64,000 bases of DNA from assembly GCF_000970285.1 (NCBI RefSeq), contig NZ_CP009516.1:3265036-3329035 (forward strand), in the 5' to 3' direction. The stretch's first letter is position 1; each line of letters starts with the position of its first letter. Of the stretch, positions 1 through 64,000 are shown in pieces. The translations under genes were made by a program, and so were the position numbers. The stretch comes from Methanosarcina horonobensis HB-1 = JCM 15518. GTDB lineage: Archaea; Halobacteriota; Methanosarcinia; Methanosarcinales; Methanosarcinaceae. The notes beneath the pieces were generated by a model. It did not search any database, was not told where the DNA came from, and saw only the letters and a program-made list of their open reading frames with translations.

Positions 1-391
1 TGGCATCAAGAGTACCTTCTACAGGATTTTTCGAAGCTGAACTCCTGACAATAACTGTATCCTTCGTGACAGTAGAACTGTCGATAGAAGAATCGAACTC
101 AATCCAGATAGGGGACTTCGGGTCCTTGGAAAATATTTGTCGATCTGGATAAACAGACTTCACAGTAGCAGGGTATGGGCGTTTAAGTACCTTCTTTGGA
201 ACTACATGGAATTTTTTGTACGCTTTTTTCTCTTTAATATATTTATCATAAGCATATCTCGCCGTAACACCGGCAACAAAGCCTACCGCAGCTCCGGCGG
301 CTGTCCCAACTGTTGTCCCTACTAACAGGCCACCAAGTAAATGATGTTTCTTTTTAAGCACATATTTCTTTGTCAATTCTTTACCCCCCAT
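1..391 (-). CDS. Membrane-anchored protein with Ig-like (SbsA-type) domain, partial
   Basis: Reading runs leftwards off the window, so only about 130 N-terminal residues are visible. A basic N-terminus is followed by a Gly/Ala-rich hydrophobic stretch (about residues 18-45, many GxxxG-like steps), consistent with one membrane span. After a Lys-rich linker comes a segment containing PIWIEFDSSIDSSTV, the pattern of the bacterial Ig-like Big_5/SbsA fold. An SD-like GGGGGT lies just inside the ATG at 391 and sits better for a TTG five codons downstream (codon 6), so the true start may be that TTG. The role is unknown; a surface or adhesion function is inferred from the domain only. Confidence 0.7.
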   Translation of the reverse strand, partial: MGGKELTKKYVLKKKHHLLGGLLVGTTVGTAAGAAVGFVAGVTARYAYDKYIKEKKAYKKFHVVPKKVLKRPYPATVKSVYPDRQIFSKDPKSPIWIEFDSSIDSSTVTKDTVIVRSSASKNPVEGTLDA

Positions 392-872
392 ATTTTTACC
401 ATTTTTATTTACTCAACCTGAATTTTACTCCATCTAGTAAATCCTCTCCAAACATGTCTCCTGGCTGAAGTTTACAACTTAAATATCATGCTTCCTTCAG
501 AGATGAATGAAAGAAATTACCAGTTAGTTTTGAGTTTGACTACGTGTTTCTTGGATATATATATTTGATCATATTATTAGCATATATAATATACGTTTGA
601 TAAATAATTGTAGTAGCCTGTTTACTTCTTTTGTTAGCTTTTTATCTTCATGAATGCAGGAATAAATTCAATGATTAAAGAAAAAAGAAAAACTTTGAGG
701 TCTATGGAAAGCATTTTTTTTATTTAAGTAAGACACTTCGCTGAAAACTAGCGGGGTTTATCAGCGCAACTTTGATTTAAAGTACTGTTGCGGGTAATGC
801 AAACAGTCTTTTCTTCTTACAATTCAGGTGCTGATGTTCTCATCGGTTACGCGCACGCTGAGGGACAGCCTT
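392..872. other. Intergenic, AT-rich, no gene seen
   Basis: Very AT-rich around 540-620, with several TATA-like strings. Around 745-775 there is a weak inverted repeat (CGCTG with CAGCG). No open frame with a convincing ribosome-binding site was found. The right-hand part probably belongs to the decayed insertion sequence that follows. Confidence 0.5.
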
Positions 873-1216
873 CTAGAAAAATAAGTAAGGTTCATACAAT
901 CCTTTAATATAATGAATAACTTGCGTGTAAGAACGCGTAAATCCAGTTGCATCAATTGCTAATAGAAACATCTTCTCCATGTAAGTAAAATAGCTTCAGG
1001 ACTCTTGACAAGATTAGATTAAATGATAAAGAAGGAATTCTGCAAAAGAAGGAATTCTGGATATAAAATTTCGAAGAGTAGTGTACTGACGAATCTTATC
1101 AAGGTCAAGTTTTTCCTTTATTTTTATGAGATCAATAAGTTCTACAAAATCACGATAATCTGTACTTATATACTCCTTCGATAAAGCCAGAACAAGAAGT
1201 TAATGTTGAGTATAAA
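873..1216 (-). pseudogene. Decayed IS5-type transposase fragment
   Basis: The minus strand encodes, across at least two frames, pieces typical of an archaeal IS5-family transposase. Near 1017-1205 is an N-terminal helix region including SKEYISTDYRDFVEL and DKIRQYTTLRNFISRIPS. Near 873-985 is the start of the catalytic core, LLAIDATGFTRSYTQ, whose first Asp is the expected DDE residue. The intervening sequence and the C-terminal half are missing or unreadable, and stops interrupt the frame. The family assignment rests on these motifs and was not searched. Confidence 0.65.
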
Positions 1217-1442
1217 CGTGTTTGAAATATTTACAGGAGTAAAAAAGGTTCAATCTGGGAAGTCGAACCTTTTTAAGACTGAGATTAACAAATTTAATAT
1301 ACTTATTTGATGACAATAGAGATTGCTTCTCTTTTCTGTGGGGGAAAAATAAGGAGCAATTTTGAAACCTGATTTTTATAGATTTTTGGGTAAAAATAAG
1401 CAGTTAGAGGATTTCTACAGAGCCTTTCAAACTATATCACAT

Positions 1443-1639
1443 ACAGGAAACCTGGACACAAGACCGGGGATTATATACTGGAATTTCTGGACGAACTACA
1501 TGCAAGAGAAAGAAAGACGATTATCATTATTACCATGATCTTGACCTGGTAAAATACGCAACAAGGGTTGTATACATCAGGGACGGAGAGATAGAAAAAA
1601 AACCAAGGAAAGCAAGAAAAGTGAAGCGGAGGAACAAAA
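1443..1639 (+). pseudogene. Remnant of ABC transporter ATPase (MacB/LolD type) C-terminus
   Basis: Three frames have to be joined to read TGNLDTR, then TGDYILEFLDELHARERK, then HDLDLVKYATRVVYIRDGE. These are the D-loop, the following helix, the H-loop His and the last strand of an ABC ATPase of the macrolide-export/lipoprotein-release type. Two single-base deletions explain the frame changes. Walker A, the signature motif and Walker B are absent upstream. The remnant ends directly against the ribosome-binding site of the CARDB gene. It is probably the decayed energy subunit of the permeases that follow. Confidence 0.75.
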
Positions 1640-3058
1640 GTGAAGAAGTTCTCTTTACTTACAATCTTACTGGTATTTTCAGCATTTACATGCCTTGGAG
1701 CCGGAACAGCACTGAGTGCATCAAACGGAAATATAAACTCTGCATCTCTGGATGTAAATTTAACCAACCAGAACCCTAACACTGCCCGCCCTGGGGAACC
1801 TGTTGAACTCACTGTCAGCGTGCAGAATGTGGGAACAAAGGATCTGAAGGACATTACTGTCACCGTCAAACCGGAATATCCCTTCACTGGGATTTCCGGA
1901 CAGTCCCTTGGAAAAAACATCTCTTATCTGAATGCACGGCAGGATACTAAAGAGGGAGGCGTCCTTAAATTCAAGCTAATGACAGATGCCAACGCATCTG
2001 CTGGTACTTATGATGTAGACATTGTCACTACCTATAAAAGTGGATCCGGATCTTCGTCAAACACATACACCACTACAAAAACCGTCACTATTGATGTAAG
2101 GGGCAAAGAGTACGCTCAGATTGTAACCATAGACAAGGCGAACATTGACATTGCAAAAGAAGAGACTCTTGAGTTCATCATAACAAACACCGGAACTTCC
2201 CCTCTGAAAAACATGGTAGTTTCCTGGAAAGACTCTAAAGGTGTGATCCTCCCTGTATACTCGGACAATACAAAGTATATCAAGTACCTGGATGCAGGTG
2301 AATCAGTAAACGTTGTTTACGCCGTAATGGCAGATGTAAACGCAGATCCGGGACTTTATACTCTGGACATAAACCTCGTTCTTGAGGACTATGAATCAAA
2401 CGAGCAAACCATCAATACTACAGCAGGAGTTTTCGTAGGTGGAGAAACCGACTTCGATGTTTCGTTCTCAGAAAGCGATGAAGGAGAGATCTCGCTCTCA
2501 GTTGCAAATGTAGGTAATAACATTGCATATTCGGTGAAAGTATCTGTCCCGAAACAGGAAAACTACAAAGTATCGGGAAGTTCCTCAACCATTGTTGGAA
2601 ACCTTGAGAAAGGTGACTATACAATCGCTTCATTTGACGTAACCAGCACACAGGGCGCCTTAGGGACTGAAGGTAGTGAGGAAGAGTCCGGTACCGCAAG
2701 AGCAGGTGCTGAAGGAGGAAATTTAACTGCTGCTTCCGTTGAAGGCAATCCGCTGAAAGTCCGGATTGAATACACGGATGCAAAAGGAGAAAGAATAACT
2801 GTGGATAAGGAAGTAGAGCTCGAGATTACCGGCGGAGCTATGCCTGCACAGGGACAAAGACCAGGCAACAGCGGTGGAATCAGTTCATCCCTGCTCTATA
2901 TTGCGGTAATAGTTCTTGCAGGCGGAGCATTTGTGTACCGGAAGAAAATACAGGAAAGGGTACAGGCAAAAAGGCTGAAAAAATCCGGTAACAAAAAACC
3001 TGAAGGTAGCAAAAAGCCTGAAGAACAGAAACACGTCCATGAAGCATCAAAAGACTGA
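1640..3058 (+). CDS. Secreted CARDB/COG1361 S-layer-like protein with C-terminal membrane anchor
   Basis: 472 residues. It begins at GTG with GGAGGA six bases upstream. A signal peptide (Lys-Lys then about 20 hydrophobic residues, ending near ALSAS) leads into two or three beta-rich repeats of the CARDB/NEW3 kind, seen as PGEPVELTVSVQNVGT and later KEETLEFIITNTGTSPL. A Gly/Ser linker near residue 410 precedes one transmembrane helix and a Lys/Arg-rich cytoplasmic tail. The stop overlaps the next gene by 20 bases, so it is probably co-translated with the permease. Such proteins often sit beside MacB-like exporters and are thought to act as extracytoplasmic partners; here that is inferred from position. 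Confidence 0.85.
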   Translation: MKKFSLLTILLVFSAFTCLGAGTALSASNGNINSASLDVNLTNQNPNTARPGEPVELTVSVQNVGTKDLKDITVTVKPEYPFTGISGQSLGKNISYLNARQDTKEGGVLKFKLMTDANASAGTYDVDIVTTYKSGSGSSSNTYTTTKTVTIDVRGKEYAQIVTIDKANIDIAKEETLEFIITNTGTSPLKNMVVSWKDSKGVILPVYSDNTKYIKYLDAGESVNVVYAVMADVNADPGLYTLDINLVLEDYESNEQTINTTAGVFVGGETDFDVSFSESDEGEISLSVANVGNNIAYSVKVSVPKQENYKVSGSSSTIVGNLEKGDYTIASFDVTSTQGALGTEGSEEESGTARAGAEGGNLTAASVEGNPLKVRIEYTDAKGERITVDKEVELEITGGAMPAQGQRPGNSGGISSSLLYIAVIVLAGGAFVYRKKIQERVQAKRLKKSGNKKPEGSKKPEEQKHVHEASKD

Positions 3059-4322
3059 AAAATCAACACCTTTAGATAACGGGGGGTTCAAGATAAGAAA
3101 TTCAATCTACCTGAAAATGGCCCTGAACATGCTTGTGCACAGCAAGCTCCGAAGCTGGCTGACCATTATCGGGATAGTTATAGGAGTCGGATCTGTAATC
3201 GGCATTGTCTCTTTAGGGGATGCCATGCAGGCAGACATTCAGACCAGGCTTGCCGAAATGGACCTGACAAAAATACTCATAAGTCCGGGATATACAAGGG
3301 CGGAATCTAACATGCGTGGCCCTCCAGGAATGGGCTGGGAGACATCAATGGATGCTGAATTGACAGATGATGATATTGATGCACTCCAGGGTCTGGAAAG
3401 TATAGAGCATATTACCGGTCAAATTTCCGGCAGCGAAGAGGTAAAATATGCAGGAGAAACTGCAACCCTCTCAATCATAGGTGTGGACCCCCAGGTCTGG
3501 AAGTACATGACAACACTTAAGCCTCAGTCCGGAAGATTGCTCGAACCGGCTGATAGGTATGTAGCAGTTATAGGAAGCGATATTGCCAGTGGAGTTTACG
3601 ACCGGGACATTGGAGTTAACCAGATAATAACAATAGATAATAAATCAGTGAGAGTTGTCGGAATTCTGGAAGAAAAGGGAGAAGGAGATGACTTAAGTAT
3701 CTACATGCCAATCGATGGGGCAGTGGAGCTTATTGAGGATGCAGAAGAAGGTGTTTATGACTATATCGTTGTAAAAGCCAAAAGTGAAGACATGGTGGAC
3801 GAACTTATGGAAGATATAGAGGACAAGCTCATGATCTCAAGACACGTTATTAAGGAAGAGGACAGGGACTTTTCCGTAACAGCTGCAAAGTCTATGGCTG
3901 AGTCTGTTACCGAAATGACAAGTTCGATGACACTCTTCCTCGGAGCCATTGCAGCCGTCTCCCTTCTTGTAGGAGCTGTGGGTATCGCCAACACCATGTT
4001 TACCTCTGTACTGGAAAAGACAAAAGAAATAGGGACTATGAAAGCCATCGGGGCGAAAAACAGGGATATACTCATGATTTTCCTCTTTAACTCCGCAATG
4101 GTAGGGCTTGTTGGCGGCATTCTTGGAGTTATACTGGGATGGATTGTTTCAGCTGGCCTCCAAACGATGATGGGAGGTGAGATGATGTCAGGAGGTGGAG
4201 TAAGCCCTTACCTGATGATTGAAGGACTTGTATTGGCAGTTCTTATAGGCGTGATCTCAGGAGTGGTGCCTGCATACAGAGCCTCGAAATTGAAGCCTGT
4301 AGATGCATTGAGATATGAATAA
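3039..4322 (+). CDS. MacB/FtsX-family ABC transporter permease (copy 1)
   Basis: 427 residues. The order is: N-terminal membrane helix (LRSWLTIIGIVIGVGS), a large extracytoplasmic MacB_PCD domain (about 60-290), then three helices of an FtsX domain (about 300-420) ending in the family sequence VPAYRASKLKPVDALRYE. This is the membrane half of a type VII ABC system. The start used here overlaps the previous gene and has no clear ribosome-binding site. By alignment with copy 2 the expected start is codon 19, where an ATA stands after GGGGGG. No intact ATPase gene is present in the window; the only trace is the pseudogene upstream of the CARDB gene. Confidence 0.85.
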   Translation: MKHQKTEKSTPLDNGGFKIRNSIYLKMALNMLVHSKLRSWLTIIGIVIGVGSVIGIVSLGDAMQADIQTRLAEMDLTKILISPGYTRAESNMRGPPGMGWETSMDAELTDDDIDALQGLESIEHITGQISGSEEVKYAGETATLSIIGVDPQVWKYMTTLKPQSGRLLEPADRYVAVIGSDIASGVYDRDIGVNQIITIDNKSVRVVGILEEKGEGDDLSIYMPIDGAVELIEDAEEGVYDYIVVKAKSEDMVDELMEDIEDKLMISRHVIKEEDRDFSVTAAKSMAESVTEMTSSMTLFLGAIAAVSLLVGAVGIANTMFTSVLEKTKEIGTMKAIGAKNRDILMIFLFNSAMVGLVGGILGVILGWIVSAGLQTMMGGEMMSGGGVSPYLMIEGLVLAVLIGVISGVVPAYRASKLKPVDALRYE

Positions 4323-4330
4323 AAGGAAAA

Positions 4331-4357
4331 AAAGGGATTACCCTTTCTTAATTTTTA
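4331..4357 (+). terminator. Intrinsic-type terminator after permease copy 1
   Basis: AAAGGG, loop ATTA, CCCTTT, followed by a T-rich run (CTTAATTTTTAAT). It lies nine bases after the stop codon. Confidence 0.55.
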
Positions 4358-4730
4358 ATATTTGAACGTTTTTTGAGACCTGATCTGTTTCCGAACTTTT
4401 GACAATCCAGTCAATGTATTTTTCCTGACAATCTAAGTTATCTACTCTTTTAAACACTGAATTGTGAGTACACTGACTTCAACTCTCCAATGCTTAACCA
4501 GTTCTCATATTTTGGCGTGTATACAAACTCAAACTTACCCCTAATGCTTTCATTTTGTTATCTATTGTTTCCTTTTACAGGGTTTGATTTGGTTTTTAAT
4601 GAAAATGTATTGTTTTATGAGAAATCTCTCAGTATAACCAAATTTATATCAATGTTATATTACAACAGATATAACAAATAGATCAAGTTATAAATCATTA
4701 TTACCCTGCTCTCTTACGAAGAATAATAGA
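4358..4730. other. Intergenic, no gene seen
   Basis: AT-rich spacer between the two permease copies. A 63-codon open frame at 4490-4681 lacks a ribosome-binding site and any recognisable motif and is not taken as a gene. Confidence 0.5.
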
Positions 4731-4802
4731 TGTCGCCACAAAACAGGCAATGAGAAAGAGAAAAAAGCAGGGAATAAGAAGCTTGAAGCCCACAAAAACT
4801 GA
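4731..4802 (+). pseudogene. Leftover 3' end of a second CARDB/COG1361 gene
   Basis: Just before permease copy 2 the plus strand encodes a Lys-rich tail ending KKLEAHKN and a stop, matching in composition and position the tail of the 1640-3058 protein. DNA around the stop is also similar to that around 3030-3095. This indicates that a CARDB-permease unit was duplicated and that most of the second CARDB gene was later lost. Confidence 0.55.
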
Positions 4803-4835
4803 AAATCAAACCGATAGAAAACGGAAGGATGCAAG

Positions 4836-6068
4836 ATGAGAAATTCAACCTACCTGAAAATGGGCCTGAATATGCTTGTGCATAGCAAACTCCGAAGCTG
4901 GCTGACCATTATCGGGATAGTTATAGGGATCGGGTCTGTTGTTGGTATCCTCTCTCTCGGGGAAGCTATGGAAGAGCAGGTGCAGAGCAGGCTTGCCGAA
5001 ATGGATCTTACAAAAATAACCATTTCCCCCGGATATATTAAAGCATCTTCAAACATGCACGGACCTAGAGGTGGATGGTCCAGGGAAGGTGGTACGACAA
5101 CGGATGTCGAATTAACCGATGATGACATTAAGGCACTTCAAGGCCTGGATGGTGTACAATATATAGCCGGTCAGATTTCCGGCAGTGAACCCGTGGTTTA
5201 TGCCGCACAAAATGCAACTCTGTCAATCACAGGTGTGGACCCTCAGGTCTGGAAGTATATGACTACTCTGAAAACGCAATCCGGAAGGCTACTTGAACCC
5301 TCGGATAAGTATGTCGCAGTTATAGGAAGCGGAGTTGCCAGTGGAATTTATGACCAGGATATCGGAGTCAATCAGGTAATAACGATCAATGGTAAAGCAG
5401 TGCGCGTTGTCGGAATTCTTACAGAAGAGGGGCAGGGCGACAGAAGCATTTACATGCCAATCGATGTAGCGGTAAACCTGATTGACGATGCAGAAGACGG
5501 TGTTTATAATTCAATCACGGTAAAAGCCAAGAGTGAAGACCTTGTGGACGGACTTATGGAAGATATCGAAAAGAAGCTCATGATTTCGAGGCACATTATC
5601 AGGGATGACGACAGGGACTTCTCTGTTAGCGCCTCAAAGTCTATGGCTGAGTCTGTTACCGAAATGACAAGTTCGATGACACTCTTCCTCGGAGCCATTG
5701 CAGCCGTCTCCCTTCTTGTAGGAGCTGTGGGTATCGCCAACACCATGTTTACCTCTGTACTGGAAAAGACAAAAGAAATAGGGACTATGAAAGCCATCGG
5801 GGCGAAAAATAGGGATATACTCATGATTTTCCTCTTTAACTCCGCAATGGTAGGGCTTGTTGGAGGCATCCTTGGAGTTGCTCTGGGGACCTTTGTTTCA
5901 TCCGGGCTTCAGGCGATGATGGGACAAATGACATCAGGAGGTGGAGTGAGTCTTCACCTGATGGTTGAAGGCCTGGTTCTCGCAATAGTAATAGGTGTGA
6001 TCTCAGGAGTTGTTCCTGCGTACAGAGCCTCGAAATTAAGGCCAGTAGACGCACTGAGATATGAATAA
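4836..6068 (+). CDS. MacB/FtsX-family ABC transporter permease (copy 2)
   Basis: 410 residues, same architecture as copy 1: N-terminal helix, MacB_PCD periplasmic-type domain, three C-terminal FtsX helices, ending VDALRYE. It starts at ATG with GGAAGG eight bases upstream. It is clearly a tandem duplicate of the 3039-4322 gene. The extracytoplasmic domains differ at many positions, whereas the FtsX helix region is almost identical at DNA level. Two different permeases could form a heteromeric exporter, or each may need an ATPase coded elsewhere. Confidence 0.85.
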   Translation: MRNSTYLKMGLNMLVHSKLRSWLTIIGIVIGIGSVVGILSLGEAMEEQVQSRLAEMDLTKITISPGYIKASSNMHGPRGGWSREGGTTTDVELTDDDIKALQGLDGVQYIAGQISGSEPVVYAAQNATLSITGVDPQVWKYMTTLKTQSGRLLEPSDKYVAVIGSGVASGIYDQDIGVNQVITINGKAVRVVGILTEEGQGDRSIYMPIDVAVNLIDDAEDGVYNSITVKAKSEDLVDGLMEDIEKKLMISRHIIRDDDRDFSVSASKSMAESVTEMTSSMTLFLGAIAAVSLLVGAVGIANTMFTSVLEKTKEIGTMKAIGAKNRDILMIFLFNSAMVGLVGGILGVALGTFVSSGLQAMMGQMTSGGGVSLHLMVEGLVLAIVIGVISGVVPAYRASKLRPVDALRYE

Positions 6069-6076
6069 ACGGAGAA

Positions 6077-6106
6077 AAGAAAGGGATCAACTCTTTCTTG
6101 ATTTTC
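6077..6106 (+). terminator. Terminator hairpin after permease copy 2
   Basis: AAGAAAG (6077-6083), nine-base loop, CTTTCTT (6093-6099), then GATTTTC. It lies eight bases after the stop, between convergent genes. Confidence 0.5.
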
Positions 6107-6259
6107 TTGCTTGACCGGAAGAAGAAAAAGCAGGGAAAAGTAAGGCAGATTTATGGTCTTTTATTTGTCAGCTCTTTTTGAAAAAGAACCTGTATGCAAG
6201 ATTTGTAAGAGACATATTTTTACTTATTGAACAGGAACTTGCAGAACAAAACCTTCAAT

Positions 6260-6937
6260 TTACACAATTTTCCTTCCAAACATCACTGCAAAATGATAGT
6301 ATTTATATATGCAACTGACATCACAAAACCCTGCTTCTTTAAGCCATTCCAGCTGTTGATCCAGTTTCGAATCCTTATCAAGTTTGGTCCGTTCATAACC
6401 AGCCAGTATTTCTTCCTCGGTAAGGCCGCTGTTTTCGACGTAGTGTCTCCATGTTGTCTTATTTAGATTATCTATGAATGGAGTTTCTCCATGTACCTGA
6501 TCCGCGTTGATGAAAATCCCATTCTCTTTAAGAATGGAATAACTTTTTTTATAGAGCTTATTTTTCTCTTCATCTTCCAGATGGTGGATAGACAGGGCTG
6601 ACACTATCATATCGTATTTTTCCGTGAAATCATATTTTGAATAATCTGCTATAATATATTTTACGTTTGAATTACCTCTGAATCTGTCTTTTGCCACATC
6701 CAACATTTTTTCCGAGATATCAATAAGAGTAAGTGATGCCCCAGGATATCTTTTCATCAGAAATGCCGATAGAAGCCCTGTTCCGGCACCCATATCCAGT
6801 ATTCTTGGGCTTTCCGTACCTACTGATGCCACGGATACCGCTGTTCCATAGAAATCATCAAAGCAGGGTATAAACTTCTTTCTCTGTTCATCATACTTTT
6901 TTGAAACAGCATCAAACTTTCTTTGAACTTCGCTCAT
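6260..6937 (-). CDS. Class I SAM-dependent methyltransferase
   Basis: 225 residues. Motif I is ILDMGAGTGLLS, followed by the acidic strand-2 end LTLIDIS and the post-I region DMIVSALSIHHLEDEEK typical of the Methyltransf_25/11 (UbiE-like) families. The start ATG is preceded by GGAGAA at good spacing. The substrate cannot be told. It stands alone, convergent with the permease operon. Confidence 0.85.
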   Translation of the reverse strand: MSEVQRKFDAVSKKYDEQRKKFIPCFDDFYGTAVSVASVGTESPRILDMGAGTGLLSAFLMKRYPGASLTLIDISEKMLDVAKDRFRGNSNVKYIIADYSKYDFTEKYDMIVSALSIHHLEDEEKNKLYKKSYSILKENGIFINADQVHGETPFIDNLNKTTWRHYVENSGLTEEEILAGYERTKLDKDSKLDQQLEWLKEAGFCDVSCIYKYYHFAVMFGRKIV

Positions 6938-7102
6938 GTCTTTCTCCGGTTTTTACACTATGGGCTGGCATTTCTTTTCTTTTGCACTGCATATACTTTG
7001 TACTGCATACCATTAATTCGTTTTGACCTGTCAACCGTATCAAGTGTTTGTTTAATGTTTTGAAACTGATCCTGGTGTATTCTGTACAGAGCTCAAAAAT
7101 AA

Positions 7103-7110
7103 TTTATATT
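7103..7110 (+). promoter_or_regulatory. TATA box of a probably leaderless transcript
   Basis: TTTATATT is centred about 24 bases upstream of the ATG at 7130, and no Shine-Dalgarno sequence lies between them. In archaea this spacing puts the transcription start at or next to the start codon. Confidence 0.5.
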
Positions 7111-7129
7111 TTGCGGCATTATTAGAACC

Positions 7130-7378
7130 ATGTATGAAAAAGATAAAGCAGCAGCCAGTGCAGACAAGAGCCGAGAATTTGGCGTACTGGGAGATGTCCT
7201 GAGGGAACTGCAAAGGGAAGAACTGGAGGAGTTTGAGACATGCCAGAAGGAAACTCAAGAAACATGCACGGCACAGAATACAATAAAGATGATGATAGAG
7301 ATCAATAAAACGCTAAAAGAAATAGCAGAGACTCAGAAGAAAATATTAGAAGAGATTAAAAAAATCAGGACCGAATAA
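7130..7378 (+). CDS. Small acidic coiled-coil protein, function unknown
   Basis: 82 residues, rich in Glu, Lys and Gln. A probable long amphipathic helix covers the second half, with heptad-like spacing of Ile and Leu (MIEINKTLKEIAETQKKI). Two Cys residues lie mid-protein (ETCQKETQETC). No membrane span and no known domain. It begins without a ribosome-binding site, but a TATA box stands at the distance expected for a leaderless mRNA. Confidence 0.6.
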   Translation: MYEKDKAAASADKSREFGVLGDVLRELQREELEEFETCQKETQETCTAQNTIKMMIEINKTLKEIAETQKKILEEIKKIRTE

Positions 7379-7949
7379 GTTCCAGTTCATGTTTTATTTT
7401 TTCGCATTAACAGATGTTTTCAATTTTCAATTTTCAATTTTTACTGCTGTAGGTTTAGTGGTTTAGAGTAAAAAAGGTCTTAGAATCAGTTCAGGAAGAA
7501 TTTCAAAAAATTTCCTGAGAAATAATATTTTAAGAAATCTCCTGAAAAATAATTTATGGGTGTGGGGGATATTAAAGAGGTTTTGTCCAATTTAGAGAGA
7601 TCTGTACATACGACAGTTCCCCACAACCCATTCAATATAATACTAAAGTTGTATTTATACTTCACTTCTGAGAATGAAAAGAAGATTTGTCCGTCACCCC
7701 AAAACAAGAATTAAGTATAAACATAATTCCTCCAGCTGGATTTTTAAAATTAAGACAAAAAGTGATTTAAATAGAAGGTAGAGACGAACTAGAACAAAAT
7801 CTAAGCTAAAACAAAAGTAGACCTTTACAATTTTCAAATTCTGAAGAAAATCCTTATTAAAGTTTTTCTGGTTTTATCTTTAATGCACCTTCTTTGGTTT
7901 TATTCTCTTACGCGTTCCACTAGTTTGTCTTGCGTATAGTCTGTTTTGC
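7379..7949. other. Intergenic, possibly one short ORF
   Basis: AT-rich. Around 7498-7555 similar strings recur (TTCCTGAGAAATAAT and CTCCTGAAAAATAAT). An ATG at 7556 opens a 52-codon frame ending at 7714 (MGVGDIKEVLSNLERSV...). It has no ribosome-binding site and no recognisable motif, so it is mentioned but not called. Confidence 0.4.
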
Positions 7950-8105
7950 TTATTCTTTCAGTTTCATCGGTTCGCCGCAACAGTCCATATCGCCGGTGCA
8001 GCCTGCAGAGCAGCTGTTATCTACGCATTCATTTACTACCTGTAGTTCAAACCCGCACCTCTCACAGACAAGTATTTGGCCCTGTTTCAGATCGGTACAA
8101 TTCAT
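7950..8105 (-). CDS. Desulforedoxin-like small metal-binding protein
   Basis: 51 residues. It starts at ATG 8105 with GGGGAG seven bases upstream and a TATA-like string (about 8117-8127) beyond it. The sequence has VCERCGFE (a CxxC knuckle) and ends in DCCGEPMKL, the hallmark of the iron-binding desulforedoxin/desulfoferrodoxin N-terminal fold. Between them is an unusual Cys-containing insert (CVDNSCSAGC), giving eight Cys in all. Iron binding and a redox or oxidative-stress role are inferred from the motif. Confidence 0.8.
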   Translation of the reverse strand: MNCTDLKQGQILVCERCGFELQVVNECVDNSCSAGCTGDMDCCGEPMKLKE

Positions 8106-8210
8106 TGCATACTCCCCTTATATACTTGACAGAAAAAATATGTAATTTAGATTAAAATTGGTTTTGAAACAAAGATTCTGAAAATTGGTCTGCTTATCGA
8201 TAATTCAAAC

Positions 8211-9635
8211 TTATTCAGAAATTTCTTCAAGGCTTTTCCTTGCAACGCAACCTTCAAGGGAAGCATCTGCAACGGCTTTTGCAACCGCAGGCACCACGTG
8301 CTTATCGAGAGGGTCAGGGATAATATAATCTTCTGAAAGCTCGCCGGCAGTCACAATATTTGCAAGGGCACGGGCTGCTGCCATTTCCATTTCAGAGGTT
8401 ATCTTCCTTGCACAGGTACCAAGAGCCCCTTTGAAGACTCCGGGGAAACTCAAGCAGTTGTTGAGCTGGTTTGGAAAATCCGACCTGCCAGTCGCAACGA
8501 TTCTTGCACCCGCTTTTTTTGCAGCATCGGGCATAATTTCTGGGACAGGGTTTGCCATAGCCATTACAATAGCATCTTTTGCCATTGAGTGAACCATATC
8601 CTCGGTTACGATCCCTCCGACCGAGACTCCTATAAAGAGGTCAGCTCCCGGCAAAGCTTCTTTTAGCCCTCCTTTTAACTTTTCAGGGTTCGTAAGCCTT
8701 GCAACTTCTTCTTTTACAGGGTTCATGCCTTTTTCCCGCCCTTCATATACAATTCCCTGGCTGTCGCAGGTAAGGATTTTTGCTGGATCTGCTCCTGCCC
8801 TTACAAGGAACCTGAAAATTGCAACCCCTGCAGCCCCAAGTCCTGAGATTACTATTTTTAGTTCGCTCAACTCCTTTTTTACAATTTTAAGGGCATTAAG
8901 GAGCCCGGCAAATACGACAATGGCAGTTCCGTGCTGATCGTCGTGGATAACAGGAAGGTCAAGCTCTTCCCGCAACCTTGCCTCAATTTCAAAACACCGG
9001 GGTGCACTTATATCTTCAAGATTAATGCCCCCGAAGACCGGAGCCAGGTTTTTTACCGCTTTAATAACCTCTTCGGTATCCTGAGTGTCCAGACAGATCG
9101 GAAAAGCATCTATGCCGGCAAATTCCTTGAAGATTATAGCTTTTCCTTCCATAACCGGCAGAGCCGCATAAGGACCTATGTTCCCAAGCCCGAGTACAGC
9201 TGATCCGTCAGTTACGACAGCAACCGTATTTTTCTTAAGAGTGTACAGGTAAACAAGATTCGGATTTTCGCTAATTTTCCGGCAGGGTTCGGCAACTCCA
9301 GGCGTATAGGCAACGCTTAAGTCGTGAATTGTACGCAGATGAACTTTGCTTGCAACTTCAAGTACGCCTCCAAGCCTTCTATGCATTGCAAGCGATTCCT
9401 GATACAATGAAGTGTGCACGTCATTCTCATTTTTGATACCCTGTTCAGAAATCTTTTGAGAAGTTGTTTCAGAGCCCTTCTCTACATTTCCTTCCAGATC
9501 TTTTTCCGTGTTTGAAACCAAACGAACATCTCTAATTTTACTAGCCCCCTGTTGGTATAAAGAACAGTTCCGGAAAGGGAAATTTCCGAAAAACTGGTCA
9601 TTAAAAAGCACGTTGTTGCTCAATAATCTGTACAA
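8211..9635 (-). CDS. NAD(P)-dependent malic enzyme (malate oxidoreductase, decarboxylating)
   Basis: Converts malate to pyruvate and CO2. The catalytic core runs from about residue 80 (LYQESLAMHRRLGG) to the end. It contains VAYTPGVAEPC, the Asp-rich metal site INLEDISAPRCFEIE with PVIHDDQHGTA, and the Rossmann glycines ISGLGAAGVA. The frame opens with a TTG and carries about 70 extra N-terminal residues that do not look like the family. A GTG at 9419 would give about 402 residues, close to the usual length, so the true start is uncertain. It is divergent from the JAMM gene. Confidence 0.9.
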   Translation of the reverse strand: MYRLLSNNVLFNDQFFGNFPFRNCSLYQQGASKIRDVRLVSNTEKDLEGNVEKGSETTSQKISEQGIKNENDVHTSLYQESLAMHRRLGGVLEVASKVHLRTIHDLSVAYTPGVAEPCRKISENPNLVYLYTLKKNTVAVVTDGSAVLGLGNIGPYAALPVMEGKAIIFKEFAGIDAFPICLDTQDTEEVIKAVKNLAPVFGGINLEDISAPRCFEIEARLREELDLPVIHDDQHGTAIVVFAGLLNALKIVKKELSELKIVISGLGAAGVAIFRFLVRAGADPAKILTCDSQGIVYEGREKGMNPVKEEVARLTNPEKLKGGLKEALPGADLFIGVSVGGIVTEDMVHSMAKDAIVMAMANPVPEIMPDAAKKAGARIVATGRSDFPNQLNNCLSFPGVFKGALGTCARKITSEMEMAAARALANIVTAGELSEDYIIPDPLDKHVVPAVAKAVADASLEGCVARKSLEEISE

Positions 9636-9720
9636 ACCATAAATAAATCAAGTGGAATGAAATTCAGAAGATTTGTTTCTCTTCAGAAAGAGATATACCA
9701 TTTCAGGAGAATTAATCTGT

Positions 9721-10116
9721 ATGCAGATAAAAGGAATTGCACGTGATACTCTTGATTTTATCCTCGAAGCTAGCAGGTCAATGGCTCCTGAAGAGTTTGC
9801 CGGGCTTTTGCAGGAAAAGGACGGAATAATCACCGAGGTACTTATCCTGCCCGGAACGGAGTCCAGCGACTCAAGTGCAGTCCTCAGGCTTTATATGATG
9901 CCGAATGTAAAAGCTGCAGGTTCGGTCCACAGCCATCCCGGACCTAACCGAAGGCCGTCAAAAGCTGACCTGCGTCTCTTTTCGAAAACAGGAAACTGCC
10001 ATATTATAGTGGGTAGTCCTTACAGCAGGCAGAGCTGGACCTGCTATGATAGGGAAGGAAATATCAAAGAGCTTCCTGTCCTTGATATAGAATTCGAAGA
10101 AGATATGGAAATTTGA
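9721..10116 (+). CDS. JAMM/MPN-domain metalloprotein
   Basis: 131 residues from ATG 9721, preceded by GGAGA ten bases upstream. The JAMM zinc site is complete: an upstream Glu in PEEFAGLL and the signature SVHSHPGPNRRPSKADLRLF, which fits HxHx7Sx2D. Archaeal stand-alone JAMM proteins cleave isopeptide bonds of ubiquitin-like SAMP modifiers; that activity here is inferred from the motif. The frame is open further upstream to a TTG at 9673, but that stretch is basic and has no ribosome-binding site. Confidence 0.85.
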   Translation: MQIKGIARDTLDFILEASRSMAPEEFAGLLQEKDGIITEVLILPGTESSDSSAVLRLYMMPNVKAAGSVHSHPGPNRRPSKADLRLFSKTGNCHIIVGSPYSRQSWTCYDREGNIKELPVLDIEFEEDMEI

Positions 10117-10430
10117 GAAGACAAGACTTGCATGACTACATCTCCTGTAAAATGTAGTTATTGTTTAAATCAATACCCGGACAAACTCGAGCCAATATTC
10201 CTGCTTTATTCTCCAGAATAACCGATTAGTTTATTCACTGTAGTGATAATTTTACCGTTTTTTACAGTAATACCTGAGAAGATAGTGATTTTTCTCCGGA
10301 ACCTGTCTGCTGCCTGCCTTATTACCTACCAAAAACATTTTATTTACAGATACGCATTATTTATGGGATACATCCTGCACGTTTATTTGAAGGCAGGAAC
10401 TTTAGCTCAAAGTATGTATCCGGGAAATAT
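10117..10430. other. Intergenic, no gene seen
   Basis: Spacer following the JAMM gene. An open frame through 10243-10524 overlaps the 5' region of the next small gene in another frame and has no family resemblance or ribosome-binding site. Confidence 0.45.
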
Positions 10431-10473
10431 ATCTGGAACTCAAGATCCAGATAGCCTTCACGTATCTGGAGGT
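10431..10473 (+). promoter_or_regulatory. Switch-like leader: ATCTGGA / TCCAGAT / ATCTGGAGGT
   Basis: ATCTGGA at 10431-10437 is exactly complementary to TCCAGAT at 10446-10452, which is also complementary to ATCTGGA at 10464-10470. The third segment contains the GGAGGT ribosome-binding site of the next gene. The middle segment could pair with either side, leaving the site free or hiding it. Confidence 0.45.
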
Positions 10474-10483
10474 AGTAATCTTA

Positions 10484-10657
10484 ATGCCTACATGCCAAGA
10501 CTGCAGATTTTATACGGCTATTGATGAGATAAAAGGCGAATGCTTCAGCCTCGGATTTGAAGTACGCGGGAAAACCGATTCCAAGAAGTGCCCGGAGCGG
10601 GCTTTCAGGCCAAATAAAAGTCCCAAATCGAAAAAAGCCGGAGCGGCAAGGTACTAA
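10484..10657 (+). CDS. Small Cys-rich protein, probable metal-binding
   Basis: 57 residues from ATG 10484, with GGAGGT ten bases upstream. It contains four Cys: PTCQDCRFY near the N-terminus, GECFSLGFEV and KKCPERAF. This resembles the short zinc- or iron-binding proteins common in methanogens, followed by a basic tail (KSPKSKKAGAARY). The exact family was not recognised. It stands alone, with a strong hairpin about 90 bases downstream. Confidence 0.7.
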   Translation: MPTCQDCRFYTAIDEIKGECFSLGFEVRGKTDSKKCPERAFRPNKSPKSKKAGAARY

Positions 10658-10747
10658 CATGAATAACGGATCGGGGACGAAAAAACTCGTTAAATGAGGT
10701 TGAAAGTGTAAAAAATACATTGATCAAGCCTCCAGCTGGACAAAACA

Positions 10748-10785
10748 CCGGAAAGCGCAAAAAAAATCTTTTTTCTGCTTGCCGG
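10748..10785 (+). terminator. Long GC/AT hairpin, possible terminator
   Basis: CCGGaAAGC pairs with GCTTgCCGG across an inner A8/T6 stem. It lies downstream of the small Cys-rich gene. The stem is symmetrical, so it could serve either strand. Confidence 0.45.
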
Positions 10786-11019
10786 ATCAAACGAATTTTA
10801 AGTTAGTCCCATTTCTTTCCTTTTTATATCTTCTTTTTTACTTTTATGTTTCTTTATACGCTAACTTTTGATATTTTATTCAAACTTGCCTAATTTTTAT
10901 CAATTGAAATAAGATAAAGGAAAGACTAAACCTCATACCTGACAAGGCAGAATAGATATGCCGCTTTTGTCAGATGTGATCAGTAACTTTCCAGATATCC
11001 TTTAATGTTGATCTTTCGA
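10786..11019. other. Intergenic, AT-rich, no gene seen
   Basis: Spacer between the hairpin and the surface-protein pseudogene. No frame with a start and ribosome-binding site was found. Confidence 0.4.
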
Positions 11020-11395
11020 TCAATATGCTTTTTGATCTCCGGAAACAACAATATATTCAGATCTGGTCTCTGTATCCGATCCATTTGCATTCGTTACTGT
11101 AAGGCTTACATTATATTTTCCAGGTTTGGTAAATGAGTAGTATCCTCTGGATTGCCAGACTCGGAAAGGATGCTTATATCCTGTATCCCGATGTCCACAC
11201 TTTCGTTATAGGAACCTGGATAAACGAGAATTAGATCCCCTGAAGAGGAACAGTTTACTGCTTCCTGAATCGATTTATAATCCGCATCTGAACCATTATT
11301 ATCTACTTAATTTCCCTGGCGGATGCAGGGTTATAAGCTGTAAAAATAAAAAAGACAGCAATCGCTAAAAGAACAGTTAATTTACTTTCCCACAT
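11020..11395 (-). pseudogene. Broken surface protein: signal peptide, beta-helix start, PKD end
   Basis: A start at 11395 with GGGGAG upstream encodes a clear signal peptide (LTVLLAIAVFFIFTAYNPASA), then a stop after REIK. In the next frame follows DADYKSIQEAVNCSSSGD and LILVYPGSYNESVDI, the opening of a NosD/parallel beta-helix domain of Methanosarcina surface antigens. A second frame change leads directly to YYSFTKPGKYNVSLTVTN and a PKD-domain ending at 11020. The middle of the protein is deleted, leaving two frameshifts and a gene far too short to be functional. Confidence 0.8.
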
Positions 11396-11480
11396 CTGTT
11401 ACTCCCCTCTAAACCAGAAATACGAAATTACTAAAACCCTACAAAGTCCTGAGAATTGGCTATTTAAGAGCTGTTAAATC

Positions 11481-13640
11481 TTATTTTCCGGATTTTATAT
11501 AACCATTTATAGGAATTGCGAATGCAAAGGTACTCCCCTCCTCCTGGACGCTCCTGAACCAGACATACCCTCCGTGCAGGTGTACAATCTGTTTAACCAG
11601 AGAGAGCCCAAGCCCGGTTCCCTGGGAGCTTTTCGAGAGAAACGGATCAACCTGGCTGAAGGGCTTGAAAAGTTTGCACTGGTCTTCAGCTTTGATCCCT
11701 ATTCCATGATCCTTAACCGTTACTTCCACCATATCTCCTTTCTTTTTTGCCTCTATTTTCACAGGACTATTTTCATAGGAGAACTTTATAGCATTATCCA
11801 GGAGATTGTACATTACCTGGACAAACCTTGACTCGTCCGCACGGACAGTGGTAAGACCTTTATCCACATCGATTTCAATTGTGATGTTTTTACGGTCCGC
11901 GATTGGAGACAAAAGATTCTTTATCATGCTCAACTTATTAGTAAGTTCAAAATCTTTATATTCAAGCTCCAGTTTTCCGGCTTCTACTTTGGAAAGATCA
12001 AGAATGGCATTGATCAGATTCAGAAGATGCTTTCCACTTCTTGAAATATTGCCTGCATACTTTAGCTGCTTTTCATTCAACTCCCCAAAAGCCTGTTCAT
12101 ATAGAAGATCTGAGAATCCTATTATTGAGTTAAGCGGAGTTCTCAGTTCATGGCTCATATTTGCAAGGAATTCGCTCTTTGTACGGTTTGCAATTTCTGC
12201 AACTTGTTTTTCCTGGAAAAGTCTTTCAATTTCTTTCCTTTCGGTAATGTCCCTGAAGGTTTCCAGCACGCCTATGATTCTACCATTGTCATCAATCACC
12301 GGAGTTGCCTGGACAAACCATGAGTTTCCATCCTCTAAAGTAAATTCCTCTGACTCTTTATTTCCTGATGCAAAGATCTCTTCAAGTGGCAGGTGTTGAA
12401 TCAGCAGATCGTCCATTCCCGGAGTGTCTTTAAGGTGTATTCCCCTTGCTTTTTCAAGGTCCATATGCATATATTCAAGCGCAGCTTTGTTTGCCCATAC
12501 GAGATTATGTTCAGGATTTATGAAAATAACTATCTCGTTCAGAGAGTCAAGCAGGACTTTCTTTTCTCGTTCCTGCCTTTTTATTTCATGTTCTGTCAGT
12601 TCGATTTCATTCAGCATCCCGTTTATTTCCCTTGAGAGGCGGTAGAGTTCATCGTTGTCTTTCAGGTCCAATCTTCTGGAAAGATCTTTTTCCGACCTGA
12701 CCCTTGTAACGAAATTATCAATTTCGATAAGTCTTGAAACAAAGAAATTGTCAAGTGCAAATTTAACTCCAATACCTGTCACAAGCCCGGTTAGGATAAG
12801 GAAAAAATACATATTATCCAGAGTTTTTTTGCTGTTCAGGTAAAGGTCTCTTGAGAAATCAGTTCTCATAATAAGAGCAGGCTGGCCTGAAATGTCCATT
12901 AACCCGAAATACCCTGCTATTATCTCTTCGCTAAGAGGCTTGACAATGGCTCTGTCAGGGAACTCTGAAAAGTTTTGGAACCTTTCCTGTAAATCGGAGG
13001 GCATACCTTCATCTGCTCGGTACATCAAAATTGAAGAGCTGACACTTTCTTTAAAATAATAAAGAAGGTCACTGTCAAAGTACCTCCCGAAAATTAGAGT
13101 GCCCTTCACGGGTCCTTCATACCTTGTCGTAAGGATAGGGTGACAGGAAATATATATAGGGTTTTCATCAAGCAAAACATAACCGCGGATAACATCATGC
13201 TCTGTTTTTGTTGAGAGCTTCCCACTTTCTACCAGTTTTATAAGCTCTTCCGGAACCGGCTTCTCCTTTTCGGTGTTAATATCTATCGATTTTGAGTAAA
13301 CAAGCGAGCCGGTCTCATTAACAAAAAGCATAACATTTACTTTGAGTCCGGCAAGAGTCTGATTCTGAAGATTTACGTTTATATACTCCTGGTTTCTGTC
13401 ATCGATAAAACGATAAGTATCATCCCAGCAGGACCAATCCTGAACCATTTTATCAAGATACCTCTGTTCGGCATAAACCACGTTCTGCAACCTTTCAACA
13501 TCATTCAATGTATTTGCCTGTTCAAGCCCCAAAAAGTTAGAAAGCTGAAGGTTGTAAGTGAATGCATAGGTAGTAGTAAGAACTGCAAAAATTAAAATTG
13601 TTATTATAAAAATTTTTTTGCTAATATCCGTTCCTGACAC
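11481..13640 (-). CDS. Membrane sensor histidine kinase (CHASE4-HAMP-PAS-HisKA-HATPase)
   Basis: 719 residues. The order is: membrane helix (about 10-32), an extracytoplasmic CHASE4-type sensor (about 40-270, with QDWSCWDDTYRFI), second helix (about 275-298), HAMP, one PAS domain ending ETFRDITERKE, then HisKA with the phospho-accepting His in FLANMSHELRTPLNSIIGFS. The ATPase N-box is YNLLDNAIKFS, with G-boxes DHGIGIK and GTGLGLSLVKQI. It senses an unknown external signal. No response regulator is adjacent. Confidence 0.92.
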   Translation of the reverse strand: MSGTDISKKIFIITILIFAVLTTTYAFTYNLQLSNFLGLEQANTLNDVERLQNVVYAEQRYLDKMVQDWSCWDDTYRFIDDRNQEYINVNLQNQTLAGLKVNVMLFVNETGSLVYSKSIDINTEKEKPVPEELIKLVESGKLSTKTEHDVIRGYVLLDENPIYISCHPILTTRYEGPVKGTLIFGRYFDSDLLYYFKESVSSSILMYRADEGMPSDLQERFQNFSEFPDRAIVKPLSEEIIAGYFGLMDISGQPALIMRTDFSRDLYLNSKKTLDNMYFFLILTGLVTGIGVKFALDNFFVSRLIEIDNFVTRVRSEKDLSRRLDLKDNDELYRLSREINGMLNEIELTEHEIKRQEREKKVLLDSLNEIVIFINPEHNLVWANKAALEYMHMDLEKARGIHLKDTPGMDDLLIQHLPLEEIFASGNKESEEFTLEDGNSWFVQATPVIDDNGRIIGVLETFRDITERKEIERLFQEKQVAEIANRTKSEFLANMSHELRTPLNSIIGFSDLLYEQAFGELNEKQLKYAGNISRSGKHLLNLINAILDLSKVEAGKLELEYKDFELTNKLSMIKNLLSPIADRKNITIEIDVDKGLTTVRADESRFVQVMYNLLDNAIKFSYENSPVKIEAKKKGDMVEVTVKDHGIGIKAEDQCKLFKPFSQVDPFLSKSSQGTGLGLSLVKQIVHLHGGYVWFRSVQEEGSTFAFAIPINGYIKSGK

Positions 13641-13703
13641 CCCTGGACCCTGGATAAAGAATGGCTGAAAAGTAAGACAGCATTATCATTAAAAGGTGAG
13701 ATA

Positions 13704-13713
13704 AGTATATAAG
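13704..13713 (-). promoter_or_regulatory. Putative TATA box for the histidine kinase
   Basis: On the minus strand CTTATATACT lies about 65 bases upstream of the kinase start, allowing a leader of roughly 40 bases. Assigned by position only. Confidence 0.4.
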
Positions 13714-13986
13714 CCTAGGTTGACATTGTAAGAAAATTAATTAATAAGTAACATTTATTCCGCCAATTATGCTCTACAATTAAATATAAAAAATTGGGCT
13801 GAACTTAAATACTCATCAGTAGAAATTTGATTATATGGCGGATAAAAGTCCAGCGATTCTTTAACTACGAGTTTTGTGTCCCTGATTACGTACTTATTTG
13901 AGAATCCTGGGAATTAAAATTAGTAGCAAATATGTCCGTGCATTTGTTCAGGGAAGTGCGGGGCATACTCTCCAGAGGCACAGTTC
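13714..13986. other. Intergenic between kinase promoter and pcc1, no gene seen
   Basis: AT-rich spacer; the open frames here are antisense to pcc1 or lack ribosome-binding sites. Confidence 0.4.
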
Positions 13987-14259
13987 TTACTTACTGGTGG
14001 GTGTCCCCGTCGAGAGGGTCTCAGATGTGACCTCAAGGATTTCCTGGGCTATCTGGATAAGTCTGAACCATGTGTTCAGGGCAGAACGCAGGGAAACCGT
14101 ATCTTCGGCTTTAACCGTAAGTATAAGGCAGTTTGTACCTTCAAGGGACAGCCCTATTCTTGACCTTTCAGAGAAGTTATCATTAAGTTCGGGAAGGACA
14201 GCCTGATAAATCTTTTCGGCAGTTTCGGTTTCAAATGTAAACTCTGCGGAAAGTTTCAA
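13987..14259 (-). CDS. pcc1: KEOPS complex subunit Pcc1
   Basis: 90 residues, the usual length for the family. Pcc1 is the dimerising subunit of the KEOPS complex, which makes the t6A base in tRNA. The start is TTG with an ideal AGGAGG eight bases upstream. The pattern of an N-terminal strand (SAEFTFETETAEKIYQAV), a middle RSRIGLSLEG and a C-terminal SALNTWFRLIQIAQEI helix fits Pcc1. It lies at the end of the exosome superoperon, as in other archaea. Confidence 0.85.
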   Translation of the reverse strand: MKLSAEFTFETETAEKIYQAVLPELNDNFSERSRIGLSLEGTNCLILTVKAEDTVSLRSALNTWFRLIQIAQEILEVTSETLSTGTPTSK

Positions 14260-14398
14260 AAAATTCCTCCTGAGAAGAAACTTGGCTTAAAACCTTAAAT
14301 TTAAACCTGGCTCTTTAACCAGATACGGATTCTAATTTTAACTTTTTGGTCCAGGATCAGAAAGTCGATTTCAAAAAACGGGTTGAAAGAGGTACTGG

Positions 14399-14872
14399 TC
14401 AGTACTTCTTGAAGCCCTTGACAGTTAACTTAAAAAGGGACTTCCCGCTGCCCATGAGATCAACCTCTTTTTCTCCTGCCACAATCAGTGTGGAACTGGG
14501 AGGAAGCTGATCGATCTTATCCTCTTCTACCCTATTAAAACGGAAAAAAGACTCAAGTGCGTCCGCAATCTCTCCCTTGCCTGTAAACACCGGTTCAACG
14601 TCCGGAAACCAGTAAGAATCGATTTCTTCAGAATACCAGTCTGAAAACCTGAGGGAAAAAAGAAGTTTTCCTGCATCGTCGTAAAAGGCAAGCTCCCCGG
14701 GATTTCCGTGGTACTCCCCTATGACTATCAGAGGCCCGCCCTCTGCAAACTCGAGAAGTTCCTGCATGCCCATCTTGCCACGGGAAATGCACCTGCCGGC
14801 AATAAAGCGCGAAAGGAGTTTGCAAAGCGTCCGAGTCTTTGCAGAAGGTTTGCGAGAAGAAGTAACTAACAT
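14399..14872 (-). CDS. Brix-domain ribosome biogenesis protein
   Basis: 157 residues, the length of archaeal stand-alone Brix/Imp4-like proteins that take part in large-subunit rRNA maturation. The N-terminus [20 protein letters not shown] and the [14 protein letters not shown] segment are typical. It starts at ATG with GGAAG closely upstream. In related archaea this gene directly follows rpoP; here 3.2 kb of unrelated DNA separates them and a short copy of its first codons remains beside rpoP. Confidence 0.88.
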
Positions 14873-15175
14873 GCTTCCTTTGATGAGATTAGAGTATTTT
14901 TCACTTTCGCTCCACCTGAAGATTATTTTAATTTTCTGCTTTCACTGAAAATAAGCATACTACCGTCAGCGAAATTCACTTAGCATGACTGCCGGATAAG
15001 ATGCAAGTTCCTGATTCGACCCGATTTTCCAGAAAGGCCTTTCATGCGGTACTTTCGGGAATGTTCCTGAGGGCTTCTGACTTATGAACAGACCCCGGAC
15101 AAATAGAGGTACTCTTCATGAGGATCAAAAGCACGTGTTACAAGAAGGATAATAAAAAAGAAAATATAAAGAAAA
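14873..15175. other. Intergenic, start of accessory block
   Basis: No supported gene. A 28-codon plus-strand frame near 15000-15087 (MQVPDSTRFSRKAF...) has no ribosome-binding site and was not called. Confidence 0.4.
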
Positions 15176-15325
15176 TCATGATTTAATAGAAATTCTATTA
15201 CTTTTTTTCATGCATCTAAATTCAGTTTCGTATGGAGAGACATATTCCATTATTTTCTGGCAAAATCCGTAGGATCTGTTATATTTTTCACATTCTCCAC
15301 ATGTTGATGGCGTCTTGTCCGTTAT
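15176..15325 (-). CDS. Small four-Cys protein with no standard start codon
   Basis: A clean 49-codon frame contains TCGECEKYNRSYGFCQKI and EFRCMKK, i.e. CxxC plus two more Cys, very like the small metal-binding proteins of methanogens. There is no ATG, GTG or TTG between the upstream stop and the first Cys. The only codon at a fitting distance is ATA at 15325, four bases after GGGGG. It is either a gene that lost its start by one substitution or one initiated at AUA. Confidence 0.5.
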   Translation of the reverse strand: MTDKTPSTCGECEKYNRSYGFCQKIMEYVSPYETEFRCMKKSNRISIKS

Positions 15326-15985
15326 TTCGCCCCCTTATATTGCTTTAATCATAATTTTTTTTAAATCATTGTGGGAAATCTTCAACTGAGTGTTCCATAT
15401 TGTCAAATTCTTTTAGACAGGTCTTACATCATACATTATTATTTTTAAATTTCTTCGTTTTTTTAGATATTCTGTAATAGATGATATCTAACTGTAAATA
15501 TTATTGTGCACAGTTATATACTTATCTGCACTTCTTCTCATACCTTAAAAGCTTATACTCAATTATCTGTGATGAAGGAAAGCAAGTCTAACCCTGATAG
15601 CAAAAATCCGAAATAGGAGAATCATGTGGAAAAAACAAATAAAAAAAGAGAAATTTAAGATATTTATTAGTACTTGACCGGACTAGAACCATATCTTGAA
15701 CCAGTTCTTTTTTCGCCTTCTTCTTTTGTTTTAAATTCTTCTTTTGTTTTAAATTCTTCTTTTGTTTTGAATTTCTGTGCTTTTGTTTTAATTTCTTGTA
15801 CTTTTGTATTAACTATTATGTTTTTGTTTTAAACCATTCGACTTTTTAATATAAATGCATTACACAAAGATGGAATTCATTTTTTATATTTAATCTGGGC
15901 AAACTATCTCTTTGTTAAGTAAGGAGGTAACTTTTATAATATTATTTAAAGAAAAGTATAATATTTATCCTGTCTTTTATCGGGC
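15326..15985. other. Intergenic, AT-rich with T-rich repeat
   Basis: No gene supported. The notable content is the TTCTTTTGTTTTAAA repeat at 15718-15833, listed separately. Confidence 0.45.
15718..15833. repeat. Degenerate 18-bp tandem repeat (TTCTTCTTTTGTTTTAAA)
   Basis: Three near-perfect units lie between 15721 and 15771, then more diverged units (CTTTTGTTTTAATTTC, CTTTTGTATTAAC, TTTTTGTTTTAAAC) up to 15833. Confidence 0.7.
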
Positions 15986-16024
15986 TATCTTCTTTCTAAG
16001 AACCTGCTATACAGAAAGAAGATA
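15986..16024. repeat. 12-bp perfect inverted repeat
   Basis: TATCTTCTTTCT (15986-15997) and AGAAAGAAGATA (16013-16024) around a 15-base loop, followed by TTTTGG. It may be a terminator or an RNA hairpin. Confidence 0.6.
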
Positions 16025-16213
16025 TTTTGGTGTGGAGCAGAGGAGTGAATGTGTCTGAAAGAACGCATCCTTTATTGAGCGTTCGAGCAACTTGGTGAGG
16101 ATGAGGAGATGGGGGAAGACGACTGATGATATTACATCTCACTCAAAAATTCGTAGGTTTGAATTTCATACCTCGTACTATAACCATCAAGATATATATA
16201 TAAAGCTAAAAAA

Positions 16214-16396
16214 GTGTACGCTACTGAAATATATTCACATCACTGGTTTTTAGAAAGTTACCCTAACAAAAATTTCCTCTCTTTTTATGGCGAATTCATG
16301 ACAAACTTTTGCATCTCTGACTACATAGGAACAGGAAAATCAGCTGCCATGGACAAAGGTACCGTCCAAGAGATTCGTATATACAGGGATAATTGA
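16214..16396 (+). CDS. Short ORF between a TATA box and a terminator, unknown
   Basis: 60 codons opening at GTG 16214, with a later ATG at 16298 (MTNFCISDYIGTGK...). No recognisable domain. A long TATA-like run lies at about 16190-16203, and the stop codon falls inside the loop of a strong terminator hairpin. The pair suggests a discrete transcript of about 170-200 bases, which could be a small mRNA or a non-coding RNA. Confidence 0.35.
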   Translation: MYATEIYSHHWFLESYPNKNFLSFYGEFMTNFCISDYIGTGKSAAMDKGTVQEIRIYRDN

Positions 16397-16416
16397 GATT
16401 ATCCCTTATCTTTTTT
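16386..16416 (+). terminator. Strong intrinsic terminator
   Basis: GGGATAAT (16386-16393), loop TGAG, ATTATCCC (16398-16405), then TTATCTTTTTT. Perfect 8-bp stem and T-tract. Confidence 0.75.
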
Positions 16417-16427
16417 CAAATATCTTT

Positions 16428-16733
16428 ATGTACTATAATTTAATAGAGAATCAGCGGAAAATACCAAAAAAATATGTGCTGATAAATCACTCGATTTTGA
16501 AAACAGAAGCAGAGCCGGACTTTTTGAAACCCTATTGCAAAACAGCTTCCAGCAAAACAAGGATTGAAACAATAAAAAACAAAGGAGGAAAATATATAAT
16601 AAGAACTGAAGATGATTGGGATAAGAAACTTAAGCCAGATATGAAATACTATCGAGGCTGGCATTTGATAGTTCTGGTCGTTCTTATGCTTGTCAACGCA
16701 TATATGGAAATTAAATGGCTTTTCTTTAGCTAA
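16428..16733 (+). CDS. Small membrane protein, start uncertain
   Basis: The open frame is 101 codons. Its second half encodes IIRTEDDWDKKLKPDMKYYRGW followed by one hydrophobic helix (HLIVLVVLMLVNAYMEI). The first half contains a CRISPR-like repeat and looks non-coding. A strong GGAGG (16584-16588) precedes two in-frame ATA codons at 16596 and 16599, homologous in layout to a start, so the real product may be about 46 residues. No standard start codon lies at that place. Confidence 0.4.
   Translation: MYYNLIENQRKIPKKYVLINHSILKTEAEPDFLKPYCKTASSKTRIETIKNKGGKYIIRTEDDWDKKLKPDMKYYRGWHLIVLVVLMLVNAYMEIKWLFFS
16545..16570 (+). repeat. Solitary CRISPR-repeat-like sequence
   Basis: AAAACAAGGATTGAAAC at 16554-16570 is, as I recall it, the 3' end of the 37-base CRISPR repeat of Methanosarcina, and the preceding bases (GCTTCCAGC) resemble the repeat's next part. 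No second repeat or spacer array is nearby. Confidence 0.4.
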
Positions 16734-17002
16734 AATTTGCTATTTTACCAGCTTATCCCAAAATCAATTTTTCTTGGTATTTTTTACAATTTTACTGTGA
16801 AATTTACATTTTAACATTTTACAGTAAAACTATACACATTTTTACTTTTGACTTGAAACCAATGCCTCCCATTTATTCGCTCTTTCCAGAACATGAGAGT
16901 TAAGAGTAAACGGCTTATCTGATTTTTTTCAAAAAGATAACATTGAGCAGTAGAAAAGAGATTAATAGCTTAATTCGTTTATCTGTTAATGGTGAGGTCT
17001 TA

Positions 17003-17608
17003 ATGGATAATATCAAAGCTACCGGAGAACAAATCTCCAACGCTGTCCTGGACAACATTTACCAGCGTAGATCCGTGCGCAATTATTCCGATAAGGAAGT
17101 TCCCGACGAAATAATCAGGGAAATTATCAGGGCGGGAACATATGCACCAAGCGCCGTGAATAAGCAGCCTTGGCGGTTTGTAGTCGTGAAAAACAGGCAG
17201 CTCATCGATGAATATGACGACCGCGCCAGAAAGGTTTTCCTCGCTGCATACGGGGATACAAAAAACCCGGACCTGGTCAGATATGTACAGCATTTATCAA
17301 AACCGACAACCCGGATCCTCTATGGGGCACCTGTTTTCATCCTGGTATTTGCGTCTCCCGACGTTATCGATGACAATGACTGTGCTCTAGCGGCGGAGAA
17401 CATGATGCTTGCAGCTCAATCTTTAGGGGTCGGAAGCTGCTGGATTGGTCTGGCAGCAGGGCTGGGTAATGATAAGGAATTCCAGAAGGAAATGGGAGTG
17501 CCTGAGGGACACAAGCTTATAGCACCGCTGATCTTTGGGTACCCGGCGAAGGAAAATCTGAAGGCGCCTGCACGTAACTCTGATGTTATTTTAAAATGGA
17601 TTGATTAA
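17003..17608 (+). CDS. Nitroreductase-family FMN oxidoreductase
   Basis: 201 residues from ATG 17003, with GAGGT six bases upstream (the frame is open to 16943 but without a ribosome-binding site). The family start RRSVRNYSDKEVPDEII and the FMN contacts APSAVNKQPWRFVVV are present, as is the C-terminal VGSCWIGLAAG region. It uses NAD(P)H to reduce an unknown substrate. It sits within the block that interrupts the exosome superoperon, on the opposite strand. Confidence 0.9.
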   Translation: MDNIKATGEQISNAVLDNIYQRRSVRNYSDKEVPDEIIREIIRAGTYAPSAVNKQPWRFVVVKNRQLIDEYDDRARKVFLAAYGDTKNPDLVRYVQHLSKPTTRILYGAPVFILVFASPDVIDDNDCALAAENMMLAAQSLGVGSCWIGLAAGLGNDKEFQKEMGVPEGHKLIAPLIFGYPAKENLKAPARNSDVILKWID

Positions 17609-18079
17609 TTCCAAAATAAAAAAAATAGTGACTGAGAGGGGAGGTTTTATTCACCCCAAACGCGAAGGGCAAAACATGCATCTGGGATAAAATCCGCTCA
17701 ATCACGAGATATATGTGTCTACTTATTGGCATGATTTTTATTTTTAGCAAGAGTTCATATAATTATCACTTTTACAAAAAGTGATTCATCGGTTTAATCA
17801 TGCCGCATTCTTTTATTGATATTCAGGCATATATATCTGTCTCAAATTTATTAATTAGTAAAAATTTTTTATATTTAGATATAAAAATATTACAAAGTTA
17901 AAAGATAAAAAGTTTTGGGCTAAGGCTAATTTGTGTTAATTATATCAAAAAGTCAGAAAAGCTACCAAATTCTGAGAAGTAGGAAGAAGGTGAAAAATAG
18001 CGGAAAATTGAGATATGTACTGTCCGGACAGGAAACATCTGTTTTTGTCCGTCCAAGTACTTGAAAACGGTTTTTATCC
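17609..18079. other. Intergenic, no gene seen
   Basis: AT-rich. Contains a perfect palindrome TGTCCGGACA at about 18029-18038. No frame with start and ribosome-binding site. Confidence 0.45.
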
Positions 18080-18127
18080 AGACAACCATCGTTTTGCGTC
18101 TTATTTGGCAAGAGGAGTAACTAACAT
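18080..18127 (-). pseudogene. Leftover 5' end of the Brix gene beside rpoP
   Basis: Directly after the rpoP stop the minus strand reads GGAGT, then ATGTTAGTTACT, which is identical to the first 12 bases of the full Brix gene at 14872. The next codons are similar (CCTCTTGCCAAA against TCTTCTCGCAAA) before a stop. This marks where Brix ought to begin in the unbroken superoperon. Confidence 0.65.
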
Positions 18128-18132
18128 ACTCC

Positions 18133-18270
18133 TTACTCGGCCTTGATGCGCTTAATGGTTGTAGGACGCTCTTTTACCAAGATTCTGTGTCCGCAGTACG
18201 GGCACCTTATGCCGGTGTACTCGTAGTCAATTTCCACTTTCTGTTTACAGCGAGTGCACTTATATCCCAT
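18133..18270 (-). CDS. rpoP: RNA polymerase subunit P (Rpb12-like)
   Basis: 45 residues, the normal size. The zinc knuckle is [10 protein letters not shown] and [11 protein letters not shown], with the conserved ending [11 protein letters not shown]. It is the small zinc subunit of archaeal RNA polymerase that contacts Rpo3. The start at 18270 follows GAGGT. It directly follows L37Ae in the superoperon. Confidence 0.93.
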
Positions 18271-18299
18271 ACAACCTCACGTACCTGAAAAGTGTTTGT

Positions 18300-18596
<297 letters not shown>

Positions 18597-18746
18597 TTAA
18601 ACGTAAATGTTAAGCCAGAAGGGATAGAACCCGGAGCCTTCTGCGGGACGGTTCACCCTGAGGCAAAGGTCTTCTATCACCTTAAGACATGCACTTAGAC
18701 CGTAATACTGGCATTTAATATTTATATTTAATTAATCCTGCCTGAT

Positions 18747-19538
18747 TTACTCGCTTTTTGCAAGTCCTTCAAGATAGAGCGCACGAAGTTCGGCTGCCTT
18801 TTCGAGTGCCAGGTCTATTGCCTCGAAAAGCTCTTCCTCGGTAAGAGGGGCAGGACCCATTTTCTGCATGCCTGCAACAGACCCGTCCGAACTGGAAACT
18901 ATGGTCAGTTTTGTTTCACAAACTGCTTCCTCATCAAGGGAGGGATCAACCATCAGCTTTGAGCCTATCTTTGCAAGGGTTATGCCAACAGGCATTTCTT
19001 TCATTGCAAGGGGCACATTCTCGCCCAGTCCCTGCTGTTCATTCGGGACCATAGTGGTCATGAGGGCTGCAATTGCAGCAAGACAGGATGCATCAATGAT
19101 ATTTCCGTCATCATTCAGGATATGGACATCTATAAAGACAATCCATACGGATTCTCCAACCGTTATGCAAAGCTTCTTTATATCAATTGCGCCTGATTCC
19201 CTGATTCCCCTGTCAACAACCCTTGCCATTTCGATTGCTTCTTCTCTAGGAGGCCCGGGCTCAAACTCAGGAGAAGCTATGGGATTAAGTTCAAGGTTGG
19301 TGATGATCACGCCTTCATCCTGGGAATCCGGGAACGGGGTTCCGGTCTGAAGTTTCACACCTACAAGCACCTGGGTGTTTCCGAGGGTGACCTTCGCGGA
19401 GCCTTCCGCTTTGGAAATGACATTTGTTTCAAGCTTTAAATCCCTGAAATCTTTAAACCCACGCCCATCCTGGCGATTTCCTTTAATCAGCAGATTGTAA
19501 ATGTAATCCTTCTTAAGTGTGGCTATGATTTCACTCAT
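18747..19538 (-). CDS. rrp42: Exosome complex subunit Rrp42
   Basis: 263 residues. The non-catalytic RNase PH-like partner that alternates with Rrp41 in the hexameric ring. Typical segments are GNRQDGRGFKDFRDL, SPEFEPGPPREEAIEMARVVDRGIRES (read in two parts) and LPLAMKEMPVGITL-like sequence. The ATG at 19538 has AGGGGTG at proper spacing and overlaps the Rrp41 stop by eight bases. An upstream in-frame GTG at 19547 lacks such a site. Confidence 0.93.
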   Translation of the reverse strand: MSEIIATLKKDYIYNLLIKGNRQDGRGFKDFRDLKLETNVISKAEGSAKVTLGNTQVLVGVKLQTGTPFPDSQDEGVIITNLELNPIASPEFEPGPPREEAIEMARVVDRGIRESGAIDIKKLCITVGESVWIVFIDVHILNDDGNIIDASCLAAIAALMTTMVPNEQQGLGENVPLAMKEMPVGITLAKIGSKLMVDPSLDEEAVCETKLTIVSSSDGSVAGMQKMGPAPLTEEELFEAIDLALEKAAELRALYLEGLAKSE

Positions 19539-20985
19539 CTTTTTCACCCCTGGTTCCGGCTTCAGAGGGGTCTTTTACTACCTTCCAGGGACCTTCGGAC
19601 TTTTCTTCTTCAGGTTCTTCTTCAGGTTCTTCTTCTGTTTCTACTGCTTCAGTGGAAACTCCTTCGGTTTCAACCTCAGGTTCGACCTCAGTCTCTGGTT
19701 CTACAGGTTTTTCTGAGACAATGGTTTCCTCAACTTCAGCTTCTTCTGAGATCTCTTCCCCGGAAATTTCCTCGGTTTCGAGTCCTATTTCCTCTTCAGC
19801 TTCTCTGGAAGCAGCTTCTCTCTCGAGCCTGGCTTCAATCTCGTCAAACTCTTTCAGTTCAGGAGCAGCTTCAAAAGAGGCTTCAAATTCAGCTTCGTCT
19901 TCGAGAGCTTCCTCTTCAAATTCTTCCTCCTCGAGCTCTTCTCCCAAATCTTCCTCTAAATCTTCCTCCAAATCTTCCTCTAAATCCTCTTCAGGCTTAG
20001 CTTCTTCCTCAAAAGCTTCCTCTTCAAACTCCTCTTCTTCGGTTTCGAACTCTTCTTCAACCTCTTCTTCGAGTTCTTCTTCAAAGTCAGGAATTACCTC
20101 GCTGGCAAGGACTGCTGATTCAACTGATTCTTCTGAGATCTCTGCTCCAGGTTCTTCGGTTTCCTCAAGCGCTTCTTCAACAACTACTGCTTCAGGAACA
20201 GACTCTGGTTCTTCTTTTTCGCCTTCTTTCTCAACTTCTGCTGTTTCTTCAGAAATTTCTTCAACAGGGGTCTCAAACTTCTTTCTCAGGACTGCCTGCT
20301 GGATTTCAAGAATCTCCTTGCAGCCCTTCTTTACGAGTTCCAGGCCCTTCTTGATTTCTTCAGGAGTCAGGTGCCCGTCCATCTGGATAAGGGTAATTTC
20401 TCCGTCCTGGGTCATTGCTACAGGGAAATCAGCTTCTCCATAGTTGTCCTCTTCTTTGTTAAGGTCAAGCACAATCTGCCCGTCAACTTTCCCGAAGGCA
20501 CAGGAGGTAATGAGTCCCTTCATGGGAATTCCGGCGTCTGCAAGGGCTATGCTTGAAGCATTGATTGCTGCTGTTCTTGTCCCTGCGTCAGCCTGAAGCA
20601 CTTCTACAAAAATATCAATTGCTGTTTTCGGAAACAGCTCGGCCATAATCACAGGTTCGAAAGCTTCCCTGGAAACCTTTGAAATTTCGATGCTCCGCCT
20701 GCTGGGTCCCGGACGAGCGCGGTCTTCCACGGAGAATGATGCCATATTATATCTGTAACGGATAACTGCCGCATCTGCGCGCTGGCTGCGGCGGGGATGA
20801 GCTTCCCTGGGGCCAAATACACCTACCAGGATCTTGTTCCTTCCCCATTCAAGATAACATGAACCGTCGGCTCGTGAAAGTACGCCGATCTCAATTTTCA
20901 TGGGCCTTATCTCATCTGCACGTCTCCCATCAAGGCGCAGCCCATCGTCAGTGATTAATGTTAAATTTTCAGGTTTATTACTCAT
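19531..20985 (-). CDS. rrp41: Exosome catalytic subunit Rrp41 with long acidic tail
   Basis: 484 residues, about twice the usual ~245. The RNase PH core (about 1-245) keeps the phosphate-site region RPGPSRRSIEISKV, the conserved DAGTRTAAINASSIALADAG and the catalytic acid segment VLDLNKEEDNYGEADFP. It degrades RNA 3' to 5' phosphorolytically. From about residue 246 on is a strongly acidic, low-complexity extension with a tandem EEDL repeat and many Glu, ending in KSEGPWKVVKDPSEAG. The tail may be a charged docking surface. No frameshift separates core and tail. Confidence 0.95.
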   Translation of the reverse strand: MSNKPENLTLITDDGLRLDGRRADEIRPMKIEIGVLSRADGSCYLEWGRNKILVGVFGPREAHPRRSQRADAAVIRYRYNMASFSVEDRARPGPSRRSIEISKVSREAFEPVIMAELFPKTAIDIFVEVLQADAGTRTAAINASSIALADAGIPMKGLITSCAFGKVDGQIVLDLNKEEDNYGEADFPVAMTQDGEITLIQMDGHLTPEEIKKGLELVKKGCKEILEIQQAVLRKKFETPVEEISEETAEVEKEGEKEEPESVPEAVVVEEALEETEEPGAEISEESVESAVLASEVIPDFEEELEEEVEEEFETEEEEFEEEAFEEEAKPEEDLEEDLEEDLEEDLGEELEEEEFEEEALEDEAEFEASFEAAPELKEFDEIEARLEREAASREAEEEIGLETEEISGEEISEEAEVEETIVSEKPVEPETEVEPEVETEGVSTEAVETEEEPEEEPEEEKSEGPWKVVKDPSEAGTRGEKDE

Positions 20986-21064
20986 ACTTTAATCTCCAAA
21001 CAACTCCTAAACCAAAATACTCTTTAGAGAAGCTTACCTAAATTCTCCTGACTCTATCCGGAAC

Positions 21065-21847
21065 TCAATCCTTCGGGTCCAGCAGTACATCGATCTTCCT
21101 GTATATGTCTTCGGAATGATCTTCCTTTGCCACACTCACACCTTTCTTCTCATTTTTAAAAAATTTAACGGGCTTGGACTCTTTCTTTTTCATCCGTTCA
21201 TTTTTCAAAAAATTGTAGATCCGGTCTGTCAACCCGGAACGCTGGGCTTCAGCTTCGATTTTCCGGAGAGCTTTGCTCAAAAGCTCTATATCCTCATCCT
21301 TTCCATCGATCCATATTCTGCCGTTCTGGCCTACGAAAATGCTGCAGTTTGTCTCTTTCTTCAGCATTGAGATCATGGAACCGCCGTGTCCTATTACACG
21401 GGGAACTTTCACAGGCTCAACTTCAACAATCTGACCTGTTTTGAGTTTATGAAGGTTCGGATCCCTCAGAGCGAGCTCTATTTTCATGGAGCTATCCACA
21501 TCTTTTACCCTGAGAATTACAGAATCGCCTACATCCAGAATTTCAGGCATTTCTCGGGATTCGACTCTTCTAGGATATTCGGATACATGGAGCAGACCGT
21601 CGTAAGGCGCTGCAATATCCAGTATCCAGTTGGATGGAGTAACCACAATAACGATCCCTATCACCACATCATTCACTGAGGGGATATACGCTCCTGCAAG
21701 TGGGATCACTCCAACTTTATCCTCTTTACGGTTCTCAATACCGCAAAGCGAAGAATAGATCTTGTCGTTCTTGACATACGTCCCGTATCCGGCTTTTTTC
21801 TGGTTCTCGGATAACAGGTCACCAGGGATCACTATTTTTTTATCCAT
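21065..21847 (-). CDS. rrp4: Exosome RNA-binding cap subunit Rrp4
   Basis: 260 residues. An N-terminal domain is followed by S1 (about 65-130, with VGDSVILRVKDVD) and KH (about 135-205, with VPRVIGHGGSMISMLKKETN). Rrp4 sits on top of the Rrp41/Rrp42 ring and guides substrates. The C-terminus is basic. Between SBDS and Rrp41, as in other euryarchaea. Confidence 0.95.
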   Translation of the reverse strand: MDKKIVIPGDLLSENQKKAGYGTYVKNDKIYSSLCGIENRKEDKVGVIPLAGAYIPSVNDVVIGIVIVVTPSNWILDIAAPYDGLLHVSEYPRRVESREMPEILDVGDSVILRVKDVDSSMKIELALRDPNLHKLKTGQIVEVEPVKVPRVIGHGGSMISMLKKETNCSIFVGQNGRIWIDGKDEDIELLSKALRKIEAEAQRSGLTDRIYNFLKNERMKKKESKPVKFFKNEKKGVSVAKEDHSEDIYRKIDVLLDPKD

Positions 21848-21858
21848 CCAACGTCCTC

Positions 21859-22551
21859 TTATAAAAGTTTAGTCTGAGCCTCTCCCTTTGTGAGATGATT
21901 TATAAGAGCGTAAAAATCAGTCTGGACTCCTGCAGGAATCCTTACCACTGCAATCCATGAGCCGTCACGCTGCCATTCTTCCTTCGTAATGGTTCCGGCT
22001 TTGGAAATATCTCCATATGCTTTGGGGGCATACTCGGGAGGGATTTTTACAGCAATATTAATTTCTTCAAAGCGTATAGGGATAAGCGGGCGAATGGCTT
22101 TCATTGTAATGGCTACCAGCTGATCCACGCTTTTTAAAGGGTCTATGTGCACCTTTGCCTCTTCCATTGCTCTTTCTATCCTTGCGGGAGGGTGTGGTGC
22201 TCTAGTCTGAGGGTTTATAGCATTTCTGGAAATGGTATAGATAACCTTTTTCTTTTTCTCTTCAAGCATTCGTTTTCTCTGCTCAGCGGTAAGCTGAAGC
22301 TCTCCGCTTTTCAGGATCACGGCAGCAATCTCAAAGGGGTCGGTTGTCTCAAAAGAGTTGAGAATATCGGACTCCGCTGCCCGGTCCCCTCTGTTTGCAT
22401 CTTCGAAGATAGTTTCAACTGCCAGAATGTTTTCGAGGTTTACTTCTTCACCTCGCTTATAGGCCAGAGCCCCTTCGGGTTCTACCAGGACTTCGAAATG
22501 TTTGCTGCCTCTTTTGAGCCGGGCAGTCACTGCCTCGTCCAGGGACACCAT
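21859..22551 (-). CDS. SBDS/Sdo1 ribosome maturation protein
   Basis: 230 residues. N-terminal [20 protein letters not shown] and the second-domain [21 protein letters not shown] are typical of SBDS, which acts with EF-2-like GTPases to release anti-association factor 6 from 50S subunits. Eleven bases separate its stop from the Rrp4 start, supporting co-transcription. Confidence 0.95.
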
Positions 22552-22629
22552 TTTCGAATACCTTCTCTAAAATATAGGGTTTGAGAATCAGAATTCTCTG
22601 ATTACTCATTCTCTAAATACTTATAGGTT

Positions 22630-23379
22630 TTATTCTTTGCTTTCGGTTCCCTTGTGCTTCTCAAGGATCTGCTGAACATAGTTCTCAACTTCTTCAGGGC
22701 CTAATTTCCTGAACTTCTTATCCTGAAGGGACACAACACCCACTTCAAGGGTTCCGGCATCAAACTTGCCTTCAGCAGCTTTGTAGAGCGCATCCATACC
22801 AAGGAGGATAGCAGCATCAATATTCATATCTTCCCTGTAGTCTGCCTCAAAGACCTCAACAACTGCATTTCTACCTGCGCCTATGGCTGTTGCCTTGTAC
22901 TCAAGGAGAGCGCCGCTCGGATCGGTCTCAAAGAGTCTTGGCTTGTTATCGTCCACGCCTGCGATCAGGAGTGCAGTTCCGTACGGGCGAACTCCTCCGT
23001 ACTGGGTGTATGTCTGCTTGTGGTCACAGATTTTCTTGGAGATAACCTCCACACCTATGGGTTCGTCATAAGAAACCCTGTTTACCTGGGCTTCCACACG
23101 GGCCCTGTCGACAAGAGAGCGGGCATCTGCCACAAGCCCTGAGGTTGCGGCTCCAATATGATCGTCAATCTGGAATATTTTTTCGATTGATTCGGCTTCC
23201 ACAAGCCTGCTTGTTATTCTCTTGTCAACCAGCAGCACTACCCCATCGGCTGCCTTAATTCCTACGGCTGTTGTTCCCCTTTTGACCGCTTCGCGGGCAT
23301 ATTCTACCTGGAAAAGTCTTCCGTCAGGGCTGAAAACCGTGATTGCCCTGTCATAACCCATCTGTGGTGCCATCTGCAT
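22630..23379 (-). CDS. psmA: 20S proteasome alpha subunit
   Basis: 249 residues. N-terminal gate segment [19 protein letters not shown] and [17 protein letters not shown] are alpha-subunit signatures. The ATG is preceded by GGAG. It forms the outer gating rings of the 20S proteasome. It opens the downstream part of the superoperon, with a 1.25-kb gap before Rnp2. Confidence 0.96.
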
Positions 23380-24631
23380 ATTCCGTATCTCCTTGCCTTA
23401 ATTTATGTTCTATATTGTTTCAATTTTCCCGGCCAGAAACCGGCATTTTTCCTTAGGAATCTCAAATCCGCAGAATCGTGAGCTAAACCACCGCATGCCC
23501 GAAAAAGGCTTTGGTCAGTAAGCGTTAACCTGTGCGGATATCCTGAAAGCTCAGGAACTTAAAGTCCCGGACCCAGTGTTCAGGTAAGGAAACCGATTTT
23601 TGATTTCCTATAACATGTTTCTTCCTTATTAGAGTTTTTAACCATTTATGCGGGACTTTCAATCCTGAACCGATTTTTTGGACGAAACCAGAGGAAAATA
23701 CCCCGGTTACAGGGAGTTTAAAGGCACTTTTACCCTGTAAAGCACGTTTATCAGGTATAACCCGGACTTACGCACTTATATTAGTTTTTTATGTTTTTTT
23801 ACAGAGTCTGAAAGTCCATTCCAATGTTAACTATGTCCGTTAATAAAGTGTATTTACTCAGTTATAATGCTTATGAGAGTCCAGGGCTTTTCTGGCGTTT
23901 AATGTCAGATTTGAAACCTGTAAGGAGGAATTTCCCCCTGCAGTCCCTCTAAACCGAAATTCTGGAGTGCCTCCGATCCAGACCCTCAGATCACTTGTGC
24001 ATAAACTACCAGGAGTCGATGCACAGCTGCTCTTCTGTCAATCAGTTCTGCCAATCAATATTATATTTTGTTACACTAATACTCATTCATTATAATATAT
24101 ATTAGATAGCTTATACGACAATTCCTGCAGTTTTCAGCCCTGATGACTTCAGCCTGAAATTCTTTTGCAAATAATTACTTTAAATAATTATTTTAAATAA
24201 TTACTTAATACTGGATGATTGTACACCTGCAGGTTTCTGTCATTGCTTTAAGGTAGATTTTTTCCGGGTCATGTTTCATATAAACAAGACCGGATATAAG
24301 CAAAGCAACATATAAACCCTATGAGCCAGTTTATGTCTATTGTATGTAGAGGATATAGAATATCTGTATTTTTAATTAATTTTAAGCAGAATTAGACATG
24401 CTCAGCTTCCTAATAAATGTTCTTATGTAATTGTAAACTTTTTCATCAAACTTTTTAGCAAATATTAAAATTCTGCCGAATAACCGTCTGGTATAATTTT
24501 TAGATTAAAAGACGAAAATTCAGGACTCCAGGCCTCAGCCCTGATTTCTTCAGGTTTCAGGGCAAGTTTCCAGGACCCTAAATTCGGCTCTTCATAGTCT
24601 GACCCAGATCTTTAAAAGCCAATCCTGAAAC
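23380..24631. other. Long intergenic gap inside the superoperon
   Basis: 1.25 kb with no supported gene on either strand. It holds a CCGG-N7-CCGG element near 23428-23442 just upstream of psmA, an AAATAATTA-type triplicated run at about 24171-24210 and several TATA-like strings, so psmA may have its own promoter. An SD-like AAGGAGG at about 23921 leads to no open frame. Confidence 0.5.
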
Positions 24632-24982
24632 TCAGGAGCTTAATTTACTTTCATTCTGCAGAAACTTCTCCGTAGCCCTTTTAACAGTACCGGAAGTTCC
24701 CAGTACATGGAGAGTTGCCCTTCTTCCGTTAATGCGGGTAAAAGCAGCAAGAGAGGCTCTTGTTTCCTTAACCTTTGTGTGGGAGCACTGGATGATTCCT
24801 TTTCCATTTTCAAATCCCAGTACCTTAATATCGCAGTCGCTGGTAGTAACATCTCCAAGTAATGATGACGCAGAAGAGATAACTTCTTTAACAATGTCAC
24901 TTCTACTCGCAGGCTCTTCTGAGATCAGCTCAAAAGCAAGATAGCGCTTTTTAGCGCGGAGTGAAGGAAGCAGGCGCTTCAA
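24632..24982 (-). CDS. rnp2: RNase P protein component 2 (Pop5/Rpp14)
   Basis: 116 residues. KRYLAFELISEEPASRSDIV and the ending LHVLGTSGTVKRATEKFL fit archaeal Rnp2. It starts at TTG with GGAGGGG upstream and overlaps the Rnp3 stop by four bases, so the pair is translated together. It binds RNase P RNA with Rnp3 to mature tRNA 5' ends. Confidence 0.92.
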   Translation of the reverse strand: MKRLLPSLRAKKRYLAFELISEEPASRSDIVKEVISSASSLLGDVTTSDCDIKVLGFENGKGIIQCSHTKVKETRASLAAFTRINGRRATLHVLGTSGTVKRATEKFLQNESKLSS

Positions 24983-25690
24983 AAGATATCCCCTCCTTCA
25001 AGAACTTCAATTCCTTCCCTTACATACCCGGGACCTGGGCGGTTCTTTTTCAGAATATTTTCCGGAACAGTACTTATAGCATCAAACGCCTCATCTTCTT
25101 CAAGCCCGCAGACCTCAGCAAAAGCAAGAGTTTCCATAGGGGAGCGCAGATCAAAGCAAGACATGGCATCACTGCACAGTACAAGAGAAAACTCGTATTT
25201 TCTGGCAAGCTCAAGATTTGCCTTAAGGTCGGACAGCATACGAATGCGCCTTGAACCCCTGGAATGTAAAAGAGGTCTCAGGGTAATGCCTATTGCAACC
25301 CCGTTTTCAGCAGCTGCTTTTGCCAGCACCTGGTTTAATCCACTGCTCCTGTCAAAAGCCGGATGATTCAGGATATCTACTCTGGAATTTTCAAGCGCAG
25401 CCCTGTTGACTGCTTCGGAGCCTCCGTGAACAATCAGGACATCCGTTGAGTTCCTGAATTTTCCAATCAAACCGTGAAGCTTCGAAGGGTTCTCTTCCAC
25501 AAGCTCAATTCCCCTGAAGACCTCAAAACCCTCGATCGAAGGCAGAGGCGGTTTCTTATCAGGGAGTTTGTCAGAATGGTTAGCAAGTGCAATCCCGCTA
25601 TATCCAAAATGCCGGGCAAGGGAAGCTAGCTCCTCAATAGTATTATCCCCGTCCGGAGCTGCATGAACGCAAAAATCATAAAACTTAGGT

Positions 25691-25698
<8 letters not shown>
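24979..25698 (-). CDS. rnp3: RNase P protein component 3 (Rpp30)
   Basis: 239 residues with a TIM-barrel-like PHP-related fold. Visible are KFYDFCVHAAPDGDNTIEEL at the start, RVDILNHPAFDRSSGL in the middle and LVLCSDAMSCFDLRSPMETL near the end. Partner of Rnp2. It overlaps the upstream RNA-binding gene by eight bases. Confidence 0.93.
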
Positions 25699-26800
<1,102 letters not shown>

Positions 26801-26895
26801 AATGAAACATGCGATACAACTGAATCATCTGATTTAAAGCTTTGCCTGCAAAGTAAACGGTCAGAAAACCCCGGATAAACCCTAATATGAACAGA

Positions 26896-26922
26896 TTTAT
26901 ATAAGTTGCTGATTTATATAAA
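26896..26922. promoter_or_regulatory. Twin TATA boxes between divergent genes
   Basis: TTTATATAA occurs twice, about 17 bases apart, between L15e (minus) and the secreted coiled-coil gene (plus). The sequence TTATATAA is palindromic so either direction is possible. The rest of the roughly 340-base spacer shows no gene. Confidence 0.45.
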
Positions 26923-27077
26923 ACTGTTTGATGTAATTCAGGGGGAGATTGCAGCAAACTTCATCTCATTAATAACTTGCGTTGTTAATGTGCGTAGTTT
27001 TACTGTACGCAGTTTTCATATACTGCATATAATTTGTGATTTTTCACATCGGTAATTCTGGCTTCAGGAGGATATTT

Positions 27078-27605
27078 ATGAAAAAAGGAATTTTGCATCT
27101 GGCAGTAATTATTCTCTTAATCTCAGCTGTCCTAGCAGTCCAGCCTGCACTGGCCGAACAGGACACTGGGTGGGAAACAGAAGAAAACCTCTCCGTATCG
27201 GACATGCCGGAATCACTTGCAGACAGCGTAAACTCCCTTTTCGAAATAATAAACTCAGTCCTCGTTCCCCTGAATAATTTTTTACAGGCAACAATAGGAT
27301 TACTGGATTTTATGAGTTCCATGCTGGAATCTCTGGAAAAGGCTCTTGGGGTTATTGATTCAAACACGGAACTGGCAAACTCAAGTGGAAATCTGGAGCT
27401 GGTTCTTGAATCAATAAACCAGAGTAAAGAAGGACTGAACATGAGCAAGGAAATAATAAGCTTTGAGGTTGAGGCTGTAAACTCTACTCTTGAAGACATT
27501 AACTCTGATAAGGAATCCATGGGTTCGAACTTTAGCAACCTTCAAAAAACTCTGGAAGATATGAACTCTACCTATGAAGAAATGGAGTCTTTTCTCAGCC
27601 CGTAA
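27078..27605 (+). CDS. Secreted coiled-coil protein, unknown function
   Basis: 175 residues from ATG 27078, with AGGAGG seven bases upstream. A signal peptide (KKGILHLAVIILLISAVLA, cut near ALAEQ) leads into an all-helical, acidic protein with heptad-like Leu/Met/Ile. There are six N-glycosylation sequons (NSS, NQS, NMS, NST, NFS, NST). No domain recognised. Probably an S-layer-associated or extracellular protein. Confidence 0.75.
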   Translation: MKKGILHLAVIILLISAVLAVQPALAEQDTGWETEENLSVSDMPESLADSVNSLFEIINSVLVPLNNFLQATIGLLDFMSSMLESLEKALGVIDSNTELANSSGNLELVLESINQSKEGLNMSKEIISFEVEAVNSTLEDINSDKESMGSNFSNLQKTLEDMNSTYEEMESFLSP

Positions 27606-27762
27606 TTTCATATTGAAGCCTGATAGCAGCATGAAAGTAAAAAGAAAAAAAGCAGAAAAGGAAGCTTGAGAACAAAACGAAGAATGATGAACACATGATT
27701 GGGCCTTTGTTTGTCAATTCTCCTCTTTTTATCTTTTAGTTCCACATAATAAAATAGCTGGC

Positions 27763-30700
27763 TCACATTCCAGTATCGCGAAACCATATCGTAAATTTTG
27801 TCCCATGATCTCTTTCAAGCTCTATACAGCCGTCTATCTGTTCAACAAGAACATTTACAAGCTGGAGTCCAAGAGAGTTCAAATTCTTAATATCCATTTC
27901 TTCGGGAATTCCTTTCCCGTTATCCGATACTATGAGTATATGCCGGAAACCGTTTTTTTGCATACATTCCTTATCTGGAGCTGAAATCTCACTCCTGGGA
28001 GCAGAGTTATCAGTTCTTCGAAGGTTTATCTGGATTTTTCCTCTCTCTCCAGCAGGAAAAGCATGTTTAAAAGAGTTTGAAACCAGTTCGTTTACAATAA
28101 TTCCAAGTGGTATTGCGGTATCCATGCCAATATCCACCTGTTCAAGGTCAAGCTTGAAACTGATATCCCTGTCTCTGGGACTATATGAAGTGAAAAGCTC
28201 TGAAGTCAGTTTCCTCAGGTAAGCCGCAAAGTTAAGAGTATCGATTTTATCTCCTTTATATAACTCTTCGTGAATGAGAGCCATAGAAATTACCCGGCTC
28301 TGGCTTTCCATAAAAGCCTCGATAACATCAGGAGTCTTGCAAGTTTCAAGGTGAGAGAAGGTTTCTGCCTGAAGGTCAAGTAAGGATGAGATCACCTGCA
28401 AATTATTTTTAATCCTGTGGTGAATTTCTTTAATCCGGATTTTTTCTATTTTTTGAAGGGCTTCTTCGGCCTTTTTTCGCTCGGTAATATCATATATCGC
28501 ACCCTGGTACTTATCCAGAGTTCTGTCATTTCCAGGAATCTTCTGGTAGATTTCGTGCACCCATTTAATTTTACCATCTCTGCGAACTATACGGAAATCA
28601 ATTTCTCCATAGGCTTTATGTGGAGAATTCCTAACTTCTTCCTCTTCTTCATAAATACGGGGCAGATCTTCGGGATGAATGATCTCCTTCCAAGACTGCC
28701 TGGACATGAATTCTTCTTCGCTATATCCTGTAATTTCTTCAACGGTCCCGTGCAGGAATACAGGAATGAAGTTCTCATCTGCCTGAAAAGCGATTCCCTT
28801 GAAGTTTTCTATGAATGAGCGGTATCTTTCTTCACTCTCTTCTAGTTTCTGCTGGGCAAGCTTTCTTTCAGTAATATCCTGAACTATTCCCTTTACTCTA
28901 ATAGGGTTATTATTCTCATCGAAAATAGCCTCGGATTGCATATGGACTGTACGTTCTTCCCCATTAGCCAAGACAATTCTGTAATCAATGCTGTAAGGTT
29001 TCCTTATTTCAGCTTTCTTGGTGACATTGTAGAAGATGTCTCGGTCATCTGGATGTATATAATTCGAATATTCATTGTAAGATGGTGCTAGTTTTTGAGG
29101 ATCGCGTCTGAAAATACGATACATCTCTTCAGACCAGTATGCTTTATCAGCTACAACATCCCACTCCCAGTTCCCAATGTGAGCCATTTTTTGAGCTTCA
29201 GAAAGACTTCTTTCACTTTCTTTCAATGAATTGTAAGCTTTCTCAAGCTCTGCTGTACGCTTTTTGACTTTTTCTTCTAAATTGTCTAGAGTTTCTTTCA
29301 GTTTAGTTTCTGCTTCTTTCCGCCTGGTAATGTCGGTGAACATAGCCATAGAGCCCATAAATTTGCCATTGCCATCAAAAAGGGATTTAGAACTTACAAT
29401 TGTACATAGGGGTGAACCATCTTTACGCAGGAATTTGGACTCATAGCTCTCATCGACACCCTGTCGTCTCTTTTCCAGATTTTGTTTGATGATTGCCTTA
29501 TTTTCTTCATCGGTAAAGTCCCATGCATATCTGCCAATCATTTCATCCTGAGTATATCCTGCCATCTCAGCCATTCTTTTATTAATATAAGTCGTCCTGA
29601 ATTCGGAATCACTTATCCATATACCTTCGCTGGCTGTTTCTATAATATTCCGATATTTCTTCTCGCTCTCTTGCAGTTCTTTCTCTATCTTTTTACGTTC
29701 TGTGATATCTCTAAGGATGAGTGCTAATTTCCCATTTTCAGGGCTAAAAATGTAAACATCAAGGTATTTATCCTCCACATGGCTGAAAATCTCAAAATGA
29801 GTTGGCTGGCCCGAAAGTGCAACTTCGCAGTATTTTTTGAGTGCTGTGGCGCTTATGCCGGAAAACACCTGAAGCATAGTTTTGCCTAATATCTGTTCCC
29901 TCTTTATGCCCAAAATGAACTCAAAAGCCGGGTTTACCTCAAGATAACGATAGTCATACGGTTTACCTTCTTTGTTAGATATGACTTCTACAAGACCGAA
30001 ACCTTCGGTCATGTTTGTGAAGAGCATCCGATAACGTTCCTCACTTTTCTGCAGAGCTTCTTCCGCCTCTTTGCGCTCTGTAACATCTCTGATAATAATG
30101 ACAGTTTTTACAATACTATTCTTATCTTTGAAGAATGAACTCGTTATCTCGCCTGTAAAGATCGTACCGTCTTTCCGCCTGTGATTGAGCTCTCCCTTGA
30201 ACCTGCCGGTCCTGGCTCTTTCCTCCAGCATAGACTTGAGCCTTGGATCGGATGTATCTACAGTCCCATTTCTTCCAGCCCGAATAATCTCTTCCTCTGT
30301 CATCCCAAACATCTGGCAGGCGGCTGGATTGGCTGCATGAATAGTTCCATCGGGCGATGTGATAAAAATAGCATCTATACTGTTATCGAATACTGCCTTA
30401 TACCGGTCTTCACTCTCATGCAGTGCCTGCTCAATTCGTTTGCACTCAGTATCATTTCTCCTTCCAGAATTTTCTATTTGTTCCCATTTTCTTCCTTTCT
30501 TGGCCAGAAAGAATTGATGACTTGCAACAATGTCAACAACGTTGACTACCTTGAACGCATCCAGGCAATAAGCACACATAGCTATTATCGGGTATCTGGC
30601 CATGACAGAGTCCAGTCTTCTCTCATAATTAACAAAATCATTCCAGTTTTCTTTTTCCAGCCAGCAAATATTCTCAAATAGCCTCAAACCATTATAACCA

Positions 30701-31050
30701 TTGGACAATGACTTATTTGCTCTTTCAATCAAACTGTCTAAGGCTCTCTGCGAATCGAAATCTTTGTTTTTAAAATACCAGACAGAATGGGGAATGATTT
30801 CAATTTGTCCTTTCTTAAGATAAATATCAATATCAGAAGCGGCTGCTTTCAATGTCTCTTTTATCTTCTCTGCTTCCGTGAGCTGGGGTATGATCCATAC
30901 GCAAAGTTCATTATTTTCCAGCCCTGCTTTTAAATAAGGAATAAGTATATCCATTAAGTCTTCTTTTGTCTGGTAAAATTGACAGAAGTGTGTTCCCCAG
31001 GGCACACCTCCAATAATATCAATGCCAGAATTTCTGATATCATTTTTCAT
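27763..31050 (-). CDS. MEDS-PAS5-HisKA_2 histidine kinase
   Basis: 1095 residues, no membrane span. N-terminal MEDS (methanogen/methylotroph DcmR sensory) domain (about 10-195) with WGTHFCQFYQTKEDLMD. Then five PAS units, most ending in the linker DITERK or DITRRK (about 215-880). HisKA_2 has its His in IKEIHHRIKNNLQVISSLLD, followed by HATPase with VNELVSNSFKHAF and SDNGKGIPE. Start ATG has GGAG upstream. It is a cytoplasmic sensor of an unknown, possibly small organic, signal. Paralog of the next gene upstream. Confidence 0.92.
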   Translation of the reverse strand: MKNDIRNSGIDIIGGVPWGTHFCQFYQTKEDLMDILIPYLKAGLENNELCVWIIPQLTEAEKIKETLKAAASDIDIYLKKGQIEIIPHSVWYFKNKDFDSQRALDSLIERANKSLSNGYNGLRLFENICWLEKENWNDFVNYERRLDSVMARYPIIAMCAYCLDAFKVVNVVDIVASHQFFLAKKGRKWEQIENSGRRNDTECKRIEQALHESEDRYKAVFDNSIDAIFITSPDGTIHAANPAACQMFGMTEEEIIRAGRNGTVDTSDPRLKSMLEERARTGRFKGELNHRRKDGTIFTGEITSSFFKDKNSIVKTVIIIRDVTERKEAEEALQKSEERYRMLFTNMTEGFGLVEVISNKEGKPYDYRYLEVNPAFEFILGIKREQILGKTMLQVFSGISATALKKYCEVALSGQPTHFEIFSHVEDKYLDVYIFSPENGKLALILRDITERKKIEKELQESEKKYRNIIETASEGIWISDSEFRTTYINKRMAEMAGYTQDEMIGRYAWDFTDEENKAIIKQNLEKRRQGVDESYESKFLRKDGSPLCTIVSSKSLFDGNGKFMGSMAMFTDITRRKEAETKLKETLDNLEEKVKKRTAELEKAYNSLKESERSLSEAQKMAHIGNWEWDVVADKAYWSEEMYRIFRRDPQKLAPSYNEYSNYIHPDDRDIFYNVTKKAEIRKPYSIDYRIVLANGEERTVHMQSEAIFDENNNPIRVKGIVQDITERKLAQQKLEESEERYRSFIENFKGIAFQADENFIPVFLHGTVEEITGYSEEEFMSRQSWKEIIHPEDLPRIYEEEEEVRNSPHKAYGEIDFRIVRRDGKIKWVHEIYQKIPGNDRTLDKYQGAIYDITERKKAEEALQKIEKIRIKEIHHRIKNNLQVISSLLDLQAETFSHLETCKTPDVIEAFMESQSRVISMALIHEELYKGDKIDTLNFAAYLRKLTSELFTSYSPRDRDISFKLDLEQVDIGMDTAIPLGIIVNELVSNSFKHAFPAGERGKIQINLRRTDNSAPRSEISAPDKECMQKNGFRHILIVSDNGKGIPEEMDIKNLNSLGLQLVNVLVEQIDGCIELERDHGTKFTIWFRDTGM

Positions 31051-31482
31051 CTACTTGTCTCCGACTTTAAGAGATAAAGTTAAAAATCATTGATTCAAAA
31101 CTCCCAATCTATGTATACCACTACCTATAATCCAATATCAACTTGGCCTGTTCTCTCTAAGTCCCTAAAAAAATCCCACAATAGTATTCAGTTTCCTCAT
31201 GCAGCATATCCTGAAATCCTTCTTCAACAACTGATCACTGGATTGCCGGTGCACTCTCATTCGTTTCAGGATAATTAAATAATTTATAGGCAATTACTGA
31301 TTATGTTAATTCAAAATACCCTCTTTTTATGGCAAAATCGCAGGTTTAATCCAGACAACAAAACTTTGTAAACACCATCTTTACCGAAAAAACGCTTCAT
31401 GGATAATTATTGTATATTCTATTTATAATAATTTGCTCGATAAAAAATATATAATTATATTTTCTACATGAAAACTGCTGGT
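31051..31482. other. Intergenic between paralogous kinases
   Basis: AT-rich, no gene seen. A 62-codon plus-strand frame at 31090-31278 has no ribosome-binding site or motif. Confidence 0.45.
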
Positions 31483-34056
31483 TCATGTTTCGATATCGTT
31501 AAACCATATAGTGAATTTTGTTCCCTGATCTCTTTCAAGTTCTATACAGCCGTCTATCTGTTCAACAAGAATATTTACTAACTGCAGTCCAAGAGAACTG
31601 GAGTTCTTAAAATTAATTCCTTCAGGAATTCCTTTTCCATTATCCGATACTTCAAGTATGTAATGGAAATCGTTTTTTCCGCTGCATTCCTTACCTTGAC
31701 TGGAAGTATTGTTCTTGAAGGCAGAAGTATTGTTTTTGAGGGAAGAGGCTTCCGTTTTGCAAAGATTGATTTGGATTTCACCTTCTCTTTGGTAAGGAAA
31801 AGCATGCTTAAAAGAGTTTGAAACCAGTTCGTTTACAATGATTCCGAGGGGTATTGCAGTATCCATACCAAGATAAACCTGCTCAAGATCAAGCTTGAAA
31901 CTGATCTCCTTATTTCCAGGATTGTACGAACTGAAAAGATTTTCAGTTAGCTTTCTTAGATAAGCTGCAAAATCAAGTGTATCGATTTTATCTCCTTTAT
32001 ATAGTTCTTCATGAATGAGTGCCATGGAAATTACCCGGCTCTGGCTTTCCATGAAAGCCTCGACAACGTCGGGGGTCTTACAAACATCAAGTTTGGAAAA
32101 GGTTTCTGCCTGAAGGTCAAGTAAGGATGAGATTACCTGCAAATTATTTTTAATCCTGTGGTGAATTTCTTTAATCCGGATTTTTTCTATTTTTTGAAGG
32201 GCTTCTTCGGCCTTTTTTCGCTCGGTAATATCCTGAACTATTCCCTTTACTCGAACAGGGATATTCTGCAGATCAAAAATAACCTGGGATTCCATATGGA
32301 CTGTACGTTCTTCCCCATTAGCCAGGACTATCCTGTAATCAATACTGTAAGGTTTTCCATTCATAGCTTTCTCAGCGGCATTCCTGACATAATCTTGATC
32401 TTGGGGATGCACATAACTCAAAAACTCCTGGTAAGTTGGATACGATTCTTGAAGGTTACGTCCGAAAATGCGATACAGTTCATCAGACCAGTATGATTCT
32501 TCAGTTACAATATTCCACTCCCAGTGTCCAACGTGGGCCATTTTTTGAGCTTCAGCGAGACGTTTTTCGCTTTCTTTCAAAGAATTGTAAGCCTTTTCAA
32601 GCTCTGCTGTGCGTTCTCTAACCAGTTTCTCTAAATTGTCGAGCGTTTCTTTCAATTTAGTTTCTGCTTCTTTTCGCTCGGTAATATTAATAAATGAGCC
32701 CACGCTACCACGCACACGCCCGTTTAAGTCATGCAGCGGGCTTGCTGATGCGAGAATGGTTCGCCATTTTCCATCAGGCAGCAGCACATCTATCTCCATA
32801 TTGCGTACGTCTGTATTTTTTAAGGCGGCTTGCTGTAGGGGTAATTCACTGGCGGTCAGTTCGCTACCTTTGTAAAAGAAGCGTACCGACTGTGTAAGTT
32901 TAGCTGAGATATTTTCTCCTGCTTTGGTATTGTAAAGTTCGTTTGCCATTCGATTGCCTGTGATATTATAACCTTGCGGATCGTGACCAATCAGGATGGC
33001 TACAGGTGCTACTTCCATTATAGTTTCCATTTCTTCTGCTCGCTGCCGAGTTTTTTCTTCCAGCTGCTTGCGCTCGGTAATATCTCTAAGGATCAGTGCT
33101 AATTTCCCTTTCTCTGGACTGAATACATAAATATCGAGATATTTATCCGCCACATAGCTAAATATTTCAAAATGAACCGGCTGGCGTGAAACCGCTGTTT
33201 CATGGTACTTTTCGAGCGCTGTGGGGCTTACGTTAGGGAATAATTCCAGCATAGTCCTGCCTAGCATCCGTTTCTTCTCTACGCCTAAATATCGCCCAAA
33301 AGCAGGGTTTACCTCAAGGTAACGATAATCGTACGGTTTACCGTTATCGGTATAGAGAACTTTTACAAGGCTGAACCCGTCGGTCATGTGTGTGAAGAGC
33401 ATTCGGTAACGCTTCTCGCTCTCCTGCAGCTCCTGCTCAGCTCGCTTGTACTCAGTAATATCTTTCCTTTCTGAGCTATCCTTTTTCTCCCATTTTCCTT
33501 TCTTCCTGGCCAGGACGAATTGATGATTTGTAGCAATATCCATTATATCGATTGTACTGCACATCTCAAGGGAATAAGCGCATAGCGTTATTATCGAGTA
33601 TCTGCCTGTAATAGAATCCAATCTTCTCTCATAATCAACGAAATCATTCCAACTTTCTCTTTCGAGCAAGCAAAAATTTTCTGCTGCTCTTAACCCCTCA
33701 AAGCCGACGGCAAGACTTCTGCTGACTTTTACAACCCAGCTGTCTATGGCTTTCTCGAAGTTGAAAACGCCTTCTTTAGAACACCAATCAACATAAGGAA
33801 TGAGCTCAAATTGTCCATTTTCCAGATAGACATCAAAATAAGGAATAGCTTTTCTAAAGACTTCTTTTATCTCTTCGTCATTTAAAGATCCTGATGTGAT
33901 CCAGATACAAAGTTCATTATTTTCCAGCCCTGCTTTGAAATAAGGAACAAGTATATCTAATAAATCTTCTTTTGTCTGATAAAACTGGCAGAAGTGGGTA
34001 CCCCAGGGTATGTTTCCAATGATTTCAACACCAGAAACTCTAATGTTACTTCGCAT
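31483..34056 (-). CDS. MEDS-PAS3-HisKA_2 histidine kinase
   Basis: 857 residues from ATG 34056, with GGAG five bases upstream (the frame is open 23 codons further without a site). MEDS domain (WGTHFCQFYQTKEDLLDIL), three PAS domains (SLVKVLYTDNGKPYDYRYLE; APVAILIGHDPQGYNIT; WEWNIVTEESYWSDEL), then HisKA_2 and HATPase almost identical to the neighbour's. An insert with two similar TSS/TSAF-type repeats lies in the ATPase near KNNTSAFKNNTSS. Soluble sensor, signal unknown. Confidence 0.92.
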   Translation of the reverse strand: MRSNIRVSGVEIIGNIPWGTHFCQFYQTKEDLLDILVPYFKAGLENNELCIWITSGSLNDEEIKEVFRKAIPYFDVYLENGQFELIPYVDWCSKEGVFNFEKAIDSWVVKVSRSLAVGFEGLRAAENFCLLERESWNDFVDYERRLDSITGRYSIITLCAYSLEMCSTIDIMDIATNHQFVLARKKGKWEKKDSSERKDITEYKRAEQELQESEKRYRMLFTHMTDGFSLVKVLYTDNGKPYDYRYLEVNPAFGRYLGVEKKRMLGRTMLELFPNVSPTALEKYHETAVSRQPVHFEIFSYVADKYLDIYVFSPEKGKLALILRDITERKQLEEKTRQRAEEMETIMEVAPVAILIGHDPQGYNITGNRMANELYNTKAGENISAKLTQSVRFFYKGSELTASELPLQQAALKNTDVRNMEIDVLLPDGKWRTILASASPLHDLNGRVRGSVGSFINITERKEAETKLKETLDNLEKLVRERTAELEKAYNSLKESEKRLAEAQKMAHVGHWEWNIVTEESYWSDELYRIFGRNLQESYPTYQEFLSYVHPQDQDYVRNAAEKAMNGKPYSIDYRIVLANGEERTVHMESQVIFDLQNIPVRVKGIVQDITERKKAEEALQKIEKIRIKEIHHRIKNNLQVISSLLDLQAETFSKLDVCKTPDVVEAFMESQSRVISMALIHEELYKGDKIDTLDFAAYLRKLTENLFSSYNPGNKEISFKLDLEQVYLGMDTAIPLGIIVNELVSNSFKHAFPYQREGEIQINLCKTEASSLKNNTSAFKNNTSSQGKECSGKNDFHYILEVSDNGKGIPEGINFKNSSSLGLQLVNILVEQIDGCIELERDQGTKFTIWFNDIET

Positions 34057-34258
34057 GTTTCTCTCCGACGTTCGAGTACAAGGTCGAAAGGTTTTTGGTC
34101 TTTGTTTCAATGCACTTCCAATCAATAATATTGTTTTATGCTGTTTTAGCTAAAATTCAGATTTATCCATCTAAGTCTAAGCATATCTTTGTAGAGATCA
34201 ATTGTATCATTAGGTATTATATAATTAAATGATTATACAAAATAAGAATTAACCGTTT
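34057..34258. other. Intergenic, AT-rich
   Basis: Spacer upstream of the second kinase; no gene seen. It continues into the 30-bp-period repeat at 34259. Confidence 0.4.
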
Positions 34259-34311
34259 ACTTGAGAAGACTACAGATTATACTACTGCACTTGAGAAGAC
34301 TACGGATTATA
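34259..34311. repeat. Direct repeat, two 23-bp units, 30-bp period
   Basis: ACTTGAGAAGACTAC(A/G)GATTATA occurs at 34259-34281 and 34289-34311 with one mismatch. It lies about 150-200 bases before the DUF2207 gene and about 200 before the kinase, so it could be a paired protein-binding site. Confidence 0.65.
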
Positions 34312-34461
34312 TACCGTATACTCAAGAGTAATTCAATTTCATAGATTGATTTTTTTCTCAATATAATAGGTTAAAAAAACTGGGTTCTGGAACCAAGCCT
34401 TAAAAGGACCCTGGAGAATACCAGTATTCAGGAATAAGATGGGGTTGGAGGGAAAACTTGA

Positions 34462-36378
34462 TTGAGGATCTCAAACGGTTCTTTTGAACCTGCCAGAGGA
34501 TCAAATATCAATATGGTATTGAAAGTAACTCTCCTTTTACTATTTGTTATTTTTCTTGTACCTTTAGCCAGTGCAAAACACTACACTCTGGAAGAAGCTG
34601 TAACGAATATAACTATTGATCCCAGCGGTGTGGTTCATGTTGATGAAGCAATTTCATACACATTTGACGGAAATTACAGCTATGTTTATAGAATGCTCAA
34701 CACCTCGACAGAGGAATCTATTCAGAATATCGAGGGATATTGTTCTGATAATGCATGTAAGTTCAGAGCCGAACGGATTCCTGAAGGGTACAGGTTAATA
34801 GGTGAGCTTCCAGAACCTACTCCAAAAAATTTGACTTTTTTTGTTTCTTACGACCATTATGGGGCAGTCAAAGTCCATAATGATACTTCCGAATTTCACA
34901 AGCACTGGGGAGAAGAATGGGAAAAACCCCTTGGAAGCCTGAAAGGAAGCATTACTTTTCCGGTAAAAAACGAAAGTGAAATCCATTACTGGACTCACCC
35001 TGCTATCTACACGCAGGAAGAGAGCATTGAACATAATGCCCTCAATTTAAAGACAAAAGAGATACCCCCTTCTCACTGGTATGAAATCAGAGCTGTTTTT
35101 CCAAGAATCGAATCCCCGAATTCCAGCTTTGTTCAGAGAGATGATGCAAAAAAACTTCAAGAAATATTAACTGCAGAGAAAGAATACCAGCAGAAAGAGT
35201 TGAGGTTAGAAAGCCTTTATAGAATAACTGGTTACTTTTTGTTCTTAGTCCTGCTGTTTCCTATCCTTATATACTTTGGATATGGAAGAGGGTTAAAAAC
35301 GAATAACAAAGAGAAAATAAATTACGAAGAAAGAACAGGTCACAGAAAGAAAACAGATTATGAAAAGAAAAGTAACTACAAAGAAAAACATGACAGAAAG
35401 CTGCCTGCAGATTCCAGACCCGCTGTGGTTAACGCCATTATGAAGGGAAGAATGGGTATTCCCACAATGGATGGATTTACTGCTACGTTCATGGACCTTG
35501 CTAACCGCGGTTATATTTCTTTAAGGAATTTAGAACCCGAAGAGATAGGCTCGTCAGACATTCCGGAGTCCGAGCCAGAAGATTTTATGATAGAACTGAA
35601 CCACAGTATATATTATAAAGATAAAGAAAATCTATCTGAACTGGAAGATTTTGAAGAAGATGTACTTCACCTGTTAAAAGATCATGCTTCTGAAAGAAAA
35701 GTCTCCTGGAGGGAACTTAGAATGAAGCTTGATAGCAGAATGGATTTTTATCAGTTTATTACTGCCTGGAGTAAAAAAGTTCAGGTTCATACTGAGATTG
35801 ACAGGTTCTTCAAGTCAACAGGAAACAGATATATGAACCGGTTCTCTCGAGGCGTTTTAATATCGGCAATTGTTTATTATATTGCAATTTCCGGATATTT
35901 TCCTTCGGATGAGTTTCCCCAAGTGTCAAGGATCAATACGATGACTGCTTTGATCGGGATTTGGGGATTCGTCATGACAAAGAATTCCGGGATGTTCGTA
36001 AAAATATTTGGACGCTGGACTCCTGAAGGGAACCTCTACTATGAACGCTGGGATAATTTTAAAGAATATTTAACAAACCTTTCTACTCTCAAAAAATGTC
36101 CTCCTGAATCAATAAAGACCTGGGACTTATATCTGGTGTATGCAGCTTCTCTGGGAGTTGCAAAGCAGGCCTTTCAGAATATGTCCCTGATTGTTCCTTT
36201 TGAACAGTTTAAAGAGAGCTGTTTCCTTCCTATAAGTCACTATTATAATCAATCTAATAATCAGTCTGGCTACGGACATGGAAATACCTGCTCCTCATCC
36301 TGTTCAGATAAGGGTGAAAATGGAGAAGATAAAAAGACAGGTAGTGGCTCTGAGGATAGGAGCCGCGGTGCCGAATAA
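34462..36378 (+). CDS. DUF2207 membrane protein (copy 1)
   Basis: 638 residues from TTG 34462, with GGAGGG nine bases upstream. Signal/anchor helix (VTLLLLFVIFLVPLASA), extracytoplasmic DUF2207 domain (about 35-245, YTFDGNYSYVYRML and VSYDHYGAVKVH), a helix near 262, a conserved RPAVVNAIMKGRMGIPTMDG segment, then a pair of helices near 460-500 and a cytosolic end. The C-terminal tail is polar with scattered Gly/Ser/Cys, unlike the Gly-rich tail of copy 2. Function unknown; often beside LemA. Confidence 0.85.
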   Translation: MRISNGSFEPARGSNINMVLKVTLLLLFVIFLVPLASAKHYTLEEAVTNITIDPSGVVHVDEAISYTFDGNYSYVYRMLNTSTEESIQNIEGYCSDNACKFRAERIPEGYRLIGELPEPTPKNLTFFVSYDHYGAVKVHNDTSEFHKHWGEEWEKPLGSLKGSITFPVKNESEIHYWTHPAIYTQEESIEHNALNLKTKEIPPSHWYEIRAVFPRIESPNSSFVQRDDAKKLQEILTAEKEYQQKELRLESLYRITGYFLFLVLLFPILIYFGYGRGLKTNNKEKINYEERTGHRKKTDYEKKSNYKEKHDRKLPADSRPAVVNAIMKGRMGIPTMDGFTATFMDLANRGYISLRNLEPEEIGSSDIPESEPEDFMIELNHSIYYKDKENLSELEDFEEDVLHLLKDHASERKVSWRELRMKLDSRMDFYQFITAWSKKVQVHTEIDRFFKSTGNRYMNRFSRGVLISAIVYYIAISGYFPSDEFPQVSRINTMTALIGIWGFVMTKNSGMFVKIFGRWTPEGNLYYERWDNFKEYLTNLSTLKKCPPESIKTWDLYLVYAASLGVAKQAFQNMSLIVPFEQFKESCFLPISHYYNQSNNQSGYGHGNTCSSSCSDKGENGEDKKTGSGSEDRSRGAE

Positions 36379-36620
36379 GTACTCCTGAAACCTTGAGAAC
36401 CTCAAAAAAACCTGTTAGAGCTAACAGATTCGGATTAACCAGCTTTGATAGAGGCTATATTTCCGGACTTTCCTCAACTTTTTTATTTTTCGTGTTTTTT
36501 AAGAAAAACTCTGATAAGATATTAGTATTCTTAACATAATATAGATCTGGAGGAATCTGGCTGAGGTTTTCACATGGTCCTGTTGAATCTCTTATAGAGG
36601 CAAATGTTAATTTTACAGTA

Positions 36621-38405
36621 TTGAAAGTAATTCTTCTTTTTCTGGTTATTCTCTGTCTGGTACCCTCAGCCAGTGCAAGAGACTATGCACTGGAAGGAGC
36701 GACAACAAATATAACTATAGATTCAAGCGGCATAGTTCACGTAGAGGAATCGATTTCATACGTGTTTGAAGGAAATTATAATGAAGTTTTCAGAACACTT
36801 GATGTGCCGCCCGGAGAATCCATCCGGAATATAGAGGGACATTGCTCGGATGAAGCCTGTACTTTCAGAGTTGAACCGACTTCCGAAGGCTACGAGTTAA
36901 TAGGCGAGCTTCCGAATTCTACTCCGGAAGAAGTGACTTTTTTTATTTCCTATGATCACTATGGTGCAGTCAAGGTCCACAAAGATATTTCCGAATTTCA
37001 CTACAAGCTCTGGGGCGAGGAATGGGAGAAACCTCTTGGAAGCTTGAGAGGAAGTATTACCCTTCCTGTGGAAAACGAAAGTGAGATCCAGTATTGGATT
37101 CATCCGACCGGTTATACGCAGGCTGCAAGTGTGAAACAGAATGTTCTCAATTTAAAAACAAATGAAATTCCCTCATACCAGTGGTATGAAATCAGGATTG
37201 CTTTTCCAAGAATAAAATCTCCCGATCCAAGCCTGGTCCAGATAGACGACGCAGAGGGCCTTGAAGAAATATTAGCTATTGAGAACGAATACCAGCAAAA
37301 AGGCTTAATCTTAAAGAACCTTTACAGGCTGACAATTTTGCTTGCTCTCCTCGCCCTGGCACTGCCGTTTCTCATTTACTTCAGGTATGGGAGAGAACCG
37401 AGAATTGATTACGAAGCAATATATGAAAGAGAACCGCCTACGGATTCAAGACCTGCCGTAGTCAACGCCATCATGCAGGGGAGAATAGGCACTCCTACGA
37501 TGGACGGATTTACTGCTACGGTTATGAATCTTGCTAACCTTGGTTATATTTCTCTTCGCACTATAAAATATGAAGAAAGCAAGGCACTGGGCCTGTTCAA
37601 GTCCGAGTCCGAAGATATTTTGATTGAACTTGCCAGCCCTGACTTGTATACGAAAGCTAAAAGTGACCTTACCAAACTGGAAGACTTTGAGAAAGATGTG
37701 TTCGATTTACTGAAAAAACATGCTTCAGGAAATAAAATTTCATGGGCTAAACTGAAAAAAGAGCTTGGAAAAGGGACTGATTTCTATAATTTTGTGCTCG
37801 ATTGGAATAAAAAGGTTGAAAGACATATTGTAGTTGAGAAACTCTTCCGGTCCACAGGAAATACATATATGACCCTTTTTGGTGCGGCAGTTTTAATAGC
37901 GGCAGTTGTTTACTTTATTGCAATTCCCAGATTTTTCCCATCAGATACATTTCCCCTGGCGTCAAATATGAATATACTGGTAATTTTAATCGGAGCTTTC
38001 GGGTTAGTTATGATAGTTTTTTCAGGGACATTCGAAAAGGTACTTGGACGATGGACTCCCGAAGGAAGGCTTTATTATAAACGCTGGAACAACTTCAAAA
38101 GATATCTCACAGACTTTTCCGCACTTAAAGAGCATCCCCCTGAATCGATAGAAATCTGGGACTCTTATCTGGTGTATGCAACAGCTCTTGGAGTCGCAGA
38201 GGAAGTCCTTAAAAATATGTCTTTAGTCGTTCCTGCTGAACAGCTGAGAGCAAGTCACTTCTATTACGTGCACCACAGCTACGGTCAATTCGGTTCCGGT
38301 TTTGGAAGGGCCTATTCTTCATCCTCTCCGTCCTCAAGCGGAAGCGGAGGCGGAGTAGGCGGTGTGGGCGGTGGCTCAGGTGGCGGAGGCGGTGGAGCCC
38401 GATAA
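36621..38405 (+). CDS. DUF2207 membrane protein (copy 2)
   Basis: 594 residues from TTG 36621, which gives a signal helix (VILLFLVILCLVPSASA). That TTG has no ribosome-binding site near it. The frame is open back to a CTG at 36561 that has GGAGG seven bases upstream and whose 20 following codons align with the N-terminus of copy 1, so the real start may be CTG. Domains are as in copy 1, ending in the classical Gly/Ser-rich tail (GSGGGVGGVGGGSGG). Two helices near 415-465. Followed 18 bases later by LemA. Confidence 0.85.
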   Translation: MKVILLFLVILCLVPSASARDYALEGATTNITIDSSGIVHVEESISYVFEGNYNEVFRTLDVPPGESIRNIEGHCSDEACTFRVEPTSEGYELIGELPNSTPEEVTFFISYDHYGAVKVHKDISEFHYKLWGEEWEKPLGSLRGSITLPVENESEIQYWIHPTGYTQAASVKQNVLNLKTNEIPSYQWYEIRIAFPRIKSPDPSLVQIDDAEGLEEILAIENEYQQKGLILKNLYRLTILLALLALALPFLIYFRYGREPRIDYEAIYEREPPTDSRPAVVNAIMQGRIGTPTMDGFTATVMNLANLGYISLRTIKYEESKALGLFKSESEDILIELASPDLYTKAKSDLTKLEDFEKDVFDLLKKHASGNKISWAKLKKELGKGTDFYNFVLDWNKKVERHIVVEKLFRSTGNTYMTLFGAAVLIAAVVYFIAIPRFFPSDTFPLASNMNILVILIGAFGLVMIVFSGTFEKVLGRWTPEGRLYYKRWNNFKRYLTDFSALKEHPPESIEIWDSYLVYATALGVAEEVLKNMSLVVPAEQLRASHFYYVHHSYGQFGSGFGRAYSSSSPSSSGSGGGVGGVGGGSGGGGGGAR

Positions 38406-38423
38406 ACTATTTTTGATAAATGG

Positions 38424-38984
38424 ATGGTGATGTACTTGTTATTAGAAATTTTGATAGTAGCAATAATAGTTCTGAATTTACTTTTTGTTATAGTTTACAA
38501 TAACCTTATTAAGCAGAGAAACAGGGTAGAAAATGCCTGGGCCCAGATAGAAGTCCAGCTGAAAAGGCGCTATGACCTCATTCCGAACCTTGTAGAAACC
38601 GTGAAAGGATATGCAAAACACGAAAAAACTCTTTTCGAAAACATTACAAAAGCCAGAGCTGCGGTAATGTCTGCACAGAATGTCAATGAAACTGCAGAAG
38701 CATCAAACTATCTTTCCTCAACCCTTAAGTCCCTGTTTGCAGTAGCAGAGAACTATCCTGAACTGAAAGCAAACCAGAACTTCATCCAGCTCCAGAAGGA
38801 CCTTCTGGAGACCGAGAACAAAATCGCCTATTCAAGACAATTTTACAATGACACGGTTATGAAGTACAATATCAGTATTCAGACAATCCCCAAAAACATT
38901 GTTGCATCTCTTATGGGATTCACGAAAAAAGACTTATTCGAAACCCTGCAGGCAGAAAGGGAAGCTCCTAAGGTTAACTTCTGA
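38424..38984 (+). CDS. lemA: LemA family membrane protein
   Basis: 186 residues. One N-terminal helix ([20 protein letters not shown]) then the LemA helical bundle with the family signature [20 protein letters not shown] and [15 protein letters not shown]. It ends with [14 protein letters not shown]. LemA and DUF2207 genes commonly occur together; their joint membrane function is not known. Confidence 0.93.
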
Positions 38985-39417
38985 TATTATGTGCTGTAAA
39001 AGAAGGGCAAGAAGAAAGCAGAAATTTGAAAAGAAGAAGTTTTTGATGCAATTAATTCTACTTTGTTTATACATGGACAGGGTTTTAGCGGCTTCATTTT
39101 TTAGCTTTTTCAGTAGCTTTTTATTTTTTTTCTTTTCGGGACATGCCGCTTTCCTGCGTCGAGCGTGACAAAAATCGGGAAGTGCATCCGGGTAGGCAGT
39201 CAATAGATTAATATTACTCCAGGGCAAGCTGAATTGCATCTTTCATCTATTCTATCCCGTGCCACCTCACTTGGCGTTGGGCTTAGATCAAGTTAAAGCA
39301 TAACCTTCATCCGCACCGAAAAAATAAAAATTAAAATCTTAACTCCAGAACATTAGCCCCTTAGTGGGTCACCAGAACATGACATACAATAAGAGTAGAA
39401 TAAAGTGGAGTAGAAAA
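38985..39417. other. Intergenic with copy of dispersed GC/poly-T motif
   Basis: No gene supported; the open frames at 38899-39239 are low-complexity. It contains the dispersed motif at 39088-39172. The rest is unique sequence leading to the helicase promoter. Confidence 0.45.
39088..39172 (+). repeat. Dispersed motif, copy 1 (poly-T then CTGCGTCGAGCGTGACAAAAA)
   Basis: A T-rich run with TTTTTAGC and TTTTTTCTTTT is followed by GGGAC, CCGCT, TCCTGCGTCGAGCGTGACAAA. The same order is found at 46912-46984 and, inverted and more diverged, at 58477-58548. Confidence 0.6.
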
Positions 39418-42159
39418 ATGGAAATTTCCCGCCTGCTAAATGAAATAAAAGCTTCCAGCCGATACGAAAACCAGATAGTCCATATTGAAGAAACTCCTGC
39501 AAGGGATGCCCTTTATGCACCGCTTGAGCTGAAGGCACAGGTAAAAACTGCCCTTTCAGGCATCGGGATTGAAGCCCTGTACTCCCACCAGGCTGAAGCT
39601 ATAGAAAAGGTTCGGGAAGGAAAAGACCTGGTGCTTTGCACTAGCACAGCAAGCGGAAAATCCCTTACTTATATGGTCCCTATTTTTGAGGCGGTCCTGA
39701 AAGATCCTGAGGCTACTGCCCTTTATATTTCTCCTCTGAATGCCCTTGTAAATGACCAGTTAAAGGCATTCCTTGAATTCGAAGGGGCGCTGAATTCCGG
39801 GGCAGGTATAGCCCGTTATACCGGTGCTCTGACCGCAGATCAGAAGAGGAAGATCAGGGAAGGGCAGACAAATATTGTTTTTACAAACCCTGAAATGGTC
39901 CATATGAGTTTTCTTGCCTGGCACCATCTCTGGAGGCGCTTTTTTTCAAACCTCAGATTCATTGTTGTTGACGAGAGCCATTACTACAGGGGAGTTATAG
40001 GAAGCAATATGGCAAACGTGCTTAGAAGACTCCTCAGGGTTGCGGAATATTATGGGGCTTCCCCGCAATTTATCTGCTGTTCTGCAACCATAGGGAACCC
40101 GAAAGAGCATACTGAAACTCTGCTGGGAAGGGGAGCTGAAGTTGTTGAGAATAATGGGTCTTCTCAGGGTTCCCAGAAATTTGTATTCTGGAACCCGCCT
40201 CTTTACCTGAACGGGAGAGGGTGCACTGTCAGGAAAAGCAGCTTTTCCGAAACCTCAACTCTTTTTACTCGGGCAGTCCAGACTGGGCTCCAGACCCTTG
40301 TTTTTACCCGGTCAAGGCAGGGAGTGGAGAGAATGTATAAGAGCTGCAGGGAACTTTTGAGGGAGCGCGGGCTCTCTTCTGCAATCTGCTCGTACAGGAG
40401 CGGCTATTTTGACAGGGAAAGGGAAGAGATTGAAAAGAAAATGAATTCAGGAGAGCTTAAGGGTGTTATTTCCACAAATGCCCTCGAACTCGGGATAGAT
40501 ATAGGAGGGCTTGATGCCTGTATCCTTGACGGCTATCCGGGCACGGTTATGAGCGCAAGGCAGCAGGCAGGAAGGGCGGGCAGAAGCGGGAATGAAAGCC
40601 TTGTCCTTATGGTAGCCGGGACAAACGCTCTTGACCAGTATTATATGCGAAACCCCGACGACTTCTTTGCAAGAAACAGCGAAAATGCGGTGCTTAACCC
40701 TAAAAATCCCTATATCCTTGCAGGTCATCTGCTCTGCGCAGCAAAGGAAATCCCCCTCAGAGAATCGGATGAAAAATATTTTGGCAAGGGATATTCAAGA
40801 GTTGTGGAGCTCCTTGAAGCCGAAGGACTGCTCGCAGGAAGTGACCTGAAATACTCTACTGATCCTTTTCCTTATAAGCACGTCTCTCTGCGGGGAATAG
40901 ATAATAATACTTACTCTCTTCTTGCCTTTGAAGGTGAAAGGAGCTTTCCTATAGAAAAAGACATTGAAGAAACTCTGGCTTTCCGAGAATGCCATCCTGG
41001 AGCAGTCTACATGCACAGAGGAGAGCCGTTCTATATAAACAGGATCGACCATGAGAAAAAGGAAATCTATGCTGTAAAAACACACGACAGCTATTATACA
41101 AAACCCATGATAGATTCGTCAGTCCTTGTGCAGGAGACCTATGCGGTAAAGCCGCTCCTGCGCGCTCCTGAGGTAGAGGTAGGGCTCGGGGAAGTAGAGG
41201 TAACGGACAGGATAATAGGTTACAGGAAAATTCGGACCCACAGCGACGAGACCATGAGTGCCCACGATATCGAAATGCCTCCTGTAACCCTCCAGACAGT
41301 TGCACTCTGGCTTAAGCTTCCTGACAGGCTCCAGGAACTCATAGGGGACCATAAACTGGATTTTGCAGGCGGGATACATGCTGTTGAGCATGCAATGATT
41401 TCCATGTACCCATTGCATCTGCTTGTGGACAGGAGCGATGTAGGTGGGGTCTCAACTCCATCCCATCCCGACCTGGAAAGTAAAAGCGGGATTTTCATTT
41501 ATGACGGGCACAGAGGAGGGGTCGGGTATGCCGAAAAAGGCTATGACCTTATCGAAGAGATCCTGGAAGGTACCTTAAAAGCCATCGAGAGCTGCCCCTG
41601 TGAAAGCGGCTGTCCAGGATGTATCCAGTCCCCCAAGTGCGGGAACAACAACGAGCCTCTTGATAAACATGCGGCAATCATGCTACTTCATGAACTCCTG
41701 GGGAAAGATCCTTATATTCCTCCCGAGAAAAAAGAAAAGCACCTTTCCGAAGCCAGAGCTCTGAGGCAGGGTCCTCAGCAAAAAAAAGATGCAGAAAATT
41801 CCCTTGACAGGGTGAGAAGGCAGCTCAGGCGGGAAACCATAAAACAGGAACCTCAAGCAGGGAAGGAGAAAAAGGAAAAAACCTTCATTGCTACGGACGA
41901 AAACGGTGGAATGATCGGAGTTGTCTCAGCCCCCTCTCCGGAAAAAGCTGCAGCAAAAACATTTCATCAGAAACTTGCAGGGCAAAAGGGAGCTACGAGA
42001 GAAAAGCCCCTCGAGATCAGGATCAGGGATCTTGGAGCAAGCAGTGATTACCACTTCAACATCTGGACTGAGCTTTTCGAAGCCACAGAAAATGAAATTC
42101 CTGAAAAAGGAGAAGGGAAAAAGGCTTTAAGGAAACTGATTATTAAAAAAATCAACTGA
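39418..42159 (+). CDS. DUF1998/MrfA-like superfamily 2 helicase with MC1-like C-terminus
   Basis: 913 residues from ATG 39418 (GGAG eight bases upstream). Motif I CTSTASGKSLTY, motif II DESHYYRG, helicase C with STNALELGIDIGGLDAC and QQAGRAGRSG. The DUF1998 zinc region has four Cys in CPCESGCPGCIQSPKCG. After a Lys/Glu-rich linker (about 770-818) residues about 820-890 resemble archaeal chromatin protein MC1: FIATDENGGMIGVVSAPSPE, AAAK, IRIRDLG and FNIWTELFEATEN in MC1 order. Bacterial MrfA acts in DNA repair; that role here is inferred. Confidence 0.9.
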   Translation: MEISRLLNEIKASSRYENQIVHIEETPARDALYAPLELKAQVKTALSGIGIEALYSHQAEAIEKVREGKDLVLCTSTASGKSLTYMVPIFEAVLKDPEATALYISPLNALVNDQLKAFLEFEGALNSGAGIARYTGALTADQKRKIREGQTNIVFTNPEMVHMSFLAWHHLWRRFFSNLRFIVVDESHYYRGVIGSNMANVLRRLLRVAEYYGASPQFICCSATIGNPKEHTETLLGRGAEVVENNGSSQGSQKFVFWNPPLYLNGRGCTVRKSSFSETSTLFTRAVQTGLQTLVFTRSRQGVERMYKSCRELLRERGLSSAICSYRSGYFDREREEIEKKMNSGELKGVISTNALELGIDIGGLDACILDGYPGTVMSARQQAGRAGRSGNESLVLMVAGTNALDQYYMRNPDDFFARNSENAVLNPKNPYILAGHLLCAAKEIPLRESDEKYFGKGYSRVVELLEAEGLLAGSDLKYSTDPFPYKHVSLRGIDNNTYSLLAFEGERSFPIEKDIEETLAFRECHPGAVYMHRGEPFYINRIDHEKKEIYAVKTHDSYYTKPMIDSSVLVQETYAVKPLLRAPEVEVGLGEVEVTDRIIGYRKIRTHSDETMSAHDIEMPPVTLQTVALWLKLPDRLQELIGDHKLDFAGGIHAVEHAMISMYPLHLLVDRSDVGGVSTPSHPDLESKSGIFIYDGHRGGVGYAEKGYDLIEEILEGTLKAIESCPCESGCPGCIQSPKCGNNNEPLDKHAAIMLLHELLGKDPYIPPEKKEKHLSEARALRQGPQQKKDAENSLDRVRRQLRRETIKQEPQAGKEKKEKTFIATDENGGMIGVVSAPSPEKAAAKTFHQKLAGQKGATREKPLEIRIRDLGASSDYHFNIWTELFEATENEIPEKGEGKKALRKLIIKKIN

Positions 42160-42827
42160 AGAAAGGGATAATTTTAGGTTTCAGACTTCAGACCTTACCG
42201 TTTTTTTATTCCACACTTCTCTCTGGTTTTTTATTCCACACTTCTCTCTGGTTTTCCTGTTTTTCTGTTAAATTTGTTTCAATTATATCAGGCGTTTTTT
42301 ACTTTTGTTTATTTTCTCTGATTTTCTCTTTTCTGGACTTTGAGATTTTACATATTTTTATTTATACTTAGGAGGGGGAGTGAAAATTTTTTATACTGAT
42401 AACTCCATATATGTTAGATAGTGGGAAATAAAATAAATAAAGTGGGAAAAGGAGGAAGGTTATTTGCAAAAGTTATTTTTTCTGATGGCATTTACCTGCC
42501 TATTTATGGGCTTTATGTTTGCAATTTTTGTCAGCCAATAATTGCTGCGTTTTAGAAAATACCTTATAAATACCTGAGGAAGTAGACTGTGAGAATTTAC
42601 GGGCATAACTTCTGTATCCCGGTACTGTATGGATGCGGTCTTTTGTCGAAGAGATTCCATTCAACGGAAAAGGGTACTTTACGGAGTAGGGTGTAAATAT
42701 AAACAGGAATATAATAATTTGCTAAGCACTGTGGGGAATTCAAGAAAAACAAAGGAATTTCTGTTGTAGCCTAAGGAAATTAGCAGGTTGTTAAGGACTT
42801 AAAGCGAGAATTCCAGGGGAGCTGCCC
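42160..42827. other. Intergenic with tandem repeat and a ribosome-site-led mini frame
   Basis: A 25-bp unit is repeated twice at 42206-42255. At about 42371 AGGAGGGGGA precedes a GTG that opens only 13 codons (VKIFYTDNSIYVR). No longer gene is supported. Confidence 0.45.
42206..42255. repeat. 25-bp tandem duplication
   Basis: TTATTCCACACTTCTCTCTGG plus flanking T's occurs twice in a row with a 25-base period, 45 bases after the helicase gene. Confidence 0.75.
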
Positions 42828-44297
42828 ATGGGTAACGAAGATCAAGCTATTGAGAAAGAAAAGATAAGATCCGCATATGATGCTGTAATTATAGGGGCAG
42901 GACCTGCGGGGATGTTTGCAGCTTACGAGCTTGCAGCCGGGAGGCTGAAGATTCTTGTTATTGATATGGGCAGGGATATTGACAAACGCCTCTGTCCCAT
43001 GAAAACCCAGAGTTACTGCATGCACTGTATCCCGTGCGAAATCATGTGCGGGGTTGGAGGCTGCGGGACGTTTTCGGACGGGACACTAAACCTGCGGCCC
43101 GATATTGGAGGAGACCTTGCAGCCCTGACCGGAGACCAGACCGAAGCCTGGGAGCTGGTGGACAGGGTAGATAAAGTTTTCTTGAAATTCGGAGCACCTC
43201 AGGGTGCCCTTCTTACCGAAGGTCCGGAGATAGAGGAATTAAAACGCAGGGCTGCCTCGGCAGGAGCCCGGTTTATAGAGATCAAGCAGCGGCACATAGG
43301 TTCGGACAATGCCCCTGCAGTTATAGGACGCTTCAAACAGGACCTGGTCGATAAAGGTGTAAGTTTTCTGATTGAGACTGAAGTCCATGATCTGCTGATT
43401 GAGGGTGGAAAGTGCAAAGGTGTTATCCTCTCAGGGGGAAGGGTTATCCGTGCAAATTATGTACTCCTGTCTCCGGGAAGAAGGGGCTGCAAGTGGGTCT
43501 CGGAAATGATCGAAAAACACGATCTAAAGGCCCGTTACGGTGGTATTGATATAGGAGTAAGGGTGGAAGTTCCCGCAATTGTTATGGATCCTGTTACAAA
43601 AATTAACCGTGACCCTAAATTCCATATCCAGAGCCGCCGATATGATGACTTTGTCAGGACTTTCTGCACCAACAGGCGCGGTTTTGTTGTAAAAGAGGAG
43701 TACGAAGACTTTATTGCAACAAATGGTCATTCGATGGCAAATACGGAGTCCGAAAACACCAATTTCGCATTCCTTGTCCATATCGAACTGACCGAGCCCA
43801 TGGAAAACACAACCAAATACGCCCGCTCAATAGCAAAACTCGCAACAACTATCGGCGGAGGAAAACCTGTCCTGCAGCGCATGGGTGACCTGAGGCGCGG
43901 ACGCCGTTCCACAAAAGAACGTCTTGCCAAAAACCTGGTTATAAACACATTGAAAGATGTCACACCAGGCGATATCTCAATGGCTCTTCCGCACAGGATA
44001 GTTATGGACATAATCGAAGGTCTCGAGACCTTAAACGAGATCATTCCCGGTGTTGCTTCTGACTCAACCCTGCTTTATGCTCCTGAAGTCAAGTTCTATG
44101 CCATGCACCTGGATGTAGACCGCCAGATGGAAACCAGCGTGAAAAATCTGTTTGCAGCAGGAGACGGTGCAGGACTCTCAAGAGATATAGTCAACGCCGC
44201 TGCAACCGGAATTATGGCTGCAGAAGGGATTATGAAAAAAGTCAGACAGGATATGAATAAGCTCGAAGACGATGAAAAACAAATTCAGAAGGACTGA
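42828..44297 (+). CDS. COG2509 FAD-dependent oxidoreductase
   Basis: 489 residues, ATG with GGGGAG upstream. The dinucleotide fold is DAVIIGAGPAGMFAAYELA. The Cys-rich segment CPMKTQSYCMHCIPCEIMCG with GVGGCGTFSDGTLNLRPD is typical of this uncharacterised flavoprotein family, as are RRGFVVKEEYEDF and the second FAD contact NLFAAGDGAGLSRDIVNAA. Substrate unknown. The clustered Cys may bind a metal centre. Confidence 0.9.
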   Translation: MGNEDQAIEKEKIRSAYDAVIIGAGPAGMFAAYELAAGRLKILVIDMGRDIDKRLCPMKTQSYCMHCIPCEIMCGVGGCGTFSDGTLNLRPDIGGDLAALTGDQTEAWELVDRVDKVFLKFGAPQGALLTEGPEIEELKRRAASAGARFIEIKQRHIGSDNAPAVIGRFKQDLVDKGVSFLIETEVHDLLIEGGKCKGVILSGGRVIRANYVLLSPGRRGCKWVSEMIEKHDLKARYGGIDIGVRVEVPAIVMDPVTKINRDPKFHIQSRRYDDFVRTFCTNRRGFVVKEEYEDFIATNGHSMANTESENTNFAFLVHIELTEPMENTTKYARSIAKLATTIGGGKPVLQRMGDLRRGRRSTKERLAKNLVINTLKDVTPGDISMALPHRIVMDIIEGLETLNEIIPGVASDSTLLYAPEVKFYAMHLDVDRQMETSVKNLFAAGDGAGLSRDIVNAAATGIMAAEGIMKKVRQDMNKLEDDEKQIQKD

Positions 44298-44347
44298 AGA
44301 TTTTAAAAAACTGTTGGCCTTGTTTATTTTAATTTTGTTTAAAAGAG

Positions 44348-44628
44348 TTTGCGTTCCCATCTGAAATACCTGGAAGTTCCGAAAGGCATTAAAAGATTTA
44401 ACTTTGAAGTTTTAGTTTGGGAAGAGGTTTGAGGTATTTGACTTGTGGGTTGTGGGTTGAGAGTTTTCGTTTTTTAGTTCTTTTAGTGTGGGTAAATATT
44501 TTGGAGTAGGTGTTTGCTTGCTAGTGGGGTGTTCAATTGATGAGAACGCAAGTTATACTACGCACTCGGGGTATATATTATTTTTAACGAATAATTTCGA
44601 CGCATGTGTATAACCATTAGTTAATCAA
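44348..44628 (+). repeat. Three-copy structured repeat, copy 1
   Basis: Starts TTTGCGTTCCCATC. An inverted partner GATGAGAACGCAAG ends at 44552. The similarity goes on through GGGGTATATATTATTTTTAAC to about 44628. Copy 1 carries an extra GTGGGTT unit (TTGTGGGTTGTGGGTTGAG) compared with copy 2. Confidence 0.8.
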
Positions 44629-44807
44629 AATAACTTTAGATTAGTGATGTAAGGTTATATAATTAGTAGAATAATATCTAAAAATTATAAAAAATGCTGG
44701 AAAGTAAGAATTATAGTGAAATTTTGCCATCGGGTATGAAGATGGAAAATCTACTAAAAATCATTTGATTTATTTAACTTTGAAGTTTTAGTTTTATTTT
44801 AAAAGAG

Positions 44808-45081
44808 TTTGCGTTCCCATCTGAAATACCTGGAAGTTCCGAAAGGCATTAAAAGATTTAACTTTGAAGTTTTAGTTTGGGAAGAGGTTTGAGGTATTTG
44901 ACTTGTGGGTTGAGAGTTTTCGTTTTTTAGTTCTTTTAGTGTGGGGTAGATCTTTTGGAGTAGGTGTTTATTTGCTATTGGGGTGTTCAATTGATGAGAA
45001 CGCAAGTTATACTATGCACTCGAGGTATATATTATTTTTAACGAATAATTTCGACGCATGTGTATAACCATTAGTAAATCA
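44808..45081 (+). repeat. Three-copy structured repeat, copy 2
   Basis: Same order of blocks as copy 1 (inverted ends at 44808-44821 and 44993-45006) and more than 90 percent alike by eye. A 68-codon minus-strand frame across this copy is broken by a stop in copy 1, so coding is unlikely. Confidence 0.8.
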
Positions 45082-45300
45082 CTATAGCTATTACTTTACT
45101 GATATAGTATTTATAGTTACAAAATTCATCCCATAACAGAATTGTTGAATCCAGACAGTTACTGTTTTCTAGGTATGTATCTTAACTCAACTGTATAAAT
45201 TTTGAAAATTTCTTTTCAACACTTTTTTCTATCTTTCCAAAAGATATCTATGATAGATACAATATTAAAAAAGTGGCAATTAAAAACAAAAATCAAATTA

Positions 45301-45884
45301 CGGGCGGCCACCCCACCCTAAAGGATGGGGTATGCTTCGGGCCGCCCGCCCGGTTGTTCTGGTAATTAGAAATCATCAAGTCTTCTTTGCTTGGATCTCA
45401 TGAACCTATGCAATCGAGACTCTTCACTCGGTTTTCCTTGCGATTCTTTAATGTAATGCTTAATTGTATCAGCAGTTACGTTTCCAACGGATCGATAGAA
45501 CTTTCCACTTGACCATAGATTTCCACCCCAATATCGTTTTTTAAGATCAGGATGAAGCTTGAATAAGCTGTAAGAACTACCTCCTTTCAAATACTGAATT
45601 ACCTCTGACAGAGAATTACTTGGATGAAATTCAAGAAACAAATGAACATGATCATCTACTACTTCCATTGCATGTATTTTGTAGCCATTTTTAGCACAAA
45701 TTATACTGAGAATCAACTCGCAATCCTTTTTAATTCTCTTATTGTAGAATATATTGTATCGATACTTAGGCACCAACACGATGTGGTAAGTAATCTGACC
45801 ATAGCCATGGCTAAAACTGCGTAATTCCAACTTATATCACATCCTAGCCAAAGGTGGCTGGCACCACCTCTGGTTATGGTGCCA
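45301..45884 (-). mobile_element. IS200-type insertion element (tnpA only)
   Basis: Contains a Y1 transposase and end hairpins. On the left is CGGGCGGCC/GGCCGCCCG (45301-45309, 45340-45348) around an inner CCCCACCC/GGATGGGG stem. On the right (upstream of tnpA) is a perfect TGGCACCA/TGGTGCCA hairpin (45859-45866, 45877-45884). Hairpin ends without long inverted repeats are typical of the IS200/IS605 group. Exact cut sites cannot be fixed. Confidence 0.7.
45366..45830 (-). CDS. tnpA: IS200/IS605-family Y1 transposase TnpA
   Basis: 154 residues, the usual length. HUH motif in DHVHLFLEFHPSNSLSEVIQ, the RYWGGNLWSSGKFYRSVGNV segment and the nucleophilic Tyr in DTIKHYIKESQ. It looks intact, so the element may still move as single-stranded DNA. 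No tnpB lies beside it. Confidence 0.93.
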   Translation of the reverse strand: MELRSFSHGYGQITYHIVLVPKYRYNIFYNKRIKKDCELILSIICAKNGYKIHAMEVVDDHVHLFLEFHPSNSLSEVIQYLKGGSSYSLFKLHPDLKKRYWGGNLWSSGKFYRSVGNVTADTIKHYIKESQGKPSEESRLHRFMRSKQRRLDDF

Positions 45885-45948
45885 AAAAAACCTTATTTTA
45901 CAAAAAAAGTGAGGATTTAGATAATTAAAGTGAAAAAACGAAGAGGCG

Positions 45949-45996
45949 AGGGTTCACTTCATCCCCGACCTGAAGGACGGGGTATTCGTGACCCTC
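45949..45996. repeat. Second hairpin like the IS200 left end
   Basis: GAGGGTTCAC pairs with GTGACCCTC around an inner CCCCG/CGGGG stem with CCTGAAGGA at the tip. The core is similar to that of the left-end hairpin (CCT-AAGGA-GGGGTAT-C). It may be the end of the same element or a relic of an earlier IS605-type insertion. Confidence 0.6.
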
Positions 45997-46076
45997 TGCG
46001 CTCCATTAGTAATAAATATATATGTAAATACTATTCGTAAAAATGCTATGTGCATGTCTCGTAATTAAGAAAATAG

Positions 46077-46343
46077 TTTGCGTTCCCATCTTAAAAACCT
46101 GGAAATTCAGAAATTAGTTATAAGAGATTTAACTTTTGGTTTTCTAGTTTGGGAAGAGGTTTGAGGTATTTGACTTGTGGGTTGTGAATTTACCGTTTTT
46201 TAATCATTTTAGTGTGGGTAGATTCTTTTTGGAGTAGGTGTTTGCTTGCTAGTGGGGTGTTCATTAGATGAGAACGCAAGTTATACTACGCACTCGGGGT
46301 ATATATTATTTTTAACAACTAATCGCAACGCAGAGATATAATC
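46077..46343 (+). repeat. Three-copy structured repeat, copy 3 (diverged)
   Basis: Keeps TTTGCGTTCCCATC (46077-46090), GATGAGAACGCAAG (46267-46280) and GGGGTATATATTATTTTTAAC, but differs from copies 1 and 2 at many inner positions and after the TATA-like block. Confidence 0.75.
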
Positions 46344-46634
46344 AGTAGAGAATCAAGATAACCTTAGTTCAATAGTGAAATGTCACAGGAGTGATATAAA
46401 TGCGGCATGAGAAGACTGTTTTTATGTAAATCTCCTCATGAATGAATGTTTTTAAGCACTGTTGCAGATCAAAGGCGATTGTGAAAGATTTTGTTAGCAA
46501 GTGCAGCCACCGAAAAAACAGAATTGGATAAGCCTATTCCATTACAGGTGGTGACTATTCAATTGAAGTAAGTTAAACTTTGTTTCAATTTATTAACCTC
46601 ATAAGAAAAGTTAGGTAAGAAGGGGTTATGGCCT
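46344..46634. other. Intergenic, no gene seen
   Basis: Follows repeat copy 3. Unassigned sequence without a supported frame; likely remains of mobile DNA. Confidence 0.4.
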
Positions 46635-46740
46635 GAAAAATAAAAAAGAAGTTGTAAAAATCTTCCAAAAAAAACATATTCACTATCTTTAACGTGTCTT
46701 TTCACCGAACGCAGCTCGGGCCAGTCCGAAAAAGCACAAA
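46635..46740 (+). repeat. Dispersed ~105-bp repeat, copy 1
   Basis: GCCTGAAAAATAAAAAA, then a T/A-rich middle, TCTTTAACGTGTCTTTTCACCG, CAGTCCGAAAAA. The same order appears at 48375-48485, so the two copies flank the broken Fic gene. Confidence 0.6.
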
Positions 46741-46911
46741 AGAAAACAGATTCTTAGCACATAGAATTCCTTGAATATTCAATTTTTGAAAAAAGGACGT
46801 TAATATCTATTTTTTTCCTTAAAAAAGGAGTTAATCAGCTAGAAAAAATCCAAAAAAATAAAAGGCTTCTTTGAGCCTGAATTCAATAAATCTTTCTGCT
46901 TTTAAAAAACA

Positions 46912-46984
46912 GAACAAGAAGCTAATTTTTCATTTTTTTTCTTTTTGGGACTGGCCGCTCTCCTGCGTCGAGCGTGACAAAAAG
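46912..46984 (+). repeat. Dispersed motif, copy 2 (poly-T then CTGCGTCGAGCGTGACAAAAA)
   Basis: T-rich run with GGGAC, then GGCCGCTCTCCTGCGTCGAG and CGTGACAAAAA; closest to the copy at 39088-39172. Followed by a short tandem ATGAATGGGTC duplication near 47042-47065. Confidence 0.6.
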
Positions 46985-47114
46985 GGCAACACGCTGTTAA
47001 ATGAAATAGAGAACGTAAAATCTCTCTGTCAGATACAGGCCATGAATGGGTCATGAATGGGTCACTAATTCCATATATTTTAGATCAAAAATTAAGGATA
47101 TAATAGATACTCTG

Positions 47115-48105
47115 TCATTTTTCACCTATTTGTTTGAGAACATTCTTATCTACCATATTCTGAAGATCACGTTTTGCCGTAGAAGCACTTACATTACGAA
47201 TTTTCTGATATTCTTTATTTGTTATCTGTCCATTCTCTTTGAGATATCCAACAGCTTTTATCTGACGGCTACTCAGTCCTATTTGCCCGTACTTTTCCTT
47301 CATTGAACGATCACTGCTCAGTTTCTTGACCTTATTTTCTACTCTTGAGATTTCAACTGCAATGCCGAAAAGGAAATATTCCAGCCATCCCGTAAGTTCT
47401 CCTCTTTTTGCATCGGCATCAGCAAGAGCTGAATAGTAAGCCTGGCGGTCTTCATTGTAGTACTCTTCAAGGGCAAAAAATTTCTTTGTATCACAACCTC
47501 TTTTTGTCAAAATAAGTGTGGAAATAGCCCTTGCAGTCCTGCCATTACCATCAAGGAATGAGTGAATTCGAGCAATCAAGAAGGGATCTGGTGAGTAATG
47601 AGATTTCTTCGGGTTCTGGTGAGGTGTAGGTTATTTTTCCTGTTTTCGGGTTTCCGACAACTATCCTAACCTTCCGGTAGTTTCCGGCAGAAGAGTCCGG
47701 CAGGGTACCTTTTACTGTAAGCCTGTGGATTTCGAGGAGGATATCTTCAGTAATTGTAGCGTTTTCTTCAAGGCTGTCTATATAACCAAGCACATCAACA
47801 TAGTTCTGGACTTCTTTTTTATCCTTTTCGCCTGCAAGGACGTCTTTTCCTGCAATAAGCAGGCTTACTTCTTCAAGAGTAAGCTGATTCCCTTCTATAC
47901 TTGTTGTGTGATGAGTCTGTTTTATAAGGGCTTCTCGCTGGAGCTCTCTCTCCCATGCCGGAATGAGGTGACTATTCAAAATGACCTCCCGGGCAGCCTG
48001 AATTCTCGCAAGCAGACGCACGATTTTATTTGTATATTTAAAAATAGGCTGAAACATAACCAATTTTCCGATTTTTGTCCCTATTAAAGGAGTTACTCTT
48101 TTCAT
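47115..48105 (-). pseudogene. Fic-family protein, frameshifted with internal deletion
   Basis: Two overlapping frames. The first (47551-48105) has the Fic N-terminal domain (HHTTSIEGNQLTLEEVSLL) and the start of the Fic core up to SPEPEE. The second (47115-47579) resumes with HYSPDPFLIARIHSFLDGNG and the motif HxFxDGNGR, then a winged-helix end (RNVSASTAKRDLQNMV). About 25-30 residues of the core are missing at the join. Fic proteins transfer AMP or similar groups to target proteins; this copy is probably inactive. Confidence 0.85.
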
Positions 48106-48374
48106 TATTAACTTAGCGATACTTTATTTCAAAACCCATAGAAATCTGAGGATGTTAATGGGGACTGCTACCTGAGGTAAAAACCATGTCATCAAACCTT
48201 CCTAAATTAGTTTTCTTGAGCGAAGCGAAAAGGACATCTGGCTCCCGAGGAGAGACTAGGGAAGTCGAATCTCATGGACTTGTGTGACAAAACGAATCCA
48301 AACTAAGGAAGACTCAGGAAGATAGTGAGAAACTTATGGAAGTGATTGTGAAGGGATTTGCTAATGGAGCAACT
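48106..48374. other. Intergenic, no gene seen
   Basis: Spacer upstream of the Fic pseudogene. Contains GAGCGAAGCG near 48219 and no supported frame. Confidence 0.4.
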
Positions 48375-48485
48375 GCCTGAAAAATAAAAAAAGAGTCGTA
48401 AAGCATTACCGAAAAAACAAGCTCATCATCCTTAACCTATCTTTTCACCGAGCATTATTTCGAACAAGCCCGAAAAACGTAAGAA
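48375..48485 (+). repeat. Dispersed ~105-bp repeat, copy 2
   Basis: GCCTGAAAAATAAAAAAAG, then CATCCTTAACCTATCTTTTC, ACCGAGC and AAGCCCGAAAAACG, matching the order of the copy at 46635-46740 with many substitutions. Confidence 0.6.
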
Positions 48486-48531
48486 TCAAACTTTCGATAG
48501 TTTGATATATCTGTTAATTTTCTCTAAAACT

Positions 48532-49011
48532 ATGGTCATTGATCTTCAGGTAGAAGAGAAAGTTAACGTTTTAGAGCCCTGTAATAAGAATAAAGAAGAT
48601 TGTAATAAAAGTAAAGAAGAATTTTTGAAATGGAACTATGAACAGTGTCAGACTGGCTATCACTCTAGAGATCAGATGACAATTGATATTTTTTATAAAA
48701 TGAGTCAGATTTTTACATTCCTTATAGCCTTACTTGCGGTATCGTTCTTAACTCAACTTCGTGGAATCTTGATAGCGTATATAATTATCGTTGGTATATT
48801 TGGGTTTTTATCACTCAGTTCTCTCTTATTGCACCTTCAATCTATGGTAAGCTGTAAAACTGCATTAAGATGGGGATGTAAGTCTATTGAAGAGGAGTTA
48901 GTGAAAAATTACCCTGGGAGCGAAATACCACATCATTGGGAGCTTATTGATAAAAGAAGAAGGCAAGGAATAGAAAAAAATCGCTTATTACGTATCTTGT
49001 CAATTTTTTAG
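48532..49011 (+). CDS. Membrane protein, 2 helices (third helix lost to a frameshift), unknown
   Basis: 159 residues from ATG 48532 (a TTG at 48502 is also open). N-terminal hydrophilic part with NKEDCNKSKEEFLKWNYEQC, two helices (FTFLIALLAVSFL and GILIAYIIIVGIFGFLSL), then a basic tail. The frame stops inside a T6 run at 49005-49010. One base fewer would continue into SSKEERVNKRSEKDGV and a third helix (GMILVILWVVIVSLTYIY) ending at 49132. No ribosome-binding site is apparent. Family not recognised. Confidence 0.55.
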   Translation: MVIDLQVEEKVNVLEPCNKNKEDCNKSKEEFLKWNYEQCQTGYHSRDQMTIDIFYKMSQIFTFLIALLAVSFLTQLRGILIAYIIIVGIFGFLSLSSLLLHLQSMVSCKTALRWGCKSIEEELVKNYPGSEIPHHWELIDKRRRQGIEKNRLLRILSIF

Positions 49012-49314
49012 CTCGAAAGAAGAGAGAGTTAATAAAAGATCTGAGAAAGATGGAGTGACTGTTATCTGGTCAGGAATGATTCTAGTCATTCTCTGGGTCG
49101 TTATCGTTTCACTAACATACATCTATGCTTAAGCCTTATCAGAAAAGTAGAATAATTACAATGTAAGGTAACGACGAAAGTTATTAAACTTTGCCAAAAA
49201 TTAATCCTATCGGTTCAGCTCAATATATTATAAGCTAGTCCTCTGAATGAGCGAAGAAATTAGGGAAGTGGTGAAATGGACTCTACCTATCTGGAAAGGC
49301 TTGCTTTTATAATA

Positions 49315-50172
49315 GAGCCTATCCCAAAAGTAATATTATGCTGAAATTATAAATATAGTTATATGTCATTCCATGAAATCGATGACGTTCTATGGGAATC
49401 AATAGAGCCTTATCTTCCTCCTCAGAAACCACATACAGGAAGACCACGTGCAAATATGAGGAAGTTAATGAATGGTATTTTGTACGTTGTTATGACAGGT
49501 TGTACATGGAAAGATGTTCCTCGCCGCTATGGTTCTAAATCAACCGTTCATAGATTCCACCTCTACCTCTGTGAACATGGAATTTATCAGGAAATCTTTA
49601 ATGAACTTTTAAACAAAGGTTATGATTTGAAGAAAATAGATCTCTCTCATTGTTTTACTGATACAAAGGATATTCCGACTAAAAAAGGGGGAATATCGGC
49701 TACGACGGTCATAAAAAAGTAAAAGGAATAAAATTAAGCGTTTTAGTAGACTTACAGGGTCTACCTCTCTCTATAATTGTTGTTCCCGCAAATGAGAATG
49801 ATTCAACACTTTATATACCTACACTTAAAAATTTCAAGATAAAAAGACCTGTAGGAAGGCCTGTTAACAGGCCTTCAAAAGTAACAGCTGATGGAATGTA
49901 TGATACAGCTAAAATTAGAAAATATAACAGAAAAAGAGGAATAAAGTCCAATATACCAGTAAATAAAAGAAATAGGAAGAAAAAGAAGATAGGAAGACCA
50001 ATAAAGGTAGATCAGAAAGAATACAAAATGAAAAGTATAGTAGAAAGGTTCTTTAGCTGGATAGAGTCATGTAAGAAAGTATTTCCAAGATATGAAATAA
50101 AAGAGGAATCATATCTAGGAGTCGTAATGGTAGCAGCAGTAATTAGATTAAATGAAGTTTTGGGATAGGCTC
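49315..50172 (+). mobile_element. IS5-type insertion sequence, apparently complete
   Basis: 858 bp bounded by perfect 15-bp inverted repeats GAGCCTATCCCAAAA (49315-49329) and TTTTGGGATAGGCTC (50158-50172). Both sides are followed by ATA, a likely 3-bp target duplication. Transposase split by a -1 frameshift, as is normal in several IS5 groups. Confidence 0.9.
49363..50168 (+). CDS. IS5-family transposase (two frames, -1 frameshift)
   Basis: First frame 49363-49722: MSFHEIDDVLWESIEPYLPP with the HTH-like VPRRYGSKSTVHR. After the run AAAAAAGGGGGA (about 49680-49691) a -1 slip joins GNIGYDGHKKVKGIKLSVLV (second DDE region) and on to VERFFSWIESCKKVFPRYE, ending at 50168. The downstream frame has no start codon of its own at the right place, so a programmed slip is the likely way to make the full enzyme. 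Confidence 0.88.
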
Positions 50173-50853
50173 ATAGTTAAAAAGGGCTTGCCCAGCATTA
50201 GAGACTTTCCTGTAGGCAAATTTGGAAAACTGGTTACTGTAGACAGGGCGGAAATAGAAAGTTTCAGGAGTATAAAAAACGTAATGGAAGAGTAATTTGA
50301 TTCCAAACTTGAGAATGGAGAGCTGGGCTGGATAAAGTATTTTTTAGTACCAATGCAGGACGGGGAATTTCTGGACTTTGAGACCATGCATCCGATAGGA
50401 AAATTGATATTCGTTTTTGTCGGAAGTACACATGACAGGCTTAAAGACTTCTATGAATTTTGCAGCTACTCAAATATACAGAGCAAGCCTTATCCGGGAA
50501 TGGATCCGCGCAGAAAGATCTCAAACAAATGTCCTGATTTCCTGAGCAGACTGAGAGGGTATGTAAATATTCTCAGACTAAACCAAGCGAATGAAAAAGA
50601 CGAAACCTATATAATCAGCAGAGCAATTCAGTTACACTCTTTAATTGAAGAAAATGCTCCGAAAGTTATGAGGGAAAACAATGCACATGTCAGTTGCGGA
50701 ATATTAAATGCCCTGATTAATGTGCCGGAATATATGCACGGAGTTCGCTCAATGCAGGCAATTGTAGAAATGAGCATACTTCACGAAAAAAACTCATGGG
50801 AAACGGCTTATCTGCCGCCAAAAGACCAGCTGAGCTTCATATTAAAAGCATAG
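50173..50853 (+). pseudogene. Truncated AAA-type ATPase, cut by the IS element
   Basis: From the IS boundary one frame reads GLPSIRDFPVGKFGKLVTVD, meets TAA at 50293, and continues FDSKLENGELGWIKYFLVPM, QDGEFLDF, HPIGKLIFVFVGST, then CPDFLSRLRGYVNIL and YMHGVRSMQAIVEMS. These match the C-terminal half of a bacterial/archaeal AAA ATPase family as I remember it. The TAA stands where Walker B would have Glu before FDS. The Walker A half is absent. Confidence 0.6.
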
Positions 50854-51079
50854 ACGAATTTTATAAACTCTTAGCCCAAAAAAAGGACTCATGTGTAGAT
50901 ATTAAATAATATTCCCTACCAGTATTCCCTGTTTTTCAGATTTAATAATATTATTTAGACATATGACAACTTCCGATTAAAATCGCAACTTTTTTAACAA
51001 TTGAGGAAATATTGTCGAGTAAATATACACTAATATAAAAAACGGCAGAAGGATTAAAGATGAAAGAAGGGCTTTTGAA

Positions 51080-51817
51080 TTGTATAACCAATCTGAGTTC
51101 GGCAATCTCGAAAATTATCTCCTCGAAAAGAAATCCTTTAAAAAGACCAGCTGTGAACATACTCTTAACACTTATGTTTTTACCGGTGAGGTTGAGCTAA
51201 AAAAACACAGATTTAAGAAGTTTTCCCTTCTGCTAATAAACACATATGATGAAAAAGCCCTTGAAATATTGAGCAAATTTTTTTTCCTCCTGTGTATAAC
51301 TATAGCTCTGGTTACAATAATTAATTTTCTTGGTAATGACATTGCAGACTGGTTTTATATTTTGGGTATAGTGTTCTCTCTTATTCCTCTCATTATCTCT
51401 CTTTGTATACAGAATGTGCTTGAATATTATCAGGATACTTTTTGCAAAAAATGCGGAAACAAGCTTGCCTGTGAAGAAGTAGGCGAACCGATCATGAAGG
51501 AAACGAGCAGTTTTGGAGACTATACACTGACAGTTACAAGGCACTGGAAGTGCAGATACTGCGGAAATGTGGACACAAGAGAAAGCTCTGAGAATATCTT
51601 TGCAGAACAGGGAGAAATGCTGCCTGCAGTTTCCCTGAAAGGTATCGAGTGCAGGAAGTGCGGTGGAATAGGCACGATTGTTGAAACCAAGAGACCAGAT
51701 ATAAAAGAGATTGGAAAGAAAAGACTTACCAGAAGGTACTACAATTGTACGTTATGCGACCATGAGGACATCAGTGAAAGTGAGGAAATAACCTTTCACG
51801 GCACTCACACTGGTTAA
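51080..51817 (+). CDS. Membrane protein with three zinc-ribbon CxxC pairs, unknown function
   Basis: 245 residues from TTG 51080 (no clear ribosome-binding site; the frame is open about 20 codons further without a start codon). Two helices (FFLLCITIALVTIINFLG and WFYILGIVFSLIPLIISLC). Then CxxC pairs at FCKKCGNK, WKCRYCGN, ECRKCGG and NCTLCDH, giving two zinc ribbons. The cytosolic tail may bind nucleic acid or protein. No family recognised. Confidence 0.65.
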   Translation: MYNQSEFGNLENYLLEKKSFKKTSCEHTLNTYVFTGEVELKKHRFKKFSLLLINTYDEKALEILSKFFFLLCITIALVTIINFLGNDIADWFYILGIVFSLIPLIISLCIQNVLEYYQDTFCKKCGNKLACEEVGEPIMKETSSFGDYTLTVTRHWKCRYCGNVDTRESSENIFAEQGEMLPAVSLKGIECRKCGGIGTIVETKRPDIKEIGKKRLTRRYYNCTLCDHEDISESEEITFHGTHTG

Positions 51818-51926
51818 CTAAAAAACCGGTTTTTAGCAGAAAAAGGATTATTATCCTGACCTTACAGCCCGGATCTTGAACGTCTCTTGAAGCAAAAGTA
51901 AAAAAACTGAAAATATTAAGTCTATA

Positions 51927-52310
51927 TTATTCTATTTTTCCTAATTCCCTTTGAGTATCAGAAATTGAAATATCCAGGTACTTCATAGTCGTTGACAAGT
52001 TCTTATGTCGGAGATACTTGCTCACTTTTGCGAAAACATAATGTAATCGCTTGGTCGAAGGTTGCAATGTTCACAATATCTTTCAATCCTTTTCATCACC
52101 CTGTTATCACAGGGAGCTTTCTGTATCTCCGTTTCATCCCTGCTTTTACCACCCCAAATTTCAATGCACTCGTTCTTTTTATCGAGATCACGAACTTTTA
52201 CATTGATTGCTTCGCTAACTCGCAATGCAGGTGTATAAAGCAGATACATCCGTATTTCATACTTTTCAGCAAGTTCAGGCTAGCTAAAGGTTTGATGTAA
52301 TTCATCGGGT
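51927..52310 (-). pseudogene. Tyrosine recombinase (integrase) with central deletion
   Basis: A 75-codon piece (52022-52249) has YLLYTPALRVSEAINVKVRD, including the first catalytic Arg, up to YIMFSQK. In another frame directly downstream follows KYLRHKNLSTTMKYLDISIS with the catalytic HK and Tyr, ending at 51927. The HxxR region between them is deleted. Upstream (to about 52310) further frame breaks are seen. An integrase relic marks old integration of mobile DNA. Confidence 0.8.
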
Positions 52311-52883
52311 TGTAACCATTGTTTATTATATCTTGTTAAAAAATTAAAAATTTTTTAGAAATATATAAATATTGTTATTCAAGTGCAAAATGCATCAACA
52401 ACTTCAAAATGATGCATTCATGTTTGCCTGGATATACACTATATTTCAGTCAATAGCGAAAATGAAATAATGATGAAAATGGGAGTTTACCGGAACGCAA
52501 CAAAAGGTATCTTATGGTGTATTAATACAAAATTCTATTTTTTATAACAATTTAATCATAGGTTTTACTACAAAACCTGTGTGTTAATGGAACCAAGAAA
52601 GAAGATACTTTGTTTGCATAATAATAACTTTTCATGCTTGTGAATAACTAATAAGTTAAAAGTTGAGTTTAGAAAAAAATTAAGTACTTGTATAAATAAT
52701 ATATATTCAAATAATCCCATTGATAAGCTATCCGGAGAATCTGGAAAAGAGTTCTCAATTAAAAAAGTAAAGGAAGCTATGTGACAATAAGCTATTGCCT
52801 TTGAGTCACATTCCTCTTTCGAGAAATGATCTTTAAGTCTATTGATAGATTCCGTGATTGCTTAATAAAAGAACGGTGTAAAC
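52311..52883. other. Intergenic, AT-rich
   Basis: No gene seen. Near 52338-52358 AAAAAATT-AAA-AATTTTTT can form an AT hairpin. Confidence 0.45.
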
Positions 52884-53368
52884 ATGGGTTTTTTTGGAGA
52901 ATTATTTGAAGATGTAACTGGAAAAAGTAAAAGACCTGAAATTAAAGGTAGTAGATTTGAAAATTTTGTGTCTAATGAAATATTTACCGACATCTTATTT
53001 GATCTTGTAGAAATGACAAGGATTTTGATTCGAACAAAGAAAGGTTCGAAGAAAGAAGCCTGAATCCAGATTTTCTTTTTAGAGACAAAAGAACTGGAGA
53101 AGAATTTTGGGTTGAGGCTAAACATCGAAATGGTCTTTTTAAGAATAATAAAGGACAACTTGTTTGTGAAATATGCAAACAATGGCAATTAGACAGATAC
53201 AGAGATGTAGAGAAAACTACTGGAAAAAAAGTGTATATATGTTTGGGTATTGGTCAAGACCCCAGATATCCAGAAACAATTCATTTAATACCTGTTTCTG
53301 ATGCTTATCCTCAATTGTTCCAAAGCAAGCTCAAAGAAACACTGTTATGGAGAAACCCTGAGTTTTAA
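52884..53368 (+). pseudogene. PD-(D/E)XK nuclease-like gene with one frameshift
   Basis: The first frame reads MGFFGELFEDVTGKSKRPEI and on to ILFDLVEMT. One base is missing near 53012, most likely from GAAAATG. The next frame continues DSNKERFEERSLNPDFLFRD, KRTGEEFWVEAKHR, then EICKQWQLDRYRDVEKTTG and VYICLGIG. PDFLFRD...FWVEAKHR is a PD-(D/E)XK nuclease core. Restored, it would be about 161 residues. AT-rich codon use suggests a foreign gene. Confidence 0.75.
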
Positions 53369-53547
53369 GACTTCAAATGGAGCAATTGTTGAAGTAACAT
53401 CTAATCTTTAACAACTCTAATAATTTAGTGCAAGGATGGAGTTTTAACCCACGAAATCCTTAGATGACAGTTCTAGAGAATTCGTATGCTACTATAATTT
53501 TTAATTTTTTTCAAAAAATTATCCTGTATAAATAGTTCAGAAATGAC

Positions 53548-54273
53548 TTATCCTTGATTAGTGGCCATTTTCCCTTTGTTTATCAGTTCAGGATGATCAT
53601 TTTTCTTGTTATAGTTCTGAGCCGAATGTATGAATAGAGTTTCAAATATATCTATAAATTTTTTATTTGTGTCTTCAAAAGGAAGGATTGCAAACCAGAT
53701 ACTTTCTTTTTTGAATAATGAGAAATCTAATGCTCCATATAGACGTTCACAGGACTGTATTGTTATTTTTTGCTCTTCTTCTATCCGTTCCTTAATCATT
53801 TTCTTATCGTTCTCAAACGTTGTTCTAAAAATTTCTAACTGTAATGGATAATAATCTCTTAAAATTTCAGAAATACTACACTGAGTTGGATATTTACGTA
53901 TTGTACCATTATTTTTAGATATATATCTGCTAAATAATCTTTCTTCAAATGATGCTTCCGTTTTGCCTATATATCGGGGTATGTCATCACAACCCCAAAG
54001 GTAAATTCCTGGTTGTTTAAAAAGAGGATCGGTTTTATAGCCTGATGCTGCCGTATAAGGTACTTTATGTAAAAAAAGGTCATCCTTGCACTTACATAGA
54101 CCGTTGTTATTTAATTCCTGTATCCATATATCAAATATTTTGTCACAATGGTTTTGCAAAGATGTGGACAAACTATAGCTTAAACTCGTAGAACTACCAA
54201 AAATATCTTTTAATACTTCTTTTCTTTCAGGTGTTGACTCTATTTTTTCTTCTAGCGATTCAAGGTACTTCAT
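53548..54273 (-). CDS. GIY-YIG nuclease-like protein
   Basis: 241 residues. The central part has PGIYLWGCDDIPRYIGKTEA and SFEERLFSRYI, matching GIY...YIG and the following Arg of the GIY-YIG fold. A helical N-terminal region (about 1-80) and a C-terminal region with KMIKERIEEEQ and IFETLFIHSAQNYN surround it; the last resembles the conserved Glu-Asn end of the fold. No ribosome-binding site is clear. Lies 190 bases downstream of the DUF6602 gene on the same strand, probably the same unit. Confidence 0.75.
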   Translation of the reverse strand: MKYLESLEEKIESTPERKEVLKDIFGSSTSLSYSLSTSLQNHCDKIFDIWIQELNNNGLCKCKDDLFLHKVPYTAASGYKTDPLFKQPGIYLWGCDDIPRYIGKTEASFEERLFSRYISKNNGTIRKYPTQCSISEILRDYYPLQLEIFRTTFENDKKMIKERIEEEQKITIQSCERLYGALDFSLFKKESIWFAILPFEDTNKKFIDIFETLFIHSAQNYNKKNDHPELINKGKMATNQG

Positions 54274-54463
54274 ATAAACTAAACGAACTATAACATATTA
54301 ATAATTTTAGATGAGATTCGGCCTAGATTTTAAATAAGAACTCAAAAACTACGTATATAGAAAACGAGGATTAAGATCAGGAAAACATACAATTAGCAGG
54401 AAAAAATATAGTGTGGATTAGGGTGAAAATTTGTTTAAGCCCTTTTTTGGGACGCATATAGTA

Positions 54464-55303
54464 TCAATTCTTAAACGTAAAGACAGATCCTTTTCTTTGA
54501 AGTTCTCCTAAATATGGAGCATATTGTATGGGCATAATACATGGTAAATATGTCTGGAAAAAATGCCTACTTGTAATCAGATAGAAAAGCAATAAAGCAT
54601 CTTCTGTTGAAACCATGACTAAATCTGAATTTTCTTCTGGTAATGCTTCAAATTTTGATATATCGGGCAACCAATTTGTTATAAGTCCTTTATTCAGAAC
54701 ACATATAGTATCAATTCTTAAATGTACAGGTAGGTCTTTTTCTTTGAATTTCTTAGAAAGATAATTGTAAAGAACCTCTAAATTATCTGCCTCATAAGCA
54801 AAAATGTAATAATTAACAGGGCAAATCTCCAATTCTTTGCCATATTGTAAAATGTTTATTCTTAGATTTTGAGGTGGTAGTACATATGCCGCTTTTTCAA
54901 GTTTTTTTACGCTTTCCATATTCACTATACAGTTATCAATTTCTTGCTTATTTAATTTGGTTTTAACTTCAATAATTGCATAAACACATTCGATTGGTAT
55001 CACACGGATTTTTTTGTTACCGTTTTTATTCTCATAAAAAATAGGCGTCTTTGCAGAATCTGATATTATAATATCTAATTGTCTACTTATACCGCCTTTC
55101 GTATCAATTACGAAACCAGTTGATATATCTAAAGATTTTGGGAGATACTGAATAAAGAAATTTCTAAAAGTTTCTTCATTAATTTGACCTTTTTCTCCAG
55201 AGTGTGGAATAGCACAACGTACCTGGTCTAACTCTGCTTTCATTGAACTGGAAATGTTTTTAAAAATTTCCCGAATATCCACTTGGAAATCTTGACTAGC
55301 CAT
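54464..55303 (-). CDS. DUF6602-type nuclease-like protein
   Basis: 279 residues. N-terminal helix region (REIFKNISSSMKAELDQV), then GGISRQLDIIISD and VYAIIEVKTKLNKQEIDNC, which give the D...ExK pattern of the PD-(D/E)XK superfamily. The C-terminal part has STEDALLLFYLITSRHFF. The assignment to DUF6602 is from memory of the family. Such genes often occur near restriction and defence genes. No intact methyltransferase is nearby. Confidence 0.65.
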   Translation of the reverse strand: MASQDFQVDIREIFKNISSSMKAELDQVRCAIPHSGEKGQINEETFRNFFIQYLPKSLDISTGFVIDTKGGISRQLDIIISDSAKTPIFYENKNGNKKIRVIPIECVYAIIEVKTKLNKQEIDNCIVNMESVKKLEKAAYVLPPQNLRINILQYGKELEICPVNYYIFAYEADNLEVLYNYLSKKFKEKDLPVHLRIDTICVLNKGLITNWLPDISKFEALPEENSDLVMVSTEDALLLFYLITSRHFFQTYLPCIMPIQYAPYLGELQRKGSVFTFKN

Positions 55304-55583
55304 AGAAAAACACAGTTTTAATTATTATTATTGCTACATAGTTTTTTTCCTTTTGATGGAAGGATAGAAATATTATCTACAAATGACAGGGTTCTCTCCC
55401 TAAGCACTGATGGCTCAAGTTTTAGCTTTTCGGAAAATCAACTCCTAAACACGTTTTATTTGTCTGGATTCCTGCTGTTTTATTGGCTTTTCTTTTTTCT
55501 TCAAAGAACCTATAAAGAGTCTTTTCTATGAGTACCCTTAATTTATAACATCCGAAGCTATACCCTTTAAGAATAATTTCTTT

Positions 55584-55751
55584 TTAGGTTTTCTCACTGA
55601 TCTTTTTACCTTTAGCCTGTTTATACAAATCTAAAGAGTATTCCGGCCTTTCTGGTGGATTAAAATCAAAAATAGGTTCCAAACTTTCAATGTAATCTAT
55701 AATAGCTTCAGGATTTGAAGCACAGAGTTCAAGAATTTCTTCACGATTCAT
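55584..55751 (-). CDS. Short acidic ORF, unknown
   Basis: 55 codons from ATG 55751: MNREEILELCASNPEAIIDY, then FNPPERPEYSLDLY and a Lys-rich end. The start resembles the leading helix of IS66-type transposases, but the rest does not. Ribosome-binding site weak. It may be a stand-alone gene or a relic. Confidence 0.4.
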   Translation of the reverse strand: MNREEILELCASNPEAIIDYIESLEPIFDFNPPERPEYSLDLYKQAKGKKISEKT

Positions 55752-56038
55752 AACAGTAAAAAGGAACAGTTTTATATCATTTTTCCGAAATGTAAAGAAA
55801 TTGAACTCAATTCTTTTTTATAACCTGATGATCGTACCTATGTGCTCTAGGTTGACTTTATCTGTGATCTCTGTGTAAACTCAGCGACCTGAACCCCATA
55901 ATAAAGGAAGATAATTTAAATATACAAAAGCGTACATGCCGACAAGAAACCTAAACCTATTTCCTAAAGAAAAACTAAAAGCACAGCACAGCTCAGTGGT
56001 AGTTTATTAATAAACTATGAAATGTAGGAGTGAGTAAA

Positions 56039-56299
56039 ATGAGTGAATACGAATTAACTGACATTGAAAAAAAAACCCTGGATAATTGGATAATATTAAA
56101 CATAATCCCACAAAAATCACCAAATAAAAATTACACTAGTTATGCACTTAAAAATTTATTTGAACAAGCACCAGATGGTTTCTTTATCACAAATAAGCAG
56201 TTTAAAGAAGCGATGGTCAGATGTAATTTCTTACCTGTAAATAAAAATAAATTAAATTGGGAATTCCGAATTTCCCTAAAATCTCCAGGGTTGAAATAA
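56039..56299 (+). CDS. Small DNA-mimic or phage-type protein, unknown
   Basis: 86 residues from ATG 56039, with GGAG eight bases upstream. Contains NKNYTSYALKNLFEQAPDGF and FITNKQFKEAMVRCNFLPVN, a pattern I recall from short proteins of phages and mobile elements in bacteria. No catalytic motif is visible. Stands alone. Confidence 0.65.
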   Translation: MSEYELTDIEKKTLDNWIILNIIPQKSPNKNYTSYALKNLFEQAPDGFFITNKQFKEAMVRCNFLPVNKNKLNWEFRISLKSPGLK

Positions 56300-56570
56300 T
56301 CTAAATGAGGTTATAAACCTAACATATATTGAAAAAGCTTATCCAATTTTCCCAAGTAAAGGAAACGTTTCCAACAGAGTTCCAAAAAACGCATTTCTAT
56401 TGATAAACAAAATATGTTTTGTCGTTTACTATGGAGTTAGGGGACAAGTATAAACGACAGACAAAAGGATACATACGATATATACAACGGACATAAGACA
56501 AAAGACTCTCAGTATTTCAAATATTCTGATTTTTATTAAGAACCGTCTGCCCAATCGGAGTCAATTCGAA

Positions 56571-56807
56571 CTATCCAAATGTATCTAGATCCTTGGGTTC
56601 ACCAGGAAAACTATGATCCCTAATTTTCTGTTTATATTCAATAAGACCTAAGTCAAAAACGGATTGATATTGATGATCAGTGTAACCTCTTTCACATACG
56701 TCCTCAAACAAACCATCAAAACATCCATATGGGCAAACTTGGGACGAAAGAAAAGAAAGTAGATCTGATATTTGTGATTCTTTATCAAAAATACCTCGTT
56801 CTATCAA
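56571..56807 (-). CDS. Small conserved-looking protein, unknown
   Basis: 78 residues from TTG 56807; GGAG lies nine bases upstream. Includes VCPYGCFDGLFEDVCERGY and GEPKDLDTFG. Codon pattern looks coding, but no family was recognised. Confidence 0.45.
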   Translation of the reverse strand: MIERGIFDKESQISDLLSFLSSQVCPYGCFDGLFEDVCERGYTDHQYQSVFDLGLIEYKQKIRDHSFPGEPKDLDTFG

Positions 56808-56885
56808 TCCCTTTACTCCACCAATCTCCTCAAAGCTAATATTTCAACTAATAATACTTTTTTTATTTCAGGTTACAGAAAGATT

Positions 56886-57401
56886 TCAGGCTGTCGTGAA
56901 AAAGATGATATAATAATCATTACCGATTTTTATTTCGCAAGCCCCTTTTTCATCAAGGAAATCAATTGTCCGTTCCCACTCATCAGGATTTGCACTAAAG
57001 TACTCTCCGGGAGATTCAATAGCTTTTTTCAGGACCGGATATTCATCAAGTTCTTCTTCGGTCACGATAACAAATTCATCAGGCACAAACTCCAGTTTTT
57101 TGGCTTCAATAGATTTGGAGTACTCGTGATTGAGAGCTCCGAAAGCAAAGAAAGCTGCAGAGATAAGGAGAAGAGGCACGAGAGACACAACAAATGCTTT
57201 AAGGATAAAAACTGGAGACCATTCCCTTGAAATTAACAGCCCGATTGCAAAGAGGATTCCATAAATAACAAACATAAGGTATATCGACTTGGGTGGGTGA
57301 ATTCCAGTGAGAGCGTATCCACTAAGGAAAAAAGTAAGAATTCCTATGAAAAAGAAAAGTAGATAATTAGAACCTTTATTGCTGGAGTTATTCACGGGCA
57401 C
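56886..57401 (-). CDS. Membrane protein with three to four helices, unknown
   Basis: 171 residues from GTG. Helices at about 13-32 (YLLFFFIGILTFFLSGYAL), 38-58 (IYLMFVIYGILFAIGLLI) and 68-90 (AFVVSLVPLLLISAAFFAFG), then an acidic soluble part (VTEEELDEYPVLKKAIESPG) and a final short strand pair. No known domain. Confidence 0.6.
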   Translation of the reverse strand: MPVNNSSNKGSNYLLFFFIGILTFFLSGYALTGIHPPKSIYLMFVIYGILFAIGLLISREWSPVFILKAFVVSLVPLLLISAAFFAFGALNHEYSKSIEAKKLEFVPDEFVIVTEEELDEYPVLKKAIESPGEYFSANPDEWERTIDFLDEKGACEIKIGNDYYIIFFTTA

Positions 57402-57552
57402 TACTGAACAATACGCTTTAAGATTATTTAATGGTTAGTACTCTTTAAAAAACCAGAATACTGAAGAGAAGAACAAAATTGAAAAATCTCAAGGCCAAAA
57501 CTGAAAACCAAAAAATAAAGTAATAAAAGAAAAAAATATGAAAATAATAGAC

Positions 57553-58290
57553 TTAAAGCACATATCTCCAGCCATCTTTTTTCAGGCTTTTCCTGTGCAC
57601 CTCATAGCCCGGCATGAGCTCCCCGACGAGCTTCCAGAACCTTGCAGAATGGTTTTTCTCCTTTACATGGCAGAGCTCATGTACAACCACATACTCTAGC
57701 TGTTCCGACGGAGCCATTACAAGCTGAAAATTAATCCTCAGGATATTGTCCGCAGAGCAGCTTCCCCAGCGTTTCTTCTGGTGCTTTACCTTAAAAGTCG
57801 GAGGATCTATTTTCAATTTTTTTGAATAAATTCTCAGGAACCTGTCAACTTCCAGTTCTGCACAGTCACTATAAAAATCCCATATTGTCTTTTTTATCAG
57901 GGCTGGCTTCAGTTCCTCAGGCGCATTTTCAGGAATGAAGACAGTAATTTCAGACCCGCTAAAGGAAGCAGAAGATTTTTTGATTCCTTCCATAGGTAAA
58001 ACTTTCAGGGGATATTCTTTGCCCAGATAGAGATATTTTTCTCCGTCAGTATATTGTTTCTCCCTGATGGGCAGCCTGTTTGCCTCAAACCAGTCAAGTT
58101 TTTCCCATACCCAGCCAGCCTTCTTCCGTACCATATCTTTGATAACCTCACGGCTAAGCCCATGAGGGGCTCGAAATTCAACTTTGAGATCCGGGCGGAC
58201 TACTATCGCTGCTTTCCTTCTCTTTTTGCTATAGACTATTTCGTAGTCTAATGTCCTGCCGCAAGCTTTAATACTGTCGTTTTTTCTCAT
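57553..58290 (-). CDS. YgjP-like metallopeptidase (DUF45)
   Basis: 245 residues. Zinc site VVHELCHVKEKNHSARFW (HExxH-like HELCH plus a distal His), preceded by KKRWGSCSADNILRINFQLV, the family signature. The N-terminal half (RKAAIVVRPDLKVEFRAPHG) is also typical. Usually linked to restriction or mobile loci in prokaryotes. Function not known. Confidence 0.9.
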   Translation of the reverse strand: MRKNDSIKACGRTLDYEIVYSKKRRKAAIVVRPDLKVEFRAPHGLSREVIKDMVRKKAGWVWEKLDWFEANRLPIREKQYTDGEKYLYLGKEYPLKVLPMEGIKKSSASFSGSEITVFIPENAPEELKPALIKKTIWDFYSDCAELEVDRFLRIYSKKLKIDPPTFKVKHQKKRWGSCSADNILRINFQLVMAPSEQLEYVVVHELCHVKEKNHSARFWKLVGELMPGYEVHRKSLKKDGWRYVL

Positions 58291-58606
58291 AGCTGGTCTC
58301 TCGCCTGATTTTTGAGTTTTGTCCTGCTTCTTATTTTATATTAAACTCTGCTTAAACCTGCCTCTTTATTCAAGACTTATGGTTTATGGTGAAACTCGTT
58401 GTGCTTAAGGAAACTAAACTGCTGATATTTCTGACCCATAAAAAGTAACTCACTCTAGCAAACGATTCCTGTCCTGCTCAACGAAGGAGAGCGGCCTTTC
58501 CCTTAGTAAAAGAGAAGAAAAAAAGTAAGCTAAAAGCTAAAAAATCGGCTTTAAGGAGTGAAGAGATATATTTTGAGAAATGCCCGGATATTTCTTAACA
58601 CTTATT
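58291..58606. other. Intergenic with inverted copy of dispersed motif
   Basis: No gene. Contains GAAGGAGAGCGGCC near 58484 and an A-rich run, read as the inverted third copy of the dispersed poly-T/GC motif (58477-58548). Confidence 0.5.
58477..58548 (-). repeat. Dispersed motif, copy 3 (inverted, diverged)
   Basis: On the minus strand: TTTTTTAGC, TTTTTTTCTTC, then GGCCGCTCTCCTTCGTTGAG. It lacks the CGTGACAAAAA end seen in copies 1 and 2. Confidence 0.45.
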
Positions 58607-58888
58607 TCAGGCATAAGCGATGTCCATATCATATGCCCGTGTATAATGTTCAAAGATTAAAAAGGTAAGAGTGTTGCTGGTACTGTCAAAAGTATAAACC
58701 AATACGAAGGGTCCTATATGAATCCTCCATTTTCCCTTAAACTCAGCCTCAAGAGGATAGCCCATTTCCGGTTTATAAGCCAAGAGAAGAAGGCGTTTTT
58801 TTACATAATCATAGACCGGCCGATCGAGGCTGTATAGCTTTTTAAGGTTTCTGCGAACCGACGGATGAACTGCTACTTTATACGTCAT
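58607..58888 (-). CDS. RelE/ParE-type toxin
   Basis: 93 residues. YKVAVHPSVRRNLKKLYSLD at the start, PLEAEFKGKWRIHIGPFVLV and the end FEHYTRAYDM are typical of RelE mRNA interferases. The start ATG overlaps the stop of the antitoxin (ATGA), the usual toxin-antitoxin layout. The antitoxin frame is broken, so it is unclear how the toxin is held in check. Confidence 0.88.
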   Translation of the reverse strand: MTYKVAVHPSVRRNLKKLYSLDRPVYDYVKKRLLLLAYKPEMGYPLEAEFKGKWRIHIGPFVLVYTFDSTSNTLTFLIFEHYTRAYDMDIAYA

Positions 58889-59120
58889 TGTTCTACCTTT
58901 TTGAGAAATTCGTCAATCTCAAACACAGGCGAGTGGTGCTCTAAGCAGTCCTTTTCTGCCTTTCGGACTTTTAAAGAAAAGGAGGGCTGAAAAGTAGTCT
59001 CTGCAGGGTAGCTGATCTCATTAAACTTTATTTCCAATTCCTTCAGTTGATTAAAAATCTCTGCAAGTGTCGTACCTATCCCTCAATCAGTTTGTAAGGA
59101 CTTTTAATAAGTTCATTCAT
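58885..59120 (-). pseudogene. Antitoxin partner of RelE, frameshifted
   Basis: ATG 59120 gives MNELIKSPYKLIEG then a stop. One base further the frame continues TTLAEIFNQLKELEIKFNEI, SYPAETTF and ends FEIDEFLKKVEQ, with its stop overlapping the toxin start. A single lost G in GAGGGATAGG restores one reading of about 78 residues. Confidence 0.75.
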
Positions 59121-60097
59121 GCTTAAATGGGTTTTTGAGGCGTTCCTGAGCAGGTACCTTAAAGAGGAGATTAATAGTATCAATTATATAAATATTGGGC
59201 TTTAAATAAGGAAATCCTAACTGAAACCCTGGCTGAAATGTAACTGAAAGCTGCTCATCCCAGGTTCGTCAACCTTTTTTAAACCGGAAAGGGCCCTATT
59301 TTAAACTAATTACTTGCCGATTTGTCCCATATTTTTCTTTTAAAGCCACGTAATCTTATAACATATTTCCGTTTTGAGAAAATGAGTGGTGTTATTGTGA
59401 ACTTCTGCAGAAAGTGAGTGAGAAGATTCTCGGCGCATTAAGGGCACAGTTAAGTATGTTATCAGAAGAGTAAGAAAAGAGAGTAGACAACATACTCTCC
59501 ATTGAGCATCATAACAGATAAACAACTGGTGTTAACATAGACTGAAAGTATAATTAGGAGCCAAATTTTTAAGAAATTATTGTCAAATTGAATAGGATTT
59601 TGCAATCAAATTTGACATAACCTTCATTTTAAGTTAATTCGTAATACTTTTATAGTATCATGTAATACAAAAATACACTGTTAATATCCTTAATTCATAT
59701 TAGTATTTAGGTTCACATTTGTAACTCATTTGGTAACAAATATAAATATTACCGAAAATGTACGAAATGTTCACACATATTAATAAAAAAATAATAACAT
59801 ATTTCAGGAACCATAGGTGCCTGTTAAATTTACTATAGTTTAAATGAAAAAATAGAGTCTGGAAAAAATGGAATAAAGGACAGAGGGGTACAGTTTTCAG
59901 TACTCTCCTTATTTTCAGTATTGAAAGGGTCTTGATTGGTTTTCCTCGATTTCTATTTTTTCATAGTTATAAAATGTGAGTTAGATCTATATAAATGCAT
60001 ATTAAAGACCATAAATGACTATAAATGGACCGTGTTGATATTTTTGATACCCATCTGTTTCGTAAATATCCTGATTCAAATTTATCAGATGATTAGA
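59121..60097. other. Long intergenic upstream of the ABC importer operon
   Basis: About 1 kb, AT-rich. Contains an inverted repeat TGTCAAATT (59581-59589) / AATTTGACA (59609-59617) and, near 59731-59752, GGTAA/TTACC. A 68-codon frame at 59936-60142 has one hydrophobic run but runs into the tandem repeat and is not called. Confidence 0.5.
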
Positions 60098-60153
60098 AGG
60101 ATGATTCACAATCAGCAGGATGATTCACAATCAATAGGATAATTCACAAAAAT
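60098..60153. repeat. 19-bp tandem repeat, three units
   Basis: AGGATGATTCACAATCAGC, AGGATGATTCACAATCAAT and AGGATAATTCACAAAAAT in a row, ending 14 bases before the start of the substrate-binding protein gene. Confidence 0.75.
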
Positions 60154-60166
60154 AGGGTGTTCTGTA

Positions 60167-61831
60167 ATGGAGAAAAAAAAGTTATCAGTATTATTTTCTG
60201 TTTTCCTGACAGCCCTGATCTTAATGACGTCGGGCTGTACTGACAAGGACAGTGCTCAAGCCGAAACACTGGCAGAGGAGACATTGGCTGAGAGTACTTC
60301 TAACGGATCACAGCATGCAGATGTTGTTCATCTGAGCGGTGAAGATTACGGCTATCCGCAGCCATTCACGATATATCCGAGGGGTCCCGGATCCTCAAAG
60401 GTTGGAATGATTTTTGACAGTCTGTTAGAAAGGGATGAAATAGGTACAATTCCCTGGCTGGCTGAAAGCTGGGACGTCAGTTCGGATGGAACAGAATACA
60501 CATTTCATCTCCGTGAGGGTGTCAGCTGGAGTGATGGAGAACCTTTTACGGCAAACGATGTTAAATTTACTTTCGATTATGAGCAGGAAAACATACCCGT
60601 ATCAGGTGGAATTGAGTCCGGAATTATAGATAATGTTCAGGTCATTGATTCCAGTACCGTCAAATTCGTACTTAAGCAGCCTGCTTCAACCTTCCTTTAT
60701 AAGATGACCGGTTTCAAGATCATACCTGAACATATATACAAAAACGTTTCAGACCCCGCCAGTTTCCTTGATCCGCAGGCAGTCACAGGTACTGGTCCGT
60801 TTATTCTTGATGAGTACAATAAAGAGCATGGGACATACCGGTTTGTAGCAAACGAGAATTTCTGGGGACCGAAGACTTCCGTTAAATCCGTTGAGTTTAT
60901 TCCGGTCAGCGACTCAATGGTAGCTTTTGAACAGGGGCAAATAGATTTCACAAGTATATCACCTGATACTCTTGACCGGTTCACATCAGACCCTGATATA
61001 AGAATAGTCCAGCAGCCGGCTTTCTGGGGTTACCAGTTTTATTTCAACATGAAAAAATGTCCGGAGCTTAATGACAGCAGAGTAAGGCAGGCCTTTGCTT
61101 ATGCTATTGACCGTGATGAACTTGTTAAAAAGGTTGCAAGAGGTGCAGGGAAAGCCGGCAAAATGGGCATACTCTCTGAAGACCACATCTGGTATAATCC
61201 TGACCAGCCGGAATATGGCTACGATCCGGATAAAGCCGGAACCCTGCTTGAAGAGGCCGGATGGACTGATACGGACGGGGACGGAATACGTGATAAAAAC
61301 GGGGAAAAACTGTCATATGTATTGTCACTTAGCAGCGGCGAAGTCCGTATCGGTGAACTTATAAAAGAAAGACTGAGTGAAGTCGGAATTGACGTTCAGG
61401 TGAAAGCCCTGGAAAGCAAGTCCCGTGATACCAATCTAAAGAACGGAGATTTTGAACTTTTGATCAGCGGCTTTGGCGGCTGGGGACAGGATGCAGATTA
61501 CCTTCGTACAAGGTACTGTGATACGGATTCACAGTCATCAAACAGTGTGTCGTCCGGAGCAGCAGTGTATGGTTACCACAATGACACCCTGAACGCCCTT
61601 GGTGCCCGGGAACTGCAAGAACTCGACGATGAGAAACGGAAAGAAATAGTATACGGTATGCAGACCGTACTTGCGAGTGATATCCCCGCAATACCGCTCT
61701 ATTACACTACGTCGTATGATGCATGGAGAATTTCAAAATATGACGGCTGGATGAATATGTACGACCACCATGCAAGGACACACAGCATTCTTTCGTATAT
61801 TGAGAGGGATGGAATTGCAGCAAAAAGATAA
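60167..61831 (+). CDS. ABC transporter substrate-binding lipoprotein (SBP_bac_5)
   Basis: 554 residues. Signal peptide with lipobox LMTSGC. Family 5 (peptide/nickel) features are [37 protein letters not shown] and [20 protein letters not shown]. It binds the ligand outside the membrane for the permeases downstream. Whether the ligand is a peptide, nickel or another chelate cannot be told. AGGGTG lies upstream of the ATG. Confidence 0.92.
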
Positions 61832-62669
61832 TATTAACAACCTGATCGAATGCTGGAAAAAAGCCACGGAAAACGGGCTGATCCATGATGAGGGCAGGAT
61901 GGCAGAGTTCTGGAACAAACGTTCTGAAAACTATGCCAATAATCTTGGAAAAGATAACAGAAAGAAGAGAACCGATGAAATCCTCAAATTCCTTGAAGAA
62001 GCCAGTTTTAGCCCGGAAGGTTCCAGAGTCCTGGATCTCGGGTGCGGACCAGGCACCCTCTCCCTTCCCCTCTCAAGGCTTGGAGCAGAGGTGACTGCAC
62101 TTGACATATCTTCCGGAATGCTCAACAGACTGAAAGACACAGTAAAAAATGAGTCTCTCCCGATAGATGTAATTGAATGCTCCTGGTGGACGGCAGACAT
62201 AGATAACCTTGGGCTCCGGAACAAATACGACCTTGTAATTGCATCCATGACTCCCGCAATAAAGGATATTGAAAACTTTGATAAGATGATGGCCTGCTCA
62301 AAAAATCTCTGCTATTACAGTAACTTCCTTAGAAGAGTTGAGGATAAGGCGTATCGTGATATCAGGAGTTCGATACTCGGGGAAAAATCCGAGAATAATA
62401 TGAACGGTGTAATTTACCCATTCATGTATCTTTACCTCTCAGGCTACAGGCCATCGCTCAGAATAAACCATTCCGAATGGAAAGATGAAACAAACTGGAG
62501 AGAAGCGGCCGATCAGGCAATGGAGTTTATTGGACGAGGCCGGGATTTTGATAATGAAACAAAGGAAAAAATAATGGACTATTATCAGAATGCTTCACCG
62601 AATGGAATTTACCGTTCCGAATCCGATGTATATACCGGTATGATGGTCTGGGAAGTTAACAGCAGATAA
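61809..62669 (+). CDS. SAM methyltransferase in importer operon
   Basis: 286 residues from ATG 61809, overlapping the preceding gene by 23 bases. Motif I is [20 protein letters not shown], followed by [10 protein letters not shown] and [21 protein letters not shown]-terminal helices ([14 protein letters not shown]) are of the type seen in methyltransferases found with nickel/peptide importers. Its substrate may be the imported compound; this is inferred from position. Confidence 0.88.
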
Positions 62670-62696
62670 TCGGGTGTTAAAGGAGCAGATGATTGG

Positions 62697-63680
62697 ATGG
62701 AAAAGGATAGGAATTCGTTTATTTTCAGGTTGTTATCAACCCTTTTTGTAATTCTTGCCATAAACTTTTTTCTTCCAAGAATGATGCCCGGAGACCCGTT
62801 TTCAACCACTTCCGCAGATGAGGTTGGGGAAGAGATTATCGTAATGACGGAGGAGCAGCGGCTTTATTACATGAAATATTACGGACTTGACAGGCCGCTT
62901 AATGAACAGTTTTTGGTATACATGAAAAACCTGATGACGGGCAACCTGGGAAAGAGCATTTATTACAAAATGCCTGTCAGGGATGTAATAATGCTCCATC
63001 TTCCCTGGACCATATTGATCGTTCTTGGCGCTACAACAATCAGTACAATCTCCGGTGTGGTTCTGGGAACACTTTCGGCAAAGAACAGGAAAAACGGGAG
63101 TGACAGGATTATGATGACGGGGTTGATTGCCTTTGCGGAAATTCCCTCATTTCTGCTCGGCCTGATTCTTCTCCTGATTTTCAGTGTATATCTCAGGCTT
63201 TTCCCGCTTGCGGGCGCTGTTACTCCTTTTGCGGACTATAATGGTCCTGCAGAACAGGCATGGGATATACTGTACCATGCATTTCTGCCTGTTGTGACCC
63301 TTTCCCTTTCCCAGCTGACCGGTGTGTACCTTCTCACCAGAAACACATTGATTACAGTGACAACAAAGGACTATATCAGGACTGCACGGGCCAAAGGCCT
63401 GGGCGAAAAAACCGTATGGATCCGGCATGCACTCAGAAATGCCCTGCTTCCGGTAGTGACAAGAACAGGTTTTATGATCGGTATAATGATGGGCGGAGTT
63501 GTACTTGTTGAGAATGTTTTTCGTTATCCCGGTATAGGGATGACACTCAGAAGTGCTGTAGTCTGCCGGGATTATCCTCTTATTCAGGGTATTCTCCTGG
63601 TAATTGCGGTCTCCATACTTATCTGCAATCTGCTTGTCGACAAAATATACGGGAAACTTGACCCGAGAGTTGCGATATGA
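62697..63680 (+). CDS. ABC transporter permease, DppB/NikB family
   Basis: 327 residues, ATG with GGAG upstream. Six helices. N-terminal FVILAINFFLPRMMPGDPFS and the EAA loop DYIRTARAKGLGEKTVW are characteristic, followed by VLVENVFRYPGIGMTLRSAV. It overlaps the next permease at ATGA. Confidence 0.95.
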   Translation: MEKDRNSFIFRLLSTLFVILAINFFLPRMMPGDPFSTTSADEVGEEIIVMTEEQRLYYMKYYGLDRPLNEQFLVYMKNLMTGNLGKSIYYKMPVRDVIMLHLPWTILIVLGATTISTISGVVLGTLSAKNRKNGSDRIMMTGLIAFAEIPSFLLGLILLLIFSVYLRLFPLAGAVTPFADYNGPAEQAWDILYHAFLPVVTLSLSQLTGVYLLTRNTLITVTTKDYIRTARAKGLGEKTVWIRHALRNALLPVVTRTGFMIGIMMGGVVLVENVFRYPGIGMTLRSAVVCRDYPLIQGILLVIAVSILICNLLVDKIYGKLDPRVAI

Positions 63681-64000
63681 TAAAGGATGTTACTGCCTCT
63701 GGAAATGCCAAAATAATTTCGTTTGCTCAGGCTTTGAATATTGACAGAACTGTCAGCAGTATAGCCAGGACATTCTCCAGGTTCAGTACTGAAGGAAAAA
63801 TCGGTGTCTTCGGAATAATCTGTATCATTTTAATGGCAGTTTTTGCTCCCATGATAACAATTTATCCTCCCCAGAAAATCACAGGTGATTCCCTTGAACC
63901 TCCAGGTCCAGGACACATACTCGGAACCGATGAACTTGGTATGGATATCTGGTCACAGATATGCTATGGTGCAAGAATGAGCCTTACAATAGGGCTTGCA
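63677..64000 (+). CDS. ABC transporter permease, DppC/NikC family, partial
   Basis: 108 codons visible before the window ends. First helix IGVFGIICIILMAVFAPMI, then the family pattern PPGPGHILGTDELGMDIWSQ and the start of the second helix. Partner of the upstream permease. ATPase genes are expected beyond the edge. Confidence 0.93.
   Translation, partial: MIKDVTASGNAKIISFAQALNIDRTVSSIARTFSRFSTEGKIGVFGIICIILMAVFAPMITIYPPQKITGDSLEPPGPGHILGTDELGMDIWSQICYGARMSLTIGLA

Follow-up and report, generated by a model that had tools for sequence, protein, structure and literature searches.

The window analysed in the present study is the whole 64,000-nucleotide stretch at positions 3265036-3329035 of the source genome, a single contig of 5.02 Mb. 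Two intact open reading frames (ORFs) on its minus strand, at 53548-54273 and 54464-55303, are separated by 190 bp and lie, together with several small or broken genes, inside a segment of low GC content. The features are given below with the basis of each assignment.

51792-56865, no strand: accessory insert, ~5.07 kb (congener comparison and GC content)
52022-52249, minus strand: tyrosine recombinase fragment (Phage_integrase, 75 aa; Pfam, E 3.6e-7)
52884-53368, plus strand: frameshift-interrupted ORF that contains a PD...ExK-like string, possibly a broken third nuclease gene (reading of the sequence)
53548-54273, minus strand: putative GIY-YIG family gene, 241 aa (motifs and UvrC profile alignment)
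54274-54406, minus strand: region upstream of the GIY-YIG gene, conserved in genome G110; includes an almost identical block in which an AT-rich stretch is TATA-like
54428-54506, minus strand: 79-bp duplicate, 83% identical to 54673-54753 inside the DUF6602 gene, overlapping the stop codon
54464-55303, minus strand: DUF6602 gene for a NucC-fold PD-(D/E)XK nuclease, 279 aa (Pfam, PDB match, AF2 model, Foldseek and VIA-align)
56030-56299, plus strand: 89-aa ORF matching phrog_9576 (E 2.1e-16), a family of functionally uncharacterized phage proteins

An accessory insert of apparently mobile, mostly decaying genes

The segment 51792-56865 is missing from four congeners (G010, G023, G007 and G008) in which both flanks are present, and it is therefore regarded as an accessory insert. 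In G010 and G023, the genes that flank the insert (to 51791 and from 56866) are only 190-200 bp apart, and the left flank stops at 51787-51791 in G007 and G008 as well, and in these two similarity restarts at 57549-57553. The GC content of the insert is 31.4%, compared with 40.8% in the remainder of the window. No direct repeats of at least 11 nt were found at the insert ends, and a close relative of either nuclease gene was found in none of the 30 congeners examined. The ORF at 56030-56299 has one match among phages. Overall, the insert looks like a small assembly of independent mobile genes, most of which are decaying. A 55-aa ORF at 55584-55751, also within the insert, presumably resembles the N-terminus of an IS66-type transposase, and to the right of the insert, 58607-59037 contains a gene for a ParE-type toxin, preceded by a short ORF that possibly encodes its antitoxin.

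The original prediction, made from the sequence alone, described two intact same-strand genes with different nuclease folds in AT-rich, foreign-looking DNA with no methyltransferase nearby, and this description is borne out by the two ORFs, by their assignment to PF20247 and, through motifs and a UvrC profile, to the GIY-YIG enzymes, and by the composition and distribution of the segment. No DNA methyltransferase was found among the ORFs of the insert, and a standard restriction system was rejected on this ground. The prediction also placed a broken third nuclease and a broken ATPase beside the pair. The former is plausible from the PD...ExK-like string of the frameshifted ORF at 52884-53368, although family searches with this ORF gave no match; the latter was not supported, since 50353-50853 has no significant Pfam match and lies outside the insert.

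Fold and active site of the DUF6602 protein

The product of 54464-55303 was assigned to DUF6602 with a wide margin (PF20247, E 1.1e-29, 102.8 bits against a curated cut-off of 27), and its closest PDB chains by sequence are all NucC, the endonuclease that cA3 activates in CBASS and type III CRISPR systems (best E 2.6e-17). An AlphaFold model, for which the input was 12 sequences (the window protein and those of related loci, leaving out the homologs from the phylum-genome search), reached a mean pLDDT of 78 and a pTM of 0.82, with a weak stretch at residues 142-158. In Foldseek searches with this model, NucC occupied the top 14 matches (E 2.5e-17). The fold is common to the whole chain in VIA-align comparisons with NucC (PDB 6p7p, 6q1h, 6uxf and 7zgv; Z 20.4-23.9), and the superposition on the cA3-bound E. 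coli protein covers 232 residues in the range 5-267 of the model (Z 23.9, rmsd 2.9), whereas the next family after NucC, the BbvCI restriction enzyme, scores Z 10.5. The two proteins are similar in size, and the window protein differs by an insertion of ~15 residues around 142-158. The catalytic residues D77, E112 and K114 correspond to D73, E104 and K106 of E. coli NucC, and this D/E/K triad is invariant in an alignment of 14 DUF6602 and NucC proteins. Both the fold and the catalytic triad thus follow from the sequence and the model.

The final residues of the ORF derive from the local duplication at 54428-54506 and could impair the protein. The rearranged tail is probably tolerated, since a homolog in genome G066, with 48% identity, ends at about the same place. 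It is nevertheless conceivable, if unlikely, that both nuclease genes are inert remnants heading to decay, in keeping with the broken neighbours inside the insert and with the rearranged tail; against this, both ORFs are full length with their catalytic residues intact, and the GIY-YIG gene has a dN/dS of 0.38 in comparison with its G110 copy. We prefer to regard the two genes as passengers of the insert that are still intact.

The trigger of the DUF6602 protein

The residues R53 and T226 of E. coli NucC, whose numbering agrees with the E. coli chain, are those that we take to be the contacts with cyclic tri-adenylate (cA3). In the alignment of 14 proteins, the window protein has S and Y at the equivalent positions, in a comparison whose C-terminal half aligned at only about 20% identity. 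Both residues are kept in the two solved NucC chains used, in an archaeal NucC that adjoins a CD-NTase (SMODS) gene in genome G180, in a NucC encoded beside a nucleotidyltransferase in Caballeronia and in a copy from Rhodococcus that has ThiF and JAB genes as neighbours. The remaining DUF6602 proteins are mostly without them, with one phage copy retaining R53. Neither a cyclase gene (CD-NTase) nor Cas10 was found within the insert. Because both of the presumed contact residues are replaced and no cyclase gene is nearby, the trigger is probably not cA3, and for the same two reasons the window protein was not filed as NucC. It is regarded as a nuclease with the NucC fold, from a branch for which another trigger is probable.

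An alternative, which we consider quite unlikely, is that the protein is a true NucC answering cA3 made in trans by the type III CRISPR system of the genome. NucC proteins are established effectors of type III systems (PMC11229360, PMC8682760), and a Cas10-like protein whose GGDD motif is intact is encoded in the genome. However, the gene for this protein lies about 930 kb from the locus and adjoins an apparent membrane effector gene of its own (CARF assigned by eye), no SMODS-family CD-NTase was found anywhere in the genome, and S and Y stand in place of the two presumed cA3 contacts. A nuclease with a different trigger is therefore the reading we retain for the window protein.

Two loci seen during this work are recorded here. 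The type III-like CRISPR locus L032 (G000:C1:2380000-2399000) contains a short Cas10-like protein with GGDD, in which no HD domain was found, several RAMP-like genes, a reverse transcriptase-like gene and two putative membrane proteins whose tails are CARF-like. In L014, from the archaeon G180 (same family as the source genome), NucC and CD-NTase genes form a CBASS-like pair at 5744-7238, with type I restriction genes adjoining.

A small family of probable GIY-YIG proteins

The 241-aa protein encoded at 53548-54273 has no match to Pfam, PADLOC, PHROG or NCBIfam models. Its motifs follow the order GIY-(7)-RYIG-K-T, an arginine-rich helix and then E211 and N232, with G89-Y91, Y101-G103, R112/R116, E211 and N232 conserved among its homologs; the motif residues are invariant in three homologs, down to ~33% identity, one of which has the forms GLY and YVG. 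In hhalign comparisons with the UvrC N-domains of related genomes, GIY pairs with G-x-Y and YIG with YVG, and the score of 29.7 exceeds the best of 200 column-shuffled controls (19.6), at an hhalign probability of only 35%. A single-sequence AlphaFold prediction was too poor to use (pLDDT 36), and a search with the three-sequence profile found no PDB chain. The motifs and the weak profile match make the GIY-YIG assignment likely. The pattern of GIY, YIG, R, E and N and the UvrC alignment are features of the GIY-YIG superfamily, which includes the UvrC N-domain and restriction and homing enzymes; in contrast to its members, the protein has an N-terminal region of its own of ~85 aa, an extended spacing between motifs R and E and no family model.

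Among the 393 genomes of the phylum, intact relatives occur only in G110 (74% identity) and G133 (31-33%), so the family is found in three of them. No relatives were found in plasmids or phages, a search with the GIY-YIG alignment found none in viral contigs, and single-protein scans of genome contigs and viral contigs found nothing. The match to G110 spans 53541-54406 at 81.6% DNA identity, that is, the gene and ~130 bp upstream, and ends before the DUF6602 gene. Because this upstream region travels with the gene, the gene probably carries its own promoter within 54274-54406. Type I restriction genes and an Mrr-like gene lie close to the G133 copy, and a decayed fourth copy, at another site of the same genome, adjoins hsdS fragments. 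Beside the G110 copy (L011), two proteins without a family match were observed, one of 331 aa at 4753-5748 with a possible PD-(D/E)XK string and one of 217 aa at 7360-8013 with a possible HEPN motif.

The gene is solitary, sporadic and compact and has an upstream region of its own, and it might instead encode a self-spreading homing endonuclease. This is improbable, because the three copies differ in their flanks with no common insertion target seen, two of them adjoin restriction genes, and the gene has no intron or intein context. A restriction-like endonuclease remains our preferred reading of the GIY-YIG protein.

Probably two passengers rather than one system

The original prediction raised the possibility of a new defence or element-encoded module, an idea that would fail if homologs of the two genes never co-occurred or if their active-site residues were not conserved. 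Conservation of the active sites was found in both families, and the genes are carried on element-borne foreign DNA, but the two do not appear to form a module. Among the 393 phylum genomes, DUF6602 is present in 13 and the GIY-YIG family in the three already named, and the source genome is the only one with both; G110 and G133 have no DUF6602 gene at all, and the annotations of six DUF6602 plasmid loci name no GIY-YIG neighbour. The adjacency of the two genes is most likely incidental, since the moving unit seen in G110 excludes the DUF6602 gene; this argument draws on only three intact GIY-YIG homologs and few loci, and the statistics are thin. A single two-component defence module is highly improbable: the common strand, the 190-bp gap and the survival of both genes amid decayed ones speak for it, but no co-occurrence was found elsewhere, and the GIY-YIG unit moves alone with its own conserved upstream region. 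One operon for the pair was rejected on account of the same upstream region and the same lack of co-occurrence. The proposed two-nuclease system is not worth pursuing as a unit.

Herein, we propose that the two genes ride on one small accessory insert as independent passengers, one for a stand-alone NucC-fold nuclease and the other for a GIY-YIG endonuclease that resembles restriction enzymes, and we consider this explanation reasonably probable. First, the DUF6602 protein would be a stand-alone double-strand DNA nuclease and, judging from its relatives, might cut DNA as a defence effector activated by infection; in place of cA3, it might respond to another ligand or to a protein, or it might have no trigger. 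Second, the GIY-YIG protein would be a stand-alone restriction-like endonuclease, the gene for which, together with its own promoter region, may have entered various loci rich in defence genes in related archaea. A role in host defence is suggested for either protein by its family and its neighbourhood. From these analogies, the most likely functions are a signal-activated DNA nuclease for the former and a separate restriction-like endonuclease for the latter. The GIY-YIG family described here is small and without an existing family model.

Relatives of the DUF6602 protein

The DUF6602 family holds NucC and many relatives, and a literature search found no paper under the name DUF6602. The inspection covered about fifteen DUF6602 loci of viral contigs and plasmids, the plasmids through their annotation (six read) and the viral neighbours as ORF lists only. 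According to the annotation, the neighbours on plasmids include type I restriction genes, CD-NTase, ThiF with a JAB protease, and Abi with SEC-C. The DUF6602 proteins of prophages and plasmids that are solitary or borne in operons resemble the window protein in keeping the catalytic residues and not the cA3 residues, and in their solo or accessory context. They differ in being mostly bacterial, and some have a fixed SEC-C partner, which is absent at the window locus. It is possible, and we advance this tentatively, that solitary DUF6602 proteins constitute a large second branch of the NucC fold that has lost cA3 sensing, responds to another infection signal and has reached archaea via small mobile inserts. 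Dividing the family by the cA3-contact residues predicts that the members linked to a cyclase need cA3 and that the others do not. DUF6602 and SEC-C are a candidate two-gene system: in two viral contigs (L022 5001-6172 and L023 5001-6172) a gene for a small SEC-C motif protein directly follows the DUF6602 gene, and on an Acinetobacter plasmid (L074 3150-4327) the same two genes stand in this order behind an Abi gene.
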